IMG/VR virus record: IMGVR_UViG_3300008221_000004
Location: 1-43,009 of that record
From: a virus
Direction: 5' to 3' (one strand)
DNA: 43,009 bases
The number at the start of each line of letters is the position of its first letter. Within the stretch, counting starts at the first letter, position 1. The notes under the pieces are model-generated. The model ran no database searches. It had not been told where the DNA came from and was given only the letters and a program-made list of their open reading frames with translations. The translations under genes and the position numbers were made by a program. This document shows positions 1-43,009 of this stretch, piece by piece.

Positions 1-54
1 CTGGTGCCGGCTGAGGGACTCGAACCCCCGACCCTCTGATTACAAATCAGATGC
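1..54. repeat. Prophage attachment site, left copy (truncated tRNA-Thr 3' end)
   Basis: Perfect 54-bp direct repeat of 42956-43009. Positions 2-54 are, on the minus strand, the tRNA-Thr 3' portion: anticodon arm with loop TTTGTAA (anticodon TGT), variable loop, T-arm, acceptor 3' strand and encoded CCA. After position 54 the sequence (aatagagatc) no longer matches a D-arm, so this copy is only the att core regenerated by integration and is not a functional tRNA. A tRNA 3' end is a classic target of tyrosine integrases, and the integrase lies next to the other copy. Confidence 0.93.
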
Positions 55-210
55 AATAGAGATCTTTTTCGTTACAATTCAATCGACTAAGGGTGCCCAC
101 CCTGACGAACCGCGTTCAATCTTGCAAATAAAAAGGTCTTTTCGGTCAACATTCCGGCGAACCGGAACATCGAACCGACAAACCGGCCACCCTCTACACG
201 GGAGAGTGTG

Positions 211-471
211 ATGGGTGAGATAGAGCACATCCAAAAAGAACTTAGCCGTCAGTTGAAGTTGAACCGTGCCGCAGGGCACCTTGAGGATTCAGTGACGAGA
301 GCCATCAAGGCCATTAGCTTCCTGCATCAGGGCTGCGTGCACTATTCCTCAGCCAAGGATTCTGCCGACTATTGCCTTGAGGTGGCGGAGGAGTGGATCG
401 CCCAGATGCAGATTGAGATCACTCGGGCGGGTGAGGCGATCCAGAAATACAAGGACGCCGCCAATGACTGA
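211..471 (+). CDS. Small phage protein of unknown function
   Basis: 86 residues if started at ATG 211, which has GGAGAG six bases upstream; the GTG at 208 is too close to that ribosome site. It looks all-helical and amphipathic, with no recognised domain. The stop overlaps the start of the HNH gene (ATG 464), so the two are probably translated together. It opens a plus-strand set (211-2101) that runs towards the end of the late minus-strand operon. In the circular phage the set would lie just downstream of the integrase. I do not recognise the family. Confidence 0.7.
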   Translation: MGEIEHIQKELSRQLKLNRAAGHLEDSVTRAIKAISFLHQGCVHYSSAKDSADYCLEVAEEWIAQMQIEITRAGEAIQKYKDAAND

Positions 472-820
472 CCGCAAAGCCCTGACCCGCCGCGAGTTCG
501 GCTTGCTGATCATCCAGCAGGATGGGGAGTGCGGCTGCGGCTGCGGCAAGACGCTGGACTTCACCAAGCCGCGCCTTGTCGTGGATGAGCACCTGGTTCC
601 ACTGTTCAGTGGCGGCTCAAATGAGTTGGGCAACCGCGCGCTCTGGGATGCAGACTGCTCCAAGGCAAAAACGTCGGGGGAGTCGGGCGGTCGGGCCAAG
701 GTGCGTCGCTTTGAACAGAATAAGACGCAGGCCGAGAAACGCAAGCGGAACGGATCTAAACTCCAGTCCCGCTCTAACTGGCCCAAGGGCCGTAAGATTC
801 AATCAAGAGGATGGAAGTGA
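464..820 (+). CDS. HNH endonuclease-like protein
   Basis: 118 residues. The start is ATG 464, which overlaps the stop of the upstream gene by 8 bases; the open frame extends further upstream but only as a shadow of that gene. A cysteine cluster (CGCGCGK, residues 23-29) precedes the HNH core: D41-E-H43, then GGSNELGN (50-57), then a CSKAKT segment (65-70) where related enzymes often have CHxxKT. The last metal-binding position may therefore be altered. The C-terminus is very basic and could bind DNA. Small HNH enzymes often sit beside phage terminases and help packaging, but this one is far from terminase in the linear map, so its role is uncertain. Confidence 0.75.
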   Translation: MTDRKALTRREFGLLIIQQDGECGCGCGKTLDFTKPRLVVDEHLVPLFSGGSNELGNRALWDADCSKAKTSGESGGRAKVRRFEQNKTQAEKRKRNGSKLQSRSNWPKGRKIQSRGWK

Positions 821-821
821 A

Positions 822-1040
822 ATGACAAAATCCCTGAGAGAGCGGCTTATGGCCGAAGCCGTCGATGCCCCATATGATGGAGATGTCGCGGCTGTGCTCA
901 CGCCCGGCGAGGCTATCCACATATTTGCTGACTGGCTGGAGAGCCCGGAAACGCTTGGTGTCCTGTCGCAAGCGATTGATAGAGGCATCGGGCCGATGGC
1001 CATTCAAGACGCCCTCTCCCGCACTATACGTGGAGAGTGA
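822..1040 (+). CDS. Small acidic phage protein, unknown
   Basis: 72 residues beginning at ATG 822, one base after the HNH stop; AGAGGATGGAAG upstream can act as ribosome site. Helical, acidic and without a recognised domain. The tight spacing puts it in one transcription unit with the two genes before it. The open frame upstream of 822 overlaps the HNH gene out of frame and is not coding. Confidence 0.6.
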   Translation: MTKSLRERLMAEAVDAPYDGDVAAVLTPGEAIHIFADWLESPETLGVLSQAIDRGIGPMAIQDALSRTIRGE

Positions 1041-1247
1041 GCTGCTGGTGGAGCGCGCCGGAATTGCACCGAACTTTCTGGTAAGACGGGATGGATACCG
1101 TCGCATGGGGCAATTAACCCCCGGCCAAAGCACCTGCTCAGACGCCCCGAACCGCAGCCCGCACACCCTACCAAACCCGCCCGTAAAATCAAGGAATTAT
1201 CTCGCGTAAGTGTACGGAATATGATAGGATAGAGAGAGGAGAGAATG
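1041..1247. other. Non-coding gap with short inverted repeats
   Basis: I see no convincing gene here. There are two small inverted repeats: GACGG/CCGTC around 1085-1102 and GGGG/CCCC around 1107-1121. The segment 1041-1130, read on the minus strand, faintly resembles the 3' half of a tRNA (ends CTCCACCA) but has no matching acceptor strand. A purine-rich stretch before 1245 supplies the ribosome site for the next gene. Confidence 0.4.
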
Positions 1248-1526
1248 ATGGATTCGATAGAGCAAAAGCGCCAAAAGATCATAGCGAAAGCGCAGCTTGT
1301 GCCGGAGGAAGATCGGTACTGTTCAGGCTGCTATCTGGAGGCAGTCAGGGCAGGCGTGGAGAAAGAGCGCGCAAAGAAGATCGCGGAAGCATCCCACGCA
1401 TCATTGCTCAAGGGCGATTGGCTCACATGGACCTGCCCCTGCTGTGAGACGCTGGCGCTTTGTACTGCAGGCACCATTGTTCACGTGGACGACATTCCGC
1501 TCCCCACCAAGGAGCCCACACAATGA
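1248..1526 (+). CDS. Small cysteine-rich (zinc-ribbon-like) phage protein
   Basis: 92 residues from ATG 1248; an adjacent ATG at 1245 is also possible, but AGGAG at 1237-1241 is better spaced for 1248. The N-terminal half is helical and basic with a CSGC pair, and the C-terminal half has WTCPCC plus a further cysteine. This suggests one zinc site made of two cysteine pairs. Function unknown. The next gene starts four bases before this stop, which suggests coupled translation. Confidence 0.65.
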   Translation: MDSIEQKRQKIIAKAQLVPEEDRYCSGCYLEAVRAGVEKERAKKIAEASHASLLKGDWLTWTCPCCETLALCTAGTIVHVDDIPLPTKEPTQ

Positions 1527-1807
1527 ATAGACTGGAAGAGAGAGTGGCGGATCAGTTGAATGAGAAGGCGCTGGATGCTGCGGCAGATGTCGCATACACG
1601 CATCACGAGATTTGGGCGCGCACGAGCGGCAGCCCGACAGACCTAGCCATTCGGTCAATCATCTCCGCCTACCTAGCCGCCCTTGAGTCCCAAGGTCTTA
1701 AGATCGTGCCGGTGGAGACGCTGCGGAAGTGGTACATCGAACTGGATAGGGAAGCGCACGATCTGTCCGATGAGGTCGCCGCAATGCTCAATGCTGTGGA
1801 GGAGTGA
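1523..1807 (+). CDS. Small helical phage protein, unknown
   Basis: 94 residues from ATG 1523, with GGAG at 1511-1514 and a 4-base overlap with the previous gene. The open frame extends upstream, but only as a shadow of that gene. The segment around residues 35-70 (SIISAYLAALES) resembles small accessory proteins common in alphaproteobacterial phages. No catalytic motif seen. The stop TGA is directly followed by the ATG of the next gene. Confidence 0.7.
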   Translation: MNRLEERVADQLNEKALDAAADVAYTHHEIWARTSGSPTDLAIRSIISAYLAALESQGLKIVPVETLRKWYIELDREAHDLSDEVAAMLNAVEE

Positions 1808-2101
1808 ATGACACTCTCAGACCTGCGCCAACACTATCAGTCTCAGACCTACCCGCTCAAGATCGGCTTCGGCGGGGATCGCGTCTGGACCAAGCTCAGC
1901 GACAAGGGGCATCAACCGCCTGACCTTGTGCAGATTACCCGCTATGACGATGACTCGCTTGAACTGGAAGTCCAAGGCATCTGGTCGGGCATGTCATCGA
2001 CCCTCACGCAGCGCATCCCCTTGAATGCCCTTCTACCAGATACGAAAGACGTTTACGAGTATGCGCTGGGAATGTTTGCTGAAGCTGTCAGAGAAGGCTA
2101 A
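1808..2101 (+). CDS. Small phage protein, unknown
   Basis: 97 residues. The ATG immediately follows the TGA of the upstream gene, so translation is probably coupled. It is rich in beta-prone and acidic segments and no domain is recognised. The last 14 bases overlap the end of the convergent minus-strand gene at 2088-2459. It is the last plus-strand gene of the left arm. Confidence 0.7.
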   Translation: MTLSDLRQHYQSQTYPLKIGFGGDRVWTKLSDKGHQPPDLVQITRYDDDSLELEVQGIWSGMSSTLTQRIPLNALLPDTKDVYEYALGMFAEAVREG

Positions 2102-2459
2102 CCGGCTCCGGCACTGACTGGCACCGTATTACCTGCTCTGCGGCGATCCGGTGGAAATACAACCGGTCATCCAGTGTGCAGGCATTGTGGTCGCAGTAAT
2201 CAACCAGGCTCTGCATTTTCGCATCTGTGCAATATTCAACAGCAGCGGATTGGCGGATCAGGAAATAGCTTGCCTCGCGCGGGATCGTAACGAAGCACCA
2301 CACCCAGAGGAAGCTATACACAAGGAAGGCGGGCCGCTCGCATATCTTATCGAACAGCGTCTCCTTTGGCCAGCGTGGCTTGTGGCGTTTTCGCTTTACC
2401 CGTTTGACCCGCTTTGCATAGCGGTAAGAGGGCTGTTCATAGGTGATGAGGGTTGTCAC
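2088..2459 (-). CDS. Putative small membrane protein
   Basis: 123 residues from GTG 2459, with GAGGAA just upstream. A very basic N-terminus (lysine/arginine repeats, residues 14-32) is followed by one hydrophobic, aromatic-rich span at about residues 44-62, giving a likely single-pass inner-membrane protein with its basic end in the cytoplasm. The remaining part is soluble and has several cysteines. It lies at the far end of the late minus-strand region and converges on the gene at 1808. A plus-strand open frame covers the same interval (2151-2513), but it has no ribosome site and looks like a shadow. Function unknown. Confidence 0.5.
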   Translation of the reverse strand: MTTLITYEQPSYRYAKRVKRVKRKRHKPRWPKETLFDKICERPAFLVYSFLWVWCFVTIPREASYFLIRQSAAVEYCTDAKMQSLVDYCDHNACTLDDRLYFHRIAAEQVIRCQSVPEPVSLL

Positions 2460-2648
2460 GATTCCTCGATTTTGGTAGTGTTATTGGGCGCCTGCTTGTG
2501 CGCAGAAAAGTAAAGCCCGTTGCCCCCGGCGGAGACAGGACACGATTTGAGGTGAATGGCGAAAAGTGCACGAAGTAGCCGCTAGCTGGACGAGTCACGG
2601 GGGAGGCCACTCGGCCCTCAGCCACACACCTCCGCCCATGCAGCCACG

Positions 2649-2951
2649 TCAGCGGCAGACCGGGTTCGCTGGATCAATGCACTCACAGAAGTAGTCCTCC
2701 CCTTGGGCCTCAAGCGCGTCAGCAGTGGCCTCTGGCAGGGCGTTCCAGATGTAATCTGGCAACGGGACAGGCTCGAACATTTCGCACCGCATCACCCTAT
2801 TCTTCTCCAGAGCCTCCGTCAGGGTTTCCAGCATTACTGACGAGGATTGAGCGGAGGTGTTCTGGCAACTCGTCAACGCGCTCGCCATCACTAGGGGGGC
2901 GATTACGAATGCGCTCTGCGCGCTTTTCAGATGCTTCAATGCGGTCATCAT
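2649..2951 (-). CDS. Outer-membrane spanin (Rz1-like lipoprotein)
   Basis: 100 residues with a basic start, a hydrophobic signal segment and a lipobox LTSC ending at Cys29, so it should be lipidated and carried to the outer membrane. AGGAGA precedes the start; the second ATG (2948) is equally possible. It begins inside the inner-membrane spanin gene in another frame and overlaps it by 155 bases, which is the classical Rz/Rz1 arrangement. With its partner it would fuse inner and outer membranes at the end of lysis. The processed part is about 72 residues, longer than lambda Rz1 and not especially proline-rich, so assignment rests on the lipobox and the overlap. Confidence 0.78.
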   Translation of the reverse strand: MMTALKHLKSAQSAFVIAPLVMASALTSCQNTSAQSSSVMLETLTEALEKNRVMRCEMFEPVPLPDYIWNALPEATADALEAQGEDYFCECIDPANPVCR

Positions 2952-3159
2952 TGTTCTCCTGTATTTGTTTGAGTGCTTTCTCTGCGGCCTTGCGGGTGGC
3001 CTTCTCGGCGCGTTCGTTCGCCCGGCGTGCCCCGCGCGCTTCGTCGGCCTCTTCCTTCCAACGCATGATGAGATATCCCACCCCGCACAACAGGATGATC
3101 TGAGCCACCTTGTTGTTCGAGACGAAGTTGAAGAGGGAAAAGAATGCGCCCTGAATCAT
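2797..3159 (-). CDS. Inner-membrane spanin (Rz-like)
   Basis: 120 residues when started at ATG 3159, which overlaps the endolysin stop as ATGA; a longer open frame upstream only shadows the endolysin gene. An N-terminal membrane span (about residues 18-33, ending before RWKEE) is followed by a long, highly charged coiled coil (about 35-90). This is the topology of Rz: cytoplasmic N-terminus, periplasmic coiled coil. The next gene is embedded in it out of frame and encodes a lipoprotein, as expected for its outer-membrane partner. Confidence 0.82.
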   Translation of the reverse strand: MIQGAFFSLFNFVSNNKVAQIILLCGVGYLIMRWKEEADEARGARRANERAEKATRKAAEKALKQIQENNDDRIEASEKRAERIRNRPPSDGERVDELPEHLRSILVSNAGNPDGGSGEE

Positions 3160-4205
3160 CCGAGCAGCGTGTCCGCATCGTCGCGGCCTTTCTGCTCCTG
3201 CCATTTGCCATAGAAATAATAGCCGACAGATCCGAGGGTGGTGATGCCCAGAACAATGCCAATCGTGTTCATCGAGTAGTTGCTGGCAAACTTCACGGCA
3301 GGCTCAATAACGCCCACCTGTTCCGCAATCAGTCCACCAACGCTGATCGTGGCAGCGGCTTCAGCAACCTTTTTCTTGGCAAAGCCTTTGCCGCGCTGGG
3401 AATCCTCGATCTTCTTGACCTTCACTTCGGCCTTGGCTTCATCATCCAGATACTCGATATGCTCCACAGGGATCGGACTTTTCGCGCCCTTGACCTGCAC
3501 CTTCGCGGCCTTGGCTGCCACTTCCGGCGCAGCTTCACGCACGACAACCGCGCCAATCTCGCGGGCTTCGTCTTCGAGGTCTTCCAGTTGGGCCATGTTG
3601 AGGTCTGCCGTGGTGGGCTCTGGTTTGGGCTGATCGCCTTCCCAGCCCATTTGATCTAGTACCTTGATGACGTCGCTTTCCCAGCCGACATTCGCGCCCA
3701 CGCGCCATTCCAGCTTGAAGAACATCAGCACTTCCATGATGCGCCGCCGCCAGAGGCCGAGCAGCGGAATCCCGTCATCGTAGAACGTGCCGGTCACCCA
3801 TTCGAGCGCAACATTGCTCCAGGGTTCGCCTGCATTGATCCGACGCCAGAGACGCCAGCCAGACACTTCCCCTGCCCCGAAATTGAAGATAACCGAGCCA
3901 ATCGCGTCATAGGCTTCAGGCCAGAGCGGGACGTGGATCAGGTTTTCAATGACGGGCTCGACTTCCTCACGCACATAGCGGTGCAGGCGGTCGAGGTCTT
4001 CCTGCGGGGTGATCTCATCCCCGATTTGCAGGGGCGTGCCGTCAGGGCGGGTTGTGAGGCCCGATCCGTAGGTCAGGCGCCCCTCTACCGGATCGCCGGG
4101 CTCAAGCACCCTGTCCGGGTGGCGGTCATCATAGGCGAGCGGGCGGAACTTGCCGCCTGTCTCAACCAATTGCAGGAAGCTGATCAGTGCCGGTGTCGTC
4201 TTCAT
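3156..4205 (-). CDS. Endolysin, GH24 (T4-type) lysozyme with C-terminal membrane segment
   Basis: 349 residues from ATG 4205, chosen because AAAGGGGA lies at the right distance; a longer frame to 4235 lacks this. The first ~170 residues are a phage-type lysozyme: glutamate E15 in VETGG, aspartate D26/D27 in AYDD and threonine T45 in LTYGSG form the E-D-T set, with an insertion between the last two. It would cleave peptidoglycan. A charged linker rich in Ala/Lys/Glu follows, then one hydrophobic span (about 313-335, starting NTIGIVLG) and a short basic-acidic tail. No N-terminal signal or SAR segment is seen. The gene follows a large membrane protein and precedes the spanins. Confidence 0.88.
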   Translation of the reverse strand: MKTTPALISFLQLVETGGKFRPLAYDDRHPDRVLEPGDPVEGRLTYGSGLTTRPDGTPLQIGDEITPQEDLDRLHRYVREEVEPVIENLIHVPLWPEAYDAIGSVIFNFGAGEVSGWRLWRRINAGEPWSNVALEWVTGTFYDDGIPLLGLWRRRIMEVLMFFKLEWRVGANVGWESDVIKVLDQMGWEGDQPKPEPTTADLNMAQLEDLEDEAREIGAVVVREAAPEVAAKAAKVQVKGAKSPIPVEHIEYLDDEAKAEVKVKKIEDSQRGKGFAKKKVAEAAATISVGGLIAEQVGVIEPAVKFASNYSMNTIGIVLGITTLGSVGYYFYGKWQEQKGRDDADTLLG

Positions 4206-5499
4206 TGTCGTCCCCTTTCGATTTGTCGTGGCCATTGGTCATCTGCTCTTCCGGGGCGTACTCCCCTTCGCGCATGATGAAGTCGATATGATCGTGAGTG
4301 AGCTTCACTTCCGGTGCGCTCTTGGTGGCTGGCACAAGGACCAGTCCGCGCTTCAGGTGCAGGAGAAGCCGTCCGCGGAGTTCTTCGACTGACATGCCGT
4401 TGAAATAGCTGTCAGCGAGGCCCTTGGCGGTTGGGCGCTTCATCTTGTTGTTAAGCGCTTTCATGATCCGCTGTTGCCAGTATCCCGTGTCCTCGACTTG
4501 CGGGGGCGTGGTGTGGTTGGGGTCTTTGCGCTCGGCTTTCTGCCTGCGGGTTTCCCATCCCTTGCGGGCCGCGTCTGACTGGCGGGCCAATTCCGCATCG
4601 CGTAGATGCATCGAGTAAATGCGCTCAGGCAGGAAAATCACGAGGCTTTCAGCCAGCAGCACCCAGAAGATGATGAACACGATCGCCGCGATATAGATCT
4701 GGTTATTGGTCGGCTCCCATGTCTGGTTGGCAAGCTGGGCAAGGCCGACAAAGAGCGGGTGCCACGGCTGGGCCAAGGCTTCCGTTTCAATCGTCTCTGT
4801 GCGCGCCTGAGAGCCGTTTACCACCAGCTGCATGATCTGGTTATCAATGGCGCGTTTGTCCGCTGCTGCCTGATCCTGAAGCTGTGTGCGGCGGTCCCGC
4901 ATCTGGGCCGTCAATTCCTCATTCAGCTTGCCATCATTGTCGAGGTTGTAGATTTCGGCATTCAGGGGAACGAGCGCGGTTTCAAGGTCGCTGTCGATCT
5001 GGCCCTTGCGTTCTTCGAGGAAGGCCCGCTGATCCGCGATGGACTGCTCTGCCACGCCTGACACGTCACGCTCTGCCATCGCCTGATCGCGGCGTTCTGA
5101 CAGCGCCTCAAAGCCAAACCCGAACGCATGAAGGCACACAATGACCGAAGCGAACGCGCCAAGCAGGCCGAACGTCCAGCCGCCCTTGATGCCCTTGTGG
5201 GCGCATCGGGCAGAGGCCATCAGGAAGGATGCCGCAAAGAGCCGGTAGGCCCAGCCCATCGCCTGGAAGGACAGAGGCTCGACCGAATCCGGCGCAAGCG
5301 AGCGGCTGAAGATGCCGTCAATGTAAAGCAGGACGGTAAAGGCGATCAGGACAACCGCCCACAGGATCAGGTAAAGCCAAGCCGTGGCAAACCATGATGC
5401 GAACTTCTGCGTCATCCATGTGACGCCATCCTTGACCCCATACGCATACCATTCGGGATCGCGCCAGCCGAGCGGGCGGTATTCAGTTTGATCTGTCAA
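4162..5499 (-). CDS. Large multi-pass membrane protein with central coiled coil
   Basis: 445 residues from TTG 5499, with AGGGGC upstream. Three hydrophobic spans lie in the first ~130 residues (near 35-65, 78-100 and 105-130), followed by a charged coiled-coil region (about 130-225) and a fourth span near 265-290 (IAAIVFIIFWVLLAES). A long charged cytoplasmic-type tail rich in basic and acidic residues ends the protein. I do not recognise a family with certainty. Its place directly before the endolysin suggests a role in lysis, superinfection control or membrane signalling, but it is far larger than a typical holin. The 3' end overlaps the region before the endolysin start. Confidence 0.75.
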   Translation of the reverse strand: MTDQTEYRPLGWRDPEWYAYGVKDGVTWMTQKFASWFATAWLYLILWAVVLIAFTVLLYIDGIFSRSLAPDSVEPLSFQAMGWAYRLFAASFLMASARCAHKGIKGGWTFGLLGAFASVIVCLHAFGFGFEALSERRDQAMAERDVSGVAEQSIADQRAFLEERKGQIDSDLETALVPLNAEIYNLDNDGKLNEELTAQMRDRRTQLQDQAAADKRAIDNQIMQLVVNGSQARTETIETEALAQPWHPLFVGLAQLANQTWEPTNNQIYIAAIVFIIFWVLLAESLVIFLPERIYSMHLRDAELARQSDAARKGWETRRQKAERKDPNHTTPPQVEDTGYWQQRIMKALNNKMKRPTAKGLADSYFNGMSVEELRGRLLLHLKRGLVLVPATKSAPEVKLTHDHIDFIMREGEYAPEEQMTNGHDKSKGDDNEDDTGTDQLPAIG

Positions 5500-5508
5500 T
5501 GTCAGCCC

Positions 5509-6030
5509 CTATCTGCCAAGCTTGTTAAACTGCTCGGACTTTTCCTTTACTTGCGGGAGTTGATACCCAGCACATTGCGCAACCGTGGTGGCCAGCAAGC
5601 CTGCAAATGCGAGGATGATGGACGCCTGCTTGACCCGTTTTACCCATCTGTCACGGGCAGCGTCGTTGCGTTTTTCGATGGCGTCATCGACCGTTTTGGC
5701 CAAGCGCTTATCCACCATGTCGGGGATCTGCTCCTTGAACTCGCGGATCATCTCCCCGACTTCATGGCGGTACTCATTCAGGGAATCCTTGAAAGGCTGC
5801 AAAGCCCCCTGCACGTCTGACAGGATGGCTTGCCGGACATAGCCGATCTGCTCTTTCACATCGTCGTGGGCTTCGGCTTTCACGGCCTTCTCCATGCGCG
5901 CCATATCCGCTTGCGTCGGCATGTCTGACATGCGGGTTTCCATGTCCCCGACCGTCTTGTTGACGCCCTTGAAAACCTCATGCATCTGCTCAAGAAGTTC
6001 TTCCAGATTACTGGCTGGCGATAGCGGCAT
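5509..6030 (-). CDS. Coiled-coil protein with one membrane span
   Basis: 173 residues. A long amphipathic helical part (residues 5-120) ends in a basic segment (RDRWVKRVK) and one hydrophobic span (about 136-152, SIILAFAGLLATTVAQ), followed by a short tail. This is the outline of a signal-less, C-terminally anchored membrane protein; a holin or a membrane-tethered scaffold are both possible. The start overlaps the end of the PAS-domain gene by 23 bases, and the stop is followed within 10 bases by the large membrane protein, so it is part of the lysis-proximal block. Confidence 0.72.
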   Translation of the reverse strand: MPLSPASNLEELLEQMHEVFKGVNKTVGDMETRMSDMPTQADMARMEKAVKAEAHDDVKEQIGYVRQAILSDVQGALQPFKDSLNEYRHEVGEMIREFKEQIPDMVDKRLAKTVDDAIEKRNDAARDRWVKRVKQASIILAFAGLLATTVAQCAGYQLPQVKEKSEQFNKLGR

Positions 6031-6472
6031 TCAGTACAGTCCCCTTGCCCATGCCTGCAAGGTACAGGCTTCCCCCGGATGTGAAGGCCCACTTCACACC
6101 CTCGAACTTGCCATGCTTGCCCGTCAGGGGGCTCACAAAGGCTTCTTCCACGATGATCGCCTCATCAGCCCGGCGAACACGCTCGTCATTCTGGTAGAAA
6201 ATTGCCGCGGTCTCTTGCGGCCATATGTCGAAATCCGTGCGCCCGATATAATCCAGGAACTTCGGCCCGAGCAGCTCATCCACATAGCGCTCTGACAGGT
6301 GCACCATCGAATACGTGCGATCGGTCGACTCCCAACGCTTGATCCAGGCATAGCCGGGATAAGAGCGGATCAGGTCAGGCGTGATGTCACCCTGTCGGGC
6401 GTGCATCAACAGCTTGGCCCGGTCCATCAGGGCGTCCATCTTTTCCTGTGCCTCGTCGGAGCGTGGGGACAT
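6008..6472 (-). CDS. PAS-domain protein
   Basis: 154 residues. The centre matches the PAS fold very well: an aromatic N-cap (YAWIKRW, 41-47), VHLSERYVDELLG (57-69), the signature IGRTDFDIWP (76-85), an NDERV helix (95-99) and the closing strands towards GMGKGT. PAS domains sense ligands, redox state or light, or mediate dimerisation, usually fused to kinases or cyclases. Here the domain stands alone, with only a short helical N-terminus. The gene is coupled to its neighbours in the late operon (its stop lies inside the next gene). Ligand and partner cannot be read from sequence. Confidence 0.8.
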   Translation of the reverse strand: MSPRSDEAQEKMDALMDRAKLLMHARQGDITPDLIRSYPGYAWIKRWESTDRTYSMVHLSERYVDELLGPKFLDYIGRTDFDIWPQETAAIFYQNDERVRRADEAIIVEEAFVSPLTGKHGKFEGVKWAFTSGGSLYLAGMGKGTVLNAAIASQ

Positions 6473-6993
6473 TACAGGATTTCGACCGCGCCGATGCGGC
6501 CCATGTAGAGCGCCGCCTGAAGCCTTCGCTGATATTCACGCTCGGTAGGCGACAGAGGGGGCAGGCGGCTGTCCACAAGCCGGTTGAGCAGTTGGTTGTA
6601 ATCAGACTGCCAGCGACGCTGGGCGTCGGCGTGTGGCTCATTCTCGCGGATCAGGTCTTTGAGCAGGTTGGTGTCGAACATGTCGTCCGGGCTTGGCTCG
6701 GCCGGCCGCTCTTTCAGCTTGTCCTTGGCCTGGTCCATCCGTTCCAGTGCCGCATAGATGTCATCGACGGTTCCGGGGGATCGGTCTTCTATTTCCCGAT
6801 CAACGGCCCGCATGTAATTGCGCACCACTTTCGACATTTGCCGAAAGGCGTGTTCCATGGCCTCAAACCCGATAGCCTGTGAGCCTGTCAGGGATTCAGC
6901 AGAGGCCTTCAGGAGGTCTGCGGTTTCGGCGCATTGAAGCTCCGTTTCCGCAAGCTTGGTGCGGGTGGTCAGGACGTGTTCGGGTATGCTCAT
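6472..6993 (-). CDS. Helical late protein, unknown
   Basis: 173 residues from ATG 6993, which overlaps the stop of the SprT-like gene as ATGA; the open frame extends to 7056 but only as a shadow. Almost entirely alpha-helical with heptad-like spacing, and no membrane span or catalytic motif. The middle (residues ~45-110) is charged. Its stop shares one base with the start of the PAS gene. It may be a minor virion component or an adaptor for neighbouring proteins. Family not recognised. Confidence 0.75.
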   Translation of the reverse strand: MSIPEHVLTTRTKLAETELQCAETADLLKASAESLTGSQAIGFEAMEHAFRQMSKVVRNYMRAVDREIEDRSPGTVDDIYAALERMDQAKDKLKERPAEPSPDDMFDTNLLKDLIRENEPHADAQRRWQSDYNQLLNRLVDSRLPPLSPTEREYQRRLQAALYMGRIGAVEIL

Positions 6994-7403
6994 CTGAAAC
7001 GCTCCGTTTTGCAGACGCGGGGATGGGTTGCGCGGGCGAGGCACAATTCCAGCCATTGCCGCCCATGTTCGCTGATGCCGGTGCCGAGTTCATTCCATGC
7101 CGCTATGTGGCTGGCTTCGTGCTGGATGATCTCGCCCGCTTTTGTCGGGTCCATGTTGCGAATGCTCTTGTCCAGAAAGAGTGCATCGGGGCCGCTTTCA
7201 TACCTGACCGCCCTTGCATGACGCCGTCCGCCGAGCATGTCGTGATTGCGGTCAACCATGCGGATCTCCGGATAGTTCGATTGCAGGCCCATCTGGTTCA
7301 GGGCGCCAAGGGCCGTCTGGGAAAATGTGGGCTTTTTCGGCGTCTCTTCTGAAGCCGGAATCAGGGGATTGCCCCCCATCAGGAAGGCAGACAAGGCCGA
7401 CAT
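6990..7403 (-). CDS. SprT-like zinc metallopeptidase
   Basis: 137 residues from ATG 7403, with AAAGG eight bases upstream; a GTG at 7412 would overlap that site. The motif HEASH (95-99) is a canonical HExxH zinc site, and HGRQW (113-117) supplies the third histidine and conserved tryptophan of SprT/WSS1-like proteases (H-G-x-x-W). The N-terminus is weakly hydrophobic. Family members cleave proteins crosslinked to DNA or act as small peptidases. In a late virion operon it could instead process a structural protein. The CxxxC zinc knuckle of full SprT is not obvious, so this is a minimal version. Confidence 0.75.
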   Translation of the reverse strand: MSALSAFLMGGNPLIPASEETPKKPTFSQTALGALNQMGLQSNYPEIRMVDRNHDMLGGRRHARAVRYESGPDALFLDKSIRNMDPTKAGEIIQHEASHIAAWNELGTGISEHGRQWLELCLARATHPRVCKTERFR

Positions 7404-7423
7404 GAGCAGCACCTTTCAGTGTG

Positions 7424-7789
7424 TTAGATGCCCGTAAGCGTGACGGAGAATGTGTCGAGCGTGGTGGAACTGTCGGTGTCGTTGACGACTGTGACTGTCC
7501 CTGTCCCGCCTCCACCGGAACTGGCTGTGAAGGATACCGTGTCCCCGCTCGATACGGTGATCGGGGAAATCTCGTTGGCCCCGCCATTGACAGAGGCCAC
7601 CACTGTAACCGTCCCCGTTCCGGAATATGAGAATGATATGGAGATGGAAGTATCTATCGAGGTAATCGTCTGGTTGGCATTGCTGCCGGATGCGCCATCG
7701 GAAATGTCCGCCCAATTGACAGCGGCGGGCGTAATATCCGACGAAGACGCGCTGGAGAGCGCCGCAAAAGCAGCCATCAGGATCGTCAT
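7424..7789 (-). CDS. Small beta-rich virion protein (Ig-like)
   Basis: 121 residues, coupled to the tail-fibre gene by an ATGA overlap. After a hydrophobic N-terminus with a signal-like stretch (residues 1-14), the sequence is dominated by Thr/Ser/Val/Gly strands (GTGTVTVVAS, GGTGTVTVVND), typical of immunoglobulin-like or jelly-roll decoration domains of phage particles. It is encoded right after the tail fibre, so it may be a fibre cap or surface-exposed accessory. No named family assigned. Confidence 0.72.
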   Translation of the reverse strand: MTILMAAFAALSSASSSDITPAAVNWADISDGASGSNANQTITSIDTSISISFSYSGTGTVTVVASVNGGANEISPITVSSGDTVSFTASSGGGGTGTVTVVNDTDSSTTLDTFSVTLTGI

Positions 7790-9168
7790 GACACACCCCC
7801 GCCCGCGACAACTGCTTGCGAACTGGCGATGAAGAAAATGACCGCCACACCATAGGCCGCCAAGGTCCGGCTGCCTGTCGTGGCCGTGCCATCAAGGCGC
7901 AACAGGATGCCGGAACCTTGCGTGATCGTGCGGGACGATGACCCCGCATACAGGACGATCATGGTGCCGCCTGAGAACACAGACCCGTTAAGCGTGATAT
8001 CGCCGGTCATCTGAATGGACTTGTTGGCGCTGGCTGAGGTCAGGGTTCCGGTTGTTTCGCCAGAGGCCGTAACTGCCCCCGTGACCGTGCCGCCGAATAT
8101 CCACTCCGTCTCTGACTGGTCCCATTGCAGGCGCTGGACCCCTGCCGCACGCACCAGAATGTCATTGGTCGAGAAGTCGTAAATGATCCGCCCGGCGTCC
8201 ACGTCTGCGCTGGACCCAAAATAGATTGTGCCGAAAGCATTGCCGATAATGCTGATACCGCTCCCTGCCCCAGAGGACTCGTTGCGGACAACAAGATCAT
8301 CTGCTGCCGCACTGGCAGCGGTCGCTCCATTGACAGAAATCGTGACAGCGCCCGAAAAGTCGCGCGTGCCGTCCGTCAGGATGTAATCTGTGCCTTGCAG
8401 GCCATCCAGCGTGTCCGCATCCAGACCGCTCCCTGCGCCATCATTGGCCGAGGTCCAGATGCTGCCGCCCGTTGCGCCGAGATAGCCCCATTGTGCATTG
8501 GTGATCGTCACGCTGTCGATGTTCTGCAATTGCTGGATTTCAGCAGCCGTCAGGGCGTTGGCATTATAGACCTGCAAAGTGGCTCCGACGTCCAGCTGGG
8601 TACCACTGAATTGCAGGCCCGTGCCTGCGGAGAAATATGCAATCTTGCTCGCGCTATCGTCCCAGAACAGGCCGCTATCTGCGCCGGGATCGGAAAGCGC
8701 CTGAATGTCCGACAGATTGCCATCAATGGCCGATGCGTCCGGGAAGCCTGCAATCTTGAACCCACCCGCAGAACTGTCCAGATCGTCGTCATAGATCACG
8801 TCATAGATGCTATCAGCATCAAGGTCTGCACTGCCCGCCTGTGTGCCATCCGGCATGTAGACCTTTTTCGCGCCAATCGTGTCCACATTCAGGGTAACGG
8901 CGCCTGTGCTGTCCGCATTGGGTTGCCATGCAAAGCGCATCCCGTTGACATAGGCAGACAGGCTTTCACCGGATGTGATCGTATAAGCGTTGGACGCTCC
9001 GCCCTGCGTCATGGCCGAGCCCGCCCAATTGCGCCAGAATGCAATGCGGGACATCAGGGCACGCGCGGAATCGTTGACCGTGCTGGGGGCCTGCCCCTCC
9101 TGGAAATTGATACTGGAGTCAGAGTTTCCGTTGGAGCTTGCCGTTGTGGACCAGTCAAAAACACTCAT
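7786..9168 (-). CDS. Tail fibre protein
   Basis: 460 residues with GGAGATAAC before the start. The N-terminus (residues 1-55, ending ALMSRIAFWRNW) resembles the virion-binding head of podovirus fibres. The long central part is low-complexity beta-strand sequence with the LDADTLDGL motif that is frequent in trimeric fibres, followed by further Ser/Thr/Gly strands and a hydrophobic C-terminal end. It should form a trimeric receptor-binding fibre. It sits between the giant ejection protein and small beta-rich accessory genes, the usual place of fibre genes in podoviruses. No chaperone cleavage site is obvious. Confidence 0.85.
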   Translation of the reverse strand: MSVFDWSTTASSNGNSDSSINFQEGQAPSTVNDSARALMSRIAFWRNWAGSAMTQGGASNAYTITSGESLSAYVNGMRFAWQPNADSTGAVTLNVDTIGAKKVYMPDGTQAGSADLDADSIYDVIYDDDLDSSAGGFKIAGFPDASAIDGNLSDIQALSDPGADSGLFWDDSASKIAYFSAGTGLQFSGTQLDVGATLQVYNANALTAAEIQQLQNIDSVTITNAQWGYLGATGGSIWTSANDGAGSGLDADTLDGLQGTDYILTDGTRDFSGAVTISVNGATAASAAADDLVVRNESSGAGSGISIIGNAFGTIYFGSSADVDAGRIIYDFSTNDILVRAAGVQRLQWDQSETEWIFGGTVTGAVTASGETTGTLTSASANKSIQMTGDITLNGSVFSGGTMIVLYAGSSSRTITQGSGILLRLDGTATTGSRTLAAYGVAVIFFIASSQAVVAGGGVS

Positions 9169-9173
9169 GTTCG

Positions 9174-12100
9174 TTATCTCCGATTGCCCATGAGGGCCTG
9201 TTCAAGGGGCGGACGGTTCGGCTTGAGGGATGGCGCCGGGGGAAGTCCCGCAAGGGCGCGGTCAATTTCCTGATCCAGTGCGTCCAGTTCTTCTGCAGCT
9301 GAGCGGCGAGCCTGACCTTTCGATCCGGTAACCCGCTGCACAAGCTCTTGCCTGCGTGCCATCACGCCTTGTGGAAGGCGCACGCCCTGCAACTGCGTTT
9401 CACGGGCCGAGTTTGCTTTCTGGAATTGCTGCTTGCGTTCACGCTCGCCCATCGCATCAGCCAGCATGGGGCCGCCATAGAAGATCGCTGCCAGTCCGCC
9501 CGGAATCCCCAGCAGGCCAAGGGCGCCCATATCTCCGTGTGCGGGGGTCTCCATCGACTTGCGGGGCACAGGGGCCGCTTGTGGGGCTTCCTGAGCCGCC
9601 AGCGCGTTGCTGGGGCGTCTTGGCTCCATGGGAGGCGGCTTCGGAATGCGTGGGGCGTTCTGCTCGCGCACAAGGTCTTCCAGTCCGCGACCGAGGCGAT
9701 TGCCGTTCTTGGGGCCTTTGCCAAGGGGAATGTCTGGTTTAATGGGGGGAGGCTTGCCGCCACTGAAGCCCATTCCGGAGGTTGGCGGCTTCCATCCTTC
9801 AAGGTCAAAATTTCTTGAAACACCCTGTTGTGTCTGATCGCCCCGGCCTGGCAGTTCCTCAGACGCGCTTGGGACGGGCTTATTACCGCGCACCTCATCA
9901 AGAGCGTCTGTGAGCCTTTCCCGAAGCATTCCCTCGCCGCGATTGGTCATGGCGCTTTCACCGCGCAACAGTTCTTCAGGAGCCTCCAGGCCACGTGCCG
10001 CAAGCCGATCTCTGGCGACTTGGCGGAAGGCCCGCATGGGAACATCATCCGGCCCGCGCGTGCCATCCATGACATGCATTTGCGCTTGGTGGCGTCCGGT
10101 TGCGCCATCAGGGGCGAGGCCCTTGCTACGGAGCGCTTCGGCAATATCATCAATCGCCTGCAAGCTGGCGTCTTCGACTTCCTCAGCCGTGGCCGCGCGG
10201 GTGAAGCTGGTCTTTGGTTTTCCGTTTGTCGTGCCGAGTACGTTGACAATGCTTTCAACGTCAGCGGCTTGCTCCATACGCGCCGCATAGCCCGGAGGGA
10301 TCGCCTTGAGGGCCGCGCCACCGCCACGGCTCAGACCGTAACCTGCTGCGCCTCCCGCCAATCCCGCCGCAAGCCTTTCCTTGAGCGAGACGCTTCCATC
10401 CCCATCCATATCAGGCGCAAAGGTTCCGCCTGTGACTGCGCCGGAGGCCGACATGATTGCATCCCCGCCATCAGGGCGAATGAAGCCCGCATTGCCCCGC
10501 GCCTTCACCGGGGCCAGGGCATTGACGCCTTGCTGTGCGGGAGATTGGGAGACAGAGCCGCCACCTGAGCCGCCAAGCGCATTTGCCGGGCCGGCCGTTG
10601 GATCGCCAGACATCGGCGCACGAGGGGCCGAGCCTACATCGCGGGTCAGAAGCTCTGTCAGCGCGTCAATCTTGCCCTGCCTGCCATTGGCGAGCATGTC
10701 CCCGCCTTTGCGCAACATGGCGCGACCCGTCATGACCGGGCTGAATACGCCCGTGGCTCCGGAGATGGCAGCATCCCCGCCCATGTTCTGCATTGTGTTT
10801 CCAAGCGCGCGCACGAGCGGATTGGCGACCGATTTTTCCGCAAACTGCGCCGCCTCCTGCTTGTTCATCGTATTGGAGCCTGTGCGCGGGTCGATCTGTT
10901 GCGTGCGCTGTACACGCTCGGCAGTCTTGCGCACATCATTCGCAAAGGCTGTGCCTTCAGGGCCAAGGCGTTCAAGGGCATTCAGGACAGGCTCGCGGCC
11001 AATAATGGCCATACGAGGCAACCCGCCCTCTGTCCTGCGCATGGCGGGCCTCAGAACGGCGTCACGGATGGACAGGAAGGCGGCCTCACGCTCGGTTGGC
11101 GTCATGCCCTCCATTTCCTTCAGGAGCTTGCCCAGCTTCATCTGGTCATCCGCTACGGTAATGAACCTGTCCCCGAAGTTCAGAGCGGAAGCGTTTGAAA
11201 ACTCATCCCCGAACTCCATCCGCGCCTTTTTGTATCCCGGCGCGACACCATCGGCTTCCAGCCTGCGCAGAAGCTGTTCGCGCATGTCGCGGTAAGCGTT
11301 TGCCAGAACTGTATCGCCCGCATCTGATGCCTGACGGGCCTTCAAGTTGGCGGTGTGCTGCATCCAATGAGCGGCGCGGCGTGGATCGACCTGGATCATC
11401 TGGTCGATGTCCATCATCTTGCCCGCCGCGATTTGCCGAAGCGGCTTGGCCAGTTCAGAACCAGCGAAGAATTGAACCGCTTCCTTCAGGCTTTCAACGC
11501 CGGGCCGATTGGTCGGCTGGTTGCGGAATACGGTCTCGTATCCCTCCTGCCCGATCCGCTCCATTTCTTGCTCGGCGGCTTCGAGTGTGTCATACCGATT
11601 TGCAGATCCAAACCTCGAATTAGCGGAGTCTTCAAGGAATTGCGAAAGGCGTGGCGCATCCTCTGCGACAGTTTCTCCGACAATCCGCCCGGACTCGCCA
11701 CCCTTGCGGTTGCCAGCCCCTTGGAGAAAGTCGTCTATTGGCTTGCGAGCCCGTTCGCCAAGCTGTTCCGCAAACACGTCCTTGAGCCGAGACGCCAGAG
11801 CCGCGCCCTCCATGCCGCCCTCAATCGACTGTTCGAACGCGGTCAGGGCCGCCGTTATGTCGTCCTTCCCGAAACCGCCCTCATTGCTGAGGAGTCGGAC
11901 GAGTTGCCGCTCTGCCGCAGGATCAATGGCCCCGACGAGCGTAGCCGGAAGCGTCTGACCTGAACTTGGCGTTAGAGCTTGATCGACGCGCGCCGCAACT
12001 GCATCCGGCGTAAACGATTGCCCACCTGACTTGACGTACTTGCCAGCGCGGAAAATGGCCGACGCTCCAGCTGGAGCAATCGCAGCAATCGGATTGAATG

Positions 12101-12755
12101 CGTCATCCTTGGCGACTTCCAGACCGCGCCCAATGTCGCCCATGCCTTGGCTTTCGCCCGTGTCTTGGCGGTTCTGGTTGCGCCCTTCGGCAAGCGTGTT
12201 GAACCCGAAGTTTTCCGCCAGACCGAGGAACCCAAGCCCAGCGCCCCGGCCCAAATACCGCGCTGCCTTGTCACCGATACTCTTGCTGGTCACACCCAAT
12301 GCCGGAGAGAGTTTCGACCCCAGCATGGTTAGTCCCTTTTCCCCAGCTTTCCAGCCGATAGCGCCGGGACCTGCGGCAAGGCTGAGGCCCTGCCCCATAC
12401 GGTACGAGACAGGCCGATCCTGAAGCGCTGCGGACATGTCTGCATCAACGTCCGCGCCAAGGGCCGCAGCAGGTGCCGTAGCAGCAGGGCCACCCATATC
12501 GACCGTTCCAAGCATTACTGCCTCACCAATCCCCGTCTTCCCGCGCTGGGGCTGCGTGACGGCATTCGGCGCATTGGCCTCCATCCAGTCCCGGCGTGCG
12601 TCCATTGGCATTTGCTGGACCGTGAACGGCATTTGCGCCGTCTGGTTCATCGGGCCGATTTCAGGACCGGGAGCTGACATGGCTTGCGCCTTCCGCTTTC
12701 GCGCCTTGGCGAGGGCGATGGCTTTTTGCTGCTCAAGAGTATAAGGTTGCGGCAT
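9174..12755 (-). CDS. Giant internal virion (DNA ejection) protein
   Basis: 1193 residues from ATG 12755 (a TTG directly before it also fits). It starts with a basic helical segment (LEQQKAIALAKARKRKAQ) like many podovirus internal proteins, followed by glycine/alanine-rich, weakly hydrophobic stretches and long helical regions (about 150-650), Gly/Pro/Ser linkers, and one strong hydrophobic span near residues 1070-1095. A canonical EF-hand loop (DMDGDGSVSLKE) lies at residues 782-793 (10377-10412). By size, composition and position after two other internal proteins, it is expected to enter the host envelope with the DNA, as P22 gp16 or T7 gp16 do. No lysozyme domain recognised. Confidence 0.75.
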   Translation of the reverse strand: MPQPYTLEQQKAIALAKARKRKAQAMSAPGPEIGPMNQTAQMPFTVQQMPMDARRDWMEANAPNAVTQPQRGKTGIGEAVMLGTVDMGGPAATAPAAALGADVDADMSAALQDRPVSYRMGQGLSLAAGPGAIGWKAGEKGLTMLGSKLSPALGVTSKSIGDKAARYLGRGAGLGFLGLAENFGFNTLAEGRNQNRQDTGESQGMGDIGRGLEVAKDDAFNPIAAIAPAGASAIFRAGKYVKSGGQSFTPDAVAARVDQALTPSSGQTLPATLVGAIDPAAERQLVRLLSNEGGFGKDDITAALTAFEQSIEGGMEGAALASRLKDVFAEQLGERARKPIDDFLQGAGNRKGGESGRIVGETVAEDAPRLSQFLEDSANSRFGSANRYDTLEAAEQEMERIGQEGYETVFRNQPTNRPGVESLKEAVQFFAGSELAKPLRQIAAGKMMDIDQMIQVDPRRAAHWMQHTANLKARQASDAGDTVLANAYRDMREQLLRRLEADGVAPGYKKARMEFGDEFSNASALNFGDRFITVADDQMKLGKLLKEMEGMTPTEREAAFLSIRDAVLRPAMRRTEGGLPRMAIIGREPVLNALERLGPEGTAFANDVRKTAERVQRTQQIDPRTGSNTMNKQEAAQFAEKSVANPLVRALGNTMQNMGGDAAISGATGVFSPVMTGRAMLRKGGDMLANGRQGKIDALTELLTRDVGSAPRAPMSGDPTAGPANALGGSGGGSVSQSPAQQGVNALAPVKARGNAGFIRPDGGDAIMSASGAVTGGTFAPDMDGDGSVSLKERLAAGLAGGAAGYGLSRGGGAALKAIPPGYAARMEQAADVESIVNVLGTTNGKPKTSFTRAATAEEVEDASLQAIDDIAEALRSKGLAPDGATGRHQAQMHVMDGTRGPDDVPMRAFRQVARDRLAARGLEAPEELLRGESAMTNRGEGMLRERLTDALDEVRGNKPVPSASEELPGRGDQTQQGVSRNFDLEGWKPPTSGMGFSGGKPPPIKPDIPLGKGPKNGNRLGRGLEDLVREQNAPRIPKPPPMEPRRPSNALAAQEAPQAAPVPRKSMETPAHGDMGALGLLGIPGGLAAIFYGGPMLADAMGERERKQQFQKANSARETQLQGVRLPQGVMARRQELVQRVTGSKGQARRSAAEELDALDQEIDRALAGLPPAPSLKPNRPPLEQALMGNRR

Positions 12756-12779
12756 CAAAACATCCGTTCGGGGGAATCA

Positions 12780-12869
12780 ATGAAAAAGAAGGTACTCAGC
12801 TACGCACGGGCGTTCGCGCTCGCTTTTGGCGCAATCGCGATCGGGATTTTCCTGAAGCACGGCCTGTAG
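12780..12869 (+). CDS. Possible 29-residue membrane peptide on the opposite strand
   Basis: A plus-strand frame lies in the only gap between the two large ejection genes. ATG 12780 is preceded by GGGGAATCA, and the peptide has a KKK start followed by one hydrophobic span (ARAFALAFGAIAIGIFL) and a basic end. It fills the gap exactly, ending at the last base before the neighbouring gene's stop codon. It could be a genuine small inner-membrane protein, or a chance frame over the leader of the downstream minus-strand gene. No promoter is evident. Treat as tentative. Confidence 0.35.
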   Translation: MKKKVLSYARAFALAFGAIAIGIFLKHGL

Positions 12870-14327
12870 CTACTGATCGAACAGCGCGCGCTCTTCTGCG
12901 CTCATATGCTCAAGAAGATCGCCCAGTTCATCTTGGCGACTTACTTCCTGCGGAGTCATGTTTTCACGCCCACCAATAGCCTCGCCCAGAACTGCGTACC
13001 GGTCCGCCTTGGCCTTCATTTTCTTGACGATAGGGTCATCCGAAACGCGCTTGGTGATGTACTGATAGGTGGAGAGGTCAATCACTCCGTTTTCATATGC
13101 CTCTTGCAGGGCGTTCCCCGCGCCGAAAGATGTGTCCAGAACGTGCAATTTGGTCAGCGCCGCCTCGTAATTGTCTGACTTGATGGCGGACAACCAGGCT
13201 TTCATTTCTGCATCGGAGTCCATTGCTTTTGCCGACACTTCGGAAGCGGAAATCATCTGCATCAATGCGTTCATGCTGATGCCTTCGATGTTCTGCCGCG
13301 CTTCGGAGTTCTCAAGGTTTCCTACTTCCCCGCCAATCGCATCTTGCGCCTTGCCAAGTCCGGTTCTGCTATACAGGGCGGCAATGTTTTCACCGGCGCT
13401 ATTACCGCGCGCCGTGATCGCATTATTCTCTGCAAGCGTTGCATAGTTTCCAATGAGTGTTCCAACAGTACCTTTGACGTTATCCGCCTTCCTTGCTGCC
13501 ACCGCCGCAGCATTTTCAGCCTCAGTGGCAACACCGCTCCCCGGAATGACTTCCTGCCGATAGCTGCCTGATTGCGGGTCCCACACCATTTGGTATCCTT
13601 GGGGGGGATTGCCGACGATTGGGCGCTCACCGGCCCCCACATTGCCTGTGTTTACTTGCACCATGGGAGAGCTTGGCGCAGACACACGCTTAACCGCGCC
13701 GGTGCGCTCGTTCTTCTGGAAGTAGCCTTGCTGTCCGGCAGGGGCTGGAACGTCTACCCACGCATCCCCCGGCTTTTCGTAGGGCGATGCACCATCAATG
13801 GGGACAAATTCGCCATCTGAGCGCGTGCGCCCAACGACCGGCTTGCCATCGATTAGCACTTCCTCCAAATCTGTCCCATAAGACAGCGCCGCAGGAGGCG
13901 CAAAAGCGCTCTGAGCCACCTGCCCCAATGCCAGATCAGGCGCAGCGGCTGCAATGGCGCGTTGTTCCGGGGTCATCTCAATACCGGCCAGCGCCATCTG
14001 CATTTGCTTTTTCTTGGCTTCCTCTTCCTGCTTCTTGCGGTTGCGCTCCATGCTGCCATACGCAAACTGGGCCGCGTTCCCGATGCCTTGCTGAAGGTCC
14101 CTGCCTGAAAGCATTCCGGCGCCCGCCAAGAGCATTTCACCCTTGGACAGGCCGCCATAGGAATCCTGGTTGAGCCAAGGCGTTTTCTCTGGCTGTTCAT
14201 TCGATTGGGCCTGCCCGCCGCCAAGACCGGCCTGCGGGTTGAACACATTGCCAAACTGCCTGACGCCCTGCTGGGCTGTCTGGCCGGGCATCTTCATCGC
14301 GCCGAGAAGTTGGGTCCAGTCAATCAT
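12870..14327 (-). CDS. Internal virion / ejection protein
   Basis: 485 residues from ATG 14327, which overlaps the previous stop as ATGA. The start MIDWTQLLGAM is followed by a Gly/Gln-rich segment, a strongly charged coiled-coil piece (RNRKKQEEEAKKKQMQM, about residues 95-112), a beta-like middle part and a helical C-terminal half. It lacks catalytic motifs. Together with the genes on both sides it forms the set of internal proteins that podoviruses inject ahead of their DNA. The neighbouring 398-residue protein is probably its partner. The exact family cannot be named from sequence alone. Confidence 0.7.
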   Translation of the reverse strand: MIDWTQLLGAMKMPGQTAQQGVRQFGNVFNPQAGLGGGQAQSNEQPEKTPWLNQDSYGGLSKGEMLLAGAGMLSGRDLQQGIGNAAQFAYGSMERNRKKQEEEAKKKQMQMALAGIEMTPEQRAIAAAAPDLALGQVAQSAFAPPAALSYGTDLEEVLIDGKPVVGRTRSDGEFVPIDGASPYEKPGDAWVDVPAPAGQQGYFQKNERTGAVKRVSAPSSPMVQVNTGNVGAGERPIVGNPPQGYQMVWDPQSGSYRQEVIPGSGVATEAENAAAVAARKADNVKGTVGTLIGNYATLAENNAITARGNSAGENIAALYSRTGLGKAQDAIGGEVGNLENSEARQNIEGISMNALMQMISASEVSAKAMDSDAEMKAWLSAIKSDNYEAALTKLHVLDTSFGAGNALQEAYENGVIDLSTYQYITKRVSDDPIVKKMKAKADRYAVLGEAIGGRENMTPQEVSRQDELGDLLEHMSAEERALFDQ

Positions 14328-15520
14328 CCGAATATGCTCCCAAGTGCGCCAAGGCCGCCACCGATGGCCGCGCCCCATGGTCCGAAGGTCGAGCCTGCCA
14401 TGGCTCCGCCGAGACCGCCCTGAATTGCCCCGCCCATAGCGCTCTGACCGGGCTGGGTTTGCGTGCTCGTGCCACCAAGGGCCGCCATTGGCTGAACAAC
14501 AGAATTATACCGGTTCAGCTGATCCCAGCCGCCCGTCTGGCCGAAGTTCCAGCGGTTCATGGAGTCCTGCAACTCGTTCTGGGCCTGACCCTCACGATAG
14601 CCGCCGATCTCCATCAGGCCGCGATTATTGGCCTGTGCATAAGTGTTCAGGTTCGGCATCAACGACGAAGCCTGCAATTGGCGGTTCAGGTTGCTTTCGC
14701 CATAGCCGCCAAGCTGTCCCAATGCGCCAAGCTGTCGGGAGAGGTCATTCTGCTGCATACTGGCAAGCGTTGATCCTGCTCCGGCCTGCCGCCCGAACTG
14801 GCTTTCGCCAAGGCCCGCAAGCTGGCCAGCGCCGCTCATCTGGCGGTTGATGTCTCCCGCTTCACGTGCGCCAAGAGCCTCCGCCGAGGCAAAGCGACGA
14901 TTGGCATCCGTCTCGTAAGCATTGCCGTACATGTTCGCGGCCAGATCCCCGATGGAATCCGACATCGTGCCTTGGTGGGCATTCGAGCCATACCGTCCCG
15001 CTTTTGCAAAGATCGCGTTGGCATTGTCCTTCACGCCCTCAGCAGCCTTGCCGAACACCTCGTCAAGATACGGGTTCACATTGGAACTGGCCATTTGCTG
15101 CAGGACATCTGTGCCGGCCGTATTCTTCTGGTTCGCGGCCTGCTGGATATTGCCTGCAAACGGGTTCGATCCTGCCGACTGGTTGATCAGTCCTGTGCCT
15201 GCCGTTGTTTGCTGGCCTGCTGCCTGCTCAAGCGCCGGAGCGTAAGCATTGGTGGATTGGCCTGTTGCCGCGCCCAGCATCGCATTGGCAGATTCCCCAA
15301 GCCCGATGGGAGCCTGCTGGAATTGCTGCCTGAGCCCCTGAAGGCCCGCCTCGGTATCCCCGTGGAACGGAACAACCGTGGAACCGGGATAGTATTCCTG
15401 ACCCTGGTTATAGAGGCCCTGTGCCTGCCCGAAAATGTCCTTCAGGTAGGGTTGCGCCTGAGACCATGGCTCAGAACTCTGTGTGACTGTATCAGTGCCG
15501 CTGCTGCCGGAACTCATCAT
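14324..15520 (-). CDS. Glycine-zipper ejection protein
   Basis: 398 residues; GGAGG lies just before two adjacent ATG codons (15520 and 15517), the second being better spaced. The protein begins with the motif SEPWSQAQPYLKDIFGQAQGLY, found in internal or ejection proteins of many podoviruses and marine phages. A long Gln/Asn/Gly/Ala-rich helical body follows, and it ends in a glycine-zipper hydrophobic segment (residues ~362-398, GGAIQGGLGGAMAGS...). Such tails insert in membranes and form pores. The start overlaps the GNAT-like gene and the stop overlaps the next ejection gene. Confidence 0.75.
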   Translation of the reverse strand: MMSSGSSGTDTVTQSSEPWSQAQPYLKDIFGQAQGLYNQGQEYYPGSTVVPFHGDTEAGLQGLRQQFQQAPIGLGESANAMLGAATGQSTNAYAPALEQAAGQQTTAGTGLINQSAGSNPFAGNIQQAANQKNTAGTDVLQQMASSNVNPYLDEVFGKAAEGVKDNANAIFAKAGRYGSNAHQGTMSDSIGDLAANMYGNAYETDANRRFASAEALGAREAGDINRQMSGAGQLAGLGESQFGRQAGAGSTLASMQQNDLSRQLGALGQLGGYGESNLNRQLQASSLMPNLNTYAQANNRGLMEIGGYREGQAQNELQDSMNRWNFGQTGGWDQLNRYNSVVQPMAALGGTSTQTQPGQSAMGGAIQGGLGGAMAGSTFGPWGAAIGGGLGALGSIFG

Positions 15521-16001
15521 TCGCCTCCGTCAATGGGACTTCGTAAAGTGTGGCCGAGGGGATCGCGTCCTTGGAAAGAACCCGCTTCCAGCCTCTCCGG
15601 CCAATGAACTGCATCCGGTGGCACCCTTCGGCGCGCGCCCACTCCTTCAGCACATCAATGTATGGAATCCACTCACCATTCGGGCCGCGCCCGCCAATGA
15701 TGATGACTTCCGCAACCTTCAGGCCCGTAGGGTATTTTGCAAGATGGGTGACGGTGACGACCTTCACATACTTGCCGAACTCCTTGGGGTTCTCTGTCGC
15801 CTGCTTGTCGAACACGACCCACATTTGCCATTTGGGCTGGGCGCCCGTGCACGCCTCGAACACGCTTTCCGGCGTGAACCGGCCGCCGCTATACTCACAG
15901 GCTTTCTCGATCAGTTCAGGCACGGCGCTCATGACCGGGCCAACCTGATCGGGCCGGACCTGCTCCAGAATGGACGTTTCCAGGACGTTTGAATCGGTCA
16001 T
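15492..16001 (-). CDS. GNAT-like podovirus protein
   Basis: 169 residues coupled to the previous gene by an ATGA overlap. The C-terminal half reads like a degenerate GNAT acetyltransferase fold: strand AEVIIIGG, a helix with WARAEGCHRMQFIGR and GWKRVLSK, then a final strand. The typical acetyl-CoA loop (R/QxxGxG/A) is not clear. Similar proteins stand next to internal-protein genes of T7-like and P22-like phages, where their role is unknown. It probably has a structural or assembly role rather than active acetyl transfer. Confidence 0.65.
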   Translation of the reverse strand: MTDSNVLETSILEQVRPDQVGPVMSAVPELIEKACEYSGGRFTPESVFEACTGAQPKWQMWVVFDKQATENPKEFGKYVKVVTVTHLAKYPTGLKVAEVIIIGGRGPNGEWIPYIDVLKEWARAEGCHRMQFIGRRGWKRVLSKDAIPSATLYEVPLTEANDEFRQQRH

Positions 16002-16426
16002 GCGAAAGTCCCCCGCATTTGTTGAAGGAAGGGATTATTGCCCTTGAACAGGCTCTGCAGGCTGTTGCCGCTCTGGATGCCAAGCTGGGCCGGGTTCGAG
16101 AGCGGATTGGCCTGCACGCCGCCCATGGGCTGGATACTGGCATTGCCTGCGATGCCCGGCATGGCACCGGGAGATTGGGCCGGAGCGGTTGCGCCGATGG
16201 AGGGGGCTTTCATCATGCCACCGACAGGCTGGGGCGTCTGAGGCTGGGGCGGACCACCCGATTGCAGGCCCGGCGCACCGATGCGGAACTGGTCGCCTTC
16301 CCAGAAATTGCTGGGCGGGGCCATGTTCGGATTGATCTTCTGGCTGTTGGAGCCTGTCGGAAGGGAGGCGCCCCCGCCATACTGGCCACCGAAAAGCTGG
16401 CTTAAATCGAGGTTTCCATAGTTCAT
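15998..16426 (-). CDS. Low-complexity Pro/Gly/Asn-rich virion protein
   Basis: 142 residues rich in Gly, Pro, Gln, Asn and Ser, with predicted disorder throughout, apart from short helical ends (LDLSQLFGG at the N-terminus and SLQSLFKGNNPFLQQM near the C-terminus). No catalytic residues. Located between the hub/tail genes and the ejection proteins, it may be a minor internal or linker protein of the particle. Its stop shares bases with the start of the GNAT-like gene. Family not recognised. Confidence 0.68.
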   Translation of the reverse strand: MNYGNLDLSQLFGGQYGGGASLPTGSNSQKINPNMAPPSNFWEGDQFRIGAPGLQSGGPPQPQTPQPVGGMMKAPSIGATAPAQSPGAMPGIAGNASIQPMGGVQANPLSNPAQLGIQSGNSLQSLFKGNNPFLQQMRGTFA

Positions 16427-16430
16427 CGCT

Positions 16431-16754
16431 CTACCCTATCCATGCGTAACTGAAGATGCGGTCGGTCTGGGAGTTGCTGGCATGGGCCAGCGTGAAGGAC
16501 CCATTGCTGGTGTCGGAGACGTAAGTTGTGGCGAGCGCTGCAGCGGCATTGGCCGTCCTTGCAGTCAGGATCACAGTGGAGTTTTCACTCACCTGCGTAC
16601 TTGCAAGTGTTACCACAGTTTGAACCGTTGAGGCTGTCAATGTGCAGGTGCCGTAATTGTCGGTTCGCCCGTCAATGACGTTGTTGATGGCATTCGCAAT
16701 CCGGCGCGGGTGCGCCTCATACGGGGAAACCTTGTTGGAATAGGAAGCGGTCAA
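16431..16754 (-). CDS. Small beta-rich virion protein
   Basis: 107 residues from TTG 16754, which overlaps the stop of the hub gene as TTGA. A helical N-terminus (ARRIANAINNVIDG-like, about 17-30) is followed by a Thr/Ser/Val strand-rich part resembling a small jelly-roll or Ig-like fold. Likely a minor tail or decoration component because it follows the gp10-like hub gene directly. No specific family is recognised, and the rare start codon is inferred only from the overlap. Confidence 0.65.
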   Translation of the reverse strand: MTASYSNKVSPYEAHPRRIANAINNVIDGRTDNYGTCTLTASTVQTVVTLASTQVSENSTVILTARTANAAAALATTYVSDTSNGSFTLAHASNSQTDRIFSYAWIG

Positions 16755-18205
16755 GCTTCGCCTTCAAGCTGTGCTTCGATGTCAATGCCGGTCGCGTCAT
16801 CCCATGTCGCGCCAGACGCCACAACGCAGCGGAACCGATGGAACCGGCCATTGCTTTCAGCCGAGGCTATGCCGGTTACTTCAATCGGCTCTGCGCTGTC
16901 ATACACGATGGAGTCGCCCATACGCTCACGCGCCGATGTTGCAACCGTCACCTCTGTCGTATCCACAAAAGGCTCTACACCAGACACAAATGTGCGCTTG
17001 CTCGTGTGCACCTCGAAATCACCTGTCACGATCGTGGCTTCCAATGCATCACCGGAGAATGGCCCCAGCTGGTAGGTTGACCCGAATCCGTTGACCTGCA
17101 AATTCCCGCCTGTCAGCGACTGGTCATCCAGGGGCACGTCAAAATTGTCGATATTGGTGGTCAGCGCATCAAGGCCGTCCAGCGTGTAGCCGAGCGCATA
17201 GACCCGCGAAATCCCCTCATTGTCCTGCCGCGCATACGCCCAGCGCTTGGCCGTCCAGTTATACATCAGGATCGTGTCAGGCGTGCCGGTCACCGATTGC
17301 GTGGAGGGATAGGACCAATAGATCAGCTTGGCCTTGGTATCTGCCGCGGCGGTCATGCGGTACTTGTAGGACTCGTTGAAATCGTCGCGGAACCATTCAT
17401 CCACCATGTCGGCGCCGATAGGGGTCAGCGTATCCTGCTGGAGCATGTAGAAACCGTCATTGGACAGGAAGGCCGCGCCCCCGGCAAATTGCGCAATTGA
17501 GCCGGGCTCTGCGCATCCGAGAGAATCCGTGATCGGGTCAATCTGCATGATGAGCGGCGGGCCGACATATTGCATCCGGCGAATCCGGGCCTGCTGGAAA
17601 ATGTAGAGCACGTCCGAGCCTGCAAAGCCCTGCACGATACCGCCATCCGGCAATATCTGCGTATCTGACTGATCGGTTCCGGCCGTCCAGCTTTCCGCAT
17701 CATTGATGCCGGACCATGCAATTTCAAACGCGCTGTTATCGGTATGGCCCAATACCACGAAATCGCGGAATGTGTGGATATGCCGGGCCTGTGGAGGCGA
17801 GCCGCCCAAGGCTGCAAAATTGGTATCAGAGGACATGGTGAACACTTGCGGCGCATCGTTCCAGTTGGTCGCAATGCACAGATCCCCGAACTGCACGAAC
17901 CGCCAGAAAGACGTCAGGCCGGTTGTGTATGCCCCGCCAGACACCCGGCTGACATCCCCCCATGAGCCATCATCCTGCAGCTCGAACAGGTCTTGCTCAG
18001 TGCCGACAAAGACATGCGTTGCGCCCGATGCGTCGCGGAATGAGCCTGCGCCCCCATAAGGACGGCTGCCCAGCGCCTCAGTGCCACTTGTGAGCGCCTT
18101 GAACGGGCCATAGCTGGATTGCTTTGGCGTGACGTTCTGTGCGTCTCTCAAATGCCCATTGAGGATGATGGGCTGGTCAGGAAGCCATGGACCGAACGGC
18201 GTCAT
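16751..18205 (-). CDS. Tail hub / packaged-DNA stabilisation protein (P22 gp10-like)
   Basis: 484 residues. Repeated short beta-strand units, for example FVVLGHTDN, FLSNDGFYML and ILMYNWTAKRWAYA, point to a beta-propeller-like fold as in P22 gp10, which seals the portal channel after packaging and carries the tail. The order coat, adaptor, gp10-like hub is that of P22-type podoviruses. The start ATG 18205 overlaps the adaptor stop as ATGA. The C-terminal ~100 residues are a separate beta-rich domain. Assignment rests on motif style and gene order. Confidence 0.8.
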   Translation of the reverse strand: MTPFGPWLPDQPIILNGHLRDAQNVTPKQSSYGPFKALTSGTEALGSRPYGGAGSFRDASGATHVFVGTEQDLFELQDDGSWGDVSRVSGGAYTTGLTSFWRFVQFGDLCIATNWNDAPQVFTMSSDTNFAALGGSPPQARHIHTFRDFVVLGHTDNSAFEIAWSGINDAESWTAGTDQSDTQILPDGGIVQGFAGSDVLYIFQQARIRRMQYVGPPLIMQIDPITDSLGCAEPGSIAQFAGGAAFLSNDGFYMLQQDTLTPIGADMVDEWFRDDFNESYKYRMTAAADTKAKLIYWSYPSTQSVTGTPDTILMYNWTAKRWAYARQDNEGISRVYALGYTLDGLDALTTNIDNFDVPLDDQSLTGGNLQVNGFGSTYQLGPFSGDALEATIVTGDFEVHTSKRTFVSGVEPFVDTTEVTVATSARERMGDSIVYDSAEPIEVTGIASAESNGRFHRFRCVVASGATWDDATGIDIEAQLEGEA

Positions 18206-18855
18206 ACAGGATTGTCCACTGTGGCAACCATGACCGCGCCGGAATGCTCGTGCTCGCGGGTCTGGCCATTCAGGGCCTCGACCGTGGCGGCAAACATGTT
18301 GTGATAATTGATGGCCCGGTCATGCTGGCGGATATGGTCATAGGCTTCGGCCAGGGCCCCATACAGATAGGCTTGCGGGCCGATGGTGAATATGGAGTTC
18401 GTGTCGCTGTCATCACTGAGCGCGTCCAGTTCCTTGTAATAATCAAGGCTGACTGTCTCGGTCGAGTAGGGCGCAAAGCGGAATGTGCCCGCCTCAATCG
18501 TGTAAAAGCGCGGCGTGCCACCCTGCCCTTCGGTTGTCAGGCTGTACCACTTCTCAGGCGGGATATAGCGCAGGGCCGTTGTTTCTGCATCGTCCACATA
18601 GAGCCGACGCGCCGCCAGATAGCCCGTTGGCGTGCTTGCTGCGCCGTCTGAAGGGGTCAAGGTCGCGCTTTCGAGCATGTCCTGCAATCGCAGGGCCGGA
18701 ATCGTGCGCCGGGCCTCCATGGGGCCATGCCACTCGCCGCGCATCATCTTGAAATGCGCAATAGCGATGAAGTCCACAATCTGGCTGGTCAGGTTCGACC
18801 GGACAAGCCGGGTCGCCACCGCCGTTTTCAGTTCGCCGTAGTTCGTCAGAGCCAT
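18202..18855 (-). CDS. Head-tail adaptor (P22 gp4-type) protein
   Basis: 217 residues from ATG 18855; a TTG five codons upstream is the alternative. Features typical of phage adaptor proteins are visible: helical start (YGELKTAVATRLVRSNLTSQI), an acidic/aromatic FIAIAHFKMMRGEW segment, then strands and a C-terminal helix pair (LYGALAEAYDHIRQHDRAINYHNMF), as in the family that docks under the portal ring. The start lies inside the end of the glycosyltransferase-like gene (10-base overlap), which shows the sugar genes are part of the same late transcript. Confidence 0.78.
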   Translation of the reverse strand: MALTNYGELKTAVATRLVRSNLTSQIVDFIAIAHFKMMRGEWHGPMEARRTIPALRLQDMLESATLTPSDGAASTPTGYLAARRLYVDDAETTALRYIPPEKWYSLTTEGQGGTPRFYTIEAGTFRFAPYSTETVSLDYYKELDALSDDSDTNSIFTIGPQAYLYGALAEAYDHIRQHDRAINYHNMFAATVEALNGQTREHEHSGAVMVATVDNPV

Positions 18856-19466
18856 TCGCGCTGTATCCAATCATGGTCGAGTTCATGCGGCTTCTGCTTG
18901 CCGTGGAAATATACGATCCGGGCATCATCCAGCCCCTCATGCATGACGTGGCCCTTGTAGCTGACCACATGGCCCGGATAGAGATCATCGATCACGCGGC
19001 GCCGTCTCATGCCGCGTATCCAGTCCATATCGTTTTCGCCGTCCCATTCGTCCCACACCCATTGATGCGAGGCAGGCACAAGCGCGACACCATTGCAGAC
19101 TGTTTTCACGTCGAACGGATCGCGCGGAACCGCCAGCCAGTGGTCTTCGAGACAATAGCGCGCCAGATGGTCGATATTGCCCGTGATGATCGTATCCAGC
19201 CCCATCAGGATCATCGGGCGACCCAGCTTGTACGGCTCGATACAATCGCCATAGCTGGGCTCTGGATTGCTCAGCAGGCATTGCGTGATCGGCTCGTCAA
19301 AGTCGCGGACCTTCTCAGTAAAGCAGATGAACTCGAACGGCACCGTGCAATGCCGCTTGCAGCCGCGGTAAAGCTTCTCGACCCAGCTCTCGTCATACAT
19401 GGACGAAAAGTCGTATTCCTTGCCATTGGCGTCCCACAGCAGGGTTGCAATGACCAGATCAGGCAT
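18846..19466 (-). CDS. Glycosyltransferase-like protein (GT8-type fold)
   Basis: 206 residues from ATG 19466; ATG 19472 is an alternative. The N-terminus VIATLLWDANG is the first Rossmann strand and CTVPFEFICFTE the usual second one. The stretch KLGRPMILMGLDTIITGNIDHL contains the metal-binding acidic position of GT-A enzymes (MGLDTIITG, instead of the usual DxD). These features suggest a nucleotide-sugar-dependent transferase related to family 8 enzymes. It follows a TPR-glycosyltransferase and an acetyltransferase in a coupled block between coat and adaptor genes. Substrate unknown: host surface sugars or virion proteins are the two options. Confidence 0.7.
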   Translation of the reverse strand: MPDLVIATLLWDANGKEYDFSSMYDESWVEKLYRGCKRHCTVPFEFICFTEKVRDFDEPITQCLLSNPEPSYGDCIEPYKLGRPMILMGLDTIITGNIDHLARYCLEDHWLAVPRDPFDVKTVCNGVALVPASHQWVWDEWDGENDMDWIRGMRRRRVIDDLYPGHVVSYKGHVMHEGLDDARIVYFHGKQKPHELDHDWIQREWL

Positions 19467-19980
19467 ATGCATCAGCCTGTGCGAACCGCATCCGGGTCTT
19501 GCGGTCCTCATTGTCGATTTCGGTCAGTTCTTCGCCCCAGCCTTTCCAGAGCGTCCATGCAGGCACATTGCGCGTCACGACAGAGCCCGCCGCAATCATG
19601 GCGCCCTCCCCGATATGCACTCCATTCAGGATAACCGCATTGGCACCGATGGAGGCCTTGTCCTCGACAATGACGGCAGGTCGCCCCTCATACTTGCGCA
19701 CATCAAAACCGCTTTCATGCGCGCGGGGCCAAGCGTCATTGCAGAACGTGACATTGGGCGCAATGAAGCAATCCCGGCCAACCTTGAACCCCGGCCCCAT
19801 GGCGAGGTTATGCCCGATCTTGGTGCCGTCTCCGATTTCAGAACCATCAACACAGGCGCCAGATGCGATATTGCAATTCCGTCCGATCTTCGCGCCCCGG
19901 ATTACGCTGGCAAACTGCCAGATATTCGTATTCTCTCCGATGGTGCAGTCATCATGCACTTCTGCTTTTGGGTGGATCAT
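19459..19980 (-). CDS. Left-handed beta-helix acetyltransferase (hexapeptide repeats)
   Basis: 173 residues from ATG 19980, which overlaps the previous stop as ATGA. At least eight hexapeptide turns are visible ([LIV]-G-x-x-x-x pattern): VHDDCTIGENTNIWQFASVI, AKIGRNCNIASGACV, SEIGDGTKIG and IGANAVILNGVHIGEGAMIAAGSVV. The histidine in GHNLAMGP or the downstream NDAWPR loop may be catalytic, as in WbpD/WlbB-type enzymes that acetylate amino-sugar nucleotides in lipopolysaccharide synthesis. It lies between two glycosyltransferase-like genes, so the three probably act on the same glycan. Donor and acceptor are not readable from sequence. Confidence 0.85.
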   Translation of the reverse strand: MIHPKAEVHDDCTIGENTNIWQFASVIRGAKIGRNCNIASGACVDGSEIGDGTKIGHNLAMGPGFKVGRDCFIAPNVTFCNDAWPRAHESGFDVRKYEGRPAVIVEDKASIGANAVILNGVHIGEGAMIAAGSVVTRNVPAWTLWKGWGEELTEIDNEDRKTRMRFAQADAYA

Positions 19981-21347
19981 GGCATCAGCCCCCATTCCAT
20001 GCGCAAGTCTCGCGCGCACTTTGCGATTGATGGCAACCAGGTTGCCTGCTCTTTCTTCCGATAAGTGGTTACGTCATCCCAGACCCATGCATCGCCTGCC
20101 GCTTCGGCAAATCTCCATGGTGGGTTATGGCTCACAAGGGCCTTCAAGGGGGTTCCGACCGCACCGGCCAGATCGCACACCGTCTGAGGCACGGACACGA
20201 CAACATCCAGAGCCGCCACGAGCGCGCAGGTCACATCCAGATCAACGCCCTTTTGCGTTGCCCATGGGATCGTGTGCACGCCTTCCGGAACCGGCCCATC
20301 AGAGTATTCCAGCGAAATGACCACGGCATCAGGAATTGCGGTAATCGGCGTCAGCAGGTCCGGATCAATCGAGCGCTCTGCCCGGTCCCAACCTGCCTTG
20401 CCGCCCGTCCATGACAGGCCGATCTTCTTGCCCGGCCCCAATGCGTCCAGATAGTTCTTGAACATGTCGACCAGCGCCGGGTCAGGTTCCAGCCAAGGCG
20501 CGGCTTTCACGCTTGAATCTATCACTTCCCCGAATGCCGCCATCGCAATCAATGACGCGTCAGGCTTTTCCTCGACCGGCCATGCAAGCGCCTCGTCGCA
20601 TCGCGTGCCATATACGGTCGCATCCGGGAAAGAGCGCTGGAACAGCTTCTCAAGCCGTTTGTCGCAATCAATGATGAACTCGCAGGAAGGGCTTTGCGCG
20701 ATATGGGCAGCATAGGAGACCGAGGCCAGCACCTCATCCCCAACACCCTGCTCTCCATAGAGCACGACCGTTTGCCCGTTATCGGTTCCATCCCAACGCG
20801 GGGTTTCCTTGTCGATATGGTAGTTCCGGATCTTCCGCTGGGCATTGCCTTCAGAATATACATAGGCTTCAAATGCGGCGCGCCAGTCCGTCGTATGCAA
20901 CAGGTCCAGCGCCAGATTGTACGGAATGTCGTGATCGTCCGGGCGCTCGCCCCGAAGGCGGGTATTGATCGCAATGGCTTTCTCGCGCTCGCCCACCCGG
21001 CCAAGGCAGGCCGCAAGGTTCTTGTTCGCCTCGACATGCGTTGGGTCGAGTTCCAGGGCCTGCATGAACGCATTGACGGCCTCCTTTGGGTGATACTCCC
21101 GCAAGGCGCAGCCGAGATTGTTCCAGATGGACGGCTCGTCCTTGTTGGACATCAAGGCCATATTGTACGCCATGGCCGCCAGTCCGGGCTGTTTCATGCG
21201 CAGGAAGCTTGTCCCGGCCAGATAGGCTGCATGGCCATTCATCGGTTCGTGGACAAGGATTGTGGACGCAATGTCCAGCGCTTCGGCATCCCCTTCCGGC
21301 GTATGCATCTGCAAGGCGCGGCGGCATGTTTCCAGTGCATCAAGCAA
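19977..21347 (-). CDS. TPR-domain glycosyltransferase (GT-B / heptosyltransferase-like)
   Basis: 456 residues from TTG 21347, supported by GGAGATT nine bases upstream. Residues ~15-170 form TPR repeats (AAYLAGTSFLR, SIWNNLGCALRE, VEANKNLAACLGRVG). Residues ~180-456 resemble a heptosyltransferase-type GT-B domain: YGEQGVGDEVLAS (nucleotide-sugar entry loop), KKIGLSWTGGKAGW, and a C-terminal DVVVSVPQTVCDLAGAVGTPL segment that corresponds to the sugar-phosphate binding part. TPR plus GT-B proteins glycosylate proteins in some bacteria, as O-GlcNAc-transferase-like enzymes do. It starts the sugar block, inside the head operon. Confidence 0.8.
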   Translation of the reverse strand: MLDALETCRRALQMHTPEGDAEALDIASTILVHEPMNGHAAYLAGTSFLRMKQPGLAAMAYNMALMSNKDEPSIWNNLGCALREYHPKEAVNAFMQALELDPTHVEANKNLAACLGRVGEREKAIAINTRLRGERPDDHDIPYNLALDLLHTTDWRAAFEAYVYSEGNAQRKIRNYHIDKETPRWDGTDNGQTVVLYGEQGVGDEVLASVSYAAHIAQSPSCEFIIDCDKRLEKLFQRSFPDATVYGTRCDEALAWPVEEKPDASLIAMAAFGEVIDSSVKAAPWLEPDPALVDMFKNYLDALGPGKKIGLSWTGGKAGWDRAERSIDPDLLTPITAIPDAVVISLEYSDGPVPEGVHTIPWATQKGVDLDVTCALVAALDVVVSVPQTVCDLAGAVGTPLKALVSHNPPWRFAEAAGDAWVWDDVTTYRKKEQATWLPSIAKCARDLRMEWGLMP

Positions 21348-21666
21348 GGCGGAAATCTCCCACTTTCAGATATGGATATTCGCGCTCGATCAGCTTGATG
21401 ATGAAATCATTGTCCGTGTCATTCAGCACAACATCGGCGCCGTATTTGATGATCCAGTCTTCAAGGATGATATTGGGAACGCGGGCATAGTGCCACATCG
21501 TCCCGTCTTCGCCCTTGTAATGCTGCGGCCCAAGGGACCGGAGGAACTTGTTGTAATCAAGGATCGGCTCGCAATCCTGTATCCGGCGCACGATTGTGCT
21601 GCCATCATCGCTGTCAATGGCGAGGTGGTGGCGAATGCCGCCCGGAGACCAGTCAACCTGATTCAT
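21340..21666 (-). CDS. Small late protein after the coat gene, unknown
   Basis: 108 residues, coupled to the previous gene by ATGA and to the TPR-glycosyltransferase gene by an 8-base overlap. Mixed alpha/beta, with conserved-looking aromatic and acidic residues (DWSPGGIRHHLAID, GTMWHYARVPNIILEDWIIKYG). No known motif. Small proteins in this place can be decoration or assembly factors. Its coupling to the sugar gene makes it a possible acceptor or partner of that block, but this is only inference. Confidence 0.68.
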   Translation of the reverse strand: MNQVDWSPGGIRHHLAIDSDDGSTIVRRIQDCEPILDYNKFLRSLGPQHYKGEDGTMWHYARVPNIILEDWIIKYGADVVLNDTDNDFIIKLIEREYPYLKVGDFRLA

Positions 21667-22031
21667 ACGATGGCCACCAGGTCACGTGCTTCCATCGCCT
21701 CAGCCACGCCGGGCGTCACGATGGTGATCCGGTCCTTCTTGTTGAACTTCAGGCTCGCCACTTCATGGCGCCCGATATCGCGCGGGTTTACATGCAATCC
21801 GTTGACCATGACGATCACATCCACACCCTTTGTGGACTTCTTTGGCGCAGCAACAACTTCCGGCTCTGCCTCAGCGGCTGCCTCGGCCAGTTCGCGCTCG
21901 GATGGCTCATCGACCAGCTCGAACTCGACGCCCGCATCAATCAGCACTTCCTGCAATTTGCCAACGCCCCAGCGGCCATCGATCTCGATGCCGTTATCCG
22001 TCGCCAGCTTTCTCAATTCTGCTAGACCCAT
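21663..22031 (-). CDS. Small late protein with SAP/Rho-N-like N-terminus
   Basis: 122 residues. The N-terminal 35 residues (GLAELRKLATDNGIEIDGRWGVGKLQEVLIDAG) have the helix-turn-helix outline of SAP or Rho-N domains, which bind nucleic acid in other proteins. An acidic linker (45-65) and a beta-rich C-terminal half (VDVIVMVNGLHVNPRD) follow. It is encoded right after the coat gene and a stable hairpin. It may be a head-to-tail or decoration protein. Start ATG 22031 has AAAGG at a good distance. Confidence 0.68.
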   Translation of the reverse strand: MGLAELRKLATDNGIEIDGRWGVGKLQEVLIDAGVEFELVDEPSERELAEAAAEAEPEVVAAPKKSTKGVDVIVMVNGLHVNPRDIGRHEVASLKFNKKDRITIVTPGVAEAMEARDLVAIV

Positions 22032-22053
22032 GTCCTTGCCTTTCGTGAGAGAT

Positions 22054-22079
22054 GACCGGGGCAGTCTCCCGCCCCGGTC
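22054..22079. terminator. Perfect 9-bp hairpin after the coat gene
   Basis: Stem GACCGGGGC / GCCCCGGTC with an 8-base loop, a few bases after the coat stop and before the start of the next gene. It is strong and symmetrical but has no following T-run on either strand. It is more likely an mRNA-processing, stability or partial attenuation element than a full terminator. Such a hairpin could set the high ratio of coat to downstream gene expression. Confidence 0.6.
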
Positions 22080-22085
22080 TGTTGG

Positions 22086-23072
22086 TTAGCTTGTGGTCAG
22101 GTCGGCCACGACACCGGAACCGGCTTCGTTCTTCGAAATCAGCGTCAGTTCAGCCAGCAGCTGGCGCTTGTCGGCATCGCCGGTCTTGGCCAGAGTGTTG
22201 ATCTTGAACGGACGCATATAGCGAAGCTCCCAATGGTTCGGGTTCACGATCATCGCAGAACGACCGCGCGAGAAGTGATCCGGCACAATCTTGTGACGCC
22301 CGAAGTCCGACACGTAGAAGTCAGCCGCACCAAGGATGTTGATGCTCTTGGATGACTTCGCGTTGCCGTGGTCCTGATACTGCGTCGCGATGCCGGAGAA
22401 GCCCGATGCCGTCTGCTTGTTGAACGAGCCCACAATGACAAGCGGGGCAGAATCGCCCGTTTCGTCCCAGATGGACTTGATGGACGCCTTCAGCATGGCT
22501 TCTGTGAACGTGCGAATGTTCGTTGAACTCGCATCGCCCGCCGCAGAGACAAGCTGGGTCGAGGTCACGAACCCGCCATCGGTGCCACCTGTGCCACGAT
22601 TGGCGTTCGTCGTGATCCATGCCTCGAAGCCCGCAAGCGTTCTGGCAGTTGCACGAGACCCGTCATCCGAAGCCCGGTTTTGCGTGATGGCAAACTCGAT
22701 ATCGCGCTTGATTTCCTTGGTGCGCTTATCGACCTGGTAAAGCAGCTCATTGCGACGACCAGCCGTGGAGAGCGCTTGCGCCGTACCCGAAACGACCACC
22801 GACTTGGTGAAGATCTGGGTATGGTTGGCAAGGCGAACCGTGGCGGCTGCCGTGACATAGCTGGCGTCATCGCCTTCCAGAGCGGAGTTTTCAGCCGCAT
22901 CTGCAAGGTCATCGATCTGCCACTCGACTTTCGTATTTGTGGCAGAAGGTCCCCGACCGATGGCCGTCATGAACGGCGTATCCATCGGGGCAAGGTTGTA
23001 AATCTTGTTGGTAAGCTGTTCGCGCTCACCCTTCTGTTCAAACCTTGTGGTGGTTGCTGAATCAACAGCCAT
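22086..23072 (-). CDS. Major capsid (coat) protein, DUF5309 type
   Basis: 328 residues with AAGGAA before ATG 23072. The pattern (YNLAPMDTPFMTAIGRG, VEWQIDDLAD, ALEGDDASY, FTKSVVVSGTAQALSTAGR, ELLYQVDKRTKEIKRDIEFAITQN) is that of DUF5309 phage coat proteins, which adopt the HK97 capsid fold. The C-terminal part (VPDHFSRGRSAMIVNPNHWELRYMRPF...) also fits. About 415 copies would be expected in a T=7 head if the head resembles P22 (inference). It follows the scaffold gene by 11 bases, and no pro-head protease gene is visible. Confidence 0.92.
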   Translation of the reverse strand: MAVDSATTTRFEQKGEREQLTNKIYNLAPMDTPFMTAIGRGPSATNTKVEWQIDDLADAAENSALEGDDASYVTAAATVRLANHTQIFTKSVVVSGTAQALSTAGRRNELLYQVDKRTKEIKRDIEFAITQNRASDDGSRATARTLAGFEAWITTNANRGTGGTDGGFVTSTQLVSAAGDASSTNIRTFTEAMLKASIKSIWDETGDSAPLVIVGSFNKQTASGFSGIATQYQDHGNAKSSKSINILGAADFYVSDFGRHKIVPDHFSRGRSAMIVNPNHWELRYMRPFKINTLAKTGDADKRQLLAELTLISKNEAGSGVVADLTTS

Positions 23073-23083
23073 ATGGGCATTCC

Positions 23084-24100
23084 TTAATCAACGAACTCAC
23101 CCCAGACGCCTTCCACATCCGTTACCTTGCCAGTCTTGGCCAGAGTGGCATTCGCCGTCTGGCGGCGCTTGCTGTCTGCGGTTCCGGTGGATTTGCGTTT
23201 GGAGCCCGCCTTCACCAGACGCGGAGCAGATTTCTCCTTCGGCTGGATCGGTTTTGATTGGGCTTTCCGGTATGCCAGGGCATCCTGCGCCATGCGTATG
23301 AAGCTGTTGTGGTAGATACCGCCAACTTCCTCACGCGACAGGCCGTATGTCGAGGCTATCCCTTCCCGCAGGTCATTCAGCCGCTTGGTGGCGGCCTTCT
23401 GATCGAGTTTTGCCCATGTCGCATCAGACTGCGTAAGTGCGGTCCAATGCTTGTTCATGTCCATTTCGCGCTGTGCAGCTGTCTGCTTTTCTCGCGCTTC
23501 CGCCAGACCCCGCAACCGCTCCTTGGCGGCGTTTACATGCTCCCCGACCTGCGCAACCAGCTGCTTCTGCTGCCGGTAATGATCGGGGTTATAGTGCGGG
23601 CTGGCCGGATTGAGGTATTCCTCGGAAGGCTCCTCAAGGCTTGGGACAAGCTCATTGATGAGGGCATAGGCTTGCGCAGCTTCATTGATCGTCGTGTCCA
23701 GTGACTGGATACGCTCGCTGACTTGCTGCTGGGCCTGCTCGATGACCTGGGTACGTATCTGGGAGACGTCCGGGCCGAGTTCTTTCAATTCCTGATATGC
23801 CTTCAGCGCTTCGCTGATCGGCACGCGATTTGGTTCACCGTCCTCACCATCGAACTCGATATAATCGCCGTCTTCCTCGTCGCCCTCTTCTGTCTGGGCC
23901 TCGACTTCGGTTTCTGCGGCTTCATCCTGTTCGTCTGTGACTTCGGTAGTTTCGTCGGCCTCTGCGCCATCTTGCGCCTGCACTGCCGGTGCTTCATCTT
24001 CAAATCCTTCAATGGCGCCCGCCTCGATGAATGCATCGAGAAGAGAGCCACCACCGTCAGATTCGGGAAGACCAAGCGGATTGTCCTGTTGCTCGCTCAT
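23084..24100 (-). CDS. Capsid scaffolding protein
   Basis: 338 residues. A strongly acidic N-terminus (glutamate/aspartate runs, residues ~30-95), long helical middle (about 95-220) and basic C-terminal end (KEKSAPRLVKAGSKRKSTG) are the hallmark of podovirus scaffolding proteins, whose basic C-terminal helix binds coat protein. It lies between portal and coat genes as in P22. The start ATG 24100 overlaps the preceding stop as ATGA. Not homologous enough to a named scaffold for a symbol. Confidence 0.85.
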   Translation of the reverse strand: MSEQQDNPLGLPESDGGGSLLDAFIEAGAIEGFEDEAPAVQAQDGAEADETTEVTDEQDEAAETEVEAQTEEGDEEDGDYIEFDGEDGEPNRVPISEALKAYQELKELGPDVSQIRTQVIEQAQQQVSERIQSLDTTINEAAQAYALINELVPSLEEPSEEYLNPASPHYNPDHYRQQKQLVAQVGEHVNAAKERLRGLAEAREKQTAAQREMDMNKHWTALTQSDATWAKLDQKAATKRLNDLREGIASTYGLSREEVGGIYHNSFIRMAQDALAYRKAQSKPIQPKEKSAPRLVKAGSKRKSTGTADSKRRQTANATLAKTGKVTDVEGVWGEFVD

Positions 24101-24387
24101 TGGGAGATATCCTTCAGGAGTTCCAGTTCACTCTCCACCATGCGCCGTAGATCGCGCTTGTCGTGCAGAAAGTCCTTAAGTTTGCGGCATTGCTGGGCCA
24201 CAACCGTCAGCTTCAGCCGACGCTCATCATCCAACATGTCGCAATCCAGCAAGGCATCGACTGCCTGCTTCTCGACGGCATCGAAATATTCCACGATCGC
24301 GCTATTCTGCAGCGCCTGTTCCGCAGCTTCGATGCTCGCCAATTCCCGCCCCAGCTCTAGCTGGCGCTTTTCGTCTTGTTCGTTCAA
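24097..24387 (-). CDS. Small coiled-coil protein between portal and scaffold
   Basis: 96 residues from TTG 24387, which overlaps the portal stop as TTGA. The protein is fully helical and highly charged with heptad repeats, predicted as a short coiled coil. No catalytic or membrane features. The position suggests a role in head assembly, such as portal incorporation. The rare start codon is supported by overlap only; an ATG at residue 83 would leave almost nothing. Confidence 0.65.
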   Translation of the reverse strand: MNEQDEKRQLELGRELASIEAAEQALQNSAIVEYFDAVEKQAVDALLDCDMLDDERRLKLTVVAQQCRKLKDFLHDKRDLRRMVESELELLKDISQ

Positions 24388-26543
24388 CCCGGTTCACCCC
24401 CGACATGGACGCCGGATGTGCCGGAGCCGTTCATCTTCGCCTTGTTGGCCTGAATGCCCAGACGCTCCTTCATGGCCAATTCCTGCTCGAACTGGCTCTG
24501 CTTCATCTGGAGTTCCATGGACAGCTGTTCGGCCTTGAGCGCCATCTCCTGATCGATCTGGTAGCGCTTGAGTTCAAACTCGCGCTCCATTTTCTGAAGC
24601 TCCAGCTGGGCCTTCTGTTCATCGCCGGCCTGCTGCTGTTGCAGTTTCACCTGCTCCATTTGCGCGCTCTGCTGCATCTCGGCCTGCTTGACCTGCTGGT
24701 CGACCTGGAGCTTCTGTTGCTCCATCTTCATCTTGGCTTCGGCTTCCTGCGCCTTCGGATCAGGCTTTGGCTGGCTCATCTGCTGCAAAGCCTGCTGGCC
24801 TTCAGGGGTTTGCGCCAACGCAGCCGGGTCTTTAAAGAACGGGTCAACCGTGCGCTTGCCGATGATGCGCCCGATTTCCTCAACTGAATTGTGCAGCTCT
24901 GTAATCCCCACAATCGGATTCGACATGCCGTAATTTGCGACCATTTCACGCTGAAGGCCGAGAATCATCATCTGCTGGTTCAGCATGGTTTCGCGGTCGC
25001 CCGTGCCCATGCCGACATGAACACGCACCTTGGCCTCTGCTGGCCATTGTGACGGGTTGAACGTCTGGAAATTGCCCTTGCCCACATGGATCGAGTCCGG
25101 GCCTTGCGCATTCTTCACCACGAGCCGGTATATCTTGCGGAACATCATTTCGATGCCACGACCAAGATTGCGCGCGATCTGCTCCTTGCGGATGGATGCC
25201 GCGTTCTGCATCAGCTTGATGCCTGTGGCCGTCTTGTTCAGGCTGTCAGGGTCCATGCCCTGCGCATTGCGGGTCACCCCTGTGCGGGCCTCGCCCATCT
25301 GGTCCACGACTTCCATCATCTGCAAGGCAGAGCCGGACATGTCAGGCGTTACAAACGGCATGACGTCCTGACCAACAGGATTAGTGCTGTTCGTGCGGAT
25401 CACGGCGCCCGGCCGTACCGTCAGCAGGTCGCTCAGATTGACCTTGCTGTTCGCAATCGTGCGAGGCGCAACTGAGAGATAGACGCTATCGAGCGCGCCC
25501 CTCAGAAGCGCTGTCTTGATCTTCTGGATGTCTTTCGCAATGTCATAGATGGACATGCCGAACCAGCGGTGCGGGATCGGGATCGGCGTCCAGCTGAAAT
25601 ACGGGTTATCATCCACTTCCTCGACCGTGAGGATACAGCCATCCAGGCGGAACACTTCGAGCAGTTCAGCATACCCGTCGCCGTCCTTGTCGAAATAGAT
25701 ATACTCACGCCACAAGCGGACTTCCATTGCCTCATCGGAGGCCGTAGTTTCCTCCTTGTACATTTCGTCTTCGTCCCAGAACCGCTGGGCACGCCGCTCG
25801 TCAATATCCGTCAGGTCATCAACGTCTGTCGCATACTCATCGATCTTGTCCGCCAGATCGGGGAACTCTTCCTTGAGTTCAGACTTCGTAGGCCGCTCGA
25901 TATGTCCGCAATAGCGCGGCTTCTCAAGCGAGGTTGACCGGCTGGCAATGCGGAAGTCTTCCGGCGCGATGATCTGCGCATGAGGCCGGGCCTTCCTGGT
26001 CACCAGCTGATAGCTGATATTGGCCGTCATCTCGTCAATGGGTTCAACACCGAGGATTTGCGCTCCCTGTTCCTGCAGGCGTTGCAACTCGACCTGACCG
26101 CCCTGCATTTCCTGCGGATCGCCAAGCTCTGCATCGCGCCAGTAACACGCACCCACACCACGCTTCTGCAACAGGCCGTCAAAGCTGAACGCGTCAACCA
26201 GCTGCTCGCCTTCCATTTCCTCGAAGAACAGGTGATTGAGGTAGTCTGATGCGCCTTCCGCTTCCTCAGCCACGCCGTCTGCCCATGGCTCGACGTTCAC
26301 AGCACGGCCGCCGGACGCAAACACACGCACAAGGTCAGGCCGCAGCCATTCGATCACCTCGAACACAGTGCGATCATGCACACGGGACCGGCCCGCTTGT
26401 TCATCGCCATAGTCTTCGCCCGTATAGCGCTTGAATGCCTCGATCTGGTCTGTGTAGATCTGGTCAGACTCATAGCCGACAGAGGCCGATTCCTCGCGCT
26501 TGAGGATTTCGAGCAGTTCGGTGTCTTCGTACTCTTCAGCCAT
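24384..26543 (-). CDS. Portal protein (P22-like)
   Basis: 719 residues from ATG 26543, which overlaps the terminase stop as TGATG. Portal features: ESDQIYTDQIEAFKRYTGED near the start, EWLRPDLVRVFASG, a central wing/stem part with GWFGMSIYDIAKDIQ-like helices (HRWFGMSIYD), and SGSALQMMEVVDQMGEARTGVTRNAQG, typical for P22-type portals. The last ~120 residues are a glutamine/glutamate-rich coiled coil (about 590-700), matching the helical barrel of P22 gp1. It would form the dodecameric ring through which DNA is packaged. Length is near the 725 residues of P22 portal. Confidence 0.93.
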   Translation of the reverse strand: MAEEYEDTELLEILKREESASVGYESDQIYTDQIEAFKRYTGEDYGDEQAGRSRVHDRTVFEVIEWLRPDLVRVFASGGRAVNVEPWADGVAEEAEGASDYLNHLFFEEMEGEQLVDAFSFDGLLQKRGVGACYWRDAELGDPQEMQGGQVELQRLQEQGAQILGVEPIDEMTANISYQLVTRKARPHAQIIAPEDFRIASRSTSLEKPRYCGHIERPTKSELKEEFPDLADKIDEYATDVDDLTDIDERRAQRFWDEDEMYKEETTASDEAMEVRLWREYIYFDKDGDGYAELLEVFRLDGCILTVEEVDDNPYFSWTPIPIPHRWFGMSIYDIAKDIQKIKTALLRGALDSVYLSVAPRTIANSKVNLSDLLTVRPGAVIRTNSTNPVGQDVMPFVTPDMSGSALQMMEVVDQMGEARTGVTRNAQGMDPDSLNKTATGIKLMQNAASIRKEQIARNLGRGIEMMFRKIYRLVVKNAQGPDSIHVGKGNFQTFNPSQWPAEAKVRVHVGMGTGDRETMLNQQMMILGLQREMVANYGMSNPIVGITELHNSVEEIGRIIGKRTVDPFFKDPAALAQTPEGQQALQQMSQPKPDPKAQEAEAKMKMEQQKLQVDQQVKQAEMQQSAQMEQVKLQQQQAGDEQKAQLELQKMEREFELKRYQIDQEMALKAEQLSMELQMKQSQFEQELAMKERLGIQANKAKMNGSGTSGVHVGGEPG

Positions 26544-27883
26544 CAAGCTATCGTTCCATACTCAGGTATCATGGGGGCATTCGTCTGGGTCATGCTGGCG
26601 AGAATGTCCTCGAAGTCTGTGGCGCCAAGGCCGAACGCATCAGAGCCGTGGCTGGACCAGTCGTGCTCAGGGCCAAGCCCGATCTCGCGATCAGCGTCCC
26701 GGCGCTCGTGGTAATGGGCGATGGCTTCACGCCCGCCCTCTGTGCCTTCTTCATCAAACCAGAAGGCGTTGAAGTTCTTGTGGGCAACGTTGATGCGCTG
26801 CATGGCTGCGCCCTTGCCCTGATTGGGGATAATGCGAACCGTCCACTGAAACTCAGGTGTGGAGGCTGCCTCCCAATAGTCCTTGTATTGGTTGCCGAGA
26901 CCATCAGGCCGTGTGCCATCATGCGGAAGGACATGCTCGACACTGCGCACTCCATTGCGATGCATCCAGTCACGCATCCAGCCCACATGGTAATCCAGCG
27001 ACTGGCCAACCGACTCGTAATAGCCGAGCCAGTTCATCTGGCGATTGATGGCCTGCGTGGGCCACATGGCGTAGGCATCAGCCTTGTCTGACGAACTGAA
27101 AGCCAGGTCATGATACACACGCACTGACATGAGCGGATCAACGGGCAACTTGCAGATACGGCCCTGACGCTTGGCCAGTGTAAGCTTCTCTGCGTAGTAA
27201 GCGCCCTCGATGACCGTGGCGAAGTCGCCCTCCCATATGTGATCGTATTGTTCCGGCCGGGCCAGCCTGTCTCGTTTGCGCTCATCATCAAGGACTTCGG
27301 GGAACCACGGGTTATCCCGCCAGTTCAACTCGATGATCTTCATGTCCTCTGTGGCATTCTCACGAAAGCGCTTGTGTGTGGAGCTGCGCTTGGTCTCCGG
27401 GTTCCACGTCACCCAGATCTCAGAACCATGCTCACGCACTGTAGGGATAAGCTTGACCCATGCTTCATCAGCAACCGGCTCGGCCTCGTCTACCCAGCAA
27501 AGGATGATCGAGGCCTTGGACTTGATGCTGTCGAGATTGTGCCGAAGGCCTGCGAACTTGAAATCAACCCGGCCCGCTATGCCTTCCTTGGTGCGGATGT
27601 ACTTTTCGCCAATGTCCCAGCCATCAGAGAGCCACGGGTCTGAGAGGATTGCTGCCTTCACCTCAGCCATGGAGGATTCGTCAAGGCTGTTCATGAACTC
27701 ACGGCAGCAGAGGATGATACCGGTCTGACCCTTCAGGGCGCATTTGAGGCCAACAACAGCGGCCATCTTGGCAAAGCTTCGGGTCTTGCCGCTTCCCCGC
27801 CCACCGTATGAACCGCGATACCGCGCAGGGCCTGAGAATACATCAACGAGCTTTGGCGGAAGCTCAATCTGATGACGTGCCAT
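26543..27883 (-). CDS. terL: Terminase large subunit (DNA packaging motor)
   Basis: 446 residues from ATG 27883 (the open frame extends only to a TTG four codons upstream). ATPase: Walker A GGRGSGKT (27-34) and Walker B IILCWVDE (126-133), then coupling motif WVTWNP (near 155). Nuclease: acidic residues in VYHDLAF, LPHDGT and GSDAFG of the RNase H-like domain. It packages phage DNA into the prohead through the portal, coupled to the small subunit (20-base overlap at 27864-27883). Likely headful packaging, because no cos site can be recognised, but this is not proven. Confidence 0.96.
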   Translation of the reverse strand: MARHQIELPPKLVDVFSGPARYRGSYGGRGSGKTRSFAKMAAVVGLKCALKGQTGIILCCREFMNSLDESSMAEVKAAILSDPWLSDGWDIGEKYIRTKEGIAGRVDFKFAGLRHNLDSIKSKASIILCWVDEAEPVADEAWVKLIPTVREHGSEIWVTWNPETKRSSTHKRFRENATEDMKIIELNWRDNPWFPEVLDDERKRDRLARPEQYDHIWEGDFATVIEGAYYAEKLTLAKRQGRICKLPVDPLMSVRVYHDLAFSSSDKADAYAMWPTQAINRQMNWLGYYESVGQSLDYHVGWMRDWMHRNGVRSVEHVLPHDGTRPDGLGNQYKDYWEAASTPEFQWTVRIIPNQGKGAAMQRINVAHKNFNAFWFDEEGTEGGREAIAHYHERRDADREIGLGPEHDWSSHGSDAFGLGATDFEDILASMTQTNAPMIPEYGTIA

Positions 27884-28292
27884 CGCCCGCCACAATATCT
27901 ACGCCGCTTACGTCCTTGAGGATGCCGAACTTGTGGTCGACTTCCTGCTTGTCTTTCCAGCCGTGATTGTTCTTCATGTCGAAGATAACGCCCGGTGTGA
28001 AACGGTCTTTGTCCAGCAATTGCTGCCAGCGATCATCCTCAATAATCATGCGGGCCTTTTTTACTGTACGGGCAAAATCTTCGCCCTTGTTCTTGTATGT
28101 GGTGAAGGTGTCACGGTCAGCAAAGCCGAGGTGAAGCGAGATGCCCGCAAGCGTTGGGCGGCGCTGTTCCTGTTCGCATTCGGTGAAATACTCCTCGACC
28201 AGGACAGCAAATTCCTCTGCGTCAGTATAGTCCGCGGGGCGCCCATGGTCGGCGCGAAGCATCCAGTATTTGTTGCCCTTAGGTGCTGGCAT
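27864..28292 (-). CDS. terS: Terminase small subunit
   Basis: 142 residues. HTH-like start (GRPADYTDAEEFAVLVEEYFTECEQE, then LAGISLHLGFADRDTFTTYKNKG) is typical of terminase small subunits that recognise the packaging site. A helical oligomerisation part (EDFARTVKKARMIIEDDRWQQLL) and a C-terminal tail with GWKDKQEVDH follow, as in the P22-gp3/Terminase_2 type. The start ATG overlaps the end of the last micro-gene, and the stop lies in the large-subunit gene, so the two subunits are made together. Confidence 0.9.
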   Translation of the reverse strand: MPAPKGNKYWMLRADHGRPADYTDAEEFAVLVEEYFTECEQEQRRPTLAGISLHLGFADRDTFTTYKNKGEDFARTVKKARMIIEDDRWQQLLDKDRFTPGVIFDMKNNHGWKDKQEVDHKFGILKDVSGVDIVAGDGTSSD

Positions 28293-28377
28293 GCATACTC
28301 CACAAGACGAAAGCCCCCACAGCGATTGCTGAGAGGGTGATAGTGATAGAGCGGTAAGTGTATTTGCGATCGGTCAT
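28279..28377 (-). CDS. 32-residue single-span membrane peptide
   Basis: Starts at ATG 28377, overlapping the previous stop as ATGA, and ends with TAA inside the first codons of the terminase small subunit. MTDRKYTYR is basic, then one hydrophobic span (ITITLSAIAVGAFVLW) and SMHAST. It is the last of a chain of tiny coupled genes (28664-28279). Topology: basic N-terminus inside, short tail outside. Function unknown; small membrane effectors or holin/antiholin-like factors are possible. Confidence 0.6.
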   Translation of the reverse strand: MTDRKYTYRSITITLSAIAVGAFVLWSMHAST

Positions 28378-28457
28378 TCGGTTGCGAGCCAGCATAGCTG
28401 AGATACGATAGCGCAGGCGAAGAGGGCAGCGGCTACGTAAGGGATGAGGCTAGTCAC
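28374..28457 (-). CDS. 27-residue membrane peptide
   Basis: Starts at GTG 28457, overlapping the TAG of the previous micro-gene, and ends TGA 28374-28376, overlapping the next ATG. The sequence is a single hydrophobic span (LIPYVAAALFACAIVSQLCWLA) with almost no charged residues. Presence rests on perfect coupling with both neighbours and the hydrophobic composition; no own ribosome site is needed if translation reinitiates. Tentative but consistent. Confidence 0.5.
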   Translation of the reverse strand: MTSLIPYVAAALFACAIVSQLCWLATE

Positions 28458-28539
28458 CGAGTATCTTTCGGGCTGCCCATAGTGCGCCGCCAACGACGAT
28501 TGCCATGCATAGGAGGAAGAAGGCGACGCTGGGAGGCAT
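28450..28539 (-). CDS. 29-residue membrane peptide
   Basis: ATG 28539 shares its A with the TAA of the preceding 41-residue gene. MPPSVAFFLLCMAIVVGGALWAARKILGD has one hydrophobic span (residues 4-22) and a basic C-terminal end, so the C-terminus is likely cytoplasmic. It is part of the micro-gene chain. A longer frame upstream runs out of frame over the 41-residue gene and is not used. Function unknown. Confidence 0.55.
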   Translation of the reverse strand: MPPSVAFFLLCMAIVVGGALWAARKILGD

Positions 28540-28664
28540 TAGTCCATCTCTTTCCAGTGAGTGCTGACAACCATTTCCTTGGCTTTGTACCCCTGAAGGG
28601 CGGACGACCACTTCACTAGGTGCCACGCAATGCGGTTCAGAAGTTTTGCCAGGGCGCGGCGCAT
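28539..28664 (-). CDS. 41-residue basic/aromatic peptide
   Basis: ATG 28664 overlaps the TGA of the 74-residue membrane protein gene as TGATG, and the TAA shares a base with the next ATG. Basic, amphipathic helix (MRRALAKLLNRIAWHLVKW), then polar tail with two tryptophans and acid residues. It could bind a membrane surface or nucleic acid. No family recognised. Confidence 0.5.
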   Translation of the reverse strand: MRRALAKLLNRIAWHLVKWSSALQGYKAKEMVVSTHWKEMD

Positions 28665-28888
28665 CACTTAACCAGCGGGTTCCGGTCAGCGACGATGAAG
28701 CCAATGCCGATAACGCCAAGCACAATGGTCAATTCAGCGAACGGCTCAAGGAAGGCGATCAGCGGGGGATAACCGCTCAGGATGTACTTGGAGGCCAGCG
28801 CAATGCAGACCATGACCACAAGGGCGGTCCAGAGGCCATTGATGAAGGGCTTGGCGTTCTTCTTCGCCTCGGGGGATAGGATAGCCAT
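28664..28888 (-). CDS. Two-span membrane protein, candidate holin
   Basis: 74 residues with AAGGAG eight bases before ATG 28888. A charged N-terminus (SPEAKKNAKPF) precedes two hydrophobic spans (about 19-38 and 52-67) and a short basic end. This is the outline of class II holins, but the gene is far from the endolysin, before terminase. The TGA overlaps the start of the next tiny gene. Its start is one base before the TAA of the gene upstream, so it belongs to the long coupled operon. Confidence 0.65.
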   Translation of the reverse strand: MAILSPEAKKNAKPFINGLWTALVVMVCIALASKYILSGYPPLIAFLEPFAELTIVLGVIGIGFIVADRNPLVK

Positions 28889-29235
28889 TAGGTTGTCTCC
28901 TTGTCGTGGCCGTTGGAAAAGGCGCTTGCGTTGCCATCTCCTGCGATGGGCGGGAACTGCTTTGCGCCTGCGATCTGCTGGCGCTCCTCAACAGACCAGC
29001 CCAAGCCTTGAAGTGGCTCAAGGTCGCTTTCGGGATCGGGCGTAACCGGTTTGATCGTGCGTGCTGCATCCACACCGCGCCGATAGGCGGTCTTCACAGC
29101 GCCATCCGCACGCTCCGCCTCTTCATTCAGCGCCTCAGCGACACACTGTGCCGTGGTTTCGCTCTCATAGCTGCCAAGCAAGCGGTCGCCATCGTAAACG
29201 CCGTAGCTGGTCAGGCCTTTGACTTCGTATTTCAT
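28888..29235 (-). CDS. Small soluble protein before the terminase block, unknown
   Basis: 115 residues from ATG 29235, with AAGGA at a proper distance; the GTG five codons upstream (29250) is less likely. Predicted alpha/beta start (YEVKGLTSYGVYDGDRLLGSYESETTAQCVAEALNEEAE), then helical and disordered end with DKETT. Acidic. The stop overlaps the following membrane-protein start. No known motif. Confidence 0.65.
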   Translation of the reverse strand: MKYEVKGLTSYGVYDGDRLLGSYESETTAQCVAEALNEEAERADGAVKTAYRRGVDAARTIKPVTPDPESDLEPLQGLGWSVEERQQIAGAKQFPPIAGDGNASAFSNGHDKETT

Positions 29236-29246
29236 GCTCGTGTCCT

Positions 29247-29450
29247 TCACTTTCGTCCACCCTGCAGGTCATCCAATCGGTCAACTGCAAGCCTCAATTC
29301 CCGAAGCGTTTCGGCCAGCACATCGTAGATGGTTTCGTAGTCTACCGGTTGATGCTGGGCCAACTCCTCCTCCAGCAGGCAAACCCTCGCCCAATGCCGG
29401 ATGTCATCATCAGGCTCACCATGAAGGTTCTTGGCGTGCGTGATTGCCAT
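29247..29450 (-). CDS. Small acidic protein, first gene after the terminators
   Basis: 67 residues from ATG 29450, with AAGGAAA before it; longer upstream frame is not supported. MAITHAKNLHGEPDDDIRHWARVCLLEEELAQ and following sequence are helical. It is the first gene of the late operon and lies directly downstream of the non-coding stretch with terminators. No family recognised. Confidence 0.62.
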   Translation of the reverse strand: MAITHAKNLHGEPDDDIRHWARVCLLEEELAQHQPVDYETIYDVLAETLRELRLAVDRLDDLQGGRK

Positions 29451-29555
29451 TGCACTTTCCTTTCGTTTCCACATTGGGGAGCACGGCCTTACAACGCCGC
29501 CTATGCAAACCGCTTCGATATTTGACCGTTGCGTCAGCCGTACTCGCCAGTGGGG

Positions 29556-29607
29556 AAAAAAGAGCCTGCGACTAATGGTGGATGCCAAGAGGAGACGCCG
29601 CAGGCTC
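29556..29607 (-). terminator. Rho-independent terminator on the minus strand
   Basis: 9-bp perfect stem GAGCCTGCG / CGCAGGCTC (29562-29570 and 29599-29607) with a 28-base loop. Read on the minus strand it is followed directly by six U residues (AAAAAA at 29556-29561 on the plus strand). It would end transcripts coming from the methyltransferase gene and stop them entering the late genes. Confidence 0.75.
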
Positions 29608-29652
29608 AGGGGTGATGGAGAGACATCAGGGGGACGCCTCTACCTAATGGAA

Positions 29653-29685
29653 AGCCCCGCGCCTCCAAACAGGAAGCACGGGGCT
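29653..29685 (-). terminator. Weaker minus-strand terminator hairpin
   Basis: 7-bp stem AGCCCCG / CGGGGCT with a 19-base loop, followed on the minus strand by only a short U tract (TTTCC). It comes just upstream of the stronger terminator, so the two are tandem. Could also be an RNA structural element. Confidence 0.5.
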
Positions 29686-29987
29686 CGCTTGCAACGGCTG
29701 GATGGTTTGGGGGACTACACTACCGCTGCTTGCTCTGAATTTTGGACGACAGTAGACCACCCTGCTGGCGATCTCAGTATTCACGATGCGCTGCCGAGCC
29801 CACATCGCATAGTTGGGATCAAATGGCGATCAACTCCACATCACCCGACTGACCTCTGAATTTCGGGAAGGCTTCGCACTAAGGGTCTGGTGATCGCGCT
29901 CGCGGTGTTCCAGCCCCACGCACCGGGCGAAGCATCTAGCACGTCCTCGGTGTCTGGTTTCCCTTATCAGGTGATTTGGTGTGTTGG

Positions 29988-30779
29988 TCAAGTCTCGCCA
30001 TCAAACAGGCTTCCCGTCTGAGCGGGCTTCGCTTTCGGTTCATCGAACAGGCGGGGCTGCTTCCATGCTTCACGGACGCGCTTGCAGGCTATGTCGAAGT
30101 AATCAGGGTCAAGCTCTATGCCGATAGAGCGACGGCCAAGCTGGGTGGCAGCGACCAGGGTTGTGCCACTGCCCATGAAGGGGTCGAGGATGGTGTTTGT
30201 GTCTTTCGACAATTGCTGAATGCACCACTTCATCACGCCAATTGGCTTTTGCGTGGGATGGTGCCCGCGCACTTCTCCGGGCGCTTTTATCATCCCACTC
30301 CAAAGGTATTTTATGCGGCGAACGGCCTTTGGCAGGTTGGTCCACGCCAATTCACAGTCCGCGAAGTCGCCCGTGTTCAACTTGTCCCAAACAAGCCAGC
30401 ACGATGTCGGAGGAAGACTGTAGTAATTGCCCCCAAAGATAATGGATTGATTGCAAATTGAGCGCGCAAAATGAATCGCTTCATCTGCGGTCTGATTGTC
30501 CCAATCGGAGCAACCGTAATCAACGGCCTTCGCCAACTTGCTGCGAGACTTGTTTGCCCCTGCCGCTTCTCCAATCCCATAAGGCGGGTCCGTAATCACA
30601 GCATCCACCCGCCCCAGCGCTGGCATGACCTCCAGACAGTCCCCTTGGATCAGTACTGCGTCACCGATATACTCGATCCGCTTGGCACCAGCTGCCATAA
30701 TGGCCTCGTGGCGCTCACGCATCGCGTCAATGGCAACGTCATAGCTTCGGCTTGAATCTGCACGGGCATCATAGGGCAT
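29988..30779 (-). CDS. Orphan DNA (N6-adenine/N4-cytosine) methyltransferase
   Basis: 263 residues. Catalytic motif DPPY (64-67), then a target-recognition stretch, then HPTQKP and the S-adenosylmethionine-binding motif DPFMGSGTT (199-207), ending in GIELDPDYF. The DPPY-before-FxGxG order is that of beta-class enzymes such as CcrM. No restriction endonuclease gene lies nearby, so it may protect phage DNA from host restriction or change gene regulation. ATG 30779 overlaps the NusG-like stop as TAATG. It is the last gene before the terminators. Confidence 0.92.
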   Translation of the reverse strand: MPYDARADSSRSYDVAIDAMRERHEAIMAAGAKRIEYIGDAVLIQGDCLEVMPALGRVDAVITDPPYGIGEAAGANKSRSKLAKAVDYGCSDWDNQTADEAIHFARSICNQSIIFGGNYYSLPPTSCWLVWDKLNTGDFADCELAWTNLPKAVRRIKYLWSGMIKAPGEVRGHHPTQKPIGVMKWCIQQLSKDTNTILDPFMGSGTTLVAATQLGRRSIGIELDPDYFDIACKRVREAWKQPRLFDEPKAKPAQTGSLFDGET

Positions 30780-31300
30780 TATGCAACCCTCCGTAACGCC
30801 AACTGCGCATCCTCTGCCCGCATTATCACCGGACGGCCCAGCAACCGCAAGGCCAGCTTGAGCTGATTGCCGTCAACGGATTCAACCTCGACCTGACCAA
30901 TGCTTTCCACCTCAACATGGTCGCCCGCGGTCCATACGTGCTGGCCTCTGAGGCGCGGAATGTTATAGTGGCGGTGCAAGGGTATCGGCAGATCTCCGGT
31001 GATCCACTTCAGGTCCGCCATGCCATTGAGCGGCTTGATCGCGCCGGCAAAGCTGATCGGGTAGATGCGAGGGCCGGGCATGTGTTCGATAGCCAGGAAG
31101 TTAGGCGAGCGGTCAAAGCCTGCGAAGATGTAGGACTTCAACACGCACTCTGTCACAGTCCGGGCTGGCTTGCGGGGAGGACGCTTGCGAAGCGTGCGAC
31201 ACACAGCGAAGGCGTCACAGTCCATGTAATCGCCAAGACGGTTTGCAGCCGCTTCTGTGCGGTCTGCGCGGCAAGAAAATGCATACCAAAGTTGGGTCAT
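30779..31300 (-). CDS. NusG-like protein (putative late antiterminator)
   Basis: 173 residues. The N-terminal part starts LWYAFSCRADRTEAAANRL and continues to VLKSYIFAGFDR, the outline of the NGN domain of NusG/RfaH (WYA... then PLFPGYLFV-like segment), which binds RNA polymerase. The C-terminal ~60 residues (WTAGDHVEVESIGQVEVESVDGNQLKLALRLLGRPV) fit the KOW domain. NusG paralogues make RNA polymerase ignore pauses or terminators. It is coupled to the gene before (ATGA) and after (TAATG) and comes just before terminators and late genes, as lambda Q does. Function as antiterminator is inference. Confidence 0.8.
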   Translation of the reverse strand: MTQLWYAFSCRADRTEAAANRLGDYMDCDAFAVCRTLRKRPPRKPARTVTECVLKSYIFAGFDRSPNFLAIEHMPGPRIYPISFAGAIKPLNGMADLKWITGDLPIPLHRHYNIPRLRGQHVWTAGDHVEVESIGQVEVESVDGNQLKLALRLLGRPVIMRAEDAQLALRRVA

Positions 31301-31476
31301 TGGGAATCCTCTCTGAGGTAGCCACCGGCAGCGTCAATAAGGCAACGCAGGCACCTGCAATCCGTGCTGTGAAAGTCCGCCGTGGTCATGAAGTTCTCGC
31401 GGTCATACGTCTCAACGATGTTGCTCAGCATATTCTCGAGGACGGCGATCTTGCTTGCTTCGTCTTGGTTCTTCAT
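31297..31476 (-). CDS. 59-residue cysteine-containing protein
   Basis: Too short for most gene finders. ATG 31476 overlaps the previous stop as ATGA, and TGA 31297-31299 overlaps the next ATG. An acidic helix (MKNQDEASKIAVLENML) is followed by HSTDCRCLRCLID, a CxCxxC group that may bind a metal. No family recognised, but both couplings support a real gene. Confidence 0.65.
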   Translation of the reverse strand: MKNQDEASKIAVLENMLSNIVETYDRENFMTTADFHSTDCRCLRCLIDAAGGYLREDSQ

Positions 31477-31757
31477 TCGTCTTCTCCTTGAGTGGGGGTG
31501 GCGGCGGGGAGAGTTTCCTTTTCAGCAACCGCCCCCTTACGCCTGCGCCGCTCGATCCGGGCCGCAATCTTTTCGGCTGACTTCAGGGATTTCCGTTGGC
31601 ACACTTCGCGCCAGTCTTCGTCAGCCCTGAAATCAGCGAGCGTTACGCCACAATACGCCTCAACGTGATAGCGAACCTTGCCGCCGCCTGTCGTGGTTTT
31701 GACTATGCGAGCCATCGGCCCCTCAAGCGGGCGCTCTCTCCAGTTTCGATAGGCCAT
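31473..31757 (-). CDS. Small basic protein, unknown
   Basis: 94 residues. N-terminal beta-like part (MARIVKTTTGGGKVRYHVEAY) is followed by a strongly basic helix (KSAEKIAARIERRRRKG) and acidic tail. Resembles a small DNA/RNA-binding protein or arm-type integrase start, but not enough for a call. Its start overlaps the preceding gene's stop as TAATG, the stop overlaps the next ATG. Confidence 0.65.
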   Translation of the reverse strand: MAYRNWRERPLEGPMARIVKTTTGGGKVRYHVEAYCGVTLADFRADEDWREVCQRKSLKSAEKIAARIERRRRKGAVAEKETLPAATPTQGEDE

Positions 31758-32059
31758 TAGGCTGCTTCCTCCATTTCACGAACGGCTGCTCGGACCTCGT
31801 ACTCGCCTATACGTTCAGGGAGAGACCATTCAGGGCCAGCCAGGGTGATGATGCTGGTGGGCTGCTCAACGGGTTCAGGCTTTGGCTGGCGCTTCTTCGA
31901 GAGATACAACCGGCTCGCCACGGTGCGGACGGCCATAGGGGTGCACTCAAGCGCTTCAGCAATCTCCTTGGGAGACATCTTGCGACGATAGCCCTCGCCT
32001 ACCCACGCATAGCGCATGGCAATGCTGACGAGTACAGGCCAGTTTGCTCGGAGTTTCAT
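31757..32059 (-). CDS. HTH protein with ITLAGPxWS motif
   Basis: 100 residues with AGGGGG before ATG 32059. Residues ~28-53 (MSPKEIAEALECTPMAVRTVASRLYLSKK) form a helix-turn-helix typical of short phage regulators. Then IITLAGPEWSLPERIGEYEV (about 69-88) resembles a motif that occurs again in the HTH protein at 33238-33657. The two may be paralogues sharing an interaction motif. Likely DNA-binding, target unknown. Confidence 0.75.
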   Translation of the reverse strand: MKLRANWPVLVSIAMRYAWVGEGYRRKMSPKEIAEALECTPMAVRTVASRLYLSKKRQPKPEPVEQPTSIITLAGPEWSLPERIGEYEVRAAVREMEEAA

Positions 32060-32079
32060 GGTTTAGTCCCCCTGTTGGT

Positions 32080-32547
32080 TTAAGTTCTGTCGGAAATGGA
32101 AAGGCGAAGGCGGTTCACCATCGCGGCGTGCTTTTGCACTTCGGCAAGGAAATCACCCGGCGAAGGCGCGAACGTCCCCGGACGGCGGATGATCTTCTCG
32201 TAAGCTGCCCAGACGCTCGCCAGGGGTTCATCCTTCAGGATGCGCACCCAATCCTCAGCAACGCTGTCTGGCTGGTCGGCCTTGCCCGGATACACCGCGA
32301 GCAAACGCTGGACGATCTTCGACACCTGCACAGGCTCACCCGGCAAGGCGAGTGGCTTCAGCATCGATAGTGTAGCCCTCACCTCCTGCTCGCTCATCGT
32401 TGAACCGAGGCTCTTGCTGGGCGGAAGCTTCCTCCAGCTTTCGATCAAGCCGTTCAAAGGCGCTAAGCTTTCCGCCATTGCGGCGGGCGTGGACGGAGCC
32501 GTTACCGTCTGAACTGTTCGATCCTGTCTGGCTTGCAGTGCGGTCAT
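32080..32547 (-). CDS. Putative replicative-helicase loader (G39P/DnaI-like)
   Basis: 155 residues from ATG 32547, which has AAGGAAA at a good distance, inside the 3' end of the replication gene (212-base out-of-frame overlap). The C-terminal half reads ...VSKIVQRLLAVYP, then VAEDWVRILKDEPLASVWAAYEKIIRR and GTFAPSPGDFLAEVQKHA: the Y-P, W-x-x-x-L-x-D and F-x-P-S-P signature seen in small helicase loaders of phages. The N-terminal half is poorly conserved-looking. Pairing with a DUF1376 initiator supports a loader role, but sequence resemblance is modest. Confidence 0.65.
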   Translation of the reverse strand: MTALQARQDRTVQTVTAPSTPAAMAESLAPLNGLIESWRKLPPSKSLGSTMSEQEVRATLSMLKPLALPGEPVQVSKIVQRLLAVYPGKADQPDSVAEDWVRILKDEPLASVWAAYEKIIRRPGTFAPSPGDFLAEVQKHAAMVNRLRLSISDRT

Positions 32548-33241
32548 CGTAATTTCCTTCAAGGGTCTTCAAGAATCCGGATTTGCTGGTGAGAAAATCA
32601 AAGTCAGCCGCCCAGCCGTTCGCGCCGGTGCAGTGCGGGGAAGCGGCTGCCTTGCGCAGGACCGTCCCCCATGCATCGAGGCCATGTTCACGGATGCGGG
32701 CTTTCAGGCGGGCTTTGCGCTCTTTGGTGAAAGAGATGCCGACAGGCCAAACCTTGGACCCGTGGTCTCGCTCAAGGCGCTTGGAAACATTCACGTAAGC
32801 GTCAAACGCCGTTTCAAGCTCACCCGCGTTATCTACTACGTCAGTAGTAGATACTTCTGGTTCTGATTCTGGTTTAACGCGCGCGCTGCTTCTCGCTCGT
32901 TTTTCTACGTCACTGTTTTTATTGGGACGTGAACGATTTTCAGCCTTTTTATCTCTATATGTTCTGCGTTCTTCGACGAGATAATCTGCGCGTAAGTTGG
33001 AGATAATTCCGTTTTCACAGTGCAGCTTGCCCGCTTCGGTCAGCTCTGAAAGGATACTGTTCCACTTGCGGACAGAGCATCCGAGCATCCCTGCGATGTA
33101 CCGGGCATCGTCTGGAAGCTTGCCGTCACGCATGTAAATCATGTCGAGAACGAGCCCGTAGGCGCACTTCACCTCGAAGGACATTCCAATGGTGCCTTCA
33201 AAGAAGTCCCGCGGGAAACGCTTGTAATATGGGAGGCTCAT
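32336..33241 (-). CDS. DUF1376-type phage replication protein
   Basis: 301 residues. The first 85 residues (YYKRFPRDFFEGTIGMSFEVKCAYGLVLDMIYMRDGKLPDD... GCSVRKW) are the DUF1376 winged-helix domain of phage O-like initiators. A charged linker (about 90-140) follows, then a helical part (SFTKERKARLKARIREHGLDAWGTVLRKAAASPHCTGANGWAADFDFLTSKSGFLKTLEGNYDD) that closes many such proteins. The last ~60 residues are low-complexity and overlap the loader gene. It should bind the phage origin and recruit the helicase; an origin may lie inside this gene, as in lambda O, but I cannot see repeats that prove it. ATG 33241 overlaps the upstream stop as ATGA. Confidence 0.85.
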   Translation of the reverse strand: MSLPYYKRFPRDFFEGTIGMSFEVKCAYGLVLDMIYMRDGKLPDDARYIAGMLGCSVRKWNSILSELTEAGKLHCENGIISNLRADYLVEERRTYRDKKAENRSRPNKNSDVEKRARSSARVKPESEPEVSTTDVVDNAGELETAFDAYVNVSKRLERDHGSKVWPVGISFTKERKARLKARIREHGLDAWGTVLRKAAASPHCTGANGWAADFDFLTSKSGFLKTLEGNYDDRTASQTGSNSSDGNGSVHARRNGGKLSAFERLDRKLEEASAQQEPRFNDERAGGEGYTIDAEATRLAG

Positions 33242-33657
33242 CCCCGCCCCCTTCCCAGCTCAGCCTGCATGTCAGCGAGGGCGCGCTTTGGATTGGATGG
33301 GAGGCGTAGGTTGCTTGAATGGCGGACGCCTTCACGAAGGGGCACAGACCAATGAGGGCCAGCCAGCGTGATCGGGGCCGTCTCTCTCTGCGCCATGGCT
33401 GAAGCAATGGCTCCACGCTGGCGAGATTCCCGGTTGCCGATGGACTTAACGCGCGGGCCTGTGGTATGGTTGAACGTGACGCGGCGCTTCTTGCGGACGC
33501 GCTTTCCTCCAGGTCGACGCAGTTTGAAATCGCGGGTAATCCGAAGCACGGTCGCCTCTGAACAGCCAACATATTTGGCAATGTCCTCGACATGGACCAT
33601 CGTAAGATAGCCGTAACGGATGAACTCCCAGCGAATAAGCATTGCGAGCTTTTTCAT
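33238..33657 (-). CDS. HTH DNA-binding protein
   Basis: 139 residues from ATG 33657, which overlaps the previous stop as TGATG. Residues ~20-45 (MVHVEDIAKYVGCSEATVLRITRDFKLRRPG) form a clear helix-turn-helix, followed by very basic segments (GGKRVRKKRR). The motif ITLAGPHWSVP near residue 95 is shared with the HTH protein at 31757-32059. A regulator or replication accessory factor in the early lytic operon; target unknown. Confidence 0.75.
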   Translation of the reverse strand: MKKLAMLIRWEFIRYGYLTMVHVEDIAKYVGCSEATVLRITRDFKLRRPGGKRVRKKRRVTFNHTTGPRVKSIGNRESRQRGAIASAMAQRETAPITLAGPHWSVPLREGVRHSSNLRLPSNPKRALADMQAELGRGRG

Positions 33658-33842
33658 CAGCAATATACCCCCTTCTTGTTTTTGAATGTGGCTGGCATCT
33701 GCGCATTGCGTGCGTAGCGTTGAGCGCCAGAGCGAGCGGCCCAGCGGTCATCCATCAAATGACGATGGCACAGAGGCTCGCCGGTGATGGTCTTGGAAGG
33801 CTCTGCTGTGTGAGGGCAGTTGGGGCGGGTGCAGCGGGTCAT
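33657..33842 (-). CDS. Small zinc-binding protein
   Basis: 61 residues from ATG 33842, which overlaps the ASCH gene stop as ATGA. CTRPNCPHT then GEPLCHRHLMDDRW provides Cys-Cys-His/Cys-His ligands for one zinc. The rest is basic. Its stop shares a base with the next ATG. Likely nucleic-acid binding, no specific family. Confidence 0.68.
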   Translation of the reverse strand: MTRCTRPNCPHTAEPSKTITGEPLCHRHLMDDRWAARSGAQRYARNAQMPATFKNKKGVYC

Positions 33843-34330
33843 GAGTGGCTCCACAACGGAAGCAGCGCAGTCTCAACAGGGCGCTTGATGGTCTGGTTGG
33901 GCCATTTGACCATCCACGGCTTAGGATCCTCCAGATCGCCAGACGGCTTCCACTTGAACCACCCGAGCTGTCCCGAGGCCGCCACTGGGTCGCAGGACTG
34001 AGGTTCGCGCACAATCAGCCCTCGTGGCCCGAAAAACCACCGACTTGGATATTCACTAGTCACGTGATCAAGCCGCACAGAACCAATGACGCCGCCACGA
34101 ATCAGGCGGTCAGGACGCGGACACTCGACGCCCATAGTCGCCATGAAATCAGCAGCATGCCTATACTCGTCCTGCGTCATTCCTTTAGAGGCGTGTATGC
34201 AGAATCTGCGGCCTATGAGATTGCCTGTTCCCTGTGGGGCTTTTCTCCTGTTCTCGACATCCTTCCCTCCATGGATCAGCGCCCACGCCCAAGGCTGCCG
34301 AACGGAAATAGCAAAAATCGGGTTGCTCAC
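33839..34330 (-). CDS. ASCH-domain protein
   Basis: 163 residues. The start IFAISVRQPWAWALIHGGKDVENRR is the classic ASCH/PUA-like signature (S-x-R-Q-P-W-A, then K-x-x-E-N-R). FCIHASKGMT, GVIGSVRL and the later W-rich part also fit. ASCH domains bind RNA or modified nucleotides, and some remove N4-acetylcytidine as amidohydrolases. In phages their role is not settled. The ATG overlaps the upstream stop as ATGA; the gene is in the early lytic operon. Confidence 0.88.
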   Translation of the reverse strand: MSNPIFAISVRQPWAWALIHGGKDVENRRKAPQGTGNLIGRRFCIHASKGMTQDEYRHAADFMATMGVECPRPDRLIRGGVIGSVRLDHVTSEYPSRWFFGPRGLIVREPQSCDPVAASGQLGWFKWKPSGDLEDPKPWMVKWPNQTIKRPVETALLPLWSHS

Positions 34331-34797
34331 GCTGCTTCTCCTTGTTGTTGAGTGATTGCCAACTGGTAGACGTGGGCTTTGCCGCCCCTGTCTGTGATGG
34401 CTGTTTTCGGGCCTTTGACGAGCAGGCCGTATTGGGTCACAAGCTCCGAAAGGCGTGGCGAGATGTCATCTGTGTGCTCGTCCATCAGGAACGCGAGGCG
34501 GTCAGCGCCTTGAGGGCCATGCTGGGCGATCATGTCGAGGCACTGGACACGCAAACGGCCCGCCTTGGTCTTCATCTGCTCCGCAGCGTCCCAGCTGGCA
34601 CCACCACCCTTTGAACCGACTTCACCGCGATAAGGCCCACCAGAACGTCCAGCGCCTTGCGTGATCCGATCAAAGCAATCCCCACACACAGAGCGGAAAC
34701 GGCTGGAACGCGGGTCACGACGCTTGTTGCACTCGTAGTAGTCCACCTCTTGGCGGCACTCTGGGCAGGCCCATGGATGATCTGTCCCCCCAGCCAT
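34327..34797 (-). CDS. Zinc-finger plus winged-helix protein
   Basis: 156 residues. The N-terminal 45 residues have CPEC ... C ... CGDC cysteines that can bind zinc. Residues ~75-150 form a winged helix (MKTKAGRLRVQCLDMIAQHGPQGADRLAFLMDEHTDDISPRLSELVTQYGLLVKGPKTAITDRGGKAHVYQL). This architecture suggests a DNA-binding regulator or replication accessory protein. Start ATG 34797, stop overlaps the ASCH start. Confidence 0.75.
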   Translation of the reverse strand: MAGGTDHPWACPECRQEVDYYECNKRRDPRSSRFRSVCGDCFDRITQGAGRSGGPYRGEVGSKGGGASWDAAEQMKTKAGRLRVQCLDMIAQHGPQGADRLAFLMDEHTDDISPRLSELVTQYGLLVKGPKTAITDRGGKAHVYQLAITQQQGEAA

Positions 34798-34798
34798 G

Positions 34799-35029
34799 TC
34801 AGCGCCCCGCCGTTTCGAGAGCTTTGGTCACGCGCTCAGTCATTGAGTTCCACCAGAGGCGCGGACTAACATCCATTCGGTGGACGCGGCCCACCTCCTC
34901 CGAGATGCTGTGCAAGCAACGCGGGCAGACCATACGAACCGTGCAGACGAAATCGTTCGAATCCAGATCCTCGACAACCCAAGTCGTTGCGATCATCTTG
35001 TGCCCGACCAAGCGGCAGATAATGCCCAT
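34799..35029 (-). CDS. Small zinc-ribbon-like protein
   Basis: 76 residues from ATG 35029, which overlaps the previous TGA as TGATG. The pattern VGHKMIATTWVVEDLDSNDFVCTVRMVCPRCLHS contains a C-x-R-x-V-C-x-x-C group plus an upstream cysteine and histidine, able to hold one metal. The C-terminal part is helical (WWNSMTERVTKALETAGR). No family recognised. The stop lies one base before the next start. Confidence 0.65.
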   Translation of the reverse strand: MGIICRLVGHKMIATTWVVEDLDSNDFVCTVRMVCPRCLHSISEEVGRVHRMDVSPRLWWNSMTERVTKALETAGR

Positions 35030-35184
35030 CACGCACGCCCCCAGAACCGGAGCAACGGCCAGATTATCAGGCCCGCAGTAATCATGACGGACACAGCCAC
35101 AGAGAAGATCAGGAGGCCCTGATACCGCAGCTGGCGGCGTAGCTGCTCAGAGGGGAGCGCGAGGCGGGCGAGGCCGATCAGCAT
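35029..35184 (-). CDS. 51-residue membrane protein
   Basis: Below usual gene-calling size. ATG 35184 lies 7 bases inside the end of the upstream gene, and TGA 35029-35031 overlaps the next ATG as TGATG. Amphipathic basic start (ARLALPSEQLRRQLRY) then one hydrophobic span (QGLLIFSVAVSVMITAGLIIWPLL) and basic end. Likely an inner-membrane peptide of the early lytic operon. Function unknown. Confidence 0.6.
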   Translation of the reverse strand: MLIGLARLALPSEQLRRQLRYQGLLIFSVAVSVMITAGLIIWPLLRFWGRA

Positions 35185-35585
35185 GGCTCATCCCCCCGAT
35201 CTGCAAGATTAATGAGGCCTTCTCCGCGCTTGACCCGCTCGGCATGGTCGCATTCGGCGCACATTTGCGCACCGCCATTTTCAAGGGACCGAATACGCCT
35301 GAGCGTGTATCGTGAGCAGTCACAGCGCACCGACCACATGGAGCCGCCCGAAGCGGTCGACTTCATGTTTGAGAGGCCGAGAACGGCGAACCGCCCAAAC
35401 CTTTTGCCCGTCAGGTCGCGAAACTCTGGATGAGCCTGCGGTTTGCGCGTTGGGTGCGGGCCATCCTGCAAATACGGGTCCACAATCTCCTTACGAAAGC
35501 CTGCGGGCTCATCGCTCCCGCCCGTCACGACTGCCGCCGTTCGGTTCAGGGGAGCCGACGAAAGAATACGATCCCAGTCAGCCAT
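35178..35585 (-). CDS. Small zinc-binding protein of the phage AP2/HNH N-domain type
   Basis: 135 residues from ATG 35585, with GGAGAG before it. DLTGKRFGRFAVLGLSN followed by MWSVRCDCSRYTLRRIRSLENGGAQMCAEC matches the N-terminal zinc-binding module found in front of AP2 or HNH homing-type proteins (GxRFGRLxVL ... WxCxCDCG ... SCGC), but no nuclease domain follows. It may be a DNA-binding remnant or independent regulator. It is the first gene of the minus-strand operon after the antisense plus gene. Confidence 0.72.
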   Translation of the reverse strand: MADWDRILSSAPLNRTAAVVTGGSDEPAGFRKEIVDPYLQDGPHPTRKPQAHPEFRDLTGKRFGRFAVLGLSNMKSTASGGSMWSVRCDCSRYTLRRIRSLENGGAQMCAECDHAERVKRGEGLINLADRGDEPC

Positions 35586-35746
35586 CAGCCCGCTCTCCAA
35601 AACCCGTATTGACGGCTAAATGTGAGAGTGAGTTTCAGTGCGGAAAATTTCGCGTACCGGGGGAATGTTAACGGTTGCGTAATGTTTGCGGATACGCTTT
35701 TCTGGACGACCGCATCGGGGGATGCACGAAAGAAATGGGAGGAATT

Positions 35747-35992
35747 ATGCCGCGTTTGCCACAGTTTTTGGGGGAGGTTCCGGAGTATCGCTGGAACCAG
35801 AAGACAGAGCTTTTTGACGTGAAGCTGTACCGAACCGGAGACGATGGCCGACGTATTTACACCGAGGGCTACAGCATCCCGCCCACAACCTACCGTGCCA
35901 TCATCACCGAAATGATCGCGGCCCAGCAGGACTACTACCAGTGGCGCGAACGGCCCGATAATGTCGTGAGTTTGCGACCGGGCGGACACTAG
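35747..35992 (+). CDS. Small plus-strand gene inside the lytic operon, unknown
   Basis: 81 residues from ATG 35747, with GGAGGA at an ideal distance; an upstream ATG (35675) lacks a site. It is beta/alpha mixed (GEVPEYRWNQKTELFDVKLYR, GYSIPPTTYRAIITEMIAAQQDYYQWRERP). It runs against the flow of the minus-strand lytic transcript from the Cro promoter and overlaps the Cro stop by 4 bases. Expression could therefore compete with lytic transcription. No family recognised. Confidence 0.65.
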   Translation: MPRLPQFLGEVPEYRWNQKTELFDVKLYRTGDDGRRIYTEGYSIPPTTYRAIITEMIAAQQDYYQWRERPDNVVSLRPGGH

Positions 35993-36192
35993 GCTGCGTC
36001 CTCCAGCTTGAGGAGGATGGCGGCTTTCACAGCCCCATTCGTCGCTTCCTGTATTGCCAGCGCCGTATCACGCGAAGGCATTGACCCATTCATGATGCGC
36101 CATAGCTGCATCCGTGATATGCCCACCGTGGCGGCAAAAGCCTCCCGAGTGGTCTCCTTGGCGTCAAGCCAGCTTTCGATGGGGTGTGTCAT
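35989..36192 (-). CDS. Cro-like repressor (short HTH)
   Basis: 67 residues from ATG 36192, chosen because the -10 box TATGAT (36200-36205) puts transcription start at or next to this A; the in-frame ATGs at 36201/36204 lie within that box. HTH: REAFAATVGISRMQLWRIMNG (about 20-40). A short tail follows, with no other domain, as in Cro-type proteins. It is divergent from the CI-like gene across three operators, and leads into the lytic operon. Expected to repress the CI-like gene and start the lytic programme. No ribosome site, so leaderless translation is likely. Confidence 0.8.
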   Translation of the reverse strand: MTHPIESWLDAKETTREAFAATVGISRMQLWRIMNGSMPSRDTALAIQEATNGAVKAAILLKLEDAA

Positions 36193-36199
36193 GAAACGC

Positions 36200-36227
36200 A
36201 TCATAACACCCGGCGTTACGGGGTCAA
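36200..36227 (-). promoter_or_regulatory. Lytic (pR-like) promoter
   Basis: On the minus strand: -35 TTGACC (36222-36227), 16-base spacer, -10 TATGAT (36200-36205). The operator at 36204-36218 lies across spacer and -10, so repressor binding would block it. Start of transcription is predicted near 36192-36194, the first base of the Cro-like start codon. Both hexamers are close to the sigma-70 consensus. Confidence 0.75.
36204..36218. promoter_or_regulatory. Operator 1 (15-bp imperfect palindrome)
   Basis: TAACACCCGGCGTTA: half-sites TAACACC and TAACGCC (as reverse complement) around a central C. Five copies of the pattern TAACGCC-N-GGCGTTA occur between 36204 and 36669 and I found none in the rest of the immunity region. 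This copy covers the pR-like promoter. Confidence 0.85.
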
Positions 36228-36237
36228 GAACTTTTCG

Positions 36238-36252
36238 TAACGCCCGGTGCTA
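36238..36252. promoter_or_regulatory. Operator 2 (15 bp)
   Basis: TAACGCCCGGTGCTA, the same palindrome with one changed base in each half. It is 34 bp (centre to centre) from operator 1 and 25 bp from operator 3, next to the probable weak promoter of the CI-like gene (TATATC at 36251-36256). Confidence 0.82.
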
Positions 36253-36262
36253 TATCCCATTG

Positions 36263-36277
36263 TAACGCGTTGGGTTA
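36263..36277. promoter_or_regulatory. Operator 3 (15 bp)
   Basis: TAACGCGTTGGGTTA, most divergent in the right half. It lies closest to the CI-like start codon (ATG 36288), with no recognisable ribosome site between the two. Binding here could give negative autoregulation of the repressor, as OR3 does in lambda. Confidence 0.78.
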
Positions 36278-36287
36278 CAAGTAGATT

Positions 36288-36623
36288 ATGAGCAAAGACG
36301 ACACCCCTCCCAGCCATTACATCAAGCAATGGCGGCAGAATGCAGGGCTATCCCTCGCCAAGCTTGCTGCCCGTATGGAGACAGAACCAGGTGTCGAACT
36401 CATCAGCGCAATGAGCCTGTCCCGTATAGAAAGGGGACTCCAGCCTTACAGCGAGCCAATCCTTGAGGCGCTGGCCATTGCCCTTGCCGTCCCTAAGTGG
36501 GCGCTGATCTCGGTCAATCCTGAAGTGGATGGCGATGTTGTCGATCTGGTCGGCTACATGCGCTCTCTGAAGCGGGATCAACGCGAGCGGTCGCTCAAGC
36601 TGATACGGGCCGCAAACGAATAA
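36288..36623 (+). CDS. CI-like prophage repressor, short form
   Basis: 111 residues. XRE-type helix-turn-helix in residues ~13-60 (YIKQWRQNAGLSLAKLAARME ... MSLSRIERGLQPYSEPILEALAIAL), with an insertion between the second and third helix. The C-terminal ~45 residues are helical (VVDLVGYMRSLKRDQRERSL); there is no LexA-like peptidase domain or Ala-Gly cleavage site. It is divergent from the Cro-like gene across three operators, with two more operators after it, as cI in lambda. Expected to keep the prophage silent. Induction by RecA-type self-cleavage is not possible for this protein alone. Confidence 0.82.
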   Translation: MSKDDTPPSHYIKQWRQNAGLSLAKLAARMETEPGVELISAMSLSRIERGLQPYSEPILEALAIALAVPKWALISVNPEVDGDVVDLVGYMRSLKRDQRERSLKLIRAANE

Positions 36624-36635
36624 CGCCCAGCGTTA
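36621..36635. promoter_or_regulatory. Operator 4 (15 bp)
   Basis: TAACGCCCAGCGTTA, nearly perfect palindrome. It begins at the stop codon of the CI-like gene (TAA at 36621-36623), upstream of the pL-like promoter. With operator 5 it forms the OL-like pair. Confidence 0.83.
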
Positions 36636-36645
36636 CAAAAAGTAG

Positions 36646-36673
36646 TTGACGTCATAACGTCAGGTGTTACAGT
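36646..36673 (+). promoter_or_regulatory. Early (pL-like) promoter with operator 5
   Basis: -35 TTGACG (36646-36651), 16-base spacer, -10 TACAGT (36668-36673). The spacer is occupied by operator 5, TAACGTCAGGTGTTA (36655-36669). It should drive the plus-strand early operon (36702 onward) with a short leader, and be shut by the repressor. Position and operator overlap mirror lambda pL. Confidence 0.75.
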
Positions 36674-36679
36674 CCTCTT

Positions 36680-36704
36680 ATCGAACAAGAGGACGACACC
36701 AATG
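36680..36704 (+). repeat. Duplicated translation start region, copy 1
   Basis: A 25-base stretch ending in ATG, containing AAGAGGACGACACC as ribosome site. It is repeated perfectly at 36985-37009 before the next gene. See copy 2. Confidence 0.85.
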
Positions 36705-36977
36705 CAGACCGAAACCCCATACCAATTGATCGAGCGCCTTCTGGTGTTCCGCGACAGCGGCAAGCTGGACCGGGCCGAGCGCGATCTGCTGGCAGACGCC
36801 TGCAACATGATTTCGCGCCAGACCTACGCACTGAATAGTGCGCGCGGTTACGTGAAGCTCTGGTCGGACGACAGAGATGCGGGGTTGCTCCCTACGCCAG
36901 ACAGCCTTGCTCGGGCGGAGGGTGAAATCGATCTCGCCCTGTCCAAACCTTCGCAGGCATTCCGACACACAGCCTGA
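36702..36977 (+). CDS. First gene of the early plus-strand operon, unknown
   Basis: 91 residues, mostly helical (YQLIERLLVFRDSGKLDRAERDLLADACNMISRQTYALNS). No recognisable domain; not similar to lambda N. The start lies in a repeated 25-base initiation region. Its position after the pL-like promoter suggests an early regulator or anti-host protein. The following gene begins 30 bases after the stop. Confidence 0.7.
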   Translation: MQTETPYQLIERLLVFRDSGKLDRAERDLLADACNMISRQTYALNSARGYVKLWSDDRDAGLLPTPDSLARAEGEIDLALSKPSQAFRHTA

Positions 36978-36984
36978 TCCCATC

Positions 36985-37009
36985 ATCGAACAAGAGGACG
37001 ACACCAATG
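36985..37009 (+). repeat. Duplicated translation start region, copy 2
   Basis: Exact repeat of 36680-36704, again ending in the start codon (ATG 37007). A gene pair probably arose by duplication or by insertion of a gene between two copies of the ribosome site. Confidence 0.85.
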
Positions 37010-37306
37010 GCAAACCACATCTCATTTGACATCAGCCCGTACGAGTCTGACCTGATCGTGCAAATCTTGGATCGCTGCCCTGCGCGGCTCATCTTTGTTG
37101 ATCGCATGAGCCTGCACATGGATTTGTGCGCGACACACGCCAACGGAAACCCGATGGACTTCGCTCGCCTGCTTGCGGCCGATGATTTCAATTTCGCACA
37201 CGACATCGCGGGCATCCAGAACCACCTGAACCGCAACACTGGAAAGCTGGAGAACTTTTTCTCCCCGCGCTTTTCCGCTCGCGCCAAGAAGTCCGAGGCA
37301 GCCTAA
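37007..37306 (+). CDS. Small phage protein (DUF6900-like)
   Basis: 99 residues. The pattern MDLCATHANGNPMDFARLLAADDFNFAHDIAGIQNHLNR followed by a Phe/Arg-rich end (FSPRFSARAKK) resembles a small family common in alphaproteobacterial phages and prophages (DUF6900 as I recall; not verified). Function unknown. The stop overlaps the next start as TAATG. Confidence 0.72.
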   Translation: MANHISFDISPYESDLIVQILDRCPARLIFVDRMSLHMDLCATHANGNPMDFARLLAADDFNFAHDIAGIQNHLNRNTGKLENFFSPRFSARAKKSEAA

Positions 37307-37614
37307 TGCTCACCTCAGCTTACGACCAAAGACAGAGCCACCATCGCAAAGAGCCAAGCCAGCAAGAGCGGTTCAATGAGATTGCCGGGCCAGACCTGCG
37401 CATGTCCGTCGAGGGCCTGTTTGACTGGTTCAGCCGTCAAGAGCGCCTGCCAGAGCTTTACCCTCACCTGCAAGCCCTTTTCGAGGACATCGCTGTTGTC
37501 CCGATGGACGACCCTGACTGTGAACTGGAACCAGACGCATGGGGGATCGTCAAGGTCTACAAAATGGCTTGGGCAAAGGCCGAGGAATACGAACGGAAAG
37601 GGGAAGCGGCATGA
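37306..37614 (+). CDS. Small early protein, unknown
   Basis: 102 residues, coupled by TAATG at the start and ATGA at the end. Polar N-terminus, then GLFDWFSRQERLPELYPHLQALFEDIAVVPMDDPDCE, mostly helical and acidic. No domain recognised. Confidence 0.7.
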   Translation: MLTSAYDQRQSHHRKEPSQQERFNEIAGPDLRMSVEGLFDWFSRQERLPELYPHLQALFEDIAVVPMDDPDCELEPDAWGIVKVYKMAWAKAEEYERKGEAA

Positions 37615-37784
37615 GCGGGCACTGCGCAGACTGCGGCACACGGATCAGCGATGGATGCTGCCCCAATTGCCAAGAGGAACTGTTCATCTTCGAGACCCAG
37701 CACGACTACCTGCCGGACGATCTCTCGGATGATTTCATGAACAAGGTTTGCGAGCAAGCCGCCAATCCGAAGGAGACTGTCTGA
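37611..37784 (+). CDS. Small zinc-finger protein
   Basis: 57 residues from ATG 37611 (ATGA with previous stop). CADCGTRISDGCCPNCQEELF provides two CxxC pairs of a zinc ribbon; the second half is acidic (DYLPDDLSDDFMNKVCEQ). Similar zinc ribbons are common in early phage operons. The stop overlaps the next start as TGATG. Confidence 0.7.
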   Translation: MSGHCADCGTRISDGCCPNCQEELFIFETQHDYLPDDLSDDFMNKVCEQAANPKETV

Positions 37785-38086
37785 TGACCTTCCCCCTCTC
37801 CCACCACATATCCAAGCACCCGATGCGCTGCAAAATCCAGTCACGCGCCATAGAGGGAGCCTTCGCAGCCGAGCGGTTGGCTGATGTGAAGCAAGCCCAC
37901 TTCGCAGAGCTGGCTGACTATCAGGAGATCGAACGGATCTACTGGGAAGCAGGGCCGAACCTGAGAGCCGCCATCCATGACCATTGGGTGCAGGCCAGAG
38001 CAATCGCAAGCAAGCGGTTCAATCGTTACGACGCGGCTGTGGCTGCGGAACACATCGCCTCTGATTTGGAAAGGAAAGCGGCATGA
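37784..38086 (+). CDS. Small helical early protein, unknown
   Basis: 100 residues from ATG 37784. Basic N-terminus, then a helical body (AAERLADVKQAHFAELADYQEIERIYWEAGPNLRAAIHDHW...). No motif. Both ends are coupled to neighbours. Confidence 0.68.
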   Translation: MTFPLSHHISKHPMRCKIQSRAIEGAFAAERLADVKQAHFAELADYQEIERIYWEAGPNLRAAIHDHWVQARAIASKRFNRYDAAVAAEHIASDLERKAA

Positions 38087-38286
38087 GCGAGCGCAAGGAA
38101 ATCCACTCCGAAGACGACCGGTCCTGCTCCCCGCATGATCAATCGGCAATGAGCAACGAGGAGGCGTTTGCCAAGGACTATACACGCGAATGCGAAGTCT
38201 GCGGAGCAAAGCCTGTGGTCAACGCTGTTTGCCTCTGCGGTCCGTGTACGTGGGGCGAGAGTGAGACGGCGGGAGGAAGCTGGTAA
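38083..38286 (+). CDS. Small cysteine-rich early protein
   Basis: 67 residues. The second half has CEVCGAKPVVNAVCLCGPC, a likely zinc site with two cysteine pairs. Acidic start with no signal. Coupled by ATGA to the previous gene; the stop base is shared with the next ATG (TAATG). Confidence 0.66.
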   Translation: MSERKEIHSEDDRSCSPHDQSAMSNEEAFAKDYTRECEVCGAKPVVNAVCLCGPCTWGESETAGGSW

Positions 38287-38711
38287 TGACTAACACAGAT
38301 ACAGTTGAGAGACTGAGAGAGTTGCGAGCAAAGGCGACTGAGGGGCCCTGGGAGACGTTTAGCAATTACTACCAGCGTAAGCACCACTTCACCCGAGCTG
38401 GCAAAGCAGAAGCCATCATGGACAAGACCGGCAACGAGATTGTTGCGTGGGCGGGTTTTGATGGCCAGCCAAATGGTGAAGTCAACGCCGCCCTGATAGT
38501 CGAGGCCATCAACGCCCTCCCCGCCCTACTGGATGCTGTGGAGGCGCTGGAGCCGTTTGCAAGGCTGAAGCCGGTGTTTGCGGAGGACGATGACGAAATT
38601 GGAGTTGTTCTGGCTCTGGGTGACGATGAGTTGGGCAGCGGGATCAATCGTCCGCTGGCCATGCTCGACCAAGCCCGCGCCGCGCTCGCTACCCTGAAAG
38701 GAGAAGGCTGA
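38286..38711 (+). CDS. Ead/Ea22-like early phage protein
   Basis: 141 residues. The start VERLRELRAKATEGPWETFSN and the later LIVEAINALPALLDAVEALEPFA are typical of the Ead/Ea22 group, which is encoded near recombination genes in many lambdoid phages. Function in those phages is poorly known. The gene is coupled by TAATG and TGATG overlaps. Charge is acidic. Confidence 0.75.
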   Translation: MTNTDTVERLRELRAKATEGPWETFSNYYQRKHHFTRAGKAEAIMDKTGNEIVAWAGFDGQPNGEVNAALIVEAINALPALLDAVEALEPFARLKPVFAEDDDEIGVVLALGDDELGSGINRPLAMLDQARAALATLKGEG

Positions 38712-38989
38712 TGGCCGACGACAAACAAGACACACTGACGCTGAAGTGGGGGACACTGAAGGCGTGGAGATTCGTCAGCGACGAGGCGCAGAAGGTTGCC
38801 GAGGACATCGATACGCGCGGCCTCAGTTGGTCAATGGGTGCGGCGCAGCAGAACATGACGCCCGCCCACCAGCAGGCCGTTTGTGATCTGATCGATGCCG
38901 TCAATTGCGAGGAGATTTGGAACGACTGGACGGGCGAGAAAATGTCCAAGGACGAAGCGAAAAAGTACGTCATGGAGTATAGCCGATGA
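38711..38989 (+). CDS. Small early protein, unknown
   Basis: 92 residues, coupled by TGATG to the gene before. The sequence has LKAWRFVSDEAQKVAEDI, MTPAHQQAVCDLIDAVNCEEIWNDWTGEKMSKDEAKKY, helical and acidic. No family recognised. Located just before the recombination genes. Confidence 0.7.
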   Translation: MADDKQDTLTLKWGTLKAWRFVSDEAQKVAEDIDTRGLSWSMGAAQQNMTPAHQQAVCDLIDAVNCEEIWNDWTGEKMSKDEAKKYVMEYSR

Positions 38990-39174
38990 CCCCCGCCAAC
39001 CTCACACCCACAAGCAAGCATCCCCTGGCATGTCCGATCTGCGCTGCCCCGTTCAACACACCGCTGGGCCGGCAGTGGCACTGCAAGGACAAGCACGGAG
39101 TCACCCTGCTTATTTCGGAGCATGACCACGCAAAGTGCGACGCGTTTCACGAGAAAGGAATGAACAATGGCTGA
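38986..39174 (+). CDS. C2H2-type zinc-finger-like small protein
   Basis: 62 residues. CPICAAPFNTPLGRQWHCKDKHG gives a C-x2-C ... H-x4-H pattern like a single C2H2 finger, and a second His/Cys group (HDHAKCDAFH) follows. May bind nucleic acid. Stop overlaps the start of the ERF gene. Confidence 0.7.
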   Translation: MTPANLTPTSKHPLACPICAAPFNTPLGRQWHCKDKHGVTLLISEHDHAKCDAFHEKGMNNG

Positions 39175-39940
39175 TACCCAATACGATATTGTCGAGCAGG
39201 AAGAGGGCAAAGCGCCCGCTGTTCAATACGACATGGAAGGGCTGACCTTCGCCCAGCGTGTTGCGCTTGATCCGACCATCGACGTGAACCGCCTTGAGAA
39301 GATCATCGCAATGGAACGCGACAGCGACCGCTACAAGGCAGAGCAGGACTATTCGCGGGCAATGGCTGCGATGCAGCCCAAGCTGCCAGCCGTTGAGAAG
39401 ACGGGCCAGAACCTGCACCTAAAATCCAGCTACGCCAAGCTTGAAGACATTCAGGCAGCCGTGCGTCCCTTGCTTTCAGAGTATGGTTTCTCAGTCCGCT
39501 GGACAACCGAGACCATCGACGGAAACATCCACGTCACCTGCATCTGCACGCACCGTGAGGGGCATTCAGAACGCGACACGCTCCCGCTTCCGGTCATGAC
39601 CGATGCACGGGGCACGAACATCCTGCAACAGCATGGCGTCACCGTCTCGTACGGCAAGCGCTACACGCTCTGCAACGTGCTCGGCATTCAGCTGGGCGGG
39701 GAAGATCGGGATGGCATCAAGGAGCTGTCTGGATCTGTCCTGACGGAGCAGCAGGTCACCCGTATCAATTCGCTCCTGAAAGAGCTGGGCACCGAGGAAA
39801 GTGTGTTGCTCGCATGGGCTGGCAAGAAGGGCTTTCAGGCGACCGAATTGGCCAGCCTTCCCTTCGAGAGCTTTGACCTGATCGAGCGCCAGCTGGCGCA
39901 CTGGATCAAGCAGAAAGCGGAGCAATCCAATGCAGTATAA
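39167..39940 (+). CDS. erf: ERF-family single-strand annealing recombinase
   Basis: 257 residues with GAGAAAGGAATG... upstream. Residues ~60-190 carry the ERF pattern: QDYSRAMAAMQPKLPAVEKTGQN, KSSYAKLEDIQAAVRPLLSEYGFSVRW, then TCICTHREGHSERDTLPLPV and TNILQQHGVTVSYGKRYTLCNVLGI. It anneals complementary single strands during phage recombination and circularisation. The exonuclease gene follows directly with 11 bases of overlap, forming the usual nuclease/annealase pair. Confidence 0.95.
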   Translation: MADTQYDIVEQEEGKAPAVQYDMEGLTFAQRVALDPTIDVNRLEKIIAMERDSDRYKAEQDYSRAMAAMQPKLPAVEKTGQNLHLKSSYAKLEDIQAAVRPLLSEYGFSVRWTTETIDGNIHVTCICTHREGHSERDTLPLPVMTDARGTNILQQHGVTVSYGKRYTLCNVLGIQLGGEDRDGIKELSGSVLTEQQVTRINSLLKELGTEESVLLAWAGKKGFQATELASLPFESFDLIERQLAHWIKQKAEQSNAV

Positions 39941-40589
39941 TCCGCAAGGCACCGCCACCTGGATTCAGGCGCGCATCGGACACGCCACGGCGTCCCGTGC
40001 AGGCACGATCATTCGACGCTCAGTGCGTGACGGCAAGCCCCTGAAAGCGTATCATGATTACGTGTACGAACTCGTGCAGGAACGGCTGACCAATCAGGCG
40101 GCTGACCACTACACCAGCCCCGCCATGCAGCACGGGATCGACACAGAGGCAGAGGCCGCGCTGGCCTATCAGATGATGACCGGCGCAACGCTGGAGCAAT
40201 CGCCTTTCATCCGTCACCCCACCATCGAATGGGCCGGCGCATCACCTGACCGGCTGGTGGGCAAGGATGGGCTTCTGGAAATCAAATGCCCCACGCCGAA
40301 GACCCATCTTGAAAGCCTTTTGGGCGCACCGCTCAACGAAGATTATCGCTGGCAATGCATCTGGCAGATGGCCTGCACGGGCCGGGAATACAATGACTGG
40401 ATGAGCTATGACGGGCGGTTCGATCCGCACCTGCAAACCAAGGTCGAACGCATCGAACGCAAGGCCGATGAGATCAAGGAAGCAGAGGAACGCTTCACAG
40501 AGTTCCTCGCCATCGTCAACGAACGCCTAGCCGACATACACGCTCTGGGCGGCATAGACCTTAAGCAGAAGGATGAAGTGAATGGCTGA
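39930..40589 (+). CDS. YqaJ/lambda-exonuclease-type recombinase
   Basis: 219 residues. WIQARIGHATASRAGTI is the typical start of YqaJ nucleases. The PD-(D/E)xK core has D107 in GASPDRLV, E117 and K119 in LEIKCP; E73 in GIDTEAEA precedes them. It should degrade the 5' strand of linear DNA to give single-strand tails for the ERF protein. The overlap with the ERF gene supports joint function. Confidence 0.94.
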   Translation: MQYNPQGTATWIQARIGHATASRAGTIIRRSVRDGKPLKAYHDYVYELVQERLTNQAADHYTSPAMQHGIDTEAEAALAYQMMTGATLEQSPFIRHPTIEWAGASPDRLVGKDGLLEIKCPTPKTHLESLLGAPLNEDYRWQCIWQMACTGREYNDWMSYDGRFDPHLQTKVERIERKADEIKEAEERFTEFLAIVNERLADIHALGGIDLKQKDEVNG

Positions 40590-41040
40590 TGAAGTGAAAG
40601 TGGATCCGGCTGATGCTATCATAAAGGGGCTAGAGCAGCTGGCCGATGACGACATCTCCATGAGCATACTTGATTGGACGGTTTTCAGTCACGCCTGCCT
40701 TGGGGCCGCTGCGGCGATGCGAGAAACGCGCCGTCTCACCATCAAGTACCACGGCCTCGGAATGAAAGACCCGGCTCAATGGAGAGTCGGGCTGGAAGAG
40801 ATTGCGAGTGTTGTGGCGGAGGAAGGGGCGGAACCTGATACGCGGGATGCAGCCGCCCTACAGGAAGAGAATGAGAGGCTGCGGGAGGTTTTGGGCAAAA
40901 TCAATGCCATCGAGGACGCTGAGTACCCATCAGAGGACGAATACGGTTACGAGAGCTGCCACGTGGAAGGGTACAACGCCGGGCTTTCTGAATGCCGGAA
41001 GACCATCCTGTTGGCCCTAAAGGACACCCCCAATGACTGA
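40582..41040 (+). CDS. Early phage protein, unknown
   Basis: 152 residues. Helical start (DAIIKGLEQLADDDISMSILDW), then a coiled-coil segment (LQEENERLREVLGKINAIED). The end (AGLSECRKTILLALKD) resembles proteins of the Ead group. Overlaps exonuclease end and next gene start. Function not known. Confidence 0.7.
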   Translation: MADEVKVDPADAIIKGLEQLADDDISMSILDWTVFSHACLGAAAAMRETRRLTIKYHGLGMKDPAQWRVGLEEIASVVAEEGAEPDTRDAAALQEENERLREVLGKINAIEDAEYPSEDEYGYESCHVEGYNAGLSECRKTILLALKDTPND

Positions 41041-41437
41041 TCTTATTGCGCGTTTAGAGAAAGAAGGCGGTTCAAGGGAGTTGGACTTGGCGATATGGAA
41101 TATTGTCAGCGATGAGCATTGGCGCTGGACCGACGAACGTCATGAGGCCATCACCACAGATCGGTTTGGCCCTGACGCTTTGGGTAATCCGATCTGTGAT
41201 ACTGATGATTTTACCACATCGCTCGATTCAGCCATAGCCCTGTGTAAGCGGGTGCTACCGCCGAACTGGCAGATGGAAATCTTCATGTCTATGTCGGGGC
41301 CAACAGCAGTTGCGTTAACTGATGTTGATGTGAACCGCTACCCCGGCACCGTAAAAAAGCTGGACGAGATCGAGCACAAATCCCCCGCAACCGCCCTCTG
41401 CATCGCCCTTCTCCGCGCTCTGGAGGACGGGAAGTGA
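41033..41437 (+). CDS. Early phage protein, unknown
   Basis: 134 residues. LIARLEKEGGSRELDLAIWNIV, FTTSLDSAIALCKRVLP and PATALCIALLRALE are typical of a small, widespread alphaproteobacterial phage family, often near integrase. No biochemical role established. Coupled by overlaps at both ends. Confidence 0.72.
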   Translation: MTDLIARLEKEGGSRELDLAIWNIVSDEHWRWTDERHEAITTDRFGPDALGNPICDTDDFTTSLDSAIALCKRVLPPNWQMEIFMSMSGPTAVALTDVDVNRYPGTVKKLDEIEHKSPATALCIALLRALEDGK

Positions 41438-41443
41438 GCAGGC
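41422..41443 (+). repeat. Junction repeat copy 1 (22 bases)
   Basis: Perfect direct repeat with 41643-41664. It holds the ribosome site GGAGGAC and the overlapping stop/start GTGA of two successive small genes. Confidence 0.8.
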
Positions 41444-41658
41444 AGACAACCATTACTGCGGATCAGCTTGCCTTGATCGCTGAAGCCCTCAGCGCGTGGC
41501 AGGCTACATGGCTGGCAAGAAATCCAGACCTATCGCACATGAACGAGGCGGAGTTCTTCCGGGCACGCAGACAAGCGTATGAGAAGGGTTTACCCGCGCT
41601 AGATCTTCTCACCGAGTTGCATTCTCTATGCTTCAGGATTTCGGAGGACGGGAAGTGA
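41434..41658 (+). CDS. Small early protein, unknown
   Basis: 74 residues from GTG 41434, overlapping the previous stop as GTGA. Helical. The start lies in a 22-base repeat (41422-41443) found again before the next gene (41643-41664), so the two starts came from duplication of the junction. Function unknown. Confidence 0.65.
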   Translation: MSRQTTITADQLALIAEALSAWQATWLARNPDLSHMNEAEFFRARRQAYEKGLPALDLLTELHSLCFRISEDGK

Positions 41659-41664
41659 GCAGGC
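41643..41664 (+). repeat. Junction repeat copy 2 (22 bases)
   Basis: Exact copy of 41422-41443. Repeats of a whole gene junction suggest gene insertion by recombination between short homologous starts. Confidence 0.8.
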
Positions 41665-41846
41665 CGCTGACACCTTTTCAGCTCAAGAAGCGGATCGAGA
41701 CATTGCTCGACCTGTGGAAAGCGGCTGGCATGGAGGTCGGCGGGCTTGTCATTGACGGTGATCGTATCGCTATACTGACCCCGGAAGGGGCGGCTAACGA
41801 ACAAGACCCCTTCGAGAACTGGCAGAAGAAACGGGGCGCGGCATGA
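41655..41846 (+). CDS. Small protein before integrase, unknown
   Basis: 63 residues from GTG 41655 (GTGA overlap). MSRPLTPFQLKKRIETLLDLWKAAGMEVGGLVIDGDRIAIL; a two-strand plus helix outline, unlike typical excisionases but in their usual place. It is coupled to the integrase by ATGA. Excisionase role is possible, not shown. Confidence 0.65.
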   Translation: MSRPLTPFQLKKRIETLLDLWKAAGMEVGGLVIDGDRIAILTPEGAANEQDPFENWQKKRGAA

Positions 41847-42949
41847 AGTACCGGACGACACACAAGAAACTCGCCAGCGGTCGGCTCAAGATATACTACT
41901 ACACCGAAGCTGGGACAAGGTTCTTCGACTGCATGGATAACCCCATGTCCCAGCCATTTCCCGCCGCCTTCCTGAAGGCTTGGCAAGAAGCCGTGGACAG
42001 CGAACCAGGATCAGGCAAGCCCGAAGGCGACTGCGCACAATTCATTGAGGACTATCTGGCCAGCGACAAGTTCCTGAGCCGCGCCGAGGCGACCCGCGCA
42101 GGCTATCAGTATGCGCTGGACATTGCCCGCAAGGAGTTCGGGGCCGCCTCCATTCCGGTGATGGAAGACAGGCGGTTCAGGGGCGCAATCATCAACTGGC
42201 AGCATGAGTGCGCCAAAGTATCCCGCAGGCAGGCTGACCTGAATGTGCAGGCGTTGTCCCTTGCGCTCGGTTATGCCCATGCGCGCGGCCTGATCCTGCA
42301 CAATCCGGCTGCTGACCTTCCGAACCTGTACGAGCGCCCTGACGACAAGCGCCCCTTTGATGAGTGGATGACAACCGCGTTTCTCGACGGCGCCTCACAG
42401 ACAGAATCCGATGCCTTCCTGCTGGCGCGATACACCGGACTGCGCCGGACCGATCTGGCCCGCATCACATGGCCTGCATGGAAAGGCGACTATATCGAGT
42501 GGACGACGTCCAAGGGGCGCGGGAAGCGGCTGGTCATCATTCCGCTGACACCGGACGCCCAATCCTTCCTCACGGGCCTGAAGGCGCGCTCTGGCGATGC
42601 TGTGACGCTTTTGACGGGGGATCGGGGCAGACCTGTCCAGCCGCGGCGGATTGGCGATCTGGTGAATGACCGCTGCGACCTGCTCGGGATCGACCGCACC
42701 TTGCACAATCTGCGCAACACCTACGCCACTGACTGCATCCGGGCAGGCTTCTCAGATGAGGACATTGCCGAAACGCTGGGCTGGTCCATCGATGACGTGA
42801 AAGCCATGAAGCGGGTCTATGTGGCCCGTGACGAGATCAATGCCGCGAAGATTCGGAAGCTGAGAACAGGAACGGAACAGGTTCAGAACAAACGAACCAA
42901 GACAAACCAGCCGACAAACCGGAGGAATAGCAATGGCCGCAAACTGTAG
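41843..42949 (+). CDS. int: Tyrosine integrase
   Basis: 368 residues. Core-binding domain about 60-160; catalytic domain with R201 (ARYTGLRRTDLARI), K224 (TSKGRGKR), H288 and R291 (HNLRNTY), W314 (LGW) in the second His/Trp position, and Y326 (VYVAR). All key residues are present, so it should be active. It integrates the phage at the tRNA-Thr gene 6 bases after its stop. A polar, basic tail of ~30 residues follows the tyrosine. Start ATG 41843 overlaps the previous stop as ATGA. Confidence 0.96.
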   Translation: MKYRTTHKKLASGRLKIYYYTEAGTRFFDCMDNPMSQPFPAAFLKAWQEAVDSEPGSGKPEGDCAQFIEDYLASDKFLSRAEATRAGYQYALDIARKEFGAASIPVMEDRRFRGAIINWQHECAKVSRRQADLNVQALSLALGYAHARGLILHNPAADLPNLYERPDDKRPFDEWMTTAFLDGASQTESDAFLLARYTGLRRTDLARITWPAWKGDYIEWTTSKGRGKRLVIIPLTPDAQSFLTGLKARSGDAVTLLTGDRGRPVQPRRIGDLVNDRCDLLGIDRTLHNLRNTYATDCIRAGFSDEDIAETLGWSIDDVKAMKRVYVARDEINAAKIRKLRTGTEQVQNKRTKTNQPTNRRNSNGRKL

Positions 42950-42955
42950 TAAATA

Positions 42956-43009
42956 CTGGTGCCGGCTGAGGGACTCGAACCCCCGACCCTCTGATTACAA
43001 ATCAGATGC
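42956..43009. repeat. Prophage attachment site, right copy
   Basis: Perfect 54-bp direct repeat of 1-54, starting 6 bases after the integrase stop. Contains the 3' part of tRNA-Thr on the minus strand. Confidence 0.93.
42957..43009 (-). tRNA. tRNA-Thr(TGT), 3' part (runs off the window)
   Basis: Read on the minus strand: anticodon arm TCTGA-TTTGTAA-TCAGA, then T-arm GGGGG-TTCGAGT-CCCTC, acceptor GCCGGC, A and encoded CCA. The 5' half must lie beyond base 43009. This copy, next to the integrase, is probably the functional gene. Confidence 0.85.

Follow-up and report, generated by a model that had tools for sequence, protein, structure and literature searches.

Phage late genes are known to be switched on mainly by Q, N, and related small proteins. 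In lambda, the regulator Q, the promoter PR', a leader that is itself a terminated RNA (6S RNA), and the terminator tR' are followed by the late operon. Other antiterminators are built on the fold of the elongation factor NusG. RfaH, for example, has a NusG-family fold and needs an ops site upstream of its target. LoaP of Bacillus velezensis, a NusG paralogue, carries RNA polymerase through an intrinsic terminator, for which it requires a small hairpin in the leader (PMC12691694). Its targets are host secondary-metabolite operons, and its hairpin is of the UNCG type. The put RNA of phage HK022, about 70 nt long with two stem-loops close behind the promoter (PMC9378689), belongs to the early operon, where it acts on early promoters without a dedicated protein. 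In phages, NusG-like antiterminators located before the terminase have already been annotated in Sinorhizobium phage phiLM21 and in Rhizobium phages, and they fall in two PHROGs (25909 and 6386). All phiLM21-like prophages are reported to carry a homologue of the phiLM21 transcription antiterminator, the function being an annotation (PMC12429752). In the open-access papers searched, no experimental test of phage NusG-like antiterminators was found.

Here, we analyzed a stretch of 43,009 bases (the window; IMG/VR record IMGVR_UViG_3300008221_000004) from a marine bacterial virus, which is a temperate tailed phage. One side of the window carries an integrase, an Erf annealing protein, a YqaJ exonuclease, and a repressor pair, and the minus strand carries replication genes and then packaging, head, and ejection genes. 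A near-identical copy of its NusG-like gene is present in a Pseudooceanicola MAG, which suggests a host among the Rhodobacterales. As in the rhizobial temperate phages (phiLM21 p034, RHph_TM3_3_3, and RHph_N28_2), the NusG-like gene ends the early region, just before the terminase. The order of regulator, promoter, terminated leader, and late operon is also that of lambda, with the regulator placed, like Q, just upstream of the predicted terminated late leader. The virus seems to use a NusG copy of its own to turn on its late (particle-building) genes. The features discussed below are as follows.

30779-31300, minus strand: divergent NusG paralogue P0001 (NGN plus KOW-like; profile homology with controls, low-confidence fold model)
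29988-30779, minus strand: cargo gene for an N6/N4 DNA methyltransferase, outside the proposed switch; unrelated genes (HNH-like and others) in relatives
29963-29991, minus strand: predicted late promoter (-35 TTGACC, 17-nt spacer, -10 GATAAG), kept in all relatives
29687-29962, minus strand: predicted untranslated leader, 276 nt in the window
29921-29952, minus strand: predicted leader hairpin 1, 9 bp
29882-29917, minus strand: predicted leader hairpin 2, with a 35-nt core GGGGCTGGAACACCGCGAGCGCGATCACCAGACCC identical in all relatives
29746-29853, minus strand: 108-bp leader insertion flanked by AAATTCAGAG repeats
29687-29733, minus strand: predicted leader hairpin 3, GCAAGCAGCGG ... CCGTTGCAAGC
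29654-29684, minus strand: predicted intrinsic terminator t1 (-27.8 kcal/mol, TTT)
29557-29605, minus strand: predicted intrinsic terminator t2 (-17.0 kcal/mol, TCTTTTTT, six T)
26543-28292, minus strand: first packaging genes of the late operon (TerS, 27864-28292; TerL, 26543-27895)

P0001 is a divergent NusG homologue

The P0001 ORF (31300-30779) starts with ATG and encodes 173 amino acids. As a single sequence, P0001 had no match in Pfam, NCBIfam, or the PDB sequences, a direct search of phage records with it returned nothing, and its match to PHROG 6386 ("transcription antiterminator") was weak (E 0.044). For the Pfam model PF02357, P0001 did not match at the curated threshold (22.2 bits), and its relatives L103 and L005 touched the model below this cut-off in the right register (17.0 and 16.0 bits; E 0.0085 and 0.018). 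Relatives likewise matched PHROG 6386 (E 0.0013), and L103 weakly matched UpxY/RfaH models, in each case below the cut-off and in the right register. A curated cut-off is not a biological feature; thus, missing the PF02357 threshold lowers the certainty of NusG/Spt5 membership and does not exclude it.

For a more sensitive comparison, a profile was composed of 30 housekeeping NusG proteins (plus Escherichia coli NusG) and 16 divergent paralogues from Pseudomonadota genomes. The P0001 family aligned with it colinearly across NGN and KOW, over 154 columns (hhalign P 2.5e-6, score 41.9). By comparison, the maximum score in 200 column shuffles was 29.9, and among 300 random ORFs only four scored above 22.4, all of them members of the P0001 family. 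The domain assignment of the preliminary description, an NGN-like plus a KOW-like part, is borne out by this comparison. Against housekeeping NusG alone, the match was weak and lay in the KOW region in the same register (P 0.044), and against viral NusG-like proteins alone it was not significant (P 0.082); the homology is therefore distant. At its KOW-like end, P0001 keeps an LGR loop that resembles the IFGR loop of NusG in sequence. The P0001 gene is real and, on the strength of these alignments, encodes a very divergent NusG homologue.

A first fold model, built from near-identical sequences, was useless (pLDDT 29). A second model, whose alignment included other phage NusG-like proteins, was weak (mean pLDDT 46, pTM 0.36); its elements stand in NGN order, with a small beta domain after them. 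The comparison with NusG and RfaH proposed earlier gave the family the first ranks, from a model of low confidence: the top five PDB matches (E >= 0.002) were all NusG, Spt5, or RfaH, namely, the NusG of an RpoB-NusG model, two Spt5 chains, the NusG of a lambda N complex, and RfaH at ops. The best viral matches of the model include phage RfaH/NusG.

Membership in a described antiterminator family was also examined. No Q-like family matched P0001, its PHROG matches being of the NusG type only; the LoaP model matched neither P0001 nor L103; and L103 scored 14.6 bits with the RfaH equivalog model (cut-off, 124). Other antiterminators had no match among the window proteins tested.

A conserved predicted promoter and leader lie ahead of the terminators

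The gap between the methyltransferase gene and the downstream small ORFs spans 537 bases and contains two hairpin-plus-T terminators. Both had been noticed before, together with the late operon behind them, and both are present, at -27.8 kcal/mol (29684-29654) and -17.0 kcal/mol (29605-29564). No other hairpin-plus-T site on the minus strand of the window is as stable as the first, t1; the stem and T run of t2 are kept in relatives. A simple consensus terminator scanner caught only t1; t2 was missed because of its long loop. After t2, the same strand encodes small ORFs, TerS, TerL, the portal, the scaffold, and the major head protein.

Absent from the preliminary description were a conserved promoter and a structured leader between the methyltransferase gene and the terminators. 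The promoter motif TTGAC-N17/18-GATAAG occurs once per locus across relatives, and the TGA stop of the cargo gene lies inside the -35 TTGAC in the window and most relatives. Where the 108-bp insertion is missing, the leader of relatives measures 154-161 nt; the window shares this insertion with contig L173 (about 490-600 there), and most relatives lack it. Three hairpins are predicted in the leader. In L103, the changes in hairpin 1 are confined to bulges and the loop, with none in pairs. The leader pairs vary too little for a covariation test to establish the base pairing. The leader region had no match in Rfam, and a suspected tRNA remnant was rejected, since neither ARAGORN nor Rfam found one.

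Compared with known systems, the succession of promoter, leader hairpin, and intrinsic terminator is that of LoaP targets, whereas hairpin 2 has the loop GAGC rather than a UNCG tetraloop, and the module precedes phage late genes rather than host secondary-metabolite operons. Unlike the RfaH system, the window has no conserved ops, and ops-like sites are no more frequent than expected at random. A near-match at 29717-29727 (AGCGGTAGTGT) was rejected, as its bases are not kept in relatives and similar matches are as frequent as chance predicts. Unlike the lambda Q layout, it is the transcribed leader that is most conserved, not the promoter spacer, and no sigma-dependent pause was found by eye in the window.

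The leader and the NusG-like protein occur together

Close relatives of P0001 are few, comprising eight IMG/VR contigs at 94-100%, the MAG, and L103 at 78%. The DNA downstream of the NusG-like gene was compared in nine relatives (L002-L009 and L103). All relatives tested had the same order of NusG-like gene, cargo, promoter, leader, t1, t2, and late genes. The gene directly after the NusG-like gene differed almost every time, being of the HNH type in L004 and L007 (judged by eye). The methyltransferase gene at 30779-29988 does follow the NusG-like gene directly, as described earlier; by this comparison of gene content, it is exchangeable cargo outside the proposed switch. In L005 (1760-2010) and L006 (1574-1935), extra genes stand between the leader and t1, each with its own hairpin in front (GAGCCCCCGGCGC...GTCGGGGGATTC), and look like a terminator-flanked accessory gene.

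In the comparison with L103, the leader has changed less than the NusG-like gene: the core of hairpin 2 is identical there, with 55.8% identity at third codon positions of the NusG-like gene and 67.4% in TerL DNA. A degenerate hairpin 2 pattern was then scanned over the virus collection. It matched 14 stretches, of which nine belonged to the IMG/VR contigs known to encode a P0001-type protein and one to a new contig, L173; these ten contigs carry the full element. In L173, the end of the same NusG-like gene lies just upstream of the promoter and leader. The four remaining matches had no promoter or leader around them and were rejected as chance. Thus, the leader and the protein co-occur without exception in the relatives and L173, although part of this pattern may stem from the common ancestry of these close relatives. 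Among 395 Rhodobacteraceae-related genomes searched with the protein, the profile, and the RNA model, only the MAG copy was found, weak extra matches being judged chance, and the covariance model of the leader found no distant copy in these genomes or in 51 other loci. Within the window, the hairpin 2 element has a single copy, so the target would be one operon. Hairpin 2 is a candidate recruitment site for the NusG paralogue, which probably recognizes conserved folded RNA just ahead of the two terminators.

NusG-like genes precede the terminase in other temperate phages

Among phages with a related terminase, clear NusG-like genes before TerL were present in L035, L036, and L041, and two scans starting from these and phiLM21 yielded about 65 more loci. 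Where TerL was also detected, it lay downstream of the NusG-like gene on the same strand, 0.8-4.5 kb away, at 43 of 43 loci (39 distinct contigs), a strong count that is not independent, since each locus covered only about 5 kb on either side and several are related. Terminators were slightly enriched in the gaps of these phages (35 of 119 in 20.5% of the length), and this enrichment, being slight, was not relied on.

The rhizobial NusG-like proteins share 12-23% identity with the P0001 family. The phiLM21 protein has no recognizable KOW end, whereas P0001 has a KOW-like one, and the conserved RNA of phiLM21 comes directly after the gene and has no sequence relation to the window leader. The different conserved hairpin after the NusG-like gene of phiLM21-type phages suggests a recurring design, in which an RNA element accompanies a NusG paralogue at the early/late boundary.

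Other observations were made in these phages. The phiLM21-type hairpin (GTCGGACCTTGC...GCAACGGGAATACTCGAC; L182, 5679-5790, and the same place in L183-L200 and L241) lies directly 3' of the NusG-like gene, shows compensatory stem changes in single sequences, is followed by terminators in several, and is absent from Rfam. The proteins themselves (L182, 5001-5678, and relatives) lack a recognizable KOW end and have a C terminus, LRMLAEAAIDELAPASRQHVLSILNELK, that looks helical and invites comparison with the all-alpha state of RfaH. A short DnaA-like gene stands before the NusG-like gene both in L103 (9204-9566, by eye) and in phiLM21 (p033, annotated), phages that are otherwise very different.

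Proposed late switch and alternative explanations

We consider it likely that P0001 is a late-gene antiterminator, a functional counterpart of lambda Q on a NusG fold. Promoter activity, termination, RNA recognition, and read-through would then proceed as follows. To judge from gene order, the NusG paralogue would be made late in the early transcript. As predicted from the sequence, polymerase would start at the constitutive-looking promoter (29991-29963), make the short structured leader, and, without the paralogue, stop at t1 and t2. LoaP is the closest worked example, and loading at hairpin 2 with read-through of t1 and t2 is proposed on its model: the paralogue would load on polymerase as hairpin 2 and/or its bubble DNA emerges, a site chosen because the element is invariant and co-occurs strictly with the protein. 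The modified polymerase would then pass t1, t2, and the roughly 29-kb late operon. The earlier proposal of a late switch thus stands as far as a NusG-family protein in the Q position, before terminators and late genes, is concerned; relatives keep this position, and it recurs in other temperate phages. That polymerase simply reads on from the early transcript is improbable, since the gene and the terminators are separated by a dedicated predicted promoter and its conserved structured leader.

Other readings of the same locus were weighed. The leader RNA alone might act on polymerase, as put does, with the NusG paralogue doing something else; the position of hairpins 1 and 2, within about 80 nt of the predicted start, recalls the two stems of put (PMC9378689). 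However, put serves early promoters without a dedicated protein, whereas the window element belongs to the late operon and is paired with one; a self-acting leader would make late genes constitutive in a temperate phage, and the strict co-occurrence of leader and protein speaks against this reading, which is unlikely. We regard it as improbable, too, that the paralogue is an anti-Rho or coupling factor for early transcription or the whole phage transcriptome with no specific late target. It is encoded within the early operon, and its LGR loop resembles the IFGR loop of NusG, but there is one conserved element, ahead of the late genes, the placement beside t1 and t2 is conserved, and in other phages the gene always lies upstream of TerL.

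Less probable still is that the conserved noncoding block serves as a cos/pac site for packaging or as an independent 6S-like small RNA, unrelated to the paralogue. Terminases often cut near their own genes, the block lies within 1.7 kb upstream of TerS, and the lambda leader is itself such a terminated RNA; nevertheless, a conserved promoter stands in front of the block and terminators behind it, Rfam has no match, and the leader is intact in L005 and L006 despite the genes inserted between it and the terminators. That P0001 resembles NusG by chance would accord with its lack of matches above curated cut-offs, but is hardly credible against the weak matches of its relatives to PF02357, PHROG 6386, and UpxY/RfaH in the same register, the controlled hhalign result, and the fold search. 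The late-gene antiterminator therefore remains our preferred reading.

The view that such a switch would be unusual was half right, as phage NusG-like antiterminators are, as a kind, already known by annotation in phiLM21 and Rhizobium phages. New here are the divergent clade, its full set of promoter, leader with an invariant hairpin, and terminators, and the consistent position of NusG-like genes upstream of TerL. We lean slightly toward the broader idea that temperate phages have repeatedly made NusG a Q-like antiterminator, each clade pairing its paralogue with its own RNA hairpin at the early/late boundary; the window clade would be an undescribed pair with exchangeable cargo between. The RNA-and-terminator module makes the idea of a NusG late switch testable, and the compact set of protein, hairpin, and terminators is a clean in vitro system for the targeting of a NusG paralogue to one operon. 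If true, the proposal would give a function to many "NusG-like antiterminator" annotations, and a recurring NusG-based switch would mean that a universal elongation factor has been recruited as a phage timer.
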